Notes under the pieces: model-generated
The model's input: only the letters and a program-made list of their open reading frames with translations
The model's database searches: none
Told to the model about the DNA's origin: nothing
Part shown: positions 1-64,000 of the stretch, in pieces
How positions within the stretch are numbered: position 1 is the first letter of the stretch
How the letters are laid out: the number at the start of each line of letters is the position of its first letter
Position numbers and translations under genes: made by a program
Origin: Desulfothermus okinawensis JCM 13304
Lineage (GTDB): Bacteria; Desulfobacterota; Desulfovibrionia; Desulfovibrionales; Desulfothermaceae
Direction: 5' to 3'
Assembly (NCBI GenBank): GCA_001311565.1
Contig: BBBM01000008.1
Coordinates: 1-64,000, forward strand
Length of the DNA: 64,000 nt

Positions 1-1848
1 ATTTATTAGCCTGTCTTCTCCATATAAATTTTTTTTCTCCATCCATTGCTTCTGTAACCCCGTCAGTATATAGGAACAATTGATCTCCAGGTAAAAGTCT
101 TAAAGAAAAGGTCTCATAATCCATTCCCTCCATTGCACCTATAACAGGTCCACTGATTTCTTTTAAAAAAATATGGTTTTTTTATTTACAGGTATATGAA
201 TAACAGGATTATGACCTGCGTTAACATACTGGATTTGTCCAGTATCTAAATTTAATATGCCTGCAAATAGGGTAACAAACATGTTATTTGGATTATTTTG
301 GCATAATTCATTGTTAATAGAGGTTATAACTTTTCCTATATCAGGTTGTGACATTGCACTGTTTTTTTAGGAGGGTCATGGTCATGGCCATGAAGAATGC
401 TGCTGGTACCCCCTTATCTGATACATCTCCAACTGCAAAGCAGAATCTCTTTTTGTCTATAAAAAAAATAATGGAAAAGATCTCCTCCAACTTCTCGAGC
501 AGGTTGTAAGTATGCATAAAAGTCAATATTTGAAAATGGTGGTTTTGGTTCAAATGGTGGCAGGATGCCCATTTGAATCTCCCGGGCAATCCTAAGTTCA
601 CTCTCCAGCCTTTCTTGTTGCGCGGTTAGGTTTAGCAATGTAGTTACATTTTTTTTCTAATTTGTCCTGCATTTCTAAAAATGATGAAGTTAGTGCACCT
701 ACTTCATCCCTTCTGTGAACATCTTTTTTTAAAGTCTTCTTCAATATTGAGACTTCCTTTTGAAAAATCGTGTTCTGCCACCATTGCAGTAAGGTGTGTA
801 AGACGTTTTAGGGGGGCTATTGTTCTTGTTATTATTAAAAGGACTATTAATAAGCTGGCAAAAAATATAGATATTACTACCATTGCTTGTATCTTTATTA
901 ATTTAATTCCAGGCATTAATATATCTTTTTCAGGGATTACAGATCCTATATACCATTTTAATGGACGAAAATACCTGATTGAAGTGATATATCTTTCTCC
1001 GTTTACATCAAAATAAAAGTTGGCAGGTTCGTAGCTTTCCTTTTTAGAAAGATAAGTTACAATTTGGGGTTTTATTTTAAATTTAAATTTTGTACCTATT
1101 GAACTGGAATTTAATGTGGGAAAGATTGTTGCGAAATTATCGGAACTTAGTATAAATAAATATCCAGAAGTTGCTATTTTAATCTTGTCCATGCTCTGTT
1201 GAATTATATTTACCATATTGTTTTTTTTCTTTTTCTATTTCATCCTGTAAACCTTGAATACCCATAAAACTTGCGACTACAAATTCTTTATGATAAGTTT
1301 TTAAATATCCTATAATCATTTTGGTTTTATATTTGAATATAATAAACTCACTTTTATGGGATTTTAATATATTACTTATCACATTTTTTTAGTGACCTTC
1401 CCTTAAGATCATGTAGAGTTAATAAAAAATCTAAACTTTATATTATGATTACTATTGAAGATAATTTTATCTTTTTTTTAAGATTATATGAAATGTAAAA
1501 TATGAATTAAAAATCTTATATCTTGAAATAAATTTATTAAGATAAGTTTTATTCAGATTGTTTTTATTATGATTAATATATATTGCTATTTCGTTATTGA
1601 TAAATTTTAAAAAATTTTTGGTATTTATAATATCCTTTATTTTTGAATATAATAGATTTTTATACATGTTATCTATATTTAATTGTACTAGATATAAAAC
1701 ATTTTCTACTTGTTGATTGCTTAGTTTTCTTGTAGATTTATTGATTATATCAGAGGTTATGTAGATAATAGCCAATGCCATTATGAAAAATAAAGAAAGT
1801 AGAGGTAGGATGAGTTTCCATTTTAAGGAAATAATTTTTTTTCTTCAT
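1..1848 (-). CDS. SpoIIE/RsbU-type PP2C phosphatase with sensor and HAMP domains (3' end cut by window)
   Basis: Membrane-bound serine phosphatase that would dephosphorylate a STAS antagonist in a partner-switching pathway. Seen in order from the start at 1848: a transmembrane helix (about residues 8-30), an extracytoplasmic sensor region, a second transmembrane helix (near 830-900), a HAMP linker, a coiled-coil region ([20 protein letters not shown]) and a PP2C/SpoIIE domain with REVGGD and [12 protein letters not shown] metal-binding motifs and VNAGHNP. The C-terminus runs off the window start. The start ATG is followed by an eight-A run; one A fewer joins it to the helix. Further slips lie near 1395, 1220, 725, 650, 470, 360 and 170. 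The next genes, divergent on the plus strand, encode the matching STAS and kinase proteins. The sensor subtype is not certain. Confidence 0.85.
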
Positions 1849-1977
1849 TTATTTCTAACCTTGAAAATATTGAGATAGTTATTTAAAAAGGATATGATAA
1901 AATTTTGTTATAGGATATAAAAAAATTATATTTAAAATCAACTTTAGATTTTTGTGTTAATTAAAGGGAGGTTTTAT

Positions 1978-2316
1978 ATGGAGCTTCAAAGGGTGGAAAA
2001 GGAGGGTTTTATTATAGTTATGGTAAATGGAAGGTTAGATGCCAATACTGCATCAAAATATGAATCAGAATGTTTATCTTATTTAGATAATGGAGATGAT
2101 AAGGTGATTGTGGATTTACACGGGCTCGAGTACATTAGTTCAGCAGGGTTAAGAAGCATTTTAACTATAGGAAAAAAAATTAAATCCATTGGTGGGAAAT
2201 ATGTATTTTGTAACCTTCAACCAATGGTTGCAAAAGTATTTAAGATTTCAGGTTTTAACTCTATATTTCCTGTTTATGAAACCCTGGAGGATGCAATTGA
2301 AGAAGTTAAAGGGTAA
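1978..2316 (+). CDS. STAS-domain anti-sigma factor antagonist
   Basis: Small cytoplasmic protein of 112 residues, the usual length for a SpoIIAA/RsbV-like antagonist. The STAS signature is clear: DLHGLEYISSAGLRSIL, where one of the two serines is the expected phosphorylation site. A strong ribosome binding site (AAAGGGAGG) lies just before the ATG at 1978, so I prefer this start over an in-frame ATG eight codons upstream. The frame is open, which is unusual here. It overlaps the start of the anti-sigma kinase by 20 bases and is divergent from a SpoIIE-type phosphatase, so the three genes form a phosphorylation-controlled partner switch. The downstream target (a sigma factor or another output) is not in the window. 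Confidence 0.9.
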   Translation: MELQRVEKEGFIIVMVNGRLDANTASKYESECLSYLDNGDDKVIVDLHGLEYISSAGLRSILTIGKKIKSIGGKYVFCNLQPMVAKVFKISGFNSIFPVYETLEDAIEEVKG

Positions 2317-2770
2317 AAAGAAGGTAGAAGGGTCTTTTTTTATGTGAAGCAGATTATTCAAAGGTATCTCTGATAAATAAAGAAATTTTAGAAAGATTAA
2401 AAGACCAATGGAGTAAATAAGAATGACTTAGACAACATAGGTCTTATTTTAGAAGAGATCACTTTAAATATATGTAAATATGCCTATCCTGGAGATAGGA
2501 TTGGAACCATTGAAATTAATTTTTCTATTGTAAAAAAATTATCTTATCCTGATTTTTAAGGACAAGGGTAAGCAATTTAATCCTCTTGAATACAACTTGT
2601 CTAAGCCCATAGATAAGAATTCTTCTCTTGATGAACTTCGTCCAGGGGGACTTGGAATATATCTTGTAAAAGAGATGTCCCACCGTTTATCTTATGTTTA
2701 TAAGGATTCCACCAATATATTAACAGTAATATTTAAACTAAGTGGAAATTTTTTTTCTATAAATTTTTAA
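2297..2770 (+). CDS. Anti-sigma regulatory factor, HATPase (RsbW/SpoIIAB-like serine kinase)
   Basis: GHKL-type ATPase expected to phosphorylate the STAS protein encoded just upstream. The reading LILEEITLNICKYAYPGD gives the N-box (E and N), FKDKGKQFNP the G1-like box and RPGGLGIYLVKEM the G2 box. Start chosen as TTG at 2297 because GGAGG lies six bases upstream, inside the end of the STAS gene; this overlap implies translational coupling. Slips near 2340 (seven-T run), 2420 and 2555 must be bridged to read the whole protein, which would have about 157 residues, normal for the family. The exact N-terminus is less sure than the catalytic part. Confidence 0.75.
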
Positions 2771-2775
2771 TCTGG

Positions 2776-2946
2776 GTTTATCAAAATAGATAAACTGGGG
2801 TTAAAAATCCCCGTGTGGGTACTTAGATTTCGTCCCTGGGCATAAAATAAAAAAGCCAGCTAGTTAACCTGGCTTTTTTAAAGGTGATTTTTTTGTAGGA
2901 ATTTTTTTATTAGCCCGAGTTTATCAAAATGATAAACATCGGGCTA
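2776..2946. repeat. Two copies of a GTTTATC-GATAAAC hairpin flanking the terminator
   Basis: The stem GTTTATC / GATAAAC occurs at 2776-2795 and again inside a longer hairpin at 2911-2946 (TAGCCCGA plus GTTTATC, one bulged base, loop AAAAT). A GGGG-N8-CCCC hairpin is at 2797-2812. They share the convergent intergenic space with the terminator; the copies lack a U tract, so they may be mRNA-end stabilisers rather than terminators. Confidence 0.55.
2849..2879. terminator. Bidirectional rho-independent terminator
   Basis: Perfect 11-bp stem AAAAAAGCCAG / CTGGCTTTTTT with a 9-base loop, so it ends in a U run on both strands. It lies between the convergent anti-sigma kinase and thiolase genes. Confidence 0.85.
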
Positions 2947-2970
2947 ACTAAGTTAGATTAAAGGATTTTT

Positions 2971-4142
2971 TTATACCTTTTCAAATACTCCAGCTGCACC
3001 CATGCCACCACCAATACACATGGACACGATACCATATTTGACGTCTCTTCTGTGCATCTCATGTAGCAAGGTTGCTGTTAGCTTTGCACCTGTACATCCA
3101 AGTGGGTGACCAAGTGCTATTGCACCACCATTTACATTCACAATCTCAGGATTGAGTCCCACTTCTCTAATGCAGTAGATTGCCTGTGATGCAAAGGCTT
3201 CATTTAATTCAACGAGACCAATATCATCTAATTTAAGTCCAGTTTTTTTCTAAAACTCCCGGTATGGCACGAGATGGTCCAATTCCCATGAGCTCAGGTG
3301 GAACTCCTTTTACATCATAGCCAACAAACCTTGCCATGGGCTCTTTACCTATCTTTTTTTAGAAAATCCTCAGACACAACCATGCAAAGTGCTGCGCCAT
3401 CTGTCATCTGGGACGAATTTCCTGCAGTAACAGATCCGCCAGCCTGAATGGAGATTTTAGTTTTGCCATTTTCTCCAGGGTAGTATCAGCTTGGGCCATC
3501 GTCTATGTCAACTATCTCTTCGGTTTTTATGAGCTCATCACCAACTACTTTTGTCCTGGTGACTTTAACGGGAATTATTTCCTCCTTGAATTTACCTTCT
3601 TTTATAGCCTTAACTGCCTTCATATTGCTTTCATAACCAAATTGATCCTGCTCTTCCCTGGTAATGTTGAATTTTTCAGCAACAAGTTCTGCGGTAATAC
3701 CCATTGATGCATAGGATTCTGGCCAGTCCAATACAAGATCAGGATTGGCACTGAGAATGTGACCTCCCATGGGTACCTTGGTCATTGATTCAACACCACC
3801 TGCAATTATGCAGTCAGCAAATCCAGCCATGACCCTTTCTGCTGCCATGGCTATGGTCTGCAGGCCAGAAGAACAGAACCTATTTACAGTGACTCCAGGA
3901 ACAGTATGTGGTAGACCTGCACCAAGAACGATCATTCTGCCCACGTTCATTCCCTGTTCTGCTTCAGGGAATGAACAACCAACAATTACATCTTCAATGA
4001 GTTCATGTTCCACACCTGTTTTTTCTAAAAGTCCCTTTAAACAAACAATACCCAGATAGTCAGGCCTTACATTAGCAAATTTGCCCCTTTTTGCCTTACA
4101 TCCAGGTGTTCTAACTGCCTTTAATATATATGCTGCTCTCAT
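2971..4142 (-). CDS. fadA: Acetyl-CoA acyltransferase (thiolase)
   Basis: Catalyses the last step of beta-oxidation, thiolytic cleavage of 3-ketoacyl-CoA. About 390 residues, the family length. Visible motifs: active-site nucleophile in [13 protein letters not shown] (about residue 90), the catalytic His in [15 protein letters not shown], and the second catalytic Cys in [10 protein letters not shown] near the C-terminus. Slips near 3485, 3360 and 3250 interrupt the middle. The gene starts 40 bases after the FadN-type gene, so the pair is one operon on the minus strand, likely under the palindrome at 6642. It could act in the biosynthetic direction (acetoacetyl-CoA synthase), but the FadN neighbour argues for fatty-acid degradation. 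Confidence 0.92.
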
Positions 4143-4181
4143 AGATATCCTCCATAAATGGTTTATATAACAAAAATTAAA

Positions 4182-6558
4182 TTAGTTTCTAAGCGGTCTA
4201 TTGGTAGTTAACATGTGTTTGATCCTTTCCTGTGTTTTTTTTCTTGTTTGCATAGCTCAACAAAGGTCTCTCTTTCCAGTCTAAGTACATATTCTTCAGT
4301 AATCAATGTTCCAGGATCAACGTCTCCACCACAAATCACATCAGCAATCATAGAAGCCATTTTGTATTCATATTCAGTTATAAAATTTCCCATTTTCATA
4401 TTCCACAGTTGGCTCTTAATTGTTGCTGCAATATCCCTACCAGGGGCCTTAAATGGCATAGGGGTCTTGGTCTATAGGTCTTTGCTAGGGTAAGTACCAT
4501 CTGTTTAGCGTTTCCAATTAGACTGTCAATATCCATTGTGATCTGATCGCCCTGTCTCATATATCCCAGTTTAAATGCCTCTGCAGCGCCCATGGATACC
4601 TTGGCCATAGCAATGTTTTGGAAGTATTTAACGATTATATTTTGTACATTTACCCCCAGTTTTTCTGCCTCTTCTACTGCCCTAACACAGAGTTCCTTTG
4701 TTCCACCTCCTGCTGGAAGCAGACCAACGCCAACTTCTACTAGTCCCATATAGGTCTCAATATGGGCACAAATGGCGTCAGAGTGGAGGCAATATTCGCA
4801 TCCGCCACCTAAGGTCATCTGAAATGGTGCTGCAACAACTGGTACTGCAGCGTATTTTAAGGCCATTGTGGCAGATTGAAATTTTTTTGACACCAGCTTC
4901 GATTTGGTCAAAGGCCTTTTGCTCAATGGCCACTGCCACCATAAATAGGTTTGCACCAACAGAGAATCTCTCTCCCTGATTCCCAACTACAAGGCCAACT
5001 CCCTGATTTTCAGCAATATCGACTGCCTTAAAGGTCATATCCAACATATCATCACTGATTGAGTTTTGGGGGGAGTGGAATTCAAGGCAAAATACTCCAT
5101 CGCCAATATCAACAATAGATGCGTTGTCATTGGATGCCACAATCTTTTTCTCGTCGGTCTTAATAAGGGCAAGGTTGATGGTGCCTTCTCTGGTTGGAAC
5201 TTCTTTGTATTTATTGTTTATAATATCGTAATAGTATTTTTTCCCATTTTCTATCTTGTAAAAACTTTTAATGGATTTTAGTTTTTCAGGTACATTGATT
5301 CCTTCTTTTTCTGCCCTTTCCACAAAGTAATCTATTCCAATTGCATCAAAGGTTTCAAATGGCCCAAGTTCCCAGTTGTATCCCCATTTCATTGCATTAT
5401 CCACATTGACCACATCGTCAGCTATCTCTGGAATACGTTTAAAGGAATAGAGTAGGGTATCCCTCAAGATCCTCCATGCAAACTCAGCAGCCTTGTCTTG
5501 TCCCTGAATTAGAGCCTTTATCCTCTCTCCAGTGGTCTTGGCCATTTTTGCCAGCTTGATTGAGTCAAATTTGGGCTTGGTAACTGGCTTATACTCTCCA
5601 GCTTCGTAATCCCAGTAAAATTTTTGCTTTCCTTCCCTTTTATAGAAACCCTGCTTGGTCTTTCTCCCGAGCTGTTTATTTTCAACCATCTTTAGGATGA
5701 ATTCAGGCATCTTGAATGCTTCTCTCTCGTCGTCATCAACCAAAAGCTCATAAGAGTTATTTGCAACGTGTACCATTGTATCTAAACCAACTAAATCAGT
5801 GGTACCAAAGGCTGCACTTTTGGGACGCCCTGTGGGCCTTCCAGTAATTGCGTCAACCTCTTCCACAGTAAGCCCCATATCCAACATGTGATGGATACAC
5901 TTCATTATGGAGTATACACCAATTCTGTTACCAATAAAATTTGGGGTGTCTTTACAAAATACAATACCTTTGCCCAATCTCTGGTTGATGAAATCAGCCA
6001 TAAAATCCACTACTTTTGGATCGCACTCATTGCACCCCACAATCTCCATGAGCCTCATATATCTCGGTGGGTTAAAAAAAGTGGGTGACTAGAAATCTCT
6101 TTTTCACATCATCGGGCATCACAGTTGCCATCTCATTTACTGATAAACCACTAGTATTTGTTGAAAGGATTGCATCTTCCTTTAAGTGGGTAACTACCTT
6201 TTTGAACAAGCTTTTTTTTAATGTCCATGTTTTCAACAACAACTTCAATTACCCAGTCACAGTCCTTTAACTTGTCCAGATGATCCTCAAAATTGCCTGT
6301 TTCTATTAATTTTGCGTATTCTGGCAAAAGAAAAGGAGCTGGCTTCATTTTTAGGAGATTTTTGAGGGCAGTATTGGCTATCTTGTTTCTGACTTCAGGA
6401 CTTTCCAATGTTAGCCCCTTGGCCTTTTCCTCTTCAGTTAGTTCCCTTGGCACAATGTCCAGTAAAACCACTCTAACTCCTGCATTGGCAAGGTGAGCTG
6501 CAATGGTTGCACCCATTACACCTGCACCTAATACAGCTGCTCGTTTTATCCTTTTCAT
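4182..6558 (-). CDS. fadN: FadN-type 3-hydroxyacyl-CoA dehydrogenase / enoyl-CoA hydratase
   Basis: Two-domain beta-oxidation enzyme: hydration of enoyl-CoA and NAD-dependent oxidation of 3-hydroxyacyl-CoA. The dehydrogenase is N-terminal (AAVLGAGVMGATIAAHLANA, Rossmann motif at residues 8-27; CKDTPNFIGNRIGVY) and the hydratase C-terminal (QMTLGGGCEY, VGVGLLPAGGGTKEL). This order and the length of about 790 residues match Bacillus-type FadN rather than FadB/FadJ, where the hydratase comes first. Reading through the A run near 4240 gives the family's typical ending (TQERIKHMLTTNRPLRN), so the stop is at 4182. Other slips are near 6215, 6085, 4890 and 4470. Start has a good ribosome binding site (GGGAGG). 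Followed by the thiolase. Confidence 0.92.
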
Positions 6559-6619
6559 AACATACCTCCCATATAAATTAAAATTAAAAACTTTCCCTCA
6601 ACCCGTGTAACTTTTTAGG

Positions 6620-6633
6620 TTACTGACCAGTAA
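6620..6633. promoter_or_regulatory. Second inverted repeat in fadN leader
   Basis: TTACTG-AC-CAGTAA, a perfect 6-bp dyad with a 2-base spacer, 8 bases downstream of the FadR-like palindrome in the fadN direction. Likely a protein-binding site, possibly a second TetR-family operator. Confidence 0.4.
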
Positions 6634-6641
6634 ATAACTAT

Positions 6642-6659
6642 TGAATGAATATTCATTCA
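6642..6659. promoter_or_regulatory. FadR/TetR-type operator palindrome
   Basis: Perfect 18-bp palindrome TGAATGAATATTCATTCA. It fits the known FadR (TetR family) box of Bacillus, TGAATGA-N4-TCATTCA, and lies just downstream of the predicted fadN promoter -10 element, the right place for repression relieved by acyl-CoA. No tetR-family gene is in the window. Confidence 0.7.
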
Positions 6660-6661
6660 CC

Positions 6662-6691
6662 CTACTAGCAGAAACTAAATTTTTATGTCAA
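6662..6691 (-). promoter_or_regulatory. Predicted sigma70-type promoter of fadN-fadA
   Basis: Minus strand TTGACA at 6691-6686 and a TAGTAG-like -10 after 18 bases (or CTAGTA after 17). The -10 is weak but sits directly next to the FadR-like operator. Confidence 0.45.
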
Positions 6692-6816
6692 GAAAGAAAT
6701 AAAAAAAATAAATTTACAGGAAAACAGAAGATTTTGCACTATGCTAGTATTTGATCTATCTTATTTTCTTGTTCAACACACATTATCAAACCAATATAAA
6801 AAAATATGGCTCCCAA

Positions 6817-6845
6817 TTGACAAAGTTTAACTAACCTTATATAGA
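6817..6845 (+). promoter_or_regulatory. Predicted sigma70-type promoter of the HdrD-like gene
   Basis: TTGACA, 17-base spacer, TATAGA. The ATG follows about 67 bases downstream with AAGGAGG before it. The 354-base region 6559-6912 holds no gene, only the two divergent promoters and operators. Confidence 0.6.
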
Positions 6846-6912
6846 TGCTAATCAAAAGAATTTGTATAGAAATTTGAGTAGCCCTTTAAATGGAGTATGT
6901 AAGGAGGAAATT

Positions 6913-8216
6913 ATGTCTCAAAATGCCTTAAAAATAGGCAGAGAAGAGAAAAAGACCACCTTTATGCAAAAGGTTATGGAGATTTTGCCTGAAGGTGGGA
7001 ATTTAAACCTCTGCCTAACATGTGGAGCATGTTCCTCTGGGTGTCCAGCATCAGGAATAGACGGTATGGACCCAGAAAATTTTTGAGGATGGCAGCCTTG
7101 GGATTGGATGAAGAGGTAACAAAATCTGGTTGGGTCTGGTGTTGCACCCAGTGTAGACGTTGTGTTCATGCCTGTCCAATGAATATAGATATACCAAGAT
7201 TGGTATATTATGCTAGGCAGTCCTGGCCAAGGGAGGAGAGGCCCAAGGGCATTCGGGCATCGTGTGATGTAGCATTGAATAATCCTGGAAACAGTGCAAT
7301 GGGGGCTGGTTCAGAGGACTTTAAGTTTGTTGTGGAAGATGTTCTTGAGGAAGTGAGGGAGACCCAACCCCGTTTTAAGGATATGGAAGCACCCATTGAT
7401 AAAGAGGGGGCATATTATTTTCTAAATCAAAATTCCAGGGAACCAGTAACAGAGCCAGATGAGATGGTTCCTTTGTGGAAGATTTTACACATAGTTGGTG
7501 CAGATTGGACCTACAGTACCCAAGGTTGGGCAGCTGAAAACTATTGTATGTTTTTATCAGACGACGAAGCCTGGGAGAGGATCGTCAGGAACAAAGTGGA
7601 GGCTGTGGAAAAACTTGGGTGTAAGGTATGGCTAAACACCGAGTGAGGACACGAACTTTTTGCATTCCTGGAAGGAATACGCAAATTCAACATCAAAAGA
7701 AATTTTGAAGTAAAATCAATAGTTCAATTATACGCCCAGTGGATAAGGGAAGGAAAACTCCCTGTTTCTTCAGATTGGAACAAAGACCTTAAGGTAAAAT
7801 TTACAGTTCAAGATCCCTGCCAGCTTGTGAGAAAATCTTTTGGTGACCCAGTTGCAGAAGATTTACGTTTTGTAGTCAAGGCCTGTGTTGGTGAAGAAAA
7901 TTTTGTGGATATGTATCCCAATAAATCCAACAACTTCTGCTGCGGTGGTGGTGGTGGATTTTTGCAGGCAACTGGATTTCAGGATCAAAGACGTCAATAC
8001 GGGAAGATAAAGTTCAGGCAAATAATGGAAACAGGTGCCCAGTATTGCATAACTCCTTGCCATAATTGCCATTCCCAGATTCACGATTTAAGTGAATATT
8101 ATGAAGGTGGATTTCACGCAGTTCATCTTTGGACCATAATTTGTCTGTCTATGGGTTGTCTTGGTGAAAATGAGAGGGAATATTTGGGGGATGATTTAAG
8201 AGAACTTGGCCTTTAA
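6913..8216 (+). CDS. HdrD/DsrK-like iron-sulfur reductase, selenocysteine at UGA 7644-7646
   Basis: Cytoplasmic electron-transfer subunit of the HdrD/DsrK/GlpC family, about 434 residues. Two 4Fe-4S motifs are N-terminal (CLTCGACSSGCP, CTQCRRCVHACPMNID). The C-terminal part has a CCG-type cluster site: CQLVR, 39 residues, CCGGGGG, then TPCHNCHSQ. The conserved Glu-Cys-Gly-His of the family reads Glu-UGA-Gly-His (residue about 245); the frame stays open and homologous for 190 codons after the UGA, and a strong hairpin follows, so I read it as selenocysteine. A one-base slip near 7079 separates the first cluster motif from the rest. No transmembrane segment is seen, unlike archaeal HdrE partners. 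Divergent from the beta-oxidation genes and upstream of a two-component system; its partner may be the HdrA complex at 14.4 kb. Confidence 0.85.
7660..7684 (+). promoter_or_regulatory. Predicted bacterial SECIS element (HdrD-like gene)
   Basis: Begins 13 bases after the UGA: TTGC then ATTCC, loop TGGAA, GGAAT, two-base bulge AC, GCAA. Nine base pairs with a GG-containing apical loop about 22 bases from the UGA, within the usual range for SelB recognition. Confidence 0.7.
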
Positions 8217-8240
8217 ATATAGGTGTTAAGTCAATGGAGA

Positions 8241-8284
8241 AAAAAAGAAAGGGCTTGCTTAAAGCAAGCCCTTTCTTTTTTTTA
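8241..8284 (+). terminator. Rho-independent terminator of the HdrD-like gene
   Basis: Stem AAAGAAAGGGCTTGC / GCAAGCCCTTTCTTT, loop TTAAA, followed by a T run. Very stable and isolates this gene from the kinase gene. Confidence 0.9.
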
Positions 8285-8384
8285 GTTAACTTCTCAATTA
8301 TTATACCTTCTTGTATAACTTTGCCTTTAGTGTTATAGTGGTATAGACAGATTAGCTAACATTTTGTTTTATGGAGGTTTTGTC

Positions 8385-9927
8385 TTGAAAGATGGTATTA
8401 TTCGCATAGCCCTTATAGGAGGCGATGATTTTGCGTCAGAGGTTTTAGAGACCACTGTTAGGTATTATTCCAAGACCAAAAAAATTAAAGGCAAAAGTAC
8501 ATGCAGTGGCATGGCCAGATGAAAAAGCCCCAGCAATGAAACTTGCAAAGAGATTTAAAAGGAAGACATTTACAAAGATAGAAGACCTCTACAATCCCAG
8601 GGAATCCATAGATGTCATTATTGTATTGGTAGATGACCATGACCTTTTTAAGGAAATCCTTAAATCAAGACCTGTAAATATAAGAATAGTATCATATACA
8701 GTTTTCAGGCTCTTTTGGGATGCCATAAGTGCTGAGACAAGAAAAATAAAGACCCAGCTTGAGCAATTAAATGCAATTATCCACGGTATTGATGAAAACA
8801 TCCTGATAATTTCTCCAGATATGGAAGTTCAAGAGATAAATGATGTGTGCTTGAAAAAAATGGGATATTCTAGAGAAGAGGTTATTGGAAAAAAAGTGTT
8901 ATGAAATTTTTCAAAAGAGCAATAGAGAATGTCATTTTGATCAATTTGTGTGTCCAGTAAGGACAGCCCTGGAAACCAGAAAGAGTTGTAAGAGAATAAT
9001 GCCAAGAATAAACAGGGAGGGCAAAGTAGTATATCTTGAGATATCTCTATATCCCATATTTGATGAAAACAATACCTTGATCCATTTTGTGGAAATAAGT
9101 CGTGATGTTAGTGAACATATACATCAACACAGTGAGATATACAGGCAACTTGAGATGTTGTTGGAAAAAAACAAAAGAGGAACTTAAAGAAAGGGAAAGG
9201 GAACTTAGACATCAAGACAAGATGGCCTCCCTGGGGAAGTTGGCTGCATCTGTTGTTCACGAGATAAACAATCCTATTTCAGGAATATTAAATTTAGTAA
9301 TACTTATGAAGAGAATTATTGATGAAGGACCTGTTGAGGACAAGGAAATCAATATGTTTAGCAGAAATCTGAATTTGATGGAGTCTGAGATTAGACGAAT
9401 TAGCCGTATAACATCTAATCTCCTTACCTTTTCAAAGGGAAGAAGGAGTGAATTTAGTAGAATTAATGTAAATGATGTGATTAACGATGTATTATTTTTG
9501 TGTTCAAATGTGCTTAAGATAAACAAAGTGAAAATAAAAAGGGAACTACATCCAAACCTGCCAGTGATAGTGGCAGATGGAGAACAACTAAAACAGGTAT
9601 TGATAAATTTAATTTCAAATGCCATAGAGGCAATGGAAGGTCAGAAAGATAAAGAGATCTGTGTAAAGACAGAGGAAATGGGACAATTTGTAAAAATAAT
9701 GTTTGGGGACAATGGACCTGGTATACCAGAAGGGGTAAGAGATAAGATATTTGAGCCTTTCTTTACCACAAAAAAAGAAAGGTAAGGGAGTGGGACTTGG
9801 TCTATCTGTTGTATATGGCATTATAAAGAATCATTCTGGAACCATTGAAGTCAAAAATTTAAATGATAAAGGTACGTTATTTATCATCAAACTTCCAATT
9901 ACCCAGGCAGAGGAAAAGTATGGTTAA
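8385..9927 (+). CDS. PAS-containing sensor histidine kinase with a Rossmann-like N-terminal region
   Basis: Soluble two-component kinase of about 514 residues. Start is TTG at 8385, seven bases after GGAGG. Residues 1-110 begin with GIIRIALIGGDDFASEVLE and contain IDVIIVLVDDHDLFKEIL, which resembles a nucleotide-binding fold rather than a known sensor. A PAS domain follows (EINDVCLKKMGYSREEVIGK), then a coiled coil, HisKA with H-box SVVHEINNPISG, and HATPase with N-box LISNAIEAM, FGDNGPGIPEG and GVGLGLSVVYG. No transmembrane helices are visible, so the signal is probably cytoplasmic. Slips near 8480, 8897, 9172 and 9778. Overlaps the response regulator by 8 bases, so the two are a cognate pair. 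Confidence 0.88.
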
Positions 9928-11313
9928 AAAGAAAATATCTTCCAATGTTCCAAAAATTTTGATTGTAGACGACGAGATGATTTTAAGGGAATCACTTGCT
10001 GCATGGCTCATGAGGGATGGGTATGATGTTACATCAGTAGCCAGTGGAGAAGAGGCCATTGACCTGGTCACCAAAGAATCCTTTGATATAGTTTTTTTTA
10101 GATATAAAATTAGAAGGAATGGACGGCATTGAAGTCTTGTCAAAGATAAAAGAAATAGACACAGAGAGCTCTGTTGTAATGATCACAGCTTATGGGTCCA
10201 TTACAACAGCAGTTGAGGCAATGAAAAAAAGGAGCACAGGATTATTTGTTAAAGCCCTTTGAACCAGATGAGCTTAGTATGTTGATTGAGAGGATATTAC
10301 AAAATAAAGCACAAGAATTGGAAAATATCTATTTAAAAGAGACCATAAAAGAAAAGGCAAAGTTTGACAGATTGATTGGTCATTCCCCTAAAATGCAAGA
10401 AGTTTTTGAACTTATAAAAAGGATTGCGCCTATTGAATCTACGGTACTAATAACTGGAGAGACCGGCACTGGCAAGGAACTGGTCGCAAGGGCTATCCAC
10501 TCCCATTCTAAGAGGTGTGATGGACCTTTTGTTGCAATTAACTGTGGGGCCATACCTGAACAACTCATGGAAAGCGAGATTTTTGGGCATGAAAAGGGGG
10601 CTTTTACAGATGCCAGGGACCAGAGAAAGGGAAAGCTTGAACTTGCAACTGGAGGAACCATATTTTTAGATGAAGTAGGAGAACTCACTTTAAAGATGCA
10701 GGTGAATTTGCTCAGGGTATTAGAAGAAAAGTTATTTTATAGGGTTGGTGGATCAAAACCTATTTCACTTGATTCAAGGGTGTTGGCTGCAACAAATAGA
10801 GATCTTAAAAAAAGGGATCTCTGAAGGCTGGTTTAGAGAAGATCTCTATTATAGATTAAATGTATTTTCTATTCACCTTCCTCCTTTAAGGGAGAGAAAA
10901 GAGGATATTCCCATTTTGGCAAAACACTTTCTAATGGAATTTAGCAAAGAAACAAATAAACGTGTGGAAAAAAATAAGTCGTCAGACCCTAGATTTAATG
11001 ATGCTTCACAACTGGCCTGGAAATGTTAGAGAACTCAAAAATGCAATAGAGAGAGCTGTGGTTATATGCAGAGGAAAAATTATCCAACCTGAAGACCTAC
11101 CCATATTCAAAAGAGTAGGTGAAGAAAGAGATCAAGATGAAAAATTGTCTTTTTCCAAAAAAAACTCTTCCCCTAAAGGAATTGGAAAAAGAGTATATTT
11201 TAAATATATTAAGTAAAACAAATTGGAATATATCCCTCTCTGCCAAGCTCCTTGGTATAGATAGATCTACTTTGTATAACAAAATAAAAAAATACAATCT
11301 AAAGCGTGATTAA
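9920..11313 (+). CDS. Sigma54-dependent response regulator, NtrC family
   Basis: Activator of sigma54 promoters, about 465 residues. Receiver domain at residues 12-125 (ILIVDDE; phosphoacceptor Asp in DIKLEGMDG after bridging a T run), AAA+ domain with Walker A GETGTGKE, Walker [13 protein letters not shown] and [10 protein letters not shown], and a C-terminal Fis-type helix-turn-helix ([20 protein letters not shown]). The sigma54-contact loop reads GAFTDA instead of the canonical GAFTGA. Slips near 10098, 10230, 10805, 10970 and 11160. It starts inside the kinase gene. A consensus sigma54 promoter with upstream dyads lies 2.6 kb away (13922), in front of the GcvH-like pair, which makes that operon the obvious target. 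Confidence 0.9.
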
Positions 11314-11868
11314 TGGCAGATTCTTCCCCTTTTATTGGGATAAATCCTATAGAATTAAAGGAACAATGGTTCTTAGATCCCCTTGAGCACGAAATTAAAA
11401 ATACCTTGGGCCTAAATGCTAAACTAATTCACCTGTTGGATAATGTGGAATTTGCATATCACGAGGGTAGGAATCAATATTATTCTACAGAAATCTTAAA
11501 AAAAATTGGAAGAGTTGGTCCCAGAAAATTGTATAAGGGTCATTGCCATTACAAATAAAGATCTATTTATTCCCATATTAACCTATGTATTTGGAGAAGC
11601 CAGCTAGATGGTAAAAGTGCAATAGTATCTCTCTACAGATTAATGCCAGAAGACCGTAGCCCAACTAATCTTATTAGATTTCAGGAAAGAATAGTAAAGG
11701 AGGTCTTGCACGAATTAGGCCATACCTTTGGACTTACCCATTGCAGGGACAAAAAGTGCATTATGCACTATTGCAGAACTATAAAAGATGTGGATAAAAA
11801 GGAAAACAGGTTTTGTTTTTTTCTGTGAAACAATGATTAAGGATAAATTGAGAACTTTAAGTAAGTGA
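11313..11868 (+). CDS. amzA: Archaemetzincin family zinc metalloprotease
   Basis: Small zinc protease of about 184 residues. The signature is clear: HELGHTFGLTHC followed by RDKKCIMHYC, i.e. the HExxHxxGxxHC-x4-CxM zinc site with the extra cysteines of archaemetzincins. Its ATG overlaps the stop of the response regulator (TAATG), so it is in the same operon. Slips near 11500 and 11818. With one T fewer at 11818 the protein ends FCFFCETMIKDKLRTLSK, adding one more cysteine, which fits the family. The substrate is unknown; a link to the two-component system is only positional. Confidence 0.85.
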
Positions 11869-11870
11869 TA

Positions 11871-12788
11871 TTAATCATTGTACCTGAGAAATTTCCTTGA
11901 AAAGAAATCCCAATCTAATTGGGGTGCTTTGGTGAATATGTCTTCTATTAAATTTCCACCATCTGCAGCCAAGCACCATAGGTCTTTTCAACCTCGCCTA
12001 AAAAAAAGATCCACTTCTTGGGATAAAAAGTTTAATACCTCTTCTTCAAACATTAAATCTTTTATCTCTGTAGCAAGGCTGGTTGCCTGAACCTTAATTA
12101 TCCATCCTTTTGTATATGGATTGTCTTTTTTTTAACTTTCCTTCCCACACATCTGGATTTACATCTAAGACGATACCACTTACTGGAGCACATAGGTATG
12201 TCATTTTGTCTGATTTTTTTTAGGAAGATATGTTTTTTTCCCTTTTGTAATTTTTTTTGCCTAAAACTGGTGGTTTAATTTCAGAAAATGGACCAAATAA
12301 TCTTGAAACAAATTCATCCATTCCAATAATAACAGTGGAGCCATTTCCAAGTTTCATCCAGGTGTGATACTTTGAGAGATAATAGCCATGGGGGAACTTA
12401 AAGCCTTTTACTTTCATTTCACTTATTTGATCAATCTCTGCGTACACAGAATATACGTCCTCAAAGTATTGGTTAAATTCACATTTGGGACAATCATAAT
12501 CATTCATACATGGCCTAAATGGAGTTTTGTTTTTAATGGAGTAGATACATGGCCTCTTGTTTGGTTCAAGGGACAAAAGGTTTTGTTTCCAATGAACAAT
12601 TCGTCCTTTTCTACCTTTTGGTGGAATACCTTGTTTTTTTTAAGAGTTCATTTGTATTAGCAATTTTATTTAGGGCCTTATCCAATATGCAAGTATAACA
12701 GTCAAACCCATTTTTGCACTCCACTTCTCTTATAACCCGTGCAATGGACCAAATACACAATTTTTTTTGGGTTGTAATAGACAGACAT
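11871..12788 (-). CDS. GcvH-like protein with duplicated cysteine motif (paralog A)
   Basis: About 305 residues, much longer than GcvH (about 130). The N-terminal half has two copies of C-x12-C-x5-C-x2-C (starting at CVWSIARV and CIYSIKNK), likely binding metal or Fe-S clusters. The C-terminal half resembles the GcvH barrel: GFKFPHGYYLSKYHTWMK, VIIGMDEF, then CAPVSGIVLDVN. The canonical GcvH lipoyl-lysine context (ESVKA) is not seen; a lysine lies one position closer to the PVSG motif. Slips occur near 12745, 12635, 12225, 12130 and 12005. Start at 12788 has AGGAG before it. Downstream of paralog B, 70 bases apart, in the same sigma54-driven unit. Function unproven; it may be a partner of the Hdr complex. 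Confidence 0.75.
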
Positions 12789-12815
12789 CTTTCACATCTC
12801 CTGGGGAAATAATTT

Positions 12816-12863
12816 TATAATCTCCAGGACGACTATCTTCCTTTTGTCGCCCTGGAGATTATA
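12816..12863 (-). repeat. Long stem-loop between the two GcvH-like genes
   Basis: Thirteen-base arms TATAATCTCCAGG / CCTGGAGATTATA, one A-C mismatch, then CGAC / GTCG and a 12-base loop. It overlaps the stop codon of paralog B. No U run follows, so it looks like an mRNA processing or stability element rather than a terminator. Confidence 0.65.
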
Positions 12864-13873
12864 CAGAGTCTTCTACCTGACTTTTAAAAATGTTTTAGTT
12901 AAGTTTTCCCAACCAAGTTGTGGAGGTTGTCATAGATATTGTTTGCAAAAAGACCTCCATCTGCTGCCAGGGGTCCTGCAACGTGTTCCACCATGTTTTC
13001 TAAAACAGAGACCTCTTGTTTTAACCAGGGCATGCTTTCCTTATCATCCATTAGTTTTTTTCATGCTGACCTTTATGTCATTTGTCCTGATCAAAAACAT
13101 CCATCCATCTTCGTATGGAGATCTGTTGGCAACAGTGGGATTTTCGAATAATCTGTGGTTTACCTCGCAAATAATCCCACCTGCAGGTGCTAACACTTCT
13201 GCCTCTTTGTCCTTTTTCTTAAGTCCCCAACCTGGCGCATCTGGATCCAAGACCTTACCCATTAGCGGAAGCTCGAATTTTTCCATTTCCCCTAAGAGTT
13301 TTAAGGAAAAATCATCCATACCAATCCTGATGTATCCACCGCTTTCTATCCTTGCCCACGTGTGTCCATTGTGGAAATAGTAGCCAACTGGCAGATCAAA
13401 TCCCTTTATATTGTAAACTTCAGTTGCCCTGCTTGCCTCTTTTGGTGTAAGTACATCTTCTAAGTATTGGTCAAAATCACATTTGTCACAATGATAATCA
13501 TATGCACATAGCCTAAATGGAATTCTTTGAGTCAAGGTATGTCTGCAAATCCTGTTGTGTGGAGGGAGTTTTCTCATTGCATCCTGCCAGCTTATTATTT
13601 TTCCTTCTTTTGCCTTTTTCATCATGGCCTTATCATAAGCACAGGTTGTACAATCATAAAAATTTGTACAGCTCTTTCTATTAACTACTCCAGCCTGCAT
13701 CCATAGACATGGATTTTTAACTTTGTCTTTTTTTGTCTGGTTTAACCTTCCATATTTGGCCACCTAATACCACGTCAATTCCTTCATCTGTTGTGCCTGT
13801 TAAAAAAATTAACCTTTTCATAAACAGAACCATAACCTGTCCACCTGGTGTCTATGTTAGTCTTTCTACCCAT
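12859..13873 (-). CDS. GcvH-like protein with duplicated cysteine motif (paralog B)
   Basis: First gene of the sigma54-driven unit, about 338 residues. After a unique N-terminus (MGRKTNIDTRWTGYG...) come two C-x12-C-x5-C-x2-C repeats (CLWMQAGVV...CAYD and CRHTLTQRI...CDFD), then a GcvH-like barrel (GFDLPVGYYFHNGHTWARIE, IRIGMDDF, LAPAGGIICEVN, YEDGWMFLI) and a C-terminal tail ending PPQLGWENLTKTFLK, matched by APQLDWDFFSRKFLR in paralog A. The GcvH lipoylation context is not conserved. Slips near 13810, 13730, 13050 and 12920. AGGAGG lies before the ATG. Family members occur in Desulfobacterota; their biochemical role is not established as far as I know. Confidence 0.8.
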
Positions 13874-13921
13874 GATATTCCTCCTGTTTTTTTATTTTTT
13901 AGTTGTGTTTTCTTTAATATA

Positions 13922-13937
13922 AGCAACTGGTGTGCCA
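13922..13937 (-). promoter_or_regulatory. Sigma54 (-24/-12) promoter of the GcvH-like operon
   Basis: Minus strand TGGCACACCAGTTGCT matches the consensus TGGCAC-N5-TTGCW exactly, with the GG and GC doublets ten bases apart. The predicted start of transcription is about 38 bases before the ATG of paralog B. The regulator encoded at 9920 is of the required type. Confidence 0.85.
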
Positions 13938-14023
13938 TTTAGTGAAGGTTTTAATTTTTTTAATAAAAACAGTTAGTTGCTTGGACATATTCTTTATGAG
14001 TGAAAAAAATGGTTTAAAATGGG

Positions 14024-14040
14024 TGTAGAAAAATACTACA
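14024..14040. promoter_or_regulatory. Putative activator site 1 (TGT-N11-ACA)
   Basis: TGTAGAAAAATACTACA, a dyad about 90-105 bases upstream of the sigma54 promoter, a normal position for an enhancer-binding protein. Shares the half-site TGTAGAA with the next two sites. Confidence 0.55.
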
Positions 14041-14103
14041 ATTTATATTGCTGAAACAGACCATTGCTTAAAAAGTTAATATATTTAAATAGGTTATTGG
14101 TAT

Positions 14104-14120
14104 TGTGTGAGAATTCTACA
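14104..14120. promoter_or_regulatory. Putative activator site 2 (TGT-N11-ACA)
   Basis: TGTGTGAGAATTCTACA, same 17-base frame as site 1, with the half-site TTCTACA. It partly forms the perfect 16-bp palindrome TTCTACATATGTAGAA at 14114-14129 together with site 3. Confidence 0.5.
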
Positions 14121-14122
14121 TA

Positions 14123-14139
14123 TGTAGAAATTGTCCACA
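14123..14139. promoter_or_regulatory. Putative activator site 3 (TGT-N11-ACA)
   Basis: TGTAGAAATTGTCCACA, 19 bases from site 2. The three sites lie in the 506-base gene-free region 13874-14379 between the divergent GcvH-like and hdrA operons and could serve both. Confidence 0.5.
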
Positions 14140-14204
14140 AATTAAAAAGAAGTTAATACAATTTGGGCAACTAATTTTTTTCCCCTTAGTTTTTTTCAGG
14201 GCAG

Positions 14205-14233
14205 TTGACAATGGGTTGTTAATTAATTAGAAG
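14205..14233 (+). promoter_or_regulatory. Possible sigma70-type promoter of the hdrA operon
   Basis: TTGACA, 17-base spacer, TAGAAG (4 of 6 matches). A 5' leader of about 145 bases would follow. I found no sigma54 consensus on this side. Confidence 0.35.
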
Positions 14234-14379
14234 GTCAGTAACATTTTGTAAAAGATGGGTACTCGTTGTTTGAGCTGATTTTTTAATGAATTTAAGGTAG
14301 GGAAGGTTGAAATGTAGTTTTTTACTGATTTTTGGTAAAAGACTATATAAATTGATGACCAAGGTATAAGGAGAAACAT

Positions 14380-17300
14380 ATGGAAACTAAAATTAATCCA
14401 TCCAACAAAAATGGATCGGTTTTGGTGGTTGGAGGGGGTATTGCGGGCATGCAGGCAGCCCTTGATTTAGCAGATTCTGGTTTTAAGGTCCATTTGGTAG
14501 AGAAGAGTACTGGTGTTGGTGGGGTTATGTCAGAGCTTGACAAGACTTTTCCCACCAATGACTGTGCAATGTGAATCATCTCTCCTAAGCTGGTCGAGTT
14601 CGGCCGCCATCCAAATATCAACATAATCACTAAAGCCAAGGTCAAAGAAATTGAGGGTTCTGTTGGGAATTTCAAAGTAAAGGTTGAAAAATCTCCCAGG
14701 TATATTGATGTTACAAAATGTACATCTTGTGGTGAATGTGCATCAGTATGTCCAGTGGAGTTGCCAGATGAATACAATCAGGGGATGAGTTTAAAGAAGG
14801 CAACATCCAAGAAGTATGCCCAGACAGTACCAAGTGCATATGCCATATTAAAGGCAGAGCAAAAACCCCCATGCAGACTCACATGTCCTGCAGGGATAAA
14901 TGTTCAGGGATATGTTCAGATGGTAAAACAGGGCAAGTATAGGGAGGCCCTGGAGATTATAATGGAGCAGCTTCCACTCCCAGGGGTGCTTGGAAGGGTA
15001 TGTCCTGCTGGATGTGAAAAGGCATGTAGAAGGGGAGAATTAGATGAACCTGTGGCTATTCGTGCATTAAAGAGGCTTGCAGCTGACAAGTTTGATCCAA
15101 GGGATGTGGAGATTTGGTGTGCTCCTGAAAGGGAAGAGAAGGTAGCAATAATCGGATCTGGTCCAGCAGGTCTGTCCTGTGCATATCATTTAGCCAGAAG
15201 GGGGATCAAGTCCACTATATTTGAGGCTTTGCCAAAGCCTGGTGGAATGCTTCGTGTTGGGATTCCAGAGCACAGGTTGCCCAGGGATGTACTTGATAGA
15301 GAGATTGAGGTAATTACCAATTTAGGTGTTGAAATTAAGACCAACATGAGGCTTGGCAAGGATTTTACAATAGATGATCTGTTTAACCAGGGATATAAAT
15401 CAGTATTTATAGCAATAGGAGCACATAAAGGGATTGAACTTGGTATTCCTGGAGAGAAGGCAGAGGGAGTCAGGCAGGGAGTAGATTATTTAAGGGAGGT
15501 AAATTTAACAGGCAAGGTCCCCACAGGAAGAAGGTAGCTGTAATTGGTGGTGGTAATGTTGCAATAGATGTTGCCAGGGCAGCCATAAGACTTGGCGCAG
15601 AAGAGGTTACCATAGTATATAGAAGGACAGAAAAGGAGATGCCAGCCTTACCAGAGGAGGTGCATGCTGCAAAAGAGGAGGGAGTCAAATTCCTATTTTT
15701 AGCAGCACCTCAAGAGATTTTACATGAAGATGGTAAGGTGGTTGGCTTAAGGTGTATAAAGATGGAGCTTGGAGAGCCTGATTCATCTGGTAGGAGACGC
15801 CCAATTCCAGTACCAGATAGTGAGTTTGATTTAGATGTGGATCAGGTAGTTGCTGCAATAGGGCAGAGGGTAGATACATCCTGTTTAGAGGATGTGACAG
15901 GGATTGATTTTACCAGGTGGTCAACCATAGAGACCAATTCAATATCCTATGCAACAAATAAGAAAGGTGTATTTGCAGGTGGAGATTGTCAGAGTGGTCC
16001 ATGGGTAGTGATTGGAGCAGTAGCAGCAGGAAAAGAGGTGGCCATCTCCATTGAGAGGTATTTAAATGGAGAAGACCTAGAAGCAGGCAGAGAGCCTAAG
16101 AAGATAGATGAGGATTTTGAGTACAGGCCCATACCAGAAAATGAGTCAAAAAAAGACAAGGGCAAAGGAAAGAGAGCTTCCAGTAGAAGAGAGAAGGGGA
16201 AATTTCAAAGAGGTTGAACTGGGTTTAACAGAAGAAGAGGGAAGAAAAGAGGCTGAGAGGTGTATTAATTGTAGTTATTGTTGTGAGTGTTTCCAGTGTG
16301 TAAAGGCCTGTGGTGCTGGAGCTGTTACCCTGGAGACACATGCTCAGACAAAGGAAGAAGAAGTCTTAGATGTTGGAGCAGTTGTATTGGCCCCTGGATT
16401 TAATCCATATGATCCAAAGGGACTTGACACCTATGGATATGGCCTATTTCCAAATGTGGTTACCTCCATGCAGTTTGAGAGGATTTTATCTGCATCTGGT
16501 CCTACTGGTGGTCATCTAGTGAGACCTTCTGATCACAAAGAGCCAAAGAAAATCGCATGGCTCCAGTGTGTGGGCTCAAGGGATATAAATAGGTGTGAGC
16601 ACGGATACTGCTCATCTGTTTGTTGTATGTATGCAATAAAAGAGGCAGTAATTGCAAAAGAACACGCAGGGCTGATCTTGATTGTTCAATTTTTTTATAT
16701 GGATATGAGGACTTATGGAAAAGATTTTGAAAAATACTATGAACAGGCAAAGGAAAAGCATGGTGTGAGATTTATAAGATCTAGAATCCATACCATAAAC
16801 CCAGTACCTGGAAGTGACGATCTGGTTGTAAAGTATTTTGATGAATCAGGGGAGATAAAAGAAGAGCAGTTTGACATGATTGTACTATCCGTTGGCCTTG
16901 AGACTGCAAAAGATAGCATTGAACTTGCATCAGTTTTAGGTGTGGATCTAACTGAAGGTAAGTTCTGTGCAACATCTAGTTTTAAGCCTGTTTCCACCTC
17001 AAAAGATGGAATCTTTGTATGTGGAGCATTTCAAGGTCCAAAGGATATTCCCACAGCAGTTGTGGATTCATCAGCAGCAGCTGCAGCTGTTGGAGAAATT
17101 TTAAGTGACGTAAGATTTACCCAGACCACTGAAATAGAAGTCCCAGAGGAGAAGAATATAGTTGGAGAGCCTCCAAGAATAGGGGTTTTTGTGTGTAGGT
17201 GTGGTTCAAATATAGCTGGGGTAATAGATGTGCCTGCTGTTAGAGATTATGCAGCAACTTTGCCCAATGTGGTTTATGTGGAAGATAATATGTATACCTG

Positions 17301-18846
17301 TTCACAGGATACCCAGGACAAGATAACCGAGGTTATAAAGGAAAAGGGTCTAACCAGGGTTATTGTGGCTGCGTGTACACCTAAAACCCATGAGCCCCTT
17401 TTCCAAGAGACCTTGATGAAGGCAGGGCTTAATAAATATATGTTTGAAATGGTGAATATAAGGAACCAGGACTCCTGGGTTCACAGATATAATCCAGAGA
17501 TCGCCACTGAAAAGGCCAAAGAGCTGGTGAGAATGGCAGTAAATAAGGTGGTTTACAAAGAACCTCTGAAGGAAATAGAACTGAACATAGACCAGAGGGC
17601 CTTGGTTGTTGGTGGTGGTGTTGCAGGTTTAAGTGCGGCCATTAACCTTGCAAAACAGGGATATGAGACACATATTGTTGAACGTTCAGATAAACTTGGT
17701 GGCAATGCCTTAAAATTATTTAAAACATGGACAGGAGAATTAATTCAGGAAGGGGTTTCAAACTTAATTACTGAGGCAAAGTCCTTAGATAATCTACATA
17801 TTCATTTAAATAGCCAGATAGTTGCAGTTGATGGTTTTGTTGGTAATTTTAAGACCACAATAAAAAAATGGATCAGGTGAACAGACCATTGATCATGGTG
17901 TAACCATAATTGCAACTGGGGCTACCGAATATCAGCCAAAAGAGTATCTCTATGGAGAAGACCATAGGATCAAGACTCATACTGAGTTAGATAAGATGTT
18001 TATGGAAGATGATCCCAAGTTAGAGGACGTGAAAACAGCAGTATTTATCCAATGTGTTGGGTCCAGGGAAAAGGATAGGCCTATTGTTCTAGGGTATGTT
18101 GTACCCATTCAATTGAGAGTGCCCTGGAGATAAAGAGAAGAAATCCAGATGCAAAGGTATTTATCTTGTATAGGGATATCAGGACCTATGGTGAGAAGGA
18201 ATATCTGTATGAAGAGGCAAGGAAGAAGGGAGTTATCTTTATAAGATACAGCCTGGATGGGAAACCTGTTGTTACCAAAGATGGGGATAAGTTAATTGTA
18301 AAAATAAAAGACCATATTACAGGTCTGCCCCTTGAGATTGATACTGATCTATTAGCCCTTGCAACAGCAATTGTTCCATACAAAGATGAAAAACTTGCAC
18401 AATTCTATAAACTCCCATTAAATGAAGATGGATTTTTTTGTTGAAAAGCACGCAAAACTTGGTCCATCTGAATTTGCAATGGATGGTGTATACCTTTGCG
18501 GTCTTGCCCATTATCCAAAGTCAATAGATGAATCTGTTGCCCAGGGACTTGCTGCTGCATCAAGGGCAATTACGCTTTTGGCCAAACAGAAAATCTATTC
18601 AAGTGGTGAAGTTTCTGTTGTTGATCAAAGAAAATGTGTTGGATGTGGTGTATGCGTGACAGTTTGTCCATACTCTGCCCCAAGAATAGTGGAAGAAGAA
18701 GGACCAAATCAGGGTAAGGCAGAGATCAATCCAGCCTGTGTAAGGGTTGTGGTCTCTGTATGGCATCTTGTAGATCTGGGGCAATTTCCTTGAAAGGAAT
18801 GGACAACCAGCATGTATTTGCAATGATAGAGGCTTTGGCAGTTTAA
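14380..18846 (+). CDS. hdrA: Giant HdrA-like polyferredoxin flavoprotein with GltD/NfnB-type insert; selenocysteine at UGA 14572-14574
   Basis: About 1,490 residues. Seen in order: HdrA FAD fold ([14 protein letters not shown]), the HdrA NDCAM motif followed by UGA in place of Cys (residue 65) and IISPKLVEF; a 4Fe-4S motif [12 protein letters not shown]; an inserted GltD/NfnB-like module with Fe-S cysteines ([17 protein letters not shown]), FAD site [15 protein letters not shown] and NAD(P) site [12 protein letters not shown]; the rest of HdrA (QCVGSRD, CSSVCC); a second HdrA half ([23 protein letters not shown]) whose equivalent Cys motif is missing; and C-terminal ferredoxin cysteines ([23 protein letters not shown]). 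Such HdrA-pyridine-nucleotide fusions resemble proteins called HdrL in some sulfate reducers. It would be the flavin core of an NAD(P)H-linked, possibly bifurcating complex. Slips near 15530, 16145, 17865, 18088, 18435 and 18742. AAGGAG precedes the ATG. Confidence 0.88.
14584..14603 (+). promoter_or_regulatory. Predicted bacterial SECIS element (hdrA)
   Basis: Hairpin starting 9 bases after the UGA: CC, U, AA, bulged G, CU, apical loop GGUCG, AG, UU, C, GG. The GGU in the loop and the bulge resemble the E. coli fdhF element; loop distance from the UGA is about 17 bases. The stem is short. Confidence 0.6.
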
Positions 18847-18859
18847 CACAAAATGATAT

Positions 18860-18896
18860 CAGGACCTACTTGGGATTTTCTCCCCTTTAGGTCCTG
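18860..18896 (+). repeat. Stem-loop between hdrA and mvhD
   Basis: Perfect 9-bp arms CAGGACCTA / TAGGTCCTG with an inner GGGA / TCCC pairing. No strong U run follows, so it is probably an intercistronic processing or attenuation structure. Confidence 0.55.
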
Positions 18897-18931
18897 TAAA
18901 AATAAAAACTTTATACCCAGGAGAAACTAAG

Positions 18932-19384
18932 ATGACGAACTTTGAACCAAAGATAGTTGCATTTTTATGTAACTGGTGTAGCTATGGAGCAGCTGATTTA
19001 GCTGGTGTTAGCAGGATGGAATATCCTGCAAATATCAGAATTATTCGAGTCCCCTGCTCTGGAAGTATGAGCCCAAAGTTCATATTGGAGGCGTTTAGGC
19101 AGGGTGTAGATGGCGTATGGGTATCTGGCTGACACCCAGGCGACTGCCACTATATTAGTGGCAATTTGTTCGCTAGACGGCGGTTCGCTGTCTTAAAGAA
19201 CTTACTTGAATACATAGGGATTGAGCCAGAGAGGCTGCATTTTACATGGATATCCTCAGCAGAGGCAGGGAGGTTTCAGGAAAAGGCCAAGCAGATAGTT
19301 GAAGCAGTAAGAAGCGTTGGACCTGCTAAAGAAAAGAAGAAGCTAATTAAGGATTTAAAACCAATTGCAATAAATTTGGGATAG
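18932..19384 (+). CDS. mvhD: MvhD/FlxD family iron-sulfur subunit, selenocysteine at UGA 19130-19132
   Basis: Electron-transfer subunit that passes electrons to HdrA, 151 residues, standard length and without frameshift. Motifs: [31 protein letters not shown] and [16 protein letters not shown], where family members have Cys at the UGA position (residue 67). The reading frame continues with family-like sequence for 84 codons to the TAG. Sec in this subunit is known from methanogen (VhuD-type) and deltaproteobacterial homologues. AGGAG precedes the ATG. It lies 85 bases after hdrA and before FrhB-like, FlxB-like and FlxA-like genes, so it fits the FlxD position in an Flx-Hdr complex. Confidence 0.92.
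19145..19163 (+). promoter_or_regulatory. Predicted SECIS-like hairpin (mvhD)
   Basis: Perfect 7-bp stem TGCCACT / AGTGGCA, loop ATATT, 12 bases after the UGA, with outer GCGA / TCGC pairing possible. The loop lacks the usual GG; a second hairpin with 8-bp arms (AGACGGCG / CGCTGTCT) is at 19175-19193. Confidence 0.45.
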
Positions 19385-19401
19385 ATGAAAGTTCAACGTT
19401 C

Positions 19402-19457
19402 GACGTTCAAAGTTCAAGGTTTTTTTATATAATATTGAACCTGGAACCTTGGACGTC
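19402..19457 (+). repeat. Imperfect inverted repeat of the GTTGAAC repeat family
   Basis: Arms 19402-19421 and 19438-19457 match at 17 of 20 positions as inverted copies built of GTTCAA / TTGAAC units. Related direct units occur at 34866-34912 and 49895-49929. It lies between mvhD and the FrhB-like gene. Confidence 0.6.
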
Positions 19458-19474
19458 ACAATGTAGGAGGCAAT

Positions 19475-20432
19475 ATGTTAGAAGAATATACCAATAAGAT
19501 AAGGGAGGCGGCAAAGCGCCTTTTAAAGGACAAAAAGGTAGATTGTGTCCTTGGATATAGACAGGGTACAATCCCATTAGTTGATGCCCCATACTTTGCA
19601 TATACAGAAGAAGATTGTGACAACCTCATCTGGTCAAGTTTTTGTACAAAGAACCTGGCTAATTTTTTGATAAAGAGGCAGGACAAGGTAGCAGTTGTGG
19701 CCCAGGGGTGTGTTAGTAGGTCCATAGTTGGTCTTATAAATGAAAACCAGGTAAAGAGGGAAAATGTCTATATCCTTGGGATCTGGTCTCCTGGGATGGT
19801 GGATAGATGGAAGGTTATTGAAAAGATCGGTGGAAAAGAGATCTATGAGGCAAAGGAAGAAGGGGACAAGATAATTGTCAGTGGTGATGGATTTGAAGAG
19901 GTGATAAACAAAAAAAGAGGTCTTAAGACAAAACTGCCTCACCTGTGTGCATAGAAATGCAGTGCTTTTTGATGAATTTATAGGGGAGAAAGGTGAGGAT
20001 ATAGGGGGCGGAGATATAGACAATGTTGCAGCACCATGGGAGAATCTGTCCATTGATGAGAGATGGGAGAAATTCAGAGAGACATTTAAGGATTGCATCA
20101 GGTGTTATGCATGCAGGAATGTGTGTCCACTTTGTTATTGTAGTGAGTGTTTTGTGGATGAATCAAGGCCCCAGTGGTGTGGAAAGACCCAGGATGAGGC
20201 AGATGTATATACTTTTCATATCCTGCGGGCATTCCACTGTGCTGGAAGGTGTGTTGACTGTGGTGCGTGTGAATCTGCCTGTCCAATGGGGATCAAGATG
20301 AGGGTACTAACTTCTAAAATAGAAAAAGATATAAGGCAGATGTATGACTATCAACCAGGAATGGAGATAGGCGCAACTCCACCACTTAGTGTTTATAGGC
20401 CCAATGATCCAGAAGAATTTATAACCCCATAA
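19475..20432 (+). CDS. FrhB-like / 4Fe-4S dicluster electron-transfer protein
   Basis: About 319 residues. The N-terminal 160 residues (KKVDCVLGYRQGTIPLVDAP, FCTKNLANFL, VAQGCVSRSIVGLI) resemble the coenzyme F420 hydrogenase/dehydrogenase beta-subunit fold. The C-terminal half has two 4Fe-4S motifs: CIRCYACRNVCPLCYCSEC and CVDCGACESACPMGI. A slip near 19953 separates the halves. Strong ribosome binding site (TAGGAGG) before the ATG. In the cluster it stands where a small iron-sulfur FlxC would be expected; whether it is functionally equivalent is not known. Likely a wire between the flavin subunits or an entry point for ferredoxin. Confidence 0.8.
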
Positions 20433-20446
20433 AAAGGAAATTAGCT

Positions 20447-21477
20447 ATGGGATATAAATATTTGGCAAAAGAAGATATAAAAGAGCTCTTTGACAAGGTA
20501 TCTAAGTTGGGGGATGTGTTTGCCCCGACCAAAAAGGGTGTTGATGTAGCCTGGTCTAAAGTTGAAGATGTATCTAAGGTCCTGTTTGATTTTAAAAATA
20601 CTTCCCTTTCCCCAAAGGGGCTGTTTTTCCCCCAAACAGAGTGCATGTTTGAGTTTAAAAACAACCAGAGGGCGGAAGATGGACTGATTTTACAGGAAAT
20701 ACCACCTTTAGAGAAAAATAGAGTGGTTTTCAATATTCGTCCATGTGATGCCAGGGCATTTTCCATATTGGATAAGGTATTTATGAGGGATGAAGATTCA
20801 TTGGATGTATACTGGAAGGACAAAAGGGATAAGACTACCTTAATTGGCCTTGCATGCTTAAGTCCCTGTTCTACTTGTTTTTGTACCCAGGTGGGTTCGT
20901 CTCCATTTGGAGAAGATGGTCTTGATGTACTTATGATAGATCTAGGTGATAAACTCCTTTTAAAGCCCCTAACAGATAAGGGTAAAGAAATTGTTGGGGA
21001 TTTTAAGGATGCATCTTCTGAGGATATAAAAAAAAGTAGATGAGCTAAAACAAGATGCAGAGAATAAGATAACTACCAGACTATCTATGGATAACATCTT
21101 ATCCAGGGAGATTTTAGAGGTATATGAAAATCCCTATTGGGATAGGGTACATGAGAGTTGCATAAATTGTGGAGCATGTACTTTTTATTGCCCAACCTGT
21201 CACTGTTTTGATATCCAGGATGAGACCAAGGGAGAATATGGAAGGAGGGTAAGGAACTGGGATACATGCATGAGCTGGTTATTTACCCAACATGCATCAG
21301 GTCATAATCCAAGGGGAACAAAAAAAACACAGGGTAAGGCAGAGATTTATGCACAAATTCAAATATATGCCAATTAAGCTAGATGGTGACATTGGCTGTG
21401 TTGGATGTGGTAGGTGCATTCAGGTATGTCCTGTCAATATAGATGTCAGGGATGTAGTAAATAATATGAACAAATAA
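20447..21477 (+). CDS. flxB: FlxB / AsrA-like iron-sulfur subunit
   Basis: About 343 residues, related to anaerobic sulfite reductase subunit A and sulfhydrogenase beta subunits. The N-terminal domain has NIRPCDARAFSILDKVF and LACLSPCSTCFCTQVGSSPF, typical of the family; the C-terminal part carries two 4Fe-4S motifs, CINCGACTFYCPTCHC and CVGCGRCIQVCP. Slips near 21030 (seven-A run) and 21330. It starts 14 bases after the FrhB-like gene and is followed by the flavin subunit. With FlxA it would form the NAD(P)H-oxidising module that feeds MvhD and HdrA. Confidence 0.85.
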
Positions 21478-21492
21478 AAACAAAAAAGTGAG

Positions 21493-22338
21493 ATGGCTAT
21501 GAAGAATCCATATAAACCATATCCAGTAAGGATAAAGAGAGTAGAGATAGCCACAGAAGACAAGAGTCTTCGGACCTTTGAATTTGAGTTTATAAACAAA
21601 GAAGATGCAAAGAAGTTTAATTACATGCCAGGTCAATTTGCAGAACTTTCAATACCTGGCTATGGGGAATCCCCAATAGGTATTGCATCTTCTCCAACAG
21701 AAGGAGAAAATCTCCTTTTTACAGTATTTAGAATAGGTAAGGTAACCACCAAGCTCCATTCCATGAAAGAAGGTGATGTAATGGGAGTAAGGGGTCCACT
21801 GGGTCATCCTTATCCTTTAAAAGAGCTAGAAGGTAAAAACATAGTGATAATAGCAGGTGGATATGCAGTAACCACCCTTCGCTCCACCATGGTATGCTCC
21901 TTCATTCAGACAATCGCCCAAAATATGGAAAAATTACCTTTATCTATGGAGCAAGGACACCAGGACTCCTTCTATATCACGATCAATGGAGAGAGTGGCA
22001 AAAAAAGAGATGATGTTGACTGCCATATCACAATAGACAGAGAGGTAGAAGGGTGGGATGGCCTTGTTGGCTTTGTTCCCACAATAACAGAACAGGTAGC
22101 ACCAAATCCAGATAACTCAGTGGCAATAATCTGCGGACCACCTGTGATGATAAAATTCACCCAACCAGTACTAGACAAACTGGGCTGGAAAGGGGAACAG
22201 ATAATAATGAGCCTGGAAAACCGCATGAAGTGCGGAATAGGTATCTGCGGAAGGTGTAATGTGGGTCCATATTACGTATGTAAGGACGGACCTGTGTTTA
22301 CCAAAGCCCAGCTTGACAACCTGCCTAAGGAATATTAG
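21493..22338 (+). CDS. flxA: FlxA-like FAD/NAD(P)-binding oxidoreductase subunit
   Basis: About 281 residues, ferredoxin-NADP reductase family (PyrK/AsrB/FlxA type). FAD site YMPGQFAELSIPG and GIASSPTE, NAD(P) site IIAGG...LRS, and a C-terminal [2Fe-2S] cysteine motif MKCGIGICGRCNVG-x5-C. Between about 21885 and 22000 the correct sequence is in another frame (YGKITFIYGARTPGLLLYHD), so two compensating slips lie inside an otherwise open frame and give a false internal peptide if read straight through. Last gene of the Hdr-Flx unit; a 13-bp hairpin follows at 22367. Confidence 0.88.
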   Translation: MAMKNPYKPYPVRIKRVEIATEDKSLRTFEFEFINKEDAKKFNYMPGQFAELSIPGYGESPIGIASSPTEGENLLFTVFRIGKVTTKLHSMKEGDVMGVRGPLGHPYPLKELEGKNIVIIAGGYAVTTLRSTMVCSFIQTIAQNMEKLPLSMEQGHQDSFYITINGESGKKRDDVDCHITIDREVEGWDGLVGFVPTITEQVAPNPDNSVAIICGPPVMIKFTQPVLDKLGWKGEQIIMSLENRMKCGIGICGRCNVGPYYVCKDGPVFTKAQLDNLPKEY

Positions 22339-22366
22339 TTTTTCCCTTCTTTTCTATTGAAAAATA

Positions 22367-22407
22367 GGCTGGTTCAGTGGGAGCAGAGGGTTTACACTGA
22401 ACCAGCC
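22367..22407 (+). terminator. Hairpin at the end of the Hdr-Flx operon
   Basis: Perfect 13-bp stem GGCTGGTTCAGTG / CACTGAACCAGCC, 15-base loop. No T run follows, so it may protect the mRNA 3' end or be a rho-assisted terminator. Confidence 0.55.
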
Positions 22408-22435
22408 CTATCCAAACTCTTCTAGGTTTCTATAT

Positions 22436-23668
22436 ATGACAAAAAGAAATAAAAGGTTCCCTCCCTTAGTTGCCCTGGTAAATAGGACAATTAAAGATTT
22501 GGACTCAGCAACCTATTTTAAATTCCTTAAATTCCCATCCCCATTGGAGAGGTTGTATCAAGAAGAGAGGTTTAAACAGAGGGAGAAAGAATTTGTTGTT
22601 ATGGGAATATTGGGGATTATACTCTACAATCTATTTATCTTTGCAGATTATATAATGCTTCCTGATGTATGGGAAAAATCACTTTTTATAAGACTTGGAG
22701 TTGTAACTCCACTTATGATATTGGGTATAGTTTCTCAAAGGATATCTTTTTTTAAGAAAAAGGATTGACTTTTTACTTTCCATCTTAATTATTCTAGTAT
22801 CAGCGTCAATTATTTTTATGCTTTTTTTTAAGTCATCATAAAAATGTCCTTCATTACTATTCTGGTATAGTTCTTGTAGTTATATGTGGAAATATAGTAT
22901 TTAGATTCAATTTTAAATGTGCTCTATTCTCTTCATTTAGTGTGTGTCTATTATATGGATTATCATCTCCATTTATTATGAAGGGACATGGGGATATAAT
23001 TTTTAATAGTAATTTGGTTTTAATTTCAGGTGCCATAATGAGTCTTTTTGGTAGTTATTATTTAGAAAAAGAGGATAGAATAAAGTTTCTTTTGAACCAA
23101 AAACTAATGAGTGAAAGACATGAACTTAAGGAAATAAATATTTTGCTTGAGAAAAAAAGTCAAAAAGAGATCCCCTTACAACCCTTTATAACAGAGATTT
23201 TTTTTACTATACCTTTGAAAAAGAGTGGAGAAATGGGCAGAGATATAAATATCCAATAGGGATTGTCTTTTTAGACATAGATGATTTTAAGGCATACAAT
23301 GATAATTATGGACATCAGGCTGGGGATCATGTGCTCAAGATGGTAGCCAAGGCCCTTGCAAAAAAATGCCAATAGATTTCACGAGATAGCTGCCAGGTAT
23401 GGTGGAGAAGAATTTGTTTTGCTTCTTCCCCATGTATCCTTAGAGGAATGTTTAAAGCTGGCTGAAAAGGTGAGGAGAGAAGTTAGGGAACTTGGGATAG
23501 AACACGGTTTTTCAACCCACGGGGTTGTAACCGTATCAATAGGAGTATGCAGTGTTATTCCAAGGACAAATCTTAAAAAAAGAAGATCTTTTATTGGCTG
23601 CTGATCAGGCAATGTATAATTCTAAGAAAATGGGCAAAGATAGAGTGACTCCCTGTAAGATGAAATAG
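22436..23668 (+). CDS. Membrane diguanylate cyclase (GGDEF)
   Basis: About 410 residues. The N-terminal half has several hydrophobic helices (VVMGILGIILYNLFIFADY, SLFIRLGVVTPLMILGIV and others up to about 23060), a short coiled coil, then a GGDEF domain with DIDDFKAYNDNYGHQAGD and active-site variant RYGGEEFVLLLP, so it is predicted to be active in making cyclic di-GMP. Slips near 22748, 22828, 23205, 23365 and 23575. Convergent with the merR-like gene, seven bases apart, with no clear terminator between them. The signal sensed is unknown. Confidence 0.85.
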
Positions 23669-23674
23669 ACTAGA

Positions 23675-23983
23675 CTAATATTCTAATATCCTTTTTATCT
23701 CAAGTAACTGGTCTTTAATCTCCTTAACAAATAAATTCCACCTTTCCTGTTCCTTGAGTTTCTTCCTTGCACCTTCTATTGTCATCCCCTGGTCATATAA
23801 AAGGCGTTTTATCTTAAGTATTATTTTTACTGTTTCCCGTGGATATAATCTCTGACCGCCCTTTGTCCTTATGGTTTTTATCTGAGTAAATTCCCCTTCC
23901 CAAAACCTGAGTACATATGGTTCAACACCAACAACCCTGGCCACCTCACCTATTTTGTAGTATCTGCGGCCCAACCTTTCCAT
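23675..23983 (-). CDS. MerR family transcriptional regulator
   Basis: 102 residues, frame intact. N-terminal winged helix-turn-helix typical of MerR (YYKIGEVARVVGVEPYVLRF, KGGQRLYPRETVKIILKIK), followed by a short coiled coil. It starts 4 bases after the pheT stop, the position in which this small MerR protein is found in many deltaproteobacterial pheST operons. It lacks an evident ligand domain or metal-binding cysteines, so the effector is not known. Confidence 0.9.
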   Translation of the reverse strand: MERLGRRYYKIGEVARVVGVEPYVLRFWEGEFTQIKTIRTKGGQRLYPRETVKIILKIKRLLYDQGMTIEGARKKLKEQERWNLFVKEIKDQLLEIKRILEY

Positions 23984-23987
23984 TTTT

Positions 23988-26422
23988 TTAAGGGAATCTT
24001 ACAGGTAATTTATCCAAAATATATTTACCCAGATGTCCATGTACCTTATCTACTTCTCTGTCTGTTAAAGTCTTTTCTGGATGCCTGTATGTCATCCTTA
24101 GGGTTATTCTTTTTTTCAATTTTATCTTTAGGCGTATATAAATCTATTAAATTGATCCCTTCCAATAATGCGGACCACTGCTGAGCCCTACTTAATTTGC
24201 CTTCTTCTAAGGTGTTTATTATTTTTTCATATGATAGGTCCTGTGGACACACTATGGTCATGTCCCTGTAAACTGGAGGATATTTAGACCAATTTTTAAA
24301 TTGGACCTTCCTTGATTTTACAATATCAAAAATTTCATCTAAAAACAGCTCTGCCAGGAACACATCGTTTTTTACGTGGTATTCTTTTTTTTAATTTTTT
24401 TGTGCAACAAACCAATAAATCCAACTTCTATTTCGTTTAAATATATTTCAGCTTGAACATCTAGAAAGGGATATTTATTGGTCTGTTTAAATTGTAATTG
24501 AGATTTAAGACCCAGTGTTGAAAAGAGGTGTTCAACAAGCCCTTTTATATCAAAAAAAATCAATATGTTTGATTTCACTGGACCAATGTCCTGGCTCTCT
24601 TTTTCCATGCAGGGCTATGGCAAGTCTATTTTTTTTCTAATACACCGGTTTCAGAATTTTCATCTTTTATAAAGACCTTTGCAACTTCAAAGAAGTGTAA
24701 GTCCTTATTTAGTCTGTCCAAATTAGTCCTAATTGCCTTAAGTGGACCTGTTATTAGATATGTCCTCATGGTATCCTGGTCTTTGGATAGGGGATTTGCA
24801 ACAAAAACCATTGTGTCTTCAGCCTCTCCAAGGGAGAGTAATTCATCTCTGTCAACAAAACTGTATGTAATGCATTCTTGGAGTCCTGTCCCCCTGGCCC
24901 ACTCTTTTATCTTGGATAGAAAGCTGTAGTCTGCCCCATGGTATACTTTTATTTTTTTCAAATGATTTGGATATCCTGGGCAAGGTTGCAGGGACCTTTT
25001 CCAGTCCATAAATCCTCCCCACCTCTTCCACAAGGTCGATCTCTCTTTCTAGATCCAATCTATAACTTGGTGGAATCACATCAAATTTTTCATTGTCTAT
25101 TGGGGTCAGTTCACATCCAAGTTTACGTAAAACATCTGTACAAAAATCTGTTTTTGCATCTATGGAAAGGAGGGAAATAGCCCTTTTGGGTCTAAACAAT
25201 ATATGGGAGTTTGTAAATTTTTTGGGCTCATTTTTTTACAATCCCCTTTAAAATTGAGCCTCCCCCAAATCTGGCTATTAAATAAGCTGCCCTATCAATT
25301 GCCCTTTGTACTCCAAGTTGATCAACTCCCCTTTCAAACCTGTAAGCTGCTTCAGATGAAATGGACAGTCTCCTTGCTGTTTTCCTGATCCTTGAGGGCT
25401 TAAACACAGCGCATTCAAGTAGCACATTTTGGGTATTATTGTTGATTTCGGAGTCAAATCCTCCCATAATCCCTGCCAGAGCAACGGGATTTTCAGCGTC
25501 CCAGATAAGTAGGTCATCTGTATTAATTTCACGCTCCTGTGCATCTAGTGTCTTGAATTTAATTTTGCCCTCTGGTCTGCCAACTCTAATTTTATTTCCC
25601 TTTAGCAAGTCCTTGTCAAAGGCATGTAAGGGATGCCCAAATTCCAAAAGTACATAGTTTGTGACATCCACAATGTTGTTGATTGGTCTAAATCCCATGG
25701 CAATTAGTCTGTGTCTCATCCATGCAGGAGCTGGTTTTATCTTTACTCCCTCGATTATCCTTGCTGCGTATAAGGGGCAATCTTCAGGGTCTTGAATCTC
25801 TATATCCACATGTGGTTGCCTATCTATCTCTACATTTTTAATTTCAATTTTAGGTAAATTTAAGGGTAGTCCAAAATATGCAGAAACTTCCCTGGCTATT
25901 CCAAGGACACTTAAACAGTCCCCTCTATTTGGAGTAATGCCAATGTCAAATACAGTTGTATCTAAATCCAGAGCATCTATTAATTTTGTCCCTGGTTCAT
26001 ACACAGACTCTAGGACCATAATACCTGAGTGGTCATCAGAGAGTCCAAGTTCCCTCTCTGAACAGATCATACCAAGGGATACCTCACCCCTTAGCCTGGC
26101 CTTTTTTTATCTTAAGGCCTCCTGGAAGTTGAGCTCCCACAGGGGCAAATGCTACATATTGACCTTTGTCTATGTTTGGCGCCCCACATACAACAGGAAG
26201 GAGTTGCCCTTTACCTATGTCAACTTTGCACAGTTTGAGTTTATCTGCATTTGGGTGCTTTTCACATTCTACGACATATCCCACAACTATATCTTTGATT
26301 TCTTCAAAGGGATTTAAGACCTCTTCAACTTCCAGCCCTATCATTGTAAGTACATGGGCAAGTTTGTCCACATCTCCATTATATGGGGTAAATTCCTTTA
26401 ACCATTTGACACTGAGATACAT
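23988..26422 (-). CDS. pheT: Phenylalanine-tRNA ligase beta subunit
   Basis: Charges tRNA-Phe as part of the alpha2beta2 enzyme. About 811 residues with the usual order: tRNA-binding EMAP-like domain (VGYVVECEKHPNADKLKLCK), B3/B4 editing region (DIGITPNRGDCLSVLGIARE, VDVTNYVLLEFGHPLHAFD), B5 (RRLSISSEAAYRFERGVDQ), and the C-terminal anticodon-binding domain ending RHPEKTLTDREVDKVH. Slips near 26108, 25235, 24955, 24640, 24560, 24395 and 24110. The intergenic space to pheS is 186 bases, unusually long for this operon, and contains a palindrome and a possible promoter. Confidence 0.95.
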
Positions 26423-26481
26423 AACCTATCCTTTATACGATGATTTAGAAAATTTTTATATAAAAGGGATACTTAAATGCC

Positions 26482-26497
26482 CCTTGTTTAAACAAGG
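26482..26497. promoter_or_regulatory. 16-bp palindrome upstream of pheT
   Basis: CCTTGTTTAAACAAGG, perfect, 60 bases upstream of the pheT start inside the pheS-pheT gap. It may be an operator or a short mRNA hairpin. Confidence 0.4.
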
Positions 26498-26560
26498 TCC
26501 TTTACTTTCCCCCTGAAAACCGCCTTTAACATTTTCAATTAACAACAAAAAAACTTTCTA

Positions 26561-26589
26561 TATGTACTGGTTACTTTTTATATTGTCAA
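26561..26589 (-). promoter_or_regulatory. Possible internal promoter for pheT-merR
   Basis: Minus strand TTGACA, 17-base spacer, TACATA. The -10 element is weak (3 of 6), but the long pheS-pheT gap makes an internal start plausible. Confidence 0.3.
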
Positions 26590-26608
26590 AAATAGTCAAA
26601 ACATGTGT

Positions 26609-27670
<1,062 letters not shown>

Positions 27671-27674
27671 TTTT

Positions 27675-28028
27675 CTACACCTTTGTTTTTGCTATTTCTG
27701 CTAGTTTTGAAAATCCCTCTCTGTCATTAATAGCCATGTCTGCCAATACCTTTCTGTTTAAAAGGATATTGTTTTCTTTTAGGCCATACATGAATTTACT
27801 ATAAGAGAGTCCATGTTCTCTAGCTGCAGCATTAATTCTCATAATCCACAGCCTTCTAAAATCCCTTTTTTTTCTTTTTTTCTGTGGGCATATGAATTAC
27901 TCAGGGCCTTTATAACAGCATTTTTTTGCAACCCTGTAAACCTTACTTCTGGCACCCCTAAAGCCTCTAGCCATTTTTAGGAGTTTTTTGTGTCGTCTCC
28001 TTGTAACAAAACCACCCTTTACTCTCAT
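27675..28028 (-). CDS. rplT: 50S ribosomal protein L20
   Basis: 117 residues, the standard length. Begins [20 protein letters not shown] and continues to [20 protein letters not shown] and [18 protein letters not shown]. Two slips, at an A run near 27925 and near 27880, hide the middle, which is restored as [20 protein letters not shown]. Follows rpmI, precedes pheS. Confidence 0.95.
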
Positions 28029-28069
28029 TTATTTAAACCTCCAAAATATTATGTCAAAATCTCAAGAAA

Positions 28070-28264
28070 TTATAATCCAAGTACCCTTTTTACACCCTTT
28101 AAATTAGCTGAATCAACCAGTGCTGGCTTTCTTAAGTTTCTTTTTCTCTTGGGACTCTTTTTGGTCAAAATATGGCTGTGATATGCTTTTCTTCTCTTTA
28201 TCTTACCAGTTCCCGTTACTTTAAATCTCTTTGCAGCACCCCTATGTGTCTTTAATTTTGGCAT
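28070..28264 (-). CDS. rpmI: 50S ribosomal protein L35
   Basis: 64 residues, complete and without slips: [20 protein letters not shown] is the standard L35 N-terminus, followed by basic [16 protein letters not shown]. Lies between infC and rplT in the conserved translation operon. Confidence 0.97.
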
Positions 28265-28286
28265 ACTACCTCCAGATATATTTTTT

Positions 28287-28838
28287 TTATAATTTTAACT
28301 CTATTTTTTTGGGACCTTTTGTGGCCTTTGGGGCAAATATAACAAACATATTTTTTTCCCTCAAACTTTGGACCTTGTTCAATCTTTGCTATATCTTCAA
28401 GCTCTTTAATGATATAGTTCAACATTTCTTCACCTTGGTGTTTGTGGATTACTTCTCTGCCCCTAAAAAATATAGTGACCTTACATCTATCACCCTTGCT
28501 CAAAAATCGTTTGATGTGATTCATTTTGGTGTTTAAGTCATGCTCGTCAGTCTTAGGCCTTAGCTTTACTTCCTTTAGTTGAACCTGAACCTGTTTCTTT
28601 TTTTGCCTCTTGCAGTTTTTTTCTGCTGTTGGTAAACATATTTGCCATAATCCATTATCTTACATACTGGTGGATCTGCCTGAGGGGCTACTTCTACCAG
28701 ATCCAATCCCTGGTCATAGGCTATATTTAAGGCCTCTTTGGTATCCATTATACCAAGCTGTTTTCCTGAGGCATCCACCACCCGCACCTTAGGTGCCCTA
28801 ATTTGTTCGTTGCGTCTTGCTTTAACAGGCGAAGCTAT
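28287..28838 (-). CDS. infC: Translation initiation factor IF-3, probable AUA start
   Basis: Binds the 30S subunit and proofreads start codons; about 184 residues. N-domain [20 protein letters not shown] and C-domain [15 protein letters not shown], ending [20 protein letters not shown] after bridging an A run near 28348. The frame opens with a TGA at 28844-28842, then GCT ATA. The only plausible initiator is ATA at 28838, eight bases after GGAGG; the ATG two bases from the same GGAGG belongs to the thrS frame. A non-AUG start is the known autoregulatory feature of infC (AUU in E. coli). The start lies inside the last 17 bases of thrS. Slips near 28555 and 28615. Confidence 0.9.
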
Positions 28839-30766
28839 AGCTCATCCCTCCCCTTTTAAAAGGTTCTATACAATCTTGTTTGATTAACTCTACCACTTCT
28901 TCTATTTTTTTTGGCCCGAGGTCTTATTCCCCCTAATCCTTACGTTTATAGTTTCTTCCTCTACTTCTCTGTTTCCAATAACCAATATGTAGGGAATTTT
29001 TTTCAACCTGGGATTCACGAATTTTTAGATTTAATTTTTCATTCCTGAAGTCTGTTTCAACTCGAATACCTGCATCTCTTAACTTATTATACACTTTTTC
29101 ACAATAGTTAAGTTGTTCATCAGTTATATTTAATATCCTCGCTTGAACAGGGGCCAGCCAGGTGGGAAAGGCTCCTGCATAGTGCTCAATTAATACCCCC
29201 AAAAATCTCTCAATTGCCCCTAAAATTACCCTATGGAGCATAACAGGCCTGTGTTTTTTCCCGTCTTCTCCAATATATGTGAGATCAAAACGGGCTGGGA
29301 GGGTAAAGTCACACTGGATTGTAGCGCACTGCCATTTCCTGTTTAAGGCATCTTTTAATTTAATATCTATTTTGGGGCCGTAAAATGCACCTTCCCCAGG
29401 ACATATGCCATATTCCATTCCAATATATTCCAGGGCCTGTTTTAATGCATTTGTTGCCCTGTCCCAGTCTTGGTCTGAACCAATTGATTTCTCTGGCCTG
29501 GTGGATATCTCCACTTCATATTCAAAGCCAAAAAGGGTCATAACATCTTGTACAAACTGCAAGATATTGACAATTTCATCTAAAAGCTGATCTGGCCTGC
29601 AGATTATGTGTGCGTCATCCTGGGTAAACTCCCTTACCCTGAGAAGTCCATGGAGTACACCTGATTTTTCGTGTCTGTTTACCTTTCCAAGTTCGAAGTA
29701 CCTAATAGGTAAGTCCCTATAGCTCCTTATTTTTGATTTATAAATGAGCATGTGAGCCAAGCAGTTCATGGGCTTTAATCCATATTCCTGTTCATCAATT
29801 TTAGTGAAATACATATTTTCACGGTAATTATCGTAATGCCCAGATTTTTCCCACAGGTTTTTTTCTAAGTAGTTGTGGACCTCTCACCAATTGATATCCA
29901 CGCTTTAGATGTTCTTTTACCTCAAAATCTTCTAAAATAGTCCTCACCAGGGCACCTTTTGGATGAAAAATAGGCATGCCTGGACCCACTTCATCGTTAA
30001 AACTAAATAGATCCAACTGGACACCTAATTTTCTGTGGTCCCTTTTTTTTGCCTCTTCCAACATATTCAAGTATTTTTTTCAGTTCTTTTTTTTGCTTGG
30101 CCATGATGTACCGTATATTCTCTGGAGCATCTTGTTGTTTTCATCGCCTCTCCAGTAGGCCCCTGCTATGGATAGGAGTTTAAATGCCTTTATATATGAT
30201 GTGGATGGTACGTGTGGCCCTCTACACAGATCAATAAAATCATCTTGTATATAAACTGAGACCGTATGGTCTTCTATTTCTTCTAATAGCTCCAATTTAT
30301 ATGTCTCATTTTTCTCAAGAAAGAGTTTTTTTTGCCTCTTCTTTGTTAAGGATTTTCCTTTCAATCTTTATGTCTTGTTCAGCCAGCTTTTTCATCTCTT
30401 GTTCAATTTTTTTCTATATCCTCAGGGGTGAAGGGGGATTCCACATCAAAATCATAGTAAAAACCATCTTCAATTGCAGGTCCAATTGCAACTTTCACAT
30501 GGGGAAATAACCTTTTTACAGCCTGAGCCATTAGGTGGGCCGTTGAATGCCTGAGTATTTCTAAACCTTCTTTTGAGTTAATTGAAATAGGCTCTAATTT
30601 TGCACCTTCTGTATCTATTTTGCAATATAAATCAGTGGCTATGCCATTTACCTTGCAAGCTATAATATCTTTGAGTTTTCCCTTGGATAGATATTTTTTT
30701 AAGTGCGTCAATAATGATGGTTCCTTTGTCCACTTCCACACTCTTGTCATTTACAAAAATTTGCAA
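28822..30766 (-). CDS. thrS: Threonine-tRNA ligase
   Basis: About 648 residues. TGS domain ([20 protein letters not shown]), editing domain with [16 protein letters not shown], catalytic core with [28 protein letters not shown] and motif 3 [20 protein letters not shown], and the anticodon domain. Start is TTG at 30766 with GGAGG nine bases upstream; no ATG fits the TGS domain. Several A/T-run slips (near 30700, 30415, 30335, 30075, 29865, 29820, 28995, 28910). The end reads through to TAA at 28822, overlapping infC. First protein gene of the thrS-infC-rpmI-rplT-pheST operon, downstream of tRNA-Val and a 13-bp hairpin. Confidence 0.94.
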
Positions 30767-30790
30767 TTTTTTTTACCTCCCTAAAAATCT

Positions 30791-30823
30791 AAATAGGGAG
30801 GCTTTGTTTGAGCCTCCCTATTT
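30791..30823 (-). terminator. Hairpin between tRNA-Val and thrS (attenuator or terminator)
   Basis: Perfect 13-bp stem AAATAGGGAGGCT / AGCCTCCCTATTT with a 7-base loop. On the minus strand it follows tRNA-Val and is followed by AGATTTTTAGGGAGG, whose end is the thrS ribosome binding site. The stem itself carries an AGGGAGG copy. Confidence 0.6.
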
Positions 30824-30828
30824 AAAAA

Positions 30829-30900
30829 TAGGCGCGAGGAGATTTGAACTCCTGACCCCTTGCGCGTCAAGCAAGTGCTCTCCCCCTGAGCTACGCGCCT
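30829..30900 (-). tRNA. tRNA-Val (anticodon GAC)
   Basis: Full cloverleaf on the minus strand: acceptor AGGCGCG / CGCGCCT, D-arm GCTC / GAGC, anticodon stem CTTGC / GCAAG with loop TTGACGC, T-arm AGGAG-TTCAAAT-CTCCT. CCA is not encoded. Confidence 0.96.
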
Positions 30901-31091
30901 ATTAGTTGTGCTACTTAAACACTAAAATTCCCATGTGTCAAGGGTAATTTAACTTAGGGTTAGTGGTATACCTGTGGTTTTTTTTGTGCCCAATATATGT
31001 TTTGTTCTAATAAAATCTTTTCGTTATTATTGACACATAGTTTAAATGCAGATATTTATTATGCAAAAAGGATGATTAAGAGAACGGGGTC

Positions 31092-33260
31092 ATGGGTTTA
31101 AGTAAAGAAAAATTTACCGAGTTTGAATTTTTAGCAGAAAGTTTGCCAATTGCCATCTACCTCTTGGGAAGAGATGGATATTTTAAATATGTGAATAAAA
31201 AAAATGTGTGAGATATCTGGATACAGTAGAGACGAGCTTCTAAAGATCAAGTTCACTGAACTAATCCACCAGGATTTTAAGGAATTTATGGTTAAGCAGG
31301 TGTCCAAGAGATTTAGGGACAATGGAGCCCTTCCAAAATATGAGTTCAAAGGAAAAGGTAAAGGAGGAGTAGAAAAATATCTAGAAGGTCATTTTTCTAT
31401 TGTGGAAATTGGGGAGGATCAGTACATCTTGGGTCAACTATTGGATATTGATGATAGAAAGAAAATGGAGTTAGAGCTAAGACGAAGAGAAGAGTCTTTG
31501 CGCCGGGTTCTAAATACCTCAAACATTGGATACTTTGAAGTAGATTTGGCAGGAAATTTTGTATATGTAAATGAGGCGATAGCAAAGACCCTTGGATATC
31601 CAAAAGAAGAGCTTATAGGAATGAACAACAGGGAATATGCAGAACCTAAGTATGCTAAAAAGGTATTCCATGTCTTTAATAAGGTATATAGAGAAGAAAA
31701 ACCAGTTACATTTTTTTAACTGGAAGATTACCACTCAAAAGGGAAAAGAGATCTTTGTTGAGACCTCAGTAGATCTAATATATAGCGAAAAAGGGGAAAA
31801 AGTTGGTTTTAGGGGTATAGTCAGAGATATAACCGAGGAGCTACGGGCAAAGAGGGAGTTAGAGGAGAGGGAAAGGTATTACAGGACCATTTTTGAGGGG
31901 TCAACCTCTCCCATGATCATCATTGACGGGTATAAAATAGTAAATGCCAACCAGGCCTTTGAGACACTCTCAGGTTATAATAAGGATGAAATTATAGGAA
32001 AAATTGAATGGACTAAATTTATTGACAAAGAAGATCTTCCCAGGATGCTGGAATATTACAGGAAGAGAAAGATTGATCCTTTAAGTGTGCCTTCTGAATA
32101 TGAGTTTACTTTTATAGACAGAAGAAAAAATAAAAAGGAGGTCTTACTAATTGTAAGTCCCTTACCAAATGGTCGTTTTTTTGGCATCACTTATGGATAT
32201 TACTGAAAGAAAGCAGTTGGAGGAAAAGCTAAAATTTATAAGCTTTCACGACCCATTGACAGGGCTATACAATCGCTATTATTTTGAGGAAGAGTTTAGC
32301 AGACTTGAAAATTGTCGTTGTCTGCCAGTTGCCCTAATTATTGCTGACCTAGATGGACTAAAATATGTAAATGACACCCTTGGACATAAAATGGGAGATG
32401 AATATATCAAGGTCTGTGGCACTATCTTAAAGTCCAGTGTGAGGAAATCAGATGTGGTGGCACGTATTGGGGGAGATGAATTTGGGATAATACTACCTAA
32501 AAGCAATGATATAGCGGCAAGGAAAGTGATATCAAGGATAAACGACAAAATTTGTAAATTTAATTTAGACGAGAAGAAGGTATTTGAGGCCAGTATGTCC
32601 ATAGGTTTTGCTGTGAGTAGTTCAAAGGAATTGGATAGGGATAAGCTTTTTAGGGAAGCGGATAATGCAATGTATGCAGATAAACAGAGGAGAAAAAAAA
32701 TTAAGGGAGCATATATGCATGAGGTAAGATTGGGATTTAAGATAAAAGACTATCTCACAGGAGAAGAGATAGATGCAACCACCTATGAAGACTTGAGACA
32801 GGATATTGCAAAAATTATTGTTAAAGATAAGGGGTATCCCAGGGCCAATATTAAATCAAAAGTACAGATAGAGTTTGATGTGGATAAAAAAAGATTTGTT
32901 AGAAGTATAGATTTTACCGTATGTTTAGAAGATAGACCAGTTGCTGTAATTATATTTTGTGCAGGTGAGATAGAGACATATGTAAGGGAGGCTGTTTCCC
33001 TTGCAAGGCTCATTAAGGGAGGTCCAGCCAGACTGTCCATTGTAACAGATACCCAAAAATTTATTGTCTCAAGCACAAAGGATGGAGAAATTTTATTAAA
33101 GGGACCATTTGATAAATTCCCCACCTGGGAAAACTTCCTTGATTTATTGGACAAATCCCCTGAATTTACTCTGGATGTAACTCGCCTTGAAAAGGAAAAA
33201 CGCATCCTCTACGCCCTATCTCAAATAAGCTGTGAATGCAGAGATTCCTGCAATCTTTAG
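31092..33260 (+). CDS. Triple-PAS diguanylate cyclase with HsdR-N-like C-terminal domain
   Basis: About 723 residues, soluble. Three PAS repeats (CEISGYSRDELLKIKF; YVNEAIAKTLGYPKEELIGM; VNANQAFETLSGYNKDEIIG), GGDEF domain with RIGGDEFGIILPKS (active motif intact) after FHDPLTGLYNRYYFEEEF, then about 175 residues that resemble the N-terminal domain of type I restriction R subunits: YEDLRQDIAKIIVKDKGYP, IEFDVDKKRFVRSIDFTVCL. There the nuclease E-x-K is replaced (VAVIIFCAGE), so cleavage activity is unlikely. Slips near 31197, 31715 and 32180. Transcribed divergently from tRNA-Val/thrS. Probably makes cyclic di-GMP in response to a PAS ligand; the tail's role is unknown. Confidence 0.85.
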
Positions 33261-33346
33261 CATTTATTCCTTTTTGACATTTTGTGTTGGATAGATTATC
33301 AACTTTTCATTTTAGGGGTTATAAAACCTTTTCGGTGAGTTAACCT

Positions 33347-33429
33347 TTAGCCCATAAGTGAAGTTTTTGTTTCACCTTTTAGAATGGGCTTTACCCAAGA
33401 GACTGTAATGTTAATTCCATTTAGTCTCA
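33347..33429 (-). CDS. Possible small ORF (27 codons)
   Basis: GTG start with AAAGGAG six bases upstream and an open frame encoding MRLNGINITVSWVKPILKGE and a short tail. The open frame extends further upstream without a better start. The 282-base gap 33261-33542 holds nothing else I recognise. It may be chance; no family is recognised. Confidence 0.25.
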
Positions 33430-33542
33430 CAATATCTCCTTTGTGGGTAGGTGTGATTTTTTTATGAATTTGGTTTATACGCAATATTATTTGTTCCTAT
33501 TGATAACCCTAACATATTATTAAGGATTGAAAAGTAGATACC

Positions 33543-34829
33543 ATGATAAAAAAAGATTAAAGGTTTTGCAGACCTATATCCACCAGAGGTAGAAAAATAC
33601 TCTTTAATGGAAAAGGTGGCCAGGGAAGTGTTTTTTTCTCTATGGTTTTTCAGAGATGAGGACCCCCATAGTGGAAAAAAACTGAGCTCTTTGCACGCTC
33701 CATTGGGGATGAGACAGATGTGGTTCAAAAGGAGATGTTTTCTTTTCTGGACAAAAAAAGGAAGGAGTCTCTCCTTGAGGCCTGAGGCAACAGCCGGGGT
33801 CGTTAGGGCGTATATTGAAAACAAGATATACTCAAAAGAGGCCATGTCCAAGTTTTTTTACAATTGGTCCCATGTTTCGCTATGAAAGGCCTCAAAAGGG
33901 GAGACAGAGACAATTTCACCAGATAAATGTAGAGGTGTTTGGAAGTAGGTCTCCTTACATAGATGCAGAACTCATTATAATGCTAATGGATTTTTTTTAA
34001 TAGACTAAAAATTAGGTCCATATCCCTTGAGGTAAATTCCCTTGGATGTTGTGGGTGTAGGAAATCATATTTAGATAACTTAAGAGAATTTTTGTCAAAA
34101 ATAGATGAAGATCTACTTTGTGAAGATTGTAAGGTCAGGAGAGAGAAAAATCCTTTAAGGGTCCTGGACTGCAAGGTTCAATCATGTAAAAATATGTATA
34201 GAAAAGCACCTAAGATCCTTGATTTTTTGTGCGCTGATTGTGAGATTCATTTTAAAAAGGTGCTGGATCTCCTTGAAATTGAAGGTATAGATGTCAATAT
34301 AAACAAAAACCTTGTGAGAGGGCTTGACTATTATCAACGGACCACATTTGAGGTAGTTGCCTCTGGAATTGGTGCCCAATCTGCAATAGCTGGGGGTGGG
34401 AGATATGATGGTCTTATAAAGCAGCTTGGTGGTCCTGATTTGCCAGGTATTGGATTTGCGTGTGGAATGGAGAGAATTGCCCAGTTAATGGAGGTGCAAG
34501 AAGAAAAATGTAGGTATTTTTACATTGCAACTATTGACAAGAATGCATTGGATTTTGCTTATAAAATTTCTTCTATAATTAGAAATAGAGGATTTAAGTG
34601 TATCTGTTCATATGATGTTAAGAGTGTAAAGGCCCATCTTAGGGGGGCAAATAAAATAGGTGCGAGATATTGTGTTCTTATAGGAGAAGACGAGTTAAAC
34701 AACGGAGTTGTTACCCTGAAGGATTTAACCAGTGGCGAACAAAAACAGTTGGCTCTGGAGGGATTAGAAAAAAATTTCTTTTTAGCCATTTTTATTAACT
34801 CTGCCTATTTCTTTAGCTCCGATTATTGA
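33543..34829 (+). CDS. hisS: Histidine-tRNA ligase
   Basis: About 428 residues. Begins [20 protein letters not shown] after removal of one A from the run at 33547. Motif 1 region [13 protein letters not shown], motif 2 [20 protein letters not shown], the histidine A signature [15 protein letters not shown], and motif 3 [28 protein letters not shown]. Slips near 33547, 33635, 33680, 33770, 33855 and 33995. The last 11 residues ([10 protein letters not shown]) come from a dispersed repeat that also forms the end of the Skp-like protein, so the original C-terminus may have been replaced. Followed by aspS. Confidence 0.94.
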
Positions 34830-34912
34830 TTGGGTTATGGATAAAGTGATTAGTGAAGGGCATCTAAAACGTTGAACATTGAACTTTGAACCTAAAACGT
34901 TGAACCTTGAAC
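34802..34912 (+). repeat. Dispersed repeat, copy 1 (54-bp unit plus GTTGAAC units)
   Basis: Bases 34802-34855 match 49717-49770 with three differences in 54. Then 34866-34912 holds two direct units starting AAAACGTTGAAC, made of TTGAAC hexamers. It overlaps the 3' end of hisS and fills the hisS-aspS gap. Confidence 0.8.
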
Positions 34913-34934
34913 AACTAAAATTAAGGAGTATTTC

Positions 34935-36779
34935 ATGGAGCAGGATATAAAAAGGATTGAAACTGAAGAAGAAATTGCCCTTGCTGAAAAGAGGGCTAGG
35001 GAAATCTTGGCCTCATTAGGAGGTTGGAAAAGGACCCATTCATGTGGAGAGTTAACAAGTGCAAATTTAGATGAAGAAGTGTGTTTAATGGGCTGGGTTC
35101 AATATAGAAGGGACCATGGGGGACTTATATTTATAGATTTAAGGGATAGAGAAGGTCTAACTCAGGTGGTCTTCTCACCTGAATACAACAAAAAGGCCCA
35201 TGCTGAGGCCCATGTGTTGAGGTCTGAATATGTTTTGGCAATTAAAGGAAAGGTGAGGAAAAGGCCTGAGGGCATGGAGAATTTAAAGCTCACCACTGGT
35301 GAAATCGAGGTGGTTGTACTTGATTGGAAACTCTTAAATATTTCTAAGACGCCACCTTTTTTTAATAGAAGACAGGATTGATGTTTCAGAAAACTTGAGA
35401 CTCAAATATAGATATTTGGATATTAGGAGAAATAAATTAAAGGAAAACATAATCTTCAGGCACAAGGCCGCTTCTTGCATAAGAAACTTCCTGAACTCAA
35501 ATAGTTTTTTTAGAAATAGAGACTCCTTTTTTTGACCAAATCCACTCCAGAAGGGGCCCGTGATTTTTTGGTACCCAGCAGACTGCACCATGGAAAATTC
35601 TTTGCCCTGCCCCAGAGTCCACAGCTATTTAAACAGCTACTTATGGTTGGAGGTCTTGATAGATATTATCAAATAGTCAAGTGTTTCAGGGATGAAGACC
35701 TAAGCAGATAGACAACCAGAGTTCACTCAGATAGATATGGAAATGAGCTTTGTGGAAGAAGAAGATGTAATGGATATATCTGAGAAAATGATTTACACCC
35801 TTGTTAAAGATACATTGGGTGTGGATCTCTCTCTACCCTTCCCAAGAATGAGCTATGACAGGGCAATTGAAAGGTATGGACTTGATAAACCAGATACCAG
35901 GTTTGAACTGTTTTTAGAAGATATTACAGAAATAGTTAAGGGATCCAATTTCAGGCTGTTTGCAAAGGCACCCCTTGTAAAGGCATTAAAGGTACCAGGT
36001 GGTGCGTCTCTTTCAAGAAAAGAAATAGATGATTATACTGAATATGTGAAAAATTTTGGTGCCCAGGGACTTGCATGGATAAAGATCAAGGAAAATGAGT
36101 GGCAGTCACCAATTGTGAAGTTTATGAGTGAGGAGGAGAAAGAGAAGATAGCAGAAAAATTGGGACTTAAAGTGGGGGATATAGTATTTTTCCAGGCTGC
36201 CTCACCTGAGGTTGTAAATGATGCCCTTGGAAATTTGAGGGTAAAACTTGCCCAGAGATTTGACTTGATTGATTCAGATAAAATGAATTTTGTTTGGATT
36301 GTGGATTTTCCACTATTTCAGTACAATAGTGATGAAAAAAAGGTGGGAGGCCTGTCATCATCCCTTTACATCTCCTAAAGATGAGGATGCAGACAAGATA
36401 CTAACAGATCCCAAAAATGCAAAGGCAAGGGCCTATGATCTTGTGTTTAATGGAAATGAAATTGGTGGAGGTTCAATACGTATACATTCATATGAGATGC
36501 AGATGAAGATGTTTGAGGCCCTTTCAATCAGTGTGGAAGAAGCAGAGGAAAAATTTGGATTTTTGTTAAATGCACTAAAGTATGGTGCTCCACCCCACGG
36601 TGGCATAGCCTTTGGATTTGATAGATTAATCATGCTACTTTTAAATAAATCAAGCATCAGAGAAGTTATTCCATTTCCAAAGACACAAAAGGGAGCATGT
36701 TTACTAACCGATGCACCTTCAAGTGTTGACAAAAAAACAACTTCGTGAAGTTGGCATAAAGGTTAGGGAAACCAAATAG
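34935..36779 (+). CDS. aspS: Aspartate-tRNA ligase
   Basis: About 614 residues, bacterial type. An N-terminal extension of some 30 charged residues precedes the usual [19 protein letters not shown] start. OB-fold anticodon domain ([20 protein letters not shown]), motif 2 [18 protein letters not shown] (restored across a slip at 35703), bacterial GAD insert, motif 3 [14 protein letters not shown]. Slips also near 35363, 35515, 35535, 36340 and 36735. TAAGGAG precedes the ATG. It is followed by def and fmt. Confidence 0.94.
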
Positions 36780-36804
36780 GATCTAATAATTTAAGAGGTA
36801 TTGT

Positions 36805-37279
36805 ATGGGGATTAGAAAAATTGTTTGTTATCCAGACCCAGGACTAAGGGTAAAGACAGAAGAGATAACCACCATTGACAAGGAGATAAAGGACCTTGCA
36901 GAGGATATGTTGGATACCATGTATGAAAACAAGGGAATTGGGCTTGCTGCCCCTCAAATAGGGGTCTGTAAGAAGATTGTTACCATAGACCTATCTGGTT
37001 CAGATAAGCGGGAAAATCCAATGGTATTAATCAATCCTGAGATCTATGAGAAAGAGGGTGATATAGAAGGTGAGGAGGGTTGCCTTAGCTTTCCTGGATT
37101 TAGGTGCAATATTAAACGGGCAGAAAAAAATAAAGGTAAGATTTTTGGACTTAGATGGAAAAGAACATGATATATGTGCCCAGAATCTGCTCTCTGTTTG
37201 TATCCAACACGAAATAGATCACTTACACGGCAAGCTCATTATAGATTATGCTGGAAGGTTAAAAAAAGGCAATGTATGA
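36805..37279 (+). CDS. def: Peptide deformylase
   Basis: Removes N-formyl from nascent proteins; about 157 residues. All three motifs are present: GIGLAAPQIG, EEGCLSFPG and QHEIDH (metal ligands Cys and two His). One slip at the seven-A run near 37127. Overlaps or abuts fmt, the enzyme that adds the formyl group to initiator tRNA. Confidence 0.95.
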
Positions 37280-37320
37280 GAAAAAAAATTGAAGAAAATT
37301 GCAAAAAGGACCCAAAAAAA

Positions 37321-38255
37321 ATGAAGATAGTCTTTTTTTGGAAGTCCTGATTTTGCTAGAGTTGTCTTAGACAGGCTTTTGTTATGGGATGGGGGAGAGG
37401 TTGTTTTGGTAGTTACCCAGCCTGATAAAAAGGCCGGGAGGGGACGAAAAATAACTCAGACTCCAGTAAAACAACTTTCCTTAAAAAAAAGACATTCCTG
37501 TAATCCAGCCCAATACTTTAACAGATGAAAATATAAAGAAATCTCTGAAGAAATTTGGAGCCAATATTTTTGTGGTTGTTGCCTATGGTCTTATCTTGCC
37601 TGGAGATGTGATTTCAATACCCACTTATGGTACTGTCAATGTTCACGCATCATTACTTCCAAAATATAGGGGAGCAGCCCCAATCCAGTGGGCTATTTTA
37701 AAGGGAGAAAAGGTTACTGGTGTAACTATTATGCAAATGAATGAAGCCTGGATACAGGGCCAATACTTGCTCAAAAGGCACTTGCAATAGGGATAAACGA
37801 TACATCTAAGGAAATACACGATGAGCTCGCTAAAATAGGAGGCGATCTATTAATAAAGACCCTTGAGAAAATCAAAAACAGAGAAATTGTACCAATTAAG
37901 CAGGATGATAGGTGTGCATCCTATGCGCCAAATTATCCAAAGATATGGGTCTGATAGACTGGAGGGACTCAGCATTAAATATACACAACAAAATTAGGGC
38001 ACTATATCCATGGCCAATGGCATTTTTTTTATTTTAAAGGAAAAAAAAGGATCAATTAAGATCCAGTTGTATCCAGGACAAATTGGGGATAGATTAAGCA
38101 AGGGGGTATCACCTGGTAAAATTTTAGGTATAAGAGATGGATTTTTGGAAATTGCCTGTATTGACAGGTCATATTTGGTCTCAAGGCTAAAACCTGAATC
38201 TTCCAGAATATTAACACCTGAACAATTTGTGTGTGGATATGTATCTAATAAATGA
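37321..38255 (+). CDS. fmt: Methionyl-tRNA formyltransferase
   Basis: About 312 residues. [16 protein letters not shown] at the N-terminus, catalytic [20 protein letters not shown] (Asn and His), QMNEGLDTGPIL restored across a slip at 37745, and the C-terminal OB-like domain. An in-frame ATG at 37274 overlapping the def stop would add 15 residues; I prefer 37321 because it matches the family N-terminus and has AAGGA upstream. Slips near 37336, 37490, 37745, 37940 and 38030. The TGA at 37347 is caused by the T-run slip, not selenocysteine. Confidence 0.93.
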
Positions 38256-38261
38256 CAAGTT

Positions 38262-39103
38262 ATGGATGATAATTTATATTCAAAATTAAGTGAAAAGATA
38301 CAAAACGAAATTTCTGTAAAAAAAAGGATATTTATATCCCTTCTACTTGCATCATCTGCAGTTATTGTAATATTTTTGCTTTTCTTCTGGTTGATCCCTG
38401 TAATTGGTCTTTCAAATATCCATCCACTTGCACCAATTCTCCTTGGAATTTTAGTTTTTTTTCTATTATACTCCTTGTATTATGGAGTTCTTCATCTTTA
38501 GTCCTATCAATTTTATTTAAAAGGCCAATACTTTTTTCAAGAAAAACAAGGGGACTTACTACAAAGATTTTTTTTGCCCCTCATGGGATTGGTAGGGGAA
38601 CTCGTTGGTATATCAAAGGAAAAGGTACGGGCTTCTTTTATAAATATAAATAATGAAATGGTCTTAAATGAAGGTATAAAATATGACCCTGATAGGATTT
38701 TAATGCTACTTCCCCATTGCTTGCAAAACAGTAGATGTAAAAATAGACTTACCTACAACATCGATAATTGCAGTCGGTGTGGAAAATGCCAATAGGGGAA
38801 CTCCTTAATTTAAGAGATGAATATGGGATAAGAATGGCAATTGCCACTGGAGGTACTATTGCCAGACGCATAGTAGTGGAAAACAGGCCCAGGTTTATTA
38901 TTGCTGTTGCGTGTGAGAGGGATTTGGCATCTGGCATCCAGGATGTATATCCTCTGCCTGTGTTTGGGATACTCAATATAAGACCATGCGGTCCATGTAT
39001 AGATACGCTTGTCTCCATTGAAAAAGTAAGATGGGCCTTAGATAAGTTCCTTAAGGATCACGGGAGTGAGAAAAAAATAAGACTAAGTCTCCAAGAGAAA
39101 TAG
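38262..39103 (+). CDS. DUF116 family protein
   Basis: About 280 residues. Two transmembrane helices near the N-terminus (FISLLLASSAVIVIFLLFFW; APILLGILVFFLLYSLYYGV), then the DUF116 domain with conserved cysteines: LPHCLQNSRCKNRL, NCSRCGKCPIGELL, AVACERDLASG and RPCGPCID. The cysteine pattern suggests Fe-S or metal binding at the cytoplasmic face, but the family's function is unknown to me. Slips near 38505, 38570 and 38790. It lies between fmt and rsmB, the same place as in many Desulfobacterota, so a role in translation or membrane-associated RNA/redox chemistry is possible but unproven. Confidence 0.85.
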
Positions 39104-40382
39104 CATTAGATACTATTATAAAAATAAAAAGGGGAATGCATATCCAAAAGGCCCTGGATATGGTTTTATCTAATGTCAATATAAAAAGGCGGGATTGTGC
39201 ACTTATTACTGAGCTTGTATATGCATATTTTAGATTAAAAGCAAGGTTAAATTTTGTTTTAAAAAGCAGAATCAGGGGACAATTTAAAAAGTTGCCAGAG
39301 AGATTTGTATTATGTATGTGCCTTGGTGTTTATGAAATTTTATATCTTGATAGGATTCCAGATTATGCAAGTGTAAATTTCTATGTAGAATTTATTAAAA
39401 AAAAAAGTTAATAAGGGGCTAACATCACTTGCAAATGGCGTTCTAAGGACTATTTGTAGAAATAAAGAAGAACTTATATCTCGGGAATTTTATTTAGAAA
39501 ACACAAGATCAAGAAAGGAATTTTATTCAATATATTATTCAATTCCCATATGTCTGGTTGATCTTTTAGTAAAACAATATGGTTGTGAAGATGCAGAAAT
39601 TTTTTTTAAAAAAATCCATTATTAAACCATATATTGGAATAAGGATTAATAAGAAAAAAAAGATCTAGTAAAGAAGTTATAAATATACTAACTAAAAATA
39701 AAAGTACAAATAAAAAAACTAGAAGATCGTTTATTTGCCCTGGAAGATGCTTCAGATATAGATATTGAAAGGTTAGAACAAGAGGGAATAATTAGTAGAA
39801 AATCCTTTGAATCCCAGAAAATATTATTTGACTTGAGTAAAGACAAATGGAATCTCCCAATATGGGATATGTGTGCAGGTTTTGGAGGGAAATTAACACT
39901 TTTATTAGAGGAAGACAAAGCACCAATCTGGCCAGTGATATTGATATAAATAGACTTAAAGGTACTTAAAAGAGAGATATCCCGCCTTGGTTTAGATGAT
40001 GTTCCTGTCTTTGTTTCAGATTGTACAAAATCAGATCCATTAAAAAAAAAGCCCCAACACCATATTAATTGACAGTCCTTGCTCTGGACTTGGTGTAATT
40101 AATAGGAGACCTGATTTAAAGTGGAGAATTGATCATAGATTTCTAAAGGAGGTAACCAAAGTTCAGGAAAGATTATTAAATAAGGCCCTGAAAACCATCT
40201 CCACATATGGTAGGGTAGTTTATATAACCTGTACCTGGAACAGGGAGGAGAATGAAGGGCAGATTTTGAAATTGGTAGAAAATAATAGGGATATTAAGAT
40301 TAAGATAGAGAAAGAGGTTAGTATAAATTTCAGTAATGATTTTAGGGAGTTTTTTTATGGGGTGGTGTTAGTAAAAAATTAG
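39066..40382 (+). CDS. rsmB: 16S rRNA (cytosine-967-C5)-methyltransferase RsmB-like
   Basis: About 438 residues. N-terminal NusB-like helical domain (SPREIALDTIIKIKRG, GVYEILYLDRIPDYASVNFY) and C-terminal methyltransferase with DMCAGFGGKLTLL (SAM site), DSPCSGLGVINRRPDLKW and VYITCTWNREENE (the two catalytic cysteines). The start is uncertain: GTG at 39066, inside the DUF116 gene, gives the family N-terminus if one A is removed from the following run. Slips near 39405, 39605, 39665, 39710, 39922, 39945 and 40050. Last gene of the def-fmt-DUF116-rsmB group. Confidence 0.85.
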
Positions 40383-40504
40383 GCTGGGGGAAGCGATAAA
40401 TGCAATATGAGGAAGTGAAATTAAAAAGGGTATTTGTGCTCAGATTTTTTTTGTTTTTTTATTTCTTGAACTTTCCTTTTACTTTGTTTAAGATAATTTT
40501 AATT

Positions 40505-40577
40505 GGGCGGTTAACTCAGTGGTTAGAGTGCCACCTTCACACGGTGGAAGTCCGGGGTTCGAATCCCTGACCGCCCA
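40505..40577 (+). tRNA. tRNA-Val (anticodon CAC)
   Basis: Acceptor GGGCGGT / ACCGCCC, anticodon stem CCACC / GGTGG with loop TTCACAC, T-arm CGGGG-TTCGAAT-CCCTG, discriminator A. CCA is not encoded. Confidence 0.96.
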
Positions 40578-40644
40578 TTTTTTATTTTAGGTCCATCCTT
40601 ATAACCTTAGCTAATTTTTTTTTGCTCTCCTGGAATTTACTCAT

Positions 40645-41107
40645 ATGCAGGTAGTATTGTTTGAACCAGAAATTCCTCCAAATACAGGAAATATAGCCCG
40701 TCTTTGTGTGGCCACAAACACTCCCCTTCACTTAATTGAGCCCCTTGGTTTTAGCTTAGAAGATAAATATTTAAAAAGGGCAGGACTGGATTATTGGCCC
40801 CATCTAAATCTTTCTGTGTGGAAAAGCTGGGATGAATTTTTAGATGCCCTCATGCCTGAGCCAGAAAAATTGGTTTTGACTTCAAAAAGAGCTAAAAAAA
40901 TCAATTTATGAGTTGAGGTTTTCTGGGGATGAATTTTTGGTTTTTGGTCCTGAAACCAGGGGAATACCCGACTATCTTTTAGGGGCATATCCGCATAATG
41001 TATCCATTCCAATGTGGGGGAAGACCAGGAGTTTAAACCTCTCTAGCGCAGTTGCCATTTGCGTGTATGAAGCCTACAGACAGATTAAGGGTTGGAGTAA
41101 AGTTTAA
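40645..41107 (+). CDS. trmL: tRNA (cytidine/uridine-34-2'-O)-methyltransferase
   Basis: SPOUT-class enzyme of about 154 residues that methylates the wobble base of tRNA-Leu. Motifs: [20 protein letters not shown] at the start, [11 protein letters not shown], and [18 protein letters not shown] forming the knotted SAM site. One slip at the seven-A run near 40897. Its stop shares one base with the cbiB start. Confidence 0.93.
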
Positions 41108-42042
41108 TGGACATCTATTTCTATTTCCTGGCTTTTTTTACTGGATTTGATATTTAAAGATTATGAAATATGGCCTCATCCCGTGAGATTTATTGGGAAA
41201 TTATTGGAGAAATTGGAGAACATTTCCAGGACTCAAACAAAGGTCCCTTTAAGGGTAGCAGGGATTATCTCTTTAATTTTTACCTGTGCTCTGGTTGGAA
41301 TGTTGGTCTTTTTAGTTACATCACTCCCAGTTATAGGGGTATTATTTATTATATATTTTGCATATGCAGGTCTATCACTTGGTGGTCTTATTGAAAAGGG
41401 TAGAGAGGTTTTAGATCTGTGCAAGGAAAATAAAATAAAAGAGGCAAGGGAAAAACTCTCCTATTTGGTTAGTAGGGACACCTCTAATATGGACCATAAA
41501 GACATATTAAAGTCCCTTGCAGAGACTCTCAGTGAAAACATAAATGACGGATTTTTTTGCTCCATTTTTTTTATTTAATTGTAGGTGGCCCTGTCCTCCT
41601 TTGGGTTTATAAAACAGTTAGCACAATGGATTCCATGTGGGGATACAAAAATCATAGGTGGAGAGAGCTTGGATGGGCAGGGGCCAGGATGGATGATATT
41701 TTTGGTTATATCCCTGCCAGGATAACCTTTTTTTTGTCTATTCCTATTTTATGTTATAAAGTCAAGGGATAAAGATTGGTACAAAAAGTTTAAGTTGGCC
41801 TTAAGGGATGCCAAAAAAAATGGAGAGCCCAAATGGCGGTTTACCCATGGCAGCATGTGGTTGGATATTTGGCTGTGAAATGGGGGGCGAGTTCATATAC
41901 TTTGGTCGAAAAAAAGATAAAGCCCAGGATAGGAGGGATAAAATCCTGGAGTGCAAAGGATATAGAAGGACTCCTGGATTTTCTCTTATGGTGTGGTGTG
42001 TTTTCCAGTATACTGTTATTAATTATTAGGGCTATTTTATGA
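41107..42042 (+). CDS. cbiB: Adenosylcobinamide-phosphate synthase CbiB/CobD
   Basis: Integral membrane enzyme of cobalamin synthesis, about 312 residues. The family signatures are present: HPVRFIGKLLEKLE, SRDTSNMDHKDILKSLAETL, SENINDGFFAPFFYLIVGGP, KTVSTMDSMWGYKNHRWREL and GWAGARMDDIFGYIPARIT, with SPNGGLPMAA near the end. Slips near 41150, 41555, 41765 and 41845. ATGA overlap with the following transporter gene. No other cobalamin gene is nearby, so the rest of the pathway lies elsewhere. Confidence 0.92.
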
Positions 42043-42948
42043 GGAGATTTGCATATTATTCTCTTTTTGCCTCTATTATTACAATATTCATAAAATTTTG
42101 GGCCTATTATATAACTTCAAGTATAGGTATTTTGTCAGATGCACTTGAGTCCTTTATAAATTTATTTACAAGTATATTTTTATTGTATTCTGTAATTATC
42201 AGTCAGCGTCCCAGTGACAGGAACCATTTGTATGGGCACGGTAAAATAGAGTATTTTTCCAGTGCATTGGAAGGGGGTTTTATCTTAATAGCTGGTCTCG
42301 CTATTTTATACAGTAGTGTGAACAGGATAATCAATCCACATGTTATTTCATGCATTGGATATGGGGTTATACTCTCAATTGTTTGTGGAGTAATAAACTT
42401 ACTAACCTCTCTTTTACTTTTTACAGGTGCAAAAAAAATTTAACTCCATCGCCTTGGAAGCAGATGCAAAACACCTTTTAAGTGACGTGCTAAGTTCCAT
42501 GGGACTTGTCTTTAGCCTTTCAATTATGTATCTAAGCCCAGAAAAATTGTGGTTTGTAGATCCTATTTTGGGTATTTTTATTGGCTTAAATATCTTAAGG
42601 ATGTCTTATCCCCTATTAAAAAGGTCAATTTCAGGCTTATGGATAATGCCCTACCAGATAATGAGATGGAGAAGATTAAGTCTATAATAAAAAAAGCACA
42701 GGAACGATAAGGGGAAATGGCATGGTTTAAAGGCAAGACGGGCAGGTTCAAAAAGATTTATTGAATTTCACCTCTTACTTCCAGGGGGTATGACAGTTAA
42801 GGAAAGTCACGATATTTGCTGTGAAATAGAGAAGGATATCCAGAAAGAACTACCAAATTCCCATATTATAATCCATGTGGAACCAGAAGAGGATACAGTC
42901 TCATGGGACGGTAAGGTAGTTGGAGGATTGTGTCCTGGGGATGATTGA
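42039..42948 (+). CDS. Cation diffusion facilitator family transporter
   Basis: Predicted divalent metal (Zn/Fe/Mn/Co) efflux protein, about 303 residues with six transmembrane helices and a cytoplasmic C-terminal domain ending HIIIHVEPEED. The helix-5 metal site EADAKHLLSDVLSS is intact; the helix-2 site reads SDALESFINL, with Asn at the place where many homologues have Asp. Also HLYGHGKIEYFSSALEG, typical for the family. Slips near 42432, 42640 and 42708. Overlaps cbiB by 4 bases, so cobalt is a conceivable substrate, but that is only positional. Confidence 0.88.
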
Positions 42949-43103
42949 CCATGCCTTGGTTGGTCTCAATTTCCTTGACTGGAGAATCTTTTTAACTTAT
43001 TAAAGCTTGATTGCTGGATTTTTATTGGCTGGGCCTTATGGGCCATTTTTTTAGTGTATGCCAATGGATTTAGTTAATTTTATTTTTATGTAAGGAGTGA
43101 AAA

Positions 43104-44603
43104 TTGAACAGTACAGAGCAAAGGAGTAACTTAATAAAACAGAGATTTGAAAAGGCTGAGAGTTTAGAGAAACAAGGTATAAATCTTTTTCCAAATACCT
43201 TTAGAAAAAAAACAAGACATAATTGAAGTCAAAGAAAATTATGGATCCCTATCAAATGAAGAGTTGGAAAAAGTAGAAGATAAGATTGTGGTAGCTGGAA
43301 GAGTTATGTCCATTAGGTCATTTGGTAAGGCCACTTTTGCACATATACAGGATCAATCTGATAGGATCCAGATATTTTTGCAGCAAAAGCAGCTTGGCAC
43401 TGATGCCTATAAATTTTTCAAAAAAATTGGATATTGGTGATATTATTGGGGTTATTGGAAAGCCCTTTTTTTACAAAGACAGGTGAGCTAACCCTAAATG
43501 TAACCCACTTTGAATTGGTGACTAAATCTTTTCGCCCCTTACCTGAGAAATTTCATGGTTTAAAGGATGTTGAGGTAAGGTATAGACAGAGGTATGTGGA
43601 TTTGATTGTCAATCCAAAGGCCAGGGAGATATTCAGAACCAGGACCAGGGTCCTTAAGTTGATTAGGGCGTATTTAGACGAAAGGGGATTTATGGAAGTT
43701 GAAACTCCTATGATGCAGGTGATCCCAGGGGGGGCAACTGCCAGGCCCTTTGAGACATATCATAATGCCCTTGGTATGAAGCTTTATCTTAGGATTGCCC
43801 CTGAACTTTATTTAAAAAGGCTTTTGGTAGGGGGTTTTGAGAAGGTATATGAAATAAACAGGAATTTCAGAAATGAAGGTATATCCACACAACATAATCC
43901 AGAGTTTACCATGTTAGAATTCTACATGGCCTATGCAGACTACAATGACCTGTTTAAAGTTACAGAGGAGATGTTTTCTTACCTGGCAGAGGAGATATTG
44001 GGCTCTCAAAAGATTATTTACCAGGGAAATGAGATAGACCTCACTCCACCGTGGAACAAGCTTGGGTTTTATGAATCATTGGAAAAGATTGGCGGCCTCT
44101 CAAAAGACCAATATCAAGACATTGAAAGTGCAAAAAGGCTGGTTACGAAACTTGGAGAAAATGTAAAAGAATATGATACCCTTGGAAAGCTCCAGACAAA
44201 ACTCTTTGATCTGTTGGTTGAACCAAAGTTAATACAACCCCACTTTATATACCATTATCCAACAGAGGTGTCACCTCTATCTAGAAGGAATGATAAAGAC
44301 CCATCAATCACTGACAGATTTGAGCTCTTCATTGCAGGAAGGGAGATGGCAAACGCCTTTTCAGAACTTAATGATCCCAGGGATCAGAAAAAGAGGTTTG
44401 AAGAGCAGGCAAAAGAAAAGGCAAAGGGAGAAGAAGAGGCACATTTTATGGATGAAGACTATGTTCGTGCCCTGGAGTATGGGATGCCCCCTGCTGCAGG
44501 TGAGGGGATAGGGATCGATAGGCTCGTTATGCTGCTCACAGATTCGCCATCCATAAGGGAAGTTATATTGTTCCCATTACTTAAGCCAGAAAAAGACAAA
44601 TAA
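43104..44603 (+). CDS. lysS: Lysine-tRNA ligase (class II)
   Basis: About 500 residues. Start is TTG at 43104 with AAGGAG eight bases upstream; it gives a normal N-terminal helix ([20 protein letters not shown]). OB-fold region [20 protein letters not shown], motif 2 [20 protein letters not shown], motif 3 [20 protein letters not shown]. Slips near 43205, 43425 and 43470 only, then a long clean frame. Followed by the lipoprotein-export genes. Confidence 0.95.
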
Positions 44604-44615
44604 GACCACAAAGAT

Positions 44616-45845
44616 ATGTCTTCTTTTGAACTCTTTGTTGCCACGAAATACCTTTTAAGCCGCAGAAAACACAGCTTTATATCTGTGATATCTGTTTTTT
44701 CCATAGCAGGTATTGGCCTTGGTGTAGCTGCTCTCATAGTGGTTTTGGGGGTTATGAATGGCTTTTCCAACAATCTTCAGCAAAAGATTTTGGGGGTTAA
44801 TGCCCATATAATAATAACCAGTATCCAGGGTCCCATAGGAAAGTATAAAGGTCTGTGTCAGAAAATAAAGGGAATTAGCGGTGTAAAGGGGGCTATGCCA
44901 TTTTTGTATAGCGAGGTCATGGTAAGTTCCCAGAACGGAGTTAAGGGGGTTGTGTTGAGGGGTATTGATCCTCAATCTGCCAGGGATGTCTTGAACCTAA
45001 ATAAGGACCTGGTATTGGGTTCTGTGGATGATCTATCAGATTCTTCTGTCCCTCCGGTGATTATTGGGAAAGAGCTTGCCTTTAAGCTGGGTTTAGGTAT
45101 TGGGAGTTTTTTTAAATGTGTTAAGTCCCACAGGGGGGACTTCTTCTTTTGGTTTTATGCCCAAGATCAAGGTATTTAAGGTTGTTGGGATATTTGATAC
45201 TGGAATGTATGAATATGACTCATCTCTAATCTACACCAATATTTCTTCTGCCCAAAAATTGATTGGATTTAAAAAAAGACGTGGTAACAGGGATTGAGGT
45301 CAGTTTATATGATGTGTACAAGGCCAGAGACATTGCATCTTCTTTAAATAAGACACTTGGCCATAAATTTTTTTATCCAGACCTGGATGGATATGAATAA
45401 AAACCTGTTTTCTGCCTAAAGCTTGAGAAATTCGCAATGGGTGTAATCCTGGTCATGATAGTCCTGGTTGGTTCTTTTAGTATCATAACAACACTTTTTA
45501 TGCTTGTTATGGAAAAGAAAAAGGATATAGCAATTTTAATATCCATGGGTGCAACAAAGGGAGAGATTAAGAGAATTTTTGTCTGGCTGGGAAGTTTGAT
45601 TGGCCTTGTTGGAACCAGTGTTGGGTATTGTTTTGGGTTGGGAATTGGATATCTCATTGAAAAGTACCAGTTTATAAAATTGCCCAAGGATGTCTATTAT
45701 CTGGATCACCTTCCAGTTGAATATAGCCCACTGGATCTTGTGACAATAGGGGTTGTGGCAATGCTTCTTTGTTTTTTTGGCTACTCTGTATCCAGCTTCC
45801 CAGGCATCTAAAGTAGAACCAGCGCAGGTCCTTAGATATGAATGA
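44616..45845 (+). CDS. lolC: Lipoprotein-releasing system permease LolC/LolE
   Basis: Inner-membrane permease for transfer of lipoproteins to LolA, about 410 residues. N-terminal [20 protein letters not shown] and the first helix [20 protein letters not shown], a large periplasmic domain, then three helices ([55 protein letters not shown]). The conserved end [20 protein letters not shown] is recovered across a slip at 45780. Other slips near 45112, 45273 and 45400. Overlaps lolD by 8 bases. One permease gene, so the complex is likely a homodimer (LolF-like). Confidence 0.93.
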
Positions 45846-46513
45846 GTTGTTGTATAAGGTGGAGGGAGTAACTAAAACCATTGTTCTTCCCACTGAGAAT
45901 CTGACGATCCTAAAAGGAGTAGAACTGGAAATAAAAAGGGGAGAGAGTGTTGCAATTGTGGGGGCCTCAGGGTCTGGGAAGAGTACTTTGTTGCACATAC
46001 TTGGGGGGTTAGATAAGCCAAGTTCAGGGAGGGTCTTTTTTTAAGGGTACAGATTTAACATCAATGGATGAGTCTCAAATGGCCCTGTTTAGAAATAAAT
46101 ACATTGGGTTTGTGTTCCAATTTCATCACTTGCTTGCTGAGTTCAATGTACTGGACAATGTGGCAATGCCAATGATTATAAGGGGGATAGATAAAAAAAA
46201 AGGCCTATGAGAGGGCTGGTAATGTACTTAGTCTTGTTGGAATGGGTGATAAAAAAAAACAGATGGTAAACACCTATCAGGGGGTGAGAGGCAACTTGTT
46301 GCTGTTGCAAGGTCACTTGTTGGGGAGCCAGAGGTGATACTGGCTGATGAGCCACTGGAAATTTGGACTTAGAAAATGCAGAAAAAAATTGGTGAAATAT
46401 TTACAAATTTAAATAGGGATATGGGACTTACAATAATCCTGGTTACCCACAATATGGAGCTGGCCCATCTAATGGGACGTGTTCTAAAACTAAAAGATGG
46501 GAAAATACAATGA
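45838..46513 (+). CDS. lolD: Lipoprotein-releasing system ATPase
   Basis: ABC ATPase of about 225 residues. Walker [20 protein letters not shown]-loop [19 protein letters not shown], signature [15 protein letters not shown] and Walker B VILADEPTGNLD (restored across a missing base at 46359). Slips also near 46040, 46195 and 46257. Shares 8 bases with lolC and 4 with bamA (ATGA), so all three are translationally coupled. Confidence 0.94.
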
Positions 46514-49163
46514 AGAAGATCTTGGGTTTGTTGATAATTTTAAGTGTTTTTCTGGTTAGTTCTGGTTATTGCAAAACAAAGAATATATTGGTCCTGCCCT
46601 TTGGATACAATGGATCTTCAAATTATTCTTATTTAATTGAAGACCTCCCAAAACTAATAAAAAGGGAACTGGAAAAAAAAGGGTTTTTCTGTTTATCCTT
46701 TAAATGATGCAGTGTCCTTATTAAAGAAACAGGGAATTACTGAATTAGATTCTAGCATAGTTAAAGATTTAACCATATTGGCTGGGGCAGATTTTGGATT
46801 GTATGGGAGTTTTACTCAAGTAGGTGAAGGATTTAGTATCGATGCAATGGTTGTTGATCCCTATGAACTGGGAGGGACGCGGGCCATTTATATCTCAAAA
46901 AAACGCCATAATAGATCTTATGTCTGCTGTATCAGAACTGGCTCAAAAGGTGAAAGAGGCTGCGTATCACAAGATGGTGGTAAAAGATATATTGGTAAAG
47001 GGAAACAAAGTACTTGGGTCTGATGTTGTATTGATGAGGCTTAAAACCATTAAGGGGAGTGTTTTTAATTTGGAGACAATAGATGAAGATTTAAAAAGGC
47101 TTTATAAAACAGGATATTTTGATGATATTTCAGTGGATGTTCAAGACACATCAGATGGTAAAATTGTTACTTTTATTGTTAAAGAAAAGCCAATTATTGG
47201 GACAATAATTATAAAAGGTGCAAAAAAATATTGATAAAAGCGATATATTGGAAACAATGGATACAAAACCTAAAGGACTTTTGAATTTAAAGGTGCTTAG
47301 TTCTGATTTAGAAAAGATAAGGGAATTATACAAGAAAAAGGGATATTATAATGTCAGGATCTCATATGATGTAAAGGATGTGTCTCCTGGTAGGGCTGAG
47401 CTAATTTTAAAAATCCATGAAGGTAAGAAACTCTATATAAAGAAAATAACCATAAAAGGAGTGAAACAATTAGATGAAGATGATGTAAAGGATGTACTGG
47501 CCTTGAAAACCAGAGGAATTTTTTTTCTTGGTTAACAGGAAGTGGAGTATTTAAGGAAGAGATGTTAGATAGAGATGTTGCTGCAATTGAGCTTTTTATG
47601 CCAATAAAGGTTTTGTTGATGTAAAAGTAGGTCAGCCAAAGGTTGAATTTAAAAAAAGATGGTATTTATATTACATACACTGTAATAGAAGGTATTAGGT
47701 ATAAAATAGGAGATATAAGTTTTAAGGGAGACCTGATTGTTCCTAAAAAAAGACCTCTTAAATCTTATTAAATTAGATGACTTAAAGAAAAAAAGATAAA
47801 TATTTTGACAGGTCTGTGCTCAGAGATGATTCAGAGGCTATTAGAAAATTTTATGCAGATTATGGTTATGCCTATGCAGAAGTAAATGTGGATATTTCAC
47901 GTAATATAGAGAAAAAAAAGGGTAAATGTTATTTTTAATATAATAAAGAGGCAGATGGTATTTATTAACAGGGTGGAAATAGAAGGAAACACCAAGACAA
48001 GGGAGAATGTAATCAGGAGATATCTTGCCATCTCTGATGGTGATAGGTTCAGTGCAAAAAAAGATCGATTTTTCCAAAGAGATGTTAACAAAATTGGACT
48101 ATTTTGATGATGTGAATATTGAGACTTCTCCAACGGGCAAAGAGGATGAGATGGATCTTAAGGTAAAAGTCAAGGAGAAAAGTACGGGATTTTTCAGTGC
48201 TGGTGCAGGTTATTCCAGTATAGACAAGGTATTTTTTACAGGTAAAGTAACTGAGAGAAATCTCTTTGGTAGGGGATATCAACTTTCATTCCAGGGGAGT
48301 TTTGGTGGAACTTCTTCGTATTATTCTTTGAGTTTTTGGAATCCTAACCTCTATGATGGACCACTTGGTATTGGAGTCGATCTCTACAATACTGAGAGGG
48401 AATATGACGATTATACCCTGGGGAGGACAGGTGGATCTCTGAGGTTTGGATATTCAATTGGGAGGTTCTCTAGATTCTATTGGAATTTTTCCACAGAAAA
48501 ATACAAAGTTTATGACATAGACGAATATGCAAGTGACGAGATAAAGGATTTAGAAGGAAGTAACTGGTCAAATTCAGTGTATGGTGCATTAGTTAGAGAC
48601 TCAACCAATAGGAGCTTTAATCCCACAAAGGGAAGCTTAAATAAGATCTCTTTAGAGTATTCTGGTGGAATACTTGGGGGTGATGACAACTTTATAAAAT
48701 TTGGCTATGAGTTTGGCTATCACAAAGATATTTGGTGGAAACTTGTATTTAATTTCCACTATGAAATGGGCATGGTATTTGAGAACAGTGGAGAAGATGT
48801 GCCAGATTTTGAGAGATATTATCTTGGTGGGTTAAACAGCGTGAGAGGTTATGATTATAGAGACATTTCCTGCAAAGACAGTGAAGGAAATGATGTTGGA
48901 GGATATAAGACCTATTTTACAAATGTGGAACTGACATTTCCCCTGAAAGAAGATATTGGCTTATAGGTCTGGTATTTTTTTTGATGCTGGAAATGTCTGG
49001 GACAAAAATGAGATGTTTGATCTAGACCTCTACAAAAGTGTTGGTGTGGGTATTAGGTGGAATTCTCCAATGGGTCCCTTAAGGTTGGAATATGGATATC
49101 CCCTGGATAATTTAAAAGATAATAAGGGAAAATTTGAGTTTTCTGTAGGAACATTTTTTTTAA
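46510..49163 (+). CDS. bamA: BamA outer-membrane assembly factor with extra N-terminal domain
   Basis: Omp85 protein of about 885 residues. Signal peptide [21 protein letters not shown], then about 150 residues resembling a TolB-N/CsgG-like domain ([40 protein letters not shown]), then POTRA repeats ([57 protein letters not shown]) and the beta barrel with [16 protein letters not shown] and [10 protein letters not shown]. The ending GTFF with TAA at 49161 requires one T fewer in an eight-T run; read literally, it would fuse with the next gene. Slips near 46690, 46900, 47225, 47528, 47600, 47655, 47750, 47795, 47925, 48060 and 48965. Confidence 0.93.
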
Positions 49164-49183
49164 ATAAACAAAGGAGGAGTGAT

Positions 49184-49744
49184 ATGAGAAAGGTATTAAT
49201 GTGGGTTTTAATGTTGTCTTTTGTATGGGCAAATATTGGATTTTGTGAAAACTATAAAATAGGTGTAGTGGATTTACAATATGTGTTGGAAAAATGTGAA
49301 GCTGGAAAGGCAGCAATAGCAAAGTTGCAGACAGAGTTTAAAAGTTTGAAGGAAAAACTGGATAAGAAAAAGGCTGCAATTGATAAGCTTAGGCAACAAC
49401 TTGACAAACAGCGTCTTATGTTAACCCAGGAGGCACAAATTGACAAGGAACTGGAATATAAACAAAAGGTCCAGGAATTTAAGACATTGTATTCAACATA
49501 TCAACAAAAGATGCAGATTAAGGAACGTCAGCTAAGGGAACCAATAGTAAAAGAGCTTGAAAAAGTATTAAAGCAGTATGGTAAAGAGAAAAATTTTACT
49601 TTAATAATAGATAAGAGAAATAGTGGTGTGGTTTACAATAGCCCCAAAATCGAAATTACCAAAGAGGTCATAGTTAAGTTTAATCAGGCCTGGAGGGCCA
49701 GGAAAAAAATAGATTATGCCTATTTCTTTAGCTCTGTTTATTGA
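49184..49744 (+). CDS. skp: OmpH/Skp family periplasmic chaperone
   Basis: About 186 residues. Signal peptide [20 protein letters not shown], then [20 protein letters not shown] and a long coiled coil (49300-49560), ending [28 protein letters not shown] precedes the ATG. It holds unfolded outer-membrane proteins on the way to BamA, its upstream neighbour. The C-terminal 9 residues ([10 protein letters not shown]) derive from the same dispersed repeat that ends hisS. Confidence 0.9.
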
Positions 49745-49770
49745 TTGGGTTATGGATCAAGTGATTAGTG
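49717..49770 (+). repeat. Dispersed repeat, copy 2 (54-bp unit)
   Basis: Matches 34802-34855 at 51 of 54 positions, starting TGCCTATTTCTTTAGCTC and ending AAGTGATTAGTG. Followed by tandem GTGATTAGTG and GGTAGAA units to about 49810. Confidence 0.85.
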
Positions 49771-49894
49771 ATTAGTGAATAGTGAAAGGTAGAAGGTAGA
49801 AGGGCGAAGGTTGTATGTGAAAGTGTGAGTGTATGTGTGTGTATGGAAGTTACAGACCACAGAGACAGATCACAGCAAAGAAGGATGAAGAGTA

Positions 49895-49929
49895 CTAAAA
49901 CGTTGAACCTTGAACTTTGAACTTTAGAC
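49895..49929 (+). repeat. GTTGAAC repeat, third site
   Basis: CTAAAACGTTGAACCTTGAA followed by CTTTGAAC, same unit as at 34866-34912 and, inverted, at 19402. The 281-base gap 49745-50025 contains only this and low-complexity GT/CA-rich sequence. Confidence 0.75.
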
Positions 49930-50025
49930 ACCCACAGACACAGATAACATACACAGACACATCAAAAGCTTGAGACTTCGGAGTTAGAGGAATAAGCAGA
50001 AAATAGATTTTATAGGGGCGCTTTT

Positions 50026-51068
50026 ATGAAATACAGACTTAGCCAGCTGGCTGCCCTCTTAAAAAGGGAATTTATTGGCGAAGATGTGGAAATTTTGGGT
50101 TGCAACACCTTGATGGATGCCAGGGAATGGGAGATTTCTTTTTTTGGCCAATCCAAAATATGCAAAATATCTCAAATCTACCAGGCTGGTGCTGTTATTG
50201 TGGACCATAGTTACAAAGATAGTGTCAAAAATAGTATTATAAGTGACAATCCTTATCTGGACTTTGCAAAGGTTGTATCCCTGTTTGCAAAGGAGCAGGG
50301 AGAGTTTCATGGAATCAGCGAATTCTCTTATGTCCATGAGGATGCTGTAGTTGGGGAAGGGGTTACCATATATCCTTATGTATACATTGGTCCCAGGGCT
50401 AGAATTGGCAAAAGCACTAAAATTTTTCCCGGGGTCTATATAGGTGAAGACGTTTCAATTGGCGAAGAATGTATCATTTACCCCAATGTTGTAATAATGG
50501 GTGGGTGTGAAATAGGAAATAGGGTAATTTTACATCCAGGTGTTGTAATAGGAGCAGATGGTTTTGGATTTGCCTTGGGTGATGAAGGCAGGGAGAAATT
50601 CCCACAAATTGGCAAAGTAGTAATTGAAGATGATGTGGAGGTGGGAGCCAACTCAACTATTGACAGGGCAGCTTTGGGAGAGACAAAAGTAGGCAGAGGG
50701 ACTAAAATAGATAATCAGGTACAGATTGGCCATAATGTGAAAGTGGGTGCAAACTCTGTTATAGTTGCCCAGGTGGGGATTGCTGGATCAACAACCATTG
50801 GTAACAATGTGATACTTGCAGGACAAGTGGGTATTGTTGGCCACGTAAATATCACAGATGGAGTTATTATTGGCGCTAAATCTGGGGTTTCAAAGGACAT
50901 AAAAAAAGAAGGGGATTTATAGTGGAGCACCTATTATGGAACATACAAGGTTTTTAAGGACATGTTCCACTATCCAGAAACTTCCAGATATGTATAAGGA
51001 AATTCGATATTTAAGGAATAAGATAGAATCATTGGAAAAACAGGTAAAAAAAGGAACAGGACAGGTAA
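50026..51068 (+). CDS. lpxD: UDP-3-O-(3-hydroxyacyl)glucosamine N-acyltransferase
   Basis: Third step of lipid A synthesis, about 347 residues. N-terminal uridine-binding domain ([18 protein letters not shown]), left-handed beta-helix hexapeptide repeats (50330-50900), catalytic His region [20 protein letters not shown] and the C-terminal helix [20 protein letters not shown]. Slips at 50903 (seven-A run) and 51053. With one A fewer at 51053 the gene ends at TAA 51066-51068, three bases before fabZ. Confidence 0.94.
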
Positions 51069-51071
51069 GTT

Positions 51072-51524
51072 ATGGGAAAATCATTTATGGATATAAGGAA
51101 AATTATGGATCTACTGCCCCATAGGTTCCCCTTTTTATTAGTAGATAGGGTAATTGAGTTTGAAAAGGGCAAATCTTTGGTGGCAGTTAAGAATGTGACA
51201 ATAAATGAACCATATTTTCAGGGACATTTTCCAGACTACCCTGTTATGCCAGGGGTACTTATAGTAGAGGCAATGGCCCAAACAGGAGGAATCTTAACTA
51301 TAAACAGCATGGATAATGTTCCAGAAGGAAAGATATTTTTGTTTAGTGGTATAGAAAAGGTGAGATTTAGAAGACCAGTGTACCCAGGGGACCAGCTTAT
51401 TTTAAAGGCATTTTATATAAAGCACAAATTAAATATATGGAAGATGAAAGCAGAGGCATGGGTTGGGGATACATTAACAACTGATGGTATTCTCACAGCG
51501 GCCCTAGTTCACAGGGAGGTGTAA
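51072..51524 (+). CDS. fabZ: 3-hydroxyacyl-ACP dehydratase FabZ
   Basis: 150 residues, frame intact. [20 protein letters not shown], catalytic His in [20 protein letters not shown] and Glu in VEAMAQTGG. Position between lpxD and lpxA is standard for Gram-negative bacteria, where it balances fatty-acid supply with lipid A. Confidence 0.97.
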
Positions 51525-52284
51525 ATGGCAACAGAGATCCATAAAACAGCAGTTGTGGATGCAGGAGCAGACATTGGTCAAGGTGTATACATTGGACCAT
51601 ACGTAGTTGTTGAAGGAGAAGTGGAAATTGGTGATGCTGCAGGATAGAACCCTTTGCCCAAATCAAGAAATATACCAAAATTGGAAAAAATAATCACATT
51701 CATTCATATGCATGCATTGGAGGTCCTCCCCAAGACTTGAAGTTTAAAGGAGAAAAGAGCTATTTAATTATAGGTGATGATAACTGCATAAGAGAATATG
51801 TGACCCTAAATAGGGGAACAGAAGAGGGTGGAGGAGTAACAAAGATTGGTTCAAGGTGTCTTATTATGGCATATGCCATGTGGCCCATGATTGTATCCTT
51901 GGTGATGAGGTAATAATGGCCAATGCAGCTTCATTGGCTGGGCACGTTATAATAGAAGATGGTGCCATATTGGGAGGGCTCACAGCGGTTCATCAATTTG
52001 TTAGAATTGGTAAATACGCATATATTGGCGGCATGACAGGGGTTGCCCAGGACGTACCTCCTTATACACTTATTGCAGGTGAAAGGGGGAGTATGCGCGG
52101 GCTCAATTTAGTTGGACTTCGGAGAAGAGGTTTTTCTTCTGAAGATATAAAAAGACTAAAAAAGGCATATAAGATACTTTGGAGAGAAGGGTTGAGACAA
52201 GAAGAAGCCATTGAAAAGATTCAACTGGAATTTGGAGAAGATGACAAGGTCATGGAGATGATAAATTTTGTAAAAAAAAAGTGA
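51525..52284 (+). CDS. lpxA: UDP-N-acetylglucosamine O-acyltransferase
   Basis: First step of lipid A synthesis, about 253 residues. Beta-helix repeats, catalytic His in IMAYAHVAHDCILGD (restored across a slip near 51873), IGGPPQDLKFKGE and the LpxA-type C-terminus NLVGLRRRGFSSEDIKRLKK. Another slip near 51645. GGGAGGTG precedes the ATG, which immediately follows the fabZ stop. Confidence 0.94.
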
Positions 52285-52325
52285 AAGAGGGGTGGTTCCC
52301 CCGGTGAAAAAAATAAAGTAGCTCT

Positions 52326-53152
52326 ATGTCTAATAAAATTGGTGTTATTGCAGGAGAAGGAGAATTTCCTTTTTTTGGTGACCCAGGGTATAAAGGACCT
52401 GGGGAAGGAGCCTTGTGTGGTTGCAATAAAAGGACACACAAGGGAGGAGATATCTGCACTCACTGAAAATATCTTATGGATACATTTGGGGCAGCTGGGA
52501 AAGTTAATAAATTTTTTTTAAAAAAAATGCAGTGGATGAAATAGTATTTGCAGGTGCTGTGAATAAACCCAAGGCATTAAATATTAGACCTGATTTTCGG
52601 GCAGCGAAATTACTCTTAAAACTTAAATCCCATTCAGACAATGCCCTTTTAGAGGCAGTGGTAGATGAGCTTTCAGGTGAAGGTTTTGCTGTGATTTCTC
52701 CTACAAAATATGTTCCTTCTCTTATGGCCCCTAAGGGAATATTGACAAAGAGAAGGCCAAATAAAAGGGAAGTAAAAGATATAAAATATGGTTGGCCCAT
52801 TGCAAAGAGGCTTGGAGAGATGGACATTGGGCAGACAATAGTGGTAAAAGATAAGATGGTAGTGGCAGTAGAGGCTATGGAGGGGACAAACAACACAATA
52901 CTCAGGGCAGGTTCTTTAGTAAGAGAAGGATTAGTGGTAATAAAGATTTTTAAACCCAATCAGAGCCCTGTGGTTGATCAACCCAGTGTGGGTTTAAAGA
53001 CCATTGAAGTGATGAAGGAAGCAGGGGCCACTGTACTTGTTATAGAAGCTGAGAGGAGTCTTTTTTTTGAAAAGGAAAGGGCGATTTCACTGGCAAATGA
53101 GACTGGAATCTCCATAGTGGGGATTTTAGACGGACCAGATGAATTAGATTGA
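52326..53152 (+). CDS. lpxI: UDP-2,3-diacylglucosamine pyrophosphatase LpxI
   Basis: DUF1009/LpxI family, about 275 residues; makes lipid X in organisms lacking LpxH. Begins MSNKIGVIAGEGEFPFLVTQ, then VDEIVFAGAVNKPKALN and the conserved QTIVVKDKMVVAVEAMEGTN and KPNQSPVVDQPSVGLKTIE. Slips near 52372 and 52520. It follows lpxA as is usual; the Gfo/Idh oxidoreductase gene often found between them is absent. Confidence 0.93.
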
Positions 53153-53153
53153 T

Positions 53154-53641
53154 TTATTTGATAAAACCAATTTGTTCATGAGAGAGTAATATCTGTTTTA
53201 TTTTTATACCAGATGAAAATCCTCCTATCTGGTTGTTCTTTTTAAGTACCCTATGACATGGGATTATAATGGGCCAGGGGTTTTTGTTTAATGCACCGCC
53301 AACTGCCCTTTGCCCCTTTTTCAAATCAATTAATTGTGCAAGTTTTTGATATGATATTGATTGTCCGAATCTTGTGTTTTTAAATAGTGTTATATAAACC
53401 CTTTTTTTGAAAGGGGGTTACTATATCCCAATTTAAGGGTGGCAGGTTTTTGGGGTGTTTTTTTTGGATGAAGTATTTAGTAAAAAAAATCAAGGGCCCC
53501 TTTGCCAATATCTGATTCTATAGATGGGGTTAAATTGGGTGGTAGTTAATCTTTGATAGTACTATCTTTAAAATAAGATTTTTTTTCTGTTATTAGTTCA
53601 ATTTTTAAGGGCGGGAAAAATAAGGTTTCTGTTTTCTTCAT
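53154..53641 (-). CDS. ogt: Methylated-DNA-protein cysteine methyltransferase
   Basis: DNA repair protein removing alkyl groups from O6-alkylguanine; about 162 residues. Heavily interrupted, so no long open frame shows, but the C-terminal domain is clear: FKNTRFGQSISYQKLAQLID, RAVGGALNKNPWPIIIPCHR with the acceptor Cys in PCHRV, then KKNNQIGGFSSG. The N-terminal part (MKKTETLFFPPLKIELITEK) contains several slips between 53410 and 53580. Lies opposite to its neighbours, between lpxI and mreB. More slips than average could also mean it is decaying. Confidence 0.85.
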
Positions 53642-53672
53642 AAAAAATAAATTACTTAGAGAGAACTTAGTT

Positions 53673-54717
<1,045 letters not shown>

Positions 54718-54756
54718 ATTTAAGAGTACTATATGGGGTATGTGTAAAAGATATTT

Positions 54757-55619
54757 ATGAAGAATATAAAGACCTTAATGAAATGGATTGTTTTATTAGT
54801 CTTAATATATCTTGGTTTATTTACTTGGAATGTAAAGACACATAAATTAGATTGGATCTCCCATGAGATGGGCTTAAACATTGTTGGATTGGTCCTTACA
54901 CCAGGAAAGTTTTTACAAAGAGAGATCAAAAATGTGTGGATGGATTACATAGATCTTCGAAGGGTGAGAGAAGAAAATAAGATATTGATAAAAAAAAATA
55001 AAGAGCTAGAGCTGGAAAATATTTCCTTAAAGATAAAGGTACGGGAATGGGATAGGATTAGAAAACTACTTAATTTTAACCCAATTAAAAATTGGGAATT
55101 TGTTGGTGCAAGGGTACTTTTATATAAAAATAATGAATCAGAATTTTTAAATTGTATTTTAATAGATTCTGGAGAAAGGCAGGGGATAGTCAAAGACCTT
55201 CCAGTAATTGTGCCAAGGGGTCTGATTGGTCGAGTCTTAAAGACATCTTTTAATTTTTCCACTGTGCTCCTCATATCTGATACTAACTCTAGAATACCAG
55301 TTATTTCAACCATTCACAGAATAAAAGGCATAGCCAGGGTCTTGGGTCAGCAGAAGAATTGGAGGTAAAATACATTCCAATTACAGCCCCCCTGGACACC
55401 AATGAAGAGTTTGTTACGTCTGGTCTTGGGGGCATTTTCCCCAAGGGAATTCCTGTAGGTATTGTTGTGTCTATAAAAAAAAGATCCCACCTCTCTCTTT
55501 AAAAAAAGTACGTATAAAGCCCTGTGCACACCTATCCCAAATAGAAGAAGTACTGGTAATTAAAAAATCAAAAATGCAAATATCAGGTAAGCCACAGGAA
55601 AAAAAGTTTAAAAAAATGA
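54757..55619 (+). CDS. mreC: Rod shape-determining protein MreC
   Basis: About 287 residues. One N-terminal transmembrane helix (WIVLLVLIYLGLFTWNV), coiled coil (YIDLRRVREENKILIKKNKE), then the beta-rich periplasmic domain with GLIGRVLKTSFNFSTVLLIS and TSGLGGIFPKGIPVGIVVSI. Slips near 55362, 55480, 55505 and 55600. Removing one A at 55600 gives a TGA that overlaps the mreD ATG (ATGA). Confidence 0.92.
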
Positions 55620-56111
55620 GAGACTTGTTGTGGTGGTGCTTAATCTCAAGCGTTGGTGTATTTTTTTAGGTGTTATTTTCATGTGGATCCATATCTTGCG
55701 GCAATGGTTTTATTTTTTTCAAAGACAAAACCATGTTAAGGCTATCTTTTTTTGGATGTCTATGGATATTAATTCTAGAGGGATATTCAGACTTGCCCTT
55801 TGGGGCTATACTTCTATACTACCTGGGAGTGAGCTTTTTTTTATTTTTGGCTAAAGGAATTTTTTAAAATCTGATAGTTTTTTTATTTGTGATTATTCTT
55901 TCATTTATTTTTGTTGTACTTTATCATATATCTATTGTTATAATTTCAGAGATGTCAGATATTTATATTGATATACATGTATTGTTTGCAACTGATTTGA
56001 AGAATTTGTTTTTTTTCCCTTTTTTTTTGGTGGTCTTATTCATTTCTATATAATAAATATTTCTTTGAAAAAAAAAGATTTTTTTGGTACTACATAAATA
56101 TTATGATGTGA
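55616..56111 (+). CDS. mreD: Rod shape-determining protein MreD
   Basis: Small polytopic membrane protein, about 165 residues. DPYLAAMVLFF and LILEGYSDLPFGAILLYYLG correspond to the usual MreD pattern. Very T-rich, with slips near 55668, 55720, 55740, 55862 and 56010, so residue-level reading is poor. Identity rests on position between mreC and mrdA plus the hydrophobic profile. Confidence 0.8.
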
Positions 56112-56147
56112 ATATCAAGATCTATAAGGTGTGGAGCAATAGTATTA

Positions 56148-57960
56148 ATGCCTGCTAAAAATGGAGAAAGTATCGTCTCTGGAAGGATTAAGTTAATTTA
56201 CGTATGTATATTTATATTATTTTTGACCATAACCATTAGACTGTGGCACTTACAAATTTTTAAAGGGCAATATTACTATATTTTATCAAAAAAAAATAGA
56301 ATTAGATTTGAGGATATCTATGTACCAAGGGGGATAATATTAGATAGAAAAGATCGTATAGTTGCACAGAATCTGCCAGCCTATGCAATAGGGATAATTA
56401 GAGAAGATTGTTATAAGGGAAAAAAAATGTGAAGCCTCTATTAAAGAGGTTTCTTATAGTTTAAATAAAGACTTAGGTGAGTTACTTGAGAGATTTGATG
56501 TTGGGAAAAAAAAGGGTATAAAACCCTTTAATCCAATTATTATATTAAGAGACCTCTCATTTGAAGATATATGTAAAATTGAAGTTAGGTTGAATGAGCT
56601 TCCAGGTGTAGTAATTATTCCTTATCCCACAAGGGTTTATCCTTATGGAGAGGTAGGCGCTCATGTACTTGGCTATGTAGGGGAACCTTCTGAAGATGAT
56701 CTAAAGAGATTTTCATATCTAAAACCTGGGGATATTGTGGGTAAGGCAGGTGTTGAGAGGGTATTTGAGACAGAACTTAGAGGGGTTAAGGGAAAAAAAG
56801 AAATTGGAGGTTGATGCCTGGGGTAGGACTTTATCAGAAAAAAATTATAGACAAAGGAAAACAGGGTCAGACCCTAAAACTTGCTTTGGATTTTAGTTTA
56901 GAAAGTTTTATTTTCAGCAAAATGAAGGATAAGGCAGGGGCCTGTGTGGTTATGGAACCAACCTCAGGGGATGTATTGGCATTGGTTAGTGTCCCCAGTT
57001 ATGATAGTACCCGTCTATCCCACGGGATTTCAAAAAAAGAATGGATTAAATTAATCAAAAATAAATTACATCCACTTCAAAATAGGGCTATTTCCTCTGC
57101 ATATCCTCCTGGTTCTGTTTTTAAATTGGTTATGGGAATGTTGGCCATGGAAAAGATTCCAAATATCCAGAGACACATGGAGTATTGTCCAGGATTTTAC
57201 AAACTTGGGAACAGGGTGTTTAGGTGCTGGAAAAAAAGAAGGACATGGATGGTTAAACTTTAAGGAGGCCTTAAAGCAATCTTGCGATGTATATTTTTAT
57301 AAGCTAGGAGAATCTTTAGGAATTGATGAAATATCTCAATTTGCAAAAGGGTGTGGACTTGGGCAAAAGACCGGGATAAAATTGATTGGCGAAATATCTG
57401 GTTTTATTCCCACAAGGAAATGGAAACTCAGGAGATTCCACGCACCCTGGCAAAAAGGAGAAACTCTGAATGTCTCAATTGGTCAGGGCTTTATTTTGAC
57501 AACCCCTATTCAAATAGCAAGGTTAATTAGTGCTATAGTTAATGGAGGAAAGCTTATAAGGCCAAGGATCACCATGGGTGAGCCAATAATTATCTCTGGA
57601 AAATTGCCTGTTAGAAAAAGAAATTTGGATAGGTTAAAGAAAATAATGGTTGCCACTGTAGAGGAAAAACATGGCACAGCAAATATATTGAAGACCAAGG
57701 GAATAAGAATTGGTGCCAAGACTGGAACTGCCCAGGTGGTGTCAATTAAGTCTGAAGAGGAAAGAGAAAAAGATGTTGAGGATATACCTTATAAGAGACG
57801 GGATCACGCATGGATGGCGTCTTTTGCCAGCAAGGGCAAAAAGACTTATGTGGTAGTGTGCATAGTTGAACATGGAGGTCATGGGGCGTCTGGTGCAGGT
57901 CCAATTGTAAGAGATGTCATCAGGTATTTGTTTTCCAAAGAGTATGAACACAGAAATTAA
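56148..57960 (+). CDS. mrdA: Penicillin-binding protein 2 (elongation transpeptidase)
   Basis: About 604 residues. Short cytoplasmic N-terminus, one transmembrane helix (LIYVCIFILFLTITIRLWHL), dimerisation domain (RGIILDRKDRIVAQNLPAYA), then the transpeptidase domain: SxxK in AYPPGSVFKLVMGM, the SxN-equivalent SCDVYFY and KTGT in IGAKTGTAQVVSI. Slips near 56425, 56800 and 57230. Its stop shares one base with rodA. Confidence 0.95.
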
Positions 57961-59090
57961 TGGAGCAGTCTATGATTGCAATAGATAGGAGATTTTTTTT
58001 CTCACTTTAATTGGACTTTAGTGGCTATTATTTTTTTTACTCTTCTCAATAGGGGTAATAAACCTATATTCTGCAAGTACCCTAAAGGTAGAGTCTGGAG
58101 TAAAATTAATACCCTATTTTAAGAAGCAGCTTGCCTGGGGAGGAATTGGGTGTATAGGATTTATACTTTTTTTTGACCTTTGACTATAGAAAATTTAAAC
58201 AAGTGGTGTTGCCTTTATATGGAGTGTCCGTAATTTTACTGGTCCTGGTTTTGATTATTGGTAAAACAAATTATGGGGCAACCCGGTGGCTGGACCTTGG
58301 ATTTTTTTAATTTTCAACCAACTGAGTTGGTGAAACTAAGTTGTATATTGTGGACTGCAAACTATCTCTCAGAACATGTTGGACCATTGGACCTTAAAGA
58401 CTGTATAAAGATTGGTTTTGTCATGGGAATACCTGTGTTACTCATTGTAAAACAGCCAGATCTGGGTTCAGGGATAAATATATTGCTTTTAGTAGGTGGG
58501 ATGATGTTGTTTTATGGCATAAAGAAGAGGATTTTGATATCCATTTTAATAATTGTGCCCTTGCTTGCTCCATTTGTCTGGAATCACATGCATGATTACC
58601 AGAAAGATAGGATAAGGGTGCTTTTTAATCCTGACAAATATAAAAATAGTAAGGCATATAATATTAGACAATCTAAAATCGCTGTTGGTTCTGGTGGGTT
58701 CTGGGGCAAGGGTTTTTTTGGAAGGCACCCAGAGTAAGCTCAGATTTTTGCCAGAAAAACACACAGACTTTGTATTTGCTGTATATGCAGAGGAGTGGGG
58801 GTTTGTAGGGTGTGTGGGGCTCCTCATATTATGTTGTTTGTTTTTATATCAACTATCCAGGGTTATTGAGCAAGCCAAGGATAGCTTTGGGGCATATATT
58901 GTAGTTGGTATATTTTTCTATTTTTTTCTGGCAATTTTTTTATTAATATGGGCATGGTATTGGGAATATTGCCAGTTGTGGGGATTCCCCTTCCTTTTTT
59001 GAGTTATGGAGGATCCTCCTTATAATCAATTTTTCTCTCCTTGGGTTGGTCTCCAATGTTTCAATGAGAAGATTTGTATTTAAAGAATGA
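57960..59090 (+). CDS. rodA: Peptidoglycan glycosyltransferase RodA
   Basis: SEDS polymerase partner of PBP2, about 377 residues and ten membrane helices. Motifs: [52 protein letters not shown] and [14 protein letters not shown]. Slips near 57995, 58035, 58175, 58310, 58715, 58940 and 59020. The 3' end overlaps the convergent lpxK by 30 bases. Confidence 0.94.
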
Positions 59091-60061
59091 TTCTGTTACT
59101 GTTTCTTCAAAACTCTTTTCAGTATATGGTCCAGGATAGATTTCAGTCTTTAATTTCAATGCATAAATTTCTCTATCTGAAAATTTTGTCAATTTAACTG
59201 CGTCTTTTTGTGTGGTTATTAAGCTGGATTTATACTTTTTTTGCCAATGTTTTAAGAAAAAAAAAATGTCTTTTTTTTGTATATTTGTAGTGGTCTGGGT
59301 ATTTGATAAATTTAATTGGAGGAAATCCAATATAGTCATTGGCACTTTTGTACACCTTGTCAGGATTGCCTATACCAGCAAATAAAATATATCTTGTGGG
59401 GATCTCCTTTTTATTGTTTTTAAAATACTCAATGTCAGTTATTGATGTTATCTTGGTTTCAAAGAAAAAAAATAGGCTTTTTAAAATGTTCCAGTTTCTT
59501 TTGTGAAAACTTTATAATTTTATCTTTTTCTTGGCCTGTTATGTTCACCATTAGAATATCTGCCTGTAAATTGAATTTGCCCTTTCTCTCCATGTTCCAT
59601 AGGGGATTATTTTATTCCAATTTTTGGTTAAATCTTCTATGGAAAATAAAATAACATTCAGGTGTCTTTTTAGTTTTATATACTGAAATCCATCATCTAA
59701 GATTGCAATGTCAGGCTTAAATTTTTTTCCAGGCAAAAAAAAATTCCCCTCTCTCTTATGGGGTCCACAATAATATTGGCAAAGGGACATAGCTTTTTTT
59801 AGCATAATGGGTTCATCTCCAGTAAAACATACTGGATCAGACCCTTTTACAAGGTAGGGGTACCTGGGAGGCTTTCCCCTATATCCCCTGGTAAGCAACA
59901 GAGGATTAATTCCTTGTTTGTGAAAAAAAGTTTAATAAGAATTCACACAAAGGGGTCTTTCCAGTACCACCCCAGCTTATATTCCCAATTGAGATAGTAA
60001 AAACAGGCGGGTTTATTTGTCTAATTAAATTAGATGAATACAATCTGTTTCTCACGGACAT
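59061..60061 (-). CDS. lpxK: Tetraacyldisaccharide 4'-kinase
   Basis: Phosphorylates the 4' position of lipid A, about 333 residues. P-loop SIGNISWGGTGKTPLCEFLL, then LLTRGYRGKPPRYPYLV, GDEPIMLKKAM and DIAILDDGFQYIKLKRHLNV. Slips near 59935, 59750, 59600, 59495, 59465 and 59265. The start is uncertain: ATG at 60061 lies inside a long hairpin and lacks a ribosome binding site; an ATG at 60107 in another frame could be the true start if a slip intervenes. Confidence 0.88.
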
Positions 60062-60085
60062 ACCAAACTGGTATATCCGTGAGAA
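60049..60085. repeat. Hairpin over the lpxK start region
   Basis: Seventeen-base arms from TTCTCACGG to TATACCA-type sequence with one mismatch, loop AAC. On the minus strand it would occlude the predicted lpxK ATG. No T run adjoins. Confidence 0.6.
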
Positions 60086-60115
60086 GGGCTTTAATATTTT
60101 TTTTCATATAAAGGA

Positions 60116-60822
60116 TTAGTCTCTACCACTTCCAAAAAAATCTAAGCAGTAAAAGAAACAAATTTATAAAATCAAGATACAGGGTAAGTGCCCCAAGGAT
60201 GGTCCCTTTTTGTAAGGTAGATTTTTTATCCAAGGGAGCATTTTGTCCCATTTGTTTTAATTTTTGGGTATCATAGGCAGTAAGACCAATAAAGACCAGG
60301 ATACCTATTACACTAATTACAAATTCCATTTGGGTTGAATGGAAAAACATATTCACTACAGAGGCAATTATAACACCGATTAGTCCCATGAATAAAAAGC
60401 TTCTCCAGGAGGTCAAATCCTTAGAAGTGGTATACCCATAGATAGACATGGCCCCGAACATTCCACTACAAACAAAAAAAGGTCTTCATTATAGAAGCCT
60501 TTGTGTATATTAGAAATATTGTGGATAGGGTTATTCCATTTAGGCCACTGTAGACAATGAATAGTATAGTTGCCATGCTTGCAGAAAGCCTTGATATTGC
60601 ACCACTGATTGTCACAACTAATACAATCTCTCCAATTATTATCCCTATAAATAATAGCTGGTTTTGTAAAAAGATTGAAATTAAGGTGGGGCTTGATGAG
60701 ATCAGATACGAAATATAAGCTGTTATCATCAATCCAATACTCATCCACAAGTACACCCCTCTTAAAAAGACATTTGTTGCTGCTTGAGTTGTGGTGTATG
60801 CCCTAAGCTCACTCATATCCAT
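60116..60822 (-). CDS. Bax inhibitor-1 (BI-1/YccA) family membrane protein
   Basis: About 236 residues with seven hydrophobic helices (VYLWMSIGLMITAYISYLIS; LFIGIIIGEIVLVVTISGAI; SWRSFLFMGLIGVIIASVVN; TLYLDFINLFLLLLRFFG). The UPF0005 pattern G-x-T-AYDTQKLKQM is clear. Slips near 60472 and 60135; removing one base from the latter gives the family-like ending FFGSGRD. In bacteria such proteins are proposed to be pH-gated calcium leak channels or partners of FtsH; the role here is not known. Confidence 0.92.
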
Positions 60823-60924
60823 CTCCTTATTTTTTTGTTTGGCTAGACAATAGAGTTTAAATTTACTATGTTTTTTTTATTTTGCGAATGTTCATTCTAT
60901 AAAAGATATTTGCAGGAGAGTCAA

Positions 60925-61264
60925 ATGGCTATTAATATATCCCCCTCATTTGAAATCAAAAATACTTGGACGGGGAAAGGCCTATTTAAATAAAAAAGAG
61001 ATAGTAAAGGGCATTATGGCTGTGTGTGAGGGCATAAAATTATTTATAAATTCAAAAATATATGGGAAGGATAAAATTGAGATTGAATATCAGTTGGCAG
61101 AGCTTGTTCAGATAATAAGGACAATTCCCGAGATAGCCGAGTACTTGCCAGTAGATTTTGGTTATACAAAGGGGAGTGAGAGAATACTGCTCCAGGCATT
61201 AGTATCCACAATAAAGAGAATCATAAACGAAATCCAAGAGGGAAAAAAAGGAAAAGTCCAGTGA
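60925..61264 (+). CDS. Uncharacterised small helical protein
   Basis: About 112 residues, not recognised. Begins MAINISPSFEIK at ATG 60925 with AGGAG upstream if one base is added in the A run at 60960; otherwise a TTG at 60950 starts the longer open part. Mostly alpha-helical and basic (KEIVKGIMAVCEGIKLFINS, IEYQLAELVQIIRTIPEIAE). It ends 4 bases before a TPR protein gene, so the two are probably co-transcribed. Confidence 0.65.
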
Positions 61265-61268
61265 TAAT

Positions 61269-61733
61269 TTGAAAACAGAAGAAAAGAGAAAGAGGCTGCT
61301 AGATCTCCTTCAGGAATATCTGATGAAAAAGAATTACATGGATGCTGCAGGTGTTATAAAAAAAATCATCTCAGAGTTTGGGGAGAGGCCTTCAGTTTTT
61401 GTGGACATGGCCAAGAGATTTTATAATGCAAAAGATTATGATAAAACCATCCAATTTTGTAAAGATGCCCTAAAAAAAGGACCCCAAAAACATGGATGCA
61501 TATAGACTTCTTATAAATTCTTACAGGTATTTAAAAAAATTATCCTGCTGCTGAAGGATGCTATAAAAATACCCTGAAAATATTTGGGGAACATGGAAAT
61601 ATCTATTATAATCTGGCAAAATTATACAGAGAATGGGAAAAGATAGATAAGGCCAGGGCTTCAATAAAAAAAGGCATTAGAATTAGAACCAGAAAATAGT
61701 GAATACAAAGCCCTGGGCAAGGAGCTGCTATAA
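61269..61733 (+). CDS. TPR repeat protein
   Basis: About 155 residues, TTG start. Three to four tetratricopeptide-like helical pairs (YMDAAGVIKKIISEFGERPS; AKDYDKTIQFCKDALKK; IYYNLAKLYREWEKIDKARA; ALELEPENSEY). Slips near 61480, 61540 and 61670. A scaffold or adaptor; partner unknown. Convergent with the amidase, whose end it overlaps by a few bases. Confidence 0.75.
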
Positions 61734-63229
61734 GTTCTCCACCAGTGGTGGCATCTTTTTTTTGCCAATTTTTGGCTCTTTCCAACTGGCCTGCAAGACT
61801 AAACAAGGTTGAGTCTTCTCCAATGGGAGCAATAAATTGTACTCCGCAGGGAATATTTTTTTCTGGTCCAATATAGGGGAACAGACATTGCTGGCTGGCC
61901 AGTGAGATTTGCTATTTGAGTAAATGGCATTTCAGCGAATCTTTTTATGGAAATTTTTTTTTGCCAGCTTTGGGTTTGCGAGAAATCTCAAATTGGTTTT
62001 TCTTAAAAATTCCAGGAATAATTTTTCTGCGCCATGGGCCTGGTATGTCCTATTTTGGGTGGTAGAGTTGCAATTGTTGGGGTCATTAGTACATCATACT
62101 TTTCGTGGAATTTAGCCATTTGTCTGGATAATATATTCCATTTTATTAAGGATGCGGCATATTCTCCAGCGCTTGTCCTTTCTCCAAGGAGGTGAAGCAT
62201 CCAGGTTTCCACTTCAACTTTGTATTTATCCACCCTGCCCATTATTTCTTTTAATAATCTCATTAGTGCGTTTACCTGACCAAAGTAGAGGTTAAAATAG
62301 CAGTCAGCAACCAGCTCACCATCATAGGGTATCTCTACCTCCTCTACAATGTGGCCTAAGTCCTCAAGTATCTGGCTGATGTCTTTACCGCGTTTACACA
62401 TTCATGGTGCACGGATCCACCTACAGGTGATTTTGTAAAAAAAGCCTATTTTAAGTTTGCCAGGGTCTTTTTTTACAGGCTTTGCTAAATGGCTCCTCTG
62501 GCTGTGGTAGCCAATACATGGCCCCCTTATCTGGTCCAGAGATAAGGTCCAGCACCTTTGCAGAATCTCTAACAGAAATAGTTAACACATGCTCTGAAAC
62601 TGCTCCTTCCCACACCTGTCCAAATTCTGGTCCATGGGGGACCCTGCCCCGAGATGGTTTAAAACCAAAAATTCCACAGCAGGATGAAGGTATCCTAAGG
62701 GATCCTCCACCATCTCCACCCCCAGCAATTGGGACAATCCTTGCTGCAACTGCGGCCGCAGACCCTCCACTGGATCCACCTGTTGTGAGTTTTAGATCCC
62801 ATGGATTTTTACTGGGGCCAAAGAGATCAGGCTCTGTCACTCCCATGAGACCAAATTCAGGGGTATTGGTCTTTCCCATGATTACGAATCCGCACTTTTT
62901 ATATCTTATTACTACTTCACTATCAAACTTGGAGGTGTAGTCTTTTAATAGGGCAGATCCACTGGTCATTTTGGTGTCTTTTAAATGGGACAAAAGGTCT
63001 TTTAAAAGAAAGGGTACCCCATAAAAAGGGGACTCCTTTGACTGATGCTCTAAAAAAAATTTTTGCCTTTTCATAGAGTGGACAAATTATTGCATTGATC
63101 TTGGGATTTATTTTTTCCGCCCTACTTATGGCTTCATCCAATACTTCCTCTGCTTTTATCTCCCCGTTTTTTTATGAGCTGGGATATGGATGTTGCGTCT
63201 AAGATGGGGTACTCAGGTAAAGTTGTCAT
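61728..63229 (-). CDS. Amidase signature family protein
   Basis: Amide hydrolase of about 500 residues. Ser-Ser-Lys catalytic elements: [20 protein letters not shown] (Lys), [20 protein letters not shown] and [18 protein letters not shown] (the two serines). The [12 protein letters not shown] variant is typical of NylA-like/6-aminohexanoate-cyclic-dimer hydrolase relatives rather than GatA. Slips near 63165, 63050, 62470, 62430, 62405, 62010, 61960, 61915 and 61760. Stand-alone gene, no gatB/gatC nearby, so a role in tRNA amidation is unlikely. Substrate unknown. Confidence 0.88.
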
Positions 63230-63231
63230 GG

Positions 63232-63284
63232 GGTGTATCCCTCCTTTTTATTTAACATTTCTATTCACTTATCATGGATACACC
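63232..63284. repeat. Inverted repeat upstream of the amidase gene
   Basis: GGTGTATCC at 63232-63240 and GGATACACC at 63276-63284, 35 bases apart, immediately before the amidase ATG. Could be a looped mRNA leader or paired operator halves. Confidence 0.4.
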
Positions 63285-63425
63285 TACTTTAGTTGGATTT
63301 GTTTTTCAACTGCAGATAAGGATTTGTTATGGGAAATAGTTTTACTTTTTTTATGTTTTGGGTGACAAAATTGATAACTACCTTCTTTACATTTTGACCT
63401 AAATTTTTTTAGAAAATCTTAACAC

Positions 63426-63497
63426 GCCGGGATAGCTCAGTGGTAGAGCAGCTGATTCGTAATCAGCAGGTCGTGGGTTCAAATCCCATTCCCGGCT
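63426..63497 (+). tRNA. tRNA-Thr (anticodon CGT)
   Basis: Acceptor GCCGGGA / TCCCGGC, D-arm GCTC / GAGC, anticodon stem GCTGA / TCAGC with loop TTCGTAA, T-arm GTGGG-TTCAAAT-CCCAT. CCA is not encoded. Confidence 0.96.
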
Positions 63498-63503
63498 TGA
63501 TTT

Positions 63504-64000
63504 TTATTCCTCTTCAAAGGCCTGTACCTCGTAAGTGTACACCTCTATATTAGGGTCCATCCACTCAGTGGGTGAGAGGCCTGCCTTCATGGATAAGTGG
63601 GTCAAAAACTCTTTTTTTATCTGGTAGCTGCTTCCATACTTGAGGCAGGAAAGTGGACTGGTAAAATCCTTTTTTTTAAAATAACTCCATGCTTGTTTGG
63701 TACAAGCTTATCAAGAAGGTCTTTTGGGTCGTTAAAATTTAAGGGAGTTGGGTTTGTGAGTACCGATACTTCTATCCTTATATCTGGATATTCCCTTTGG
63801 GATAGAGGGGGAAACCTTGGGTCATTGAATGCTGCATTTATTGCATTTTCTTTTACTCCTTGAATTAGGGGTAAAATTGGCTGGATATGGCCGATACATC
63901 CTCTAAGATTTCCCCTTTTGTTTAGAGTTACAAAAACTCCCCTTTTTTTCTTGAAATATTTCTTTATTTAAATCTTCTTCCAAAATGGCCTGGCTGGACT
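63504..64000 (-). CDS. amrA: AMMECR1 domain protein (AmmeMemoRadiSam system protein A), 5' end outside window
   Basis: C-terminal 165 residues of an AMMECR1-family protein. Conserved core: GVFVTLNKRGNLRGCIGHIQ, NAINAAFNDPRFPPLSQREY, DIRIEVSVLTNPTPL, HGVILKKGFYQSTFLPQVWK and FLTHLSMKAGLSPTEWMDPN. Slips near 63940, 63680 and 63615. In bacteria it is often encoded with a Memo homologue and a radical SAM protein, which would lie beyond the window. Function unknown. tRNA-Thr is convergent, six bases away. Confidence 0.9.

Follow-up and report, generated by a model that had tools for sequence, protein, structure and literature searches.

In Desulfovibrio vulgaris, sigma54 regulons mostly comprise one to four operons, which are governed by response regulators of the NtrC type and read from −24/−12 promoters, and in three groups of binding motifs TGT and ACA half-sites stand at a distance of 9, 11, or 12 bp (Kazakov et al., 2015, PMC4641369). 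DVU2394 is a sigma54 response regulator controlling the energy-metabolism operon DVU2405-DVU2399 (PMC4641369). The sigma54 two-component enhancer-promoter is a well-known architecture, and the locus described here has in common with the D. vulgaris two-component regulons an NtrC-type regulator, a −24/−12 promoter, and TGT/ACA motifs. It differs from the DVU2394 regulon in that the energy-metabolism operon of the latter, which we take to be hdr-flx, itself has a sigma54 promoter, whereas hdrA of our locus has one of the sigma70 type, and in that DVU2394 carries GSFTGA, whereas GAFTDA is found in the regulator family of our locus. A text search of PMC4641369 for terms relating to GcvH, Hdr, and archaemetzincin gave no hits, and in the open-licence papers searched we found no description of the regulon, the sites, or the target genes and no functional account of the GcvH-like family.

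The window, i.e., the whole stretch of 64,000 nucleotides from contig BBBM01000008.1 that was analysed, stems from the draft genome of Desulfothermus okinawensis, which consists of 2.77 Mb in 124 contigs and is 43.8% complete. Genes of the window are mostly split by frame breaks, among them those for the kinase, the regulator, and both GcvH-like proteins, and since the draft (G000) is apparently full of small insertions and deletions, apparent pseudogenes in the window are not to be trusted. An intact gene set is present in a genome of the same genus (G003, locus L026); for work on proteins, intact orthologs were taken and the frames of the window were left unmended. Relatives came from two sources, the family of the window, with seven genomes, and a set of named genomes, with 80 loci, the latter mostly from Desulfobacterales plus some metagenome-assembled genomes of Desulfohalobiaceae. 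In total, 77 orthologous loci from the Desulfobacterota were examined, 75 of which offered usable upstream regions. Of 297 sampled genomes, 9 encode close orthologs of the GcvH-like family and 40 encode related proteins; the genomes sampled from other families within the order of the window yielded no member. Desulfosarcina alkanivorans and D. cetonica are cultured carriers of the GcvH-like genes.

Linkage of the genes and co-occurrence of a regulator ortholog with the gene pair within the family make it highly probable that the locus constitutes a dedicated two-component sigma54 regulon controlling tandem GcvH-like genes. The original prediction of a full-consensus −24/−12 element ahead of the GcvH-like operon holds, as TGGCACACCAGTTGCT (13922–13937, minus strand) matches the consensus exactly about 48 nt upstream of the start of the GcvH-like open reading frame and is kept in orthologs. 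Allowing ≤1 mismatch, the element is found upstream of the GcvH-like gene in 68 of the 77 loci (30 exact, 38 with one mismatch), which is equalled by shuffled sequence in about 0.3% of trials. Its GG and GC stand at the fixed spacing of sigma54 promoters upstream of a gene, and rpoN is present. Exact copies of TGGCAC-N5-TTGCW number three in the 2.77 Mb draft, one of them at the GcvH-like locus; within 300 bp of the other two (C7:52002 and C32:4144), TGT-N11-ACA is absent, and for this reason these two probably serve other activators. In L087 (5190–5910), the promoter region is present in two copies on either side of a run of N, and the apparent second enhancer-promoter module, which precedes this run, was rejected as a probable scaffolding duplication.

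Upstream of the promoter lie three 17-base TGT-N11-ACA sites, with coordinates and sequences as first described and with no strand assigned, namely a proximal candidate activator site TGTAGAAAAATACTACA (14024–14040), 86 bp away from the −24 box as measured to its upstream edge, an inner distal candidate TGTGTGAGAATTCTACA (14104–14120) with a gap of 166 bp, and an outer distal candidate TGTAGAAATTGTCCACA (14123–14139) with a gap of 185 bp, 19 bp from the inner one. For the 443-bp upstream stretch of the window, these 3 occurrences of TGT-N11-ACA compare with 0.22 expected from Markov shuffles (P(≥3) = 0.0016). Comparison with relatives is the stronger test, and the conservation it reveals places the promoter and sites well outside the range of chance. 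The consensus proposed at the outset, TGTRKRR-N3-YYMYACA, had to be replaced, as it fits only the middle site exactly; TGTNG-N7-CNACA, to which the middle site has one mismatch and the first and third have none, is the better description of the family. In a scan of all 896 gapped 3+3 palindromes, TGT-N11-ACA ranks first (63 of 75 loci), followed by an AT-rich palindrome with 40. Similarly, TGTNG-N7-CNACA is present in 59 of 75 upstream regions against 0.2 expected, and 0 are found in coding controls. If one mismatch is allowed, none of the 75 loci is without a site, 64 have two or more, and 28 have three or more; for one, two, and three sites, the best of 100 shuffled sets reached 10, 1, and 0, respectively. 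The 75 upstream regions fall into 61 groups without remaining mutual alignment, and therefore shared recent ancestry does not explain the matching sites. In three genomes that did not enter the motif derivation (L129, L131, and L133), the promoter is accompanied by two or three sites, which occupy the slots predicted. Among 12 more distant relatives from other families of the phylum (L134–L145, 33–43% identity), 9 possess an at least partly matching promoter and at least one site (≤1 mismatch), which is weaker evidence because promoter positions were picked as best matches within 1 kb. The promoters and sites of L134–L145 hint at a wider regulated family.

When sites of the 75 loci are arranged by their gap to the −24 box, three slots emerge, a proximal one at 68–115 bp, an inner one at 155–206 bp, and an outer one 19–22 bp beyond the inner. 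With ≤2 mismatches, these are occupied in 70, 73, and 51 of the 75 loci, respectively, all three being filled in 50 and the proximal and inner slots together in 70. Distances from site to site cluster at 19–22, 79–81, 89–92, and 109–114 bp, which amounts to increments of roughly ten base pairs, and the spacings in the window (19, 80, and 99) are in or near this pattern. Repeated palindromic sites about 70–225 bp upstream of the −24 box with preferred spacings constitute a layout of enhancer sites, as is seen for the activator sites of looping sigma54 regulators in NtrC-type systems. The same predicted arrangement of promoter and sites is kept across dozens of mostly uncultured sulfate-reducing bacteria, and because of this conservation a regulator can be named together with its likely target, and both are open to testing.

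It is the clustering at the GcvH-like promoter, and not the motif by itself, that is distinctive. In 791 kb of related loci, 90 of 102 exact sites lie within 600 bp upstream of a GcvH-like gene. In contrast, a scan of the whole draft for TGTAGAA-N3-TTCTACA with ≤3 mismatches gave 196 places against 311 in the reversed control, so that the motif alone is uninformative genome-wide, and TGTNG-N7-CNACA alone gave 33 places genome-wide against 26 for a control. Searching three genomes for the distal pair with 2 mismatches recovered, as recognisable GcvH-like control-region pairs, only those already known from G061 and G062; the remaining pairs look mostly like chance or repeated sequence. The combined pattern of promoter and sites has 6 matches in 18 genomes, each at or near a GcvH-like locus, and further targets may exist, since the pattern recovers the known target in only 6 of the 18.

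Convergent with the GcvH-like genes, the plus strand of the window encodes a histidine kinase (8385–9924, frame broken) with an N-terminal Rossmann-like domain, PAS, HisKA, and HATPase domains, a sigma54 response regulator (9920–11310), which is the candidate activator, and, in the same direction, an archaemetzincin-like metalloprotease (11310–11870). The regulator starts at 9920 as originally predicted, with its frame broken in the draft assembly, and consists of a receiver, an AAA+ domain with a GAFTDA loop, and a Fis-type HTH. In L026, the kinase (2744–4279) and the regulator (4275–5648) are intact, and the latter has the receiver, AAA+, and Fis-type HTH domains of NtrC-type proteins. The GAFTDA loop is present in 40 of 41 regulator orthologs and has been listed among the variants compatible with activation (Kazakov et al., 2015, PMC4641369). 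With respect to NCBIfam NF033823, the archaemetzincin-like protein of L026 scores above the cut-off and the copy in L032 1 bit below it; HExxH is found in all 12 archaemetzincin-like copies listed, and a glycine follows the motif in only 5 of 47. Kinase, regulator, and archaemetzincin genes lie beside the GcvH-like pair, in convergent orientation, in 49 of the 77 loci, many of the remaining loci being truncated by contig ends. Within the family of the window, 6 of 7 other genomes carrying the pair possess an ortholog of the regulator (61–64% identity; 100% for G003, the source of the query), the exception being G009, where none was found, and all three family genomes lacking the pair offer a match of at best 47%. 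Adjacency is not universal, since in L036 and L042 the kinase adjoins the pair and the regulator and archaemetzincin genes are located together elsewhere in the genome and since the search in G009 gave no ortholog. In the window and 47 related loci, an archaemetzincin-like metalloprotease accompanies the regulator, also where both lie away from GcvH-like genes (L124 and L125).

Convergent adjacency and co-occurrence within the family make the neighbouring sigma54 response regulator the best candidate for the activator. We infer that it is the protein bound at the sites and that the kinase is its partner. According to this model, the sensor kinase, with its Rossmann-like and PAS domains, would phosphorylate the adjacent NtrC-type regulator, which would then occupy the three 17-bp TGTNG-N7-CNACA sites, i.e., the distal pair about two helical turns apart (19–22 bp) and the proximal site some 80–90 bp nearer to the promoter. 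DNA looping would carry the regulator to the sigma54-RNA polymerase at the −24/−12 element, and this contact would switch on the tandem GcvH-like genes.

Other sigma54 activators, many of which are encoded in the genome, could in principle bind these sites, in which case the neighbouring regulator would have another target. Besides the two relatives in which the regulator is not adjacent, the observation that similar motifs are not always paired with similar DNA-binding domains (PMC4641369) counts in favour of a different activator encoded elsewhere. However, the conserved linkage and co-occurrence of the neighbouring regulator speak against it, and the combined pattern, which is of limited sensitivity, revealed no second conserved target for the motif in 18 genomes, so that we consider a different activator unlikely.

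On the other side of the sites, hdrA (plus strand, from 14380 to approximately 18717, frame broken further on) is the first gene of an hdrA-mvhD-flx-like operon. An in-frame TGA near 14572 in hdrA (CAM-U-IISPK) is read as selenocysteine, as are those of an mvhD-like gene near 18976–19432 (VSG-U-HPGD) and of an Fe-S protein gene at 7020–8213 (LNTE-U-GHE). The original prediction had envisaged that one regulator and one site array might set both divergent operons. Indeed, the sites lie between the two operons in the window and in L026–L028, hdrA and/or metF occur within 35 of the 77 loci (19 of the 31 with full flanks), and metF-hdrA operons with a sigma54 element of their own exist in L043 and L075. 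However, hdrA has a conserved sigma70-type promoter, TTGACA-N17-TAGAAG (14205–14233, plus strand), which is kept in L026 and L027; TTGACAATRGGTTGTTAATTAWTTAGAAGG upstream of hdrA is nearly identical in the window and L026, and the −35/−10-like hexamers recur in L027 and, by eye, in L028. No sigma54-like element facing hdrA was found in the window, the best match having 4 mismatches, and in L029–L032, where hdrA does not lie divergently beside the pair, the sigma54 element and the TGT/ACA sites are kept, some with one mismatch. In addition, other loci show no enrichment of sites near hdrA. Because of the sigma70-type promoter of hdrA, the lack of a facing sigma54 element, and the persistence of the sites without hdrA, the array belongs to the GcvH-like operon; the prediction thus stands for this operon, with its conserved promoter and sites, and is unsupported for hdrA, and joint control of both operons seems improbable, although the sites may exert a minor effect on the hdrA promoter. 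As to the metF-hdrA operons of L043 and L075, each is preceded by an exact sigma54 promoter of its own (at +3925 and −831, respectively, counted from the GcvH-like gene), which indicates that sigma54 control of hdrA occurs elsewhere by other means; in L043, a different response regulator adjoins this promoter.

TGT/ACA half-sites are common to Rex- and CRP-like factors, whose operators are palindromic over 16 bp, TGT and ACA being separated by N10. Binding of such a global regulator to the three sites, instead of the neighbouring sigma54 regulator, is highly improbable, and Rex/CRP operators were rejected on length, as N10 spacing occurs in 5 of 75 upstream regions against 63 of 75 for N11, the sites keep fixed distances, 70–225 bp upstream of the −24 box, as those of sigma54 activators do, and in related loci they are found almost only at the GcvH-like promoter.

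The presumed targets of the dedicated sigma54 regulon, GcvH-like protein 1 (12880–13873, minus strand; stops inside, frame broken) and its tandem paralog GcvH-like protein 2 (11920–12815, minus strand, frame broken), which is presumably encoded by the second gene of the operon and is present in 75 of the 77 loci, are GcvH-like and not true GcvH. Protein 1, consisting of a Cys-rich N-terminal part, a GcvH-fold domain, and a C-terminal AADGG, matches Pfam GCV_H (1.4e-17) and is 78% identical to the intact ortholog in G003. The fold itself is that of GcvH (Pfam 1.1e-18; TM-score of about 0.9 over the GcvH domain against 1onl). At the position of the lipoyl lysine, however, L026 has G where 1onl has K, and the lysine is kept in just 4 of about 80 matches for GcvH1 and 5 of about 73 for GcvH2, its usual replacements being D, E, G, or N; because this lysine is missing, we call the proteins GcvH-like. 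They also differ from GcvH by a Cys-rich N-terminal extension of about 150 residues with invariant cysteines and by a C-terminal extension, and they score below the NCBIfam cut-off for gcvH. Structure prediction for the N-terminus gives a pLDDT of <50 at residues 48–145.

The N-terminal domain of the kinase is predicted to adopt a Rossmann fold (pLDDT 90.6), with weak structural matches, among them NAD-binding oxidoreductases and GAR transformylase (TM 0.44–0.60), and because of this predicted fold a nucleotide or redox signal is possible for the kinase, which is probably soluble. A Rossmann-like domain ahead of PAS is unusual and might serve to sense NAD(H) or a different nucleotide. Linkage to metF and hdrA, a functional hint, suggests a role of the GcvH-like pair near the methylene-tetrahydrofolate reductase/HdrA electron-transfer machinery. 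Rather tentatively, one might speculate that in this two-component system of many Desulfobacterota the kinase senses a nucleotide or redox signal of the cytoplasm through its Rossmann domain and that the system thereby controls a new class of non-lipoylated, Cys-rich GcvH-fold proteins serving the metF/HdrA machinery; if this were true, sulfate reducers would possess in it an accessory of the reductive acetyl-CoA pathway that is under redox regulation. A candidate regulator-target pair with exact DNA sites is thus named for genes that are widespread in Desulfobacterota, and because cultured carriers exist, it is testable which signal is sensed, whether the regulator binds, and what the GcvH-like pair does beside metF/hdrA. 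A certain likeness exists to LbpA, a lipoate-binding protein of the sHdr pathway, which is genetically tied to Hdr-like proteins (PMC6067878). To that extent, a GcvH fold and a genetic tie to Hdr-like proteins are common to LbpA and the GcvH-like pair, whereas LbpA binds lipoate and the lipoyl lysine is replaced in the pair.
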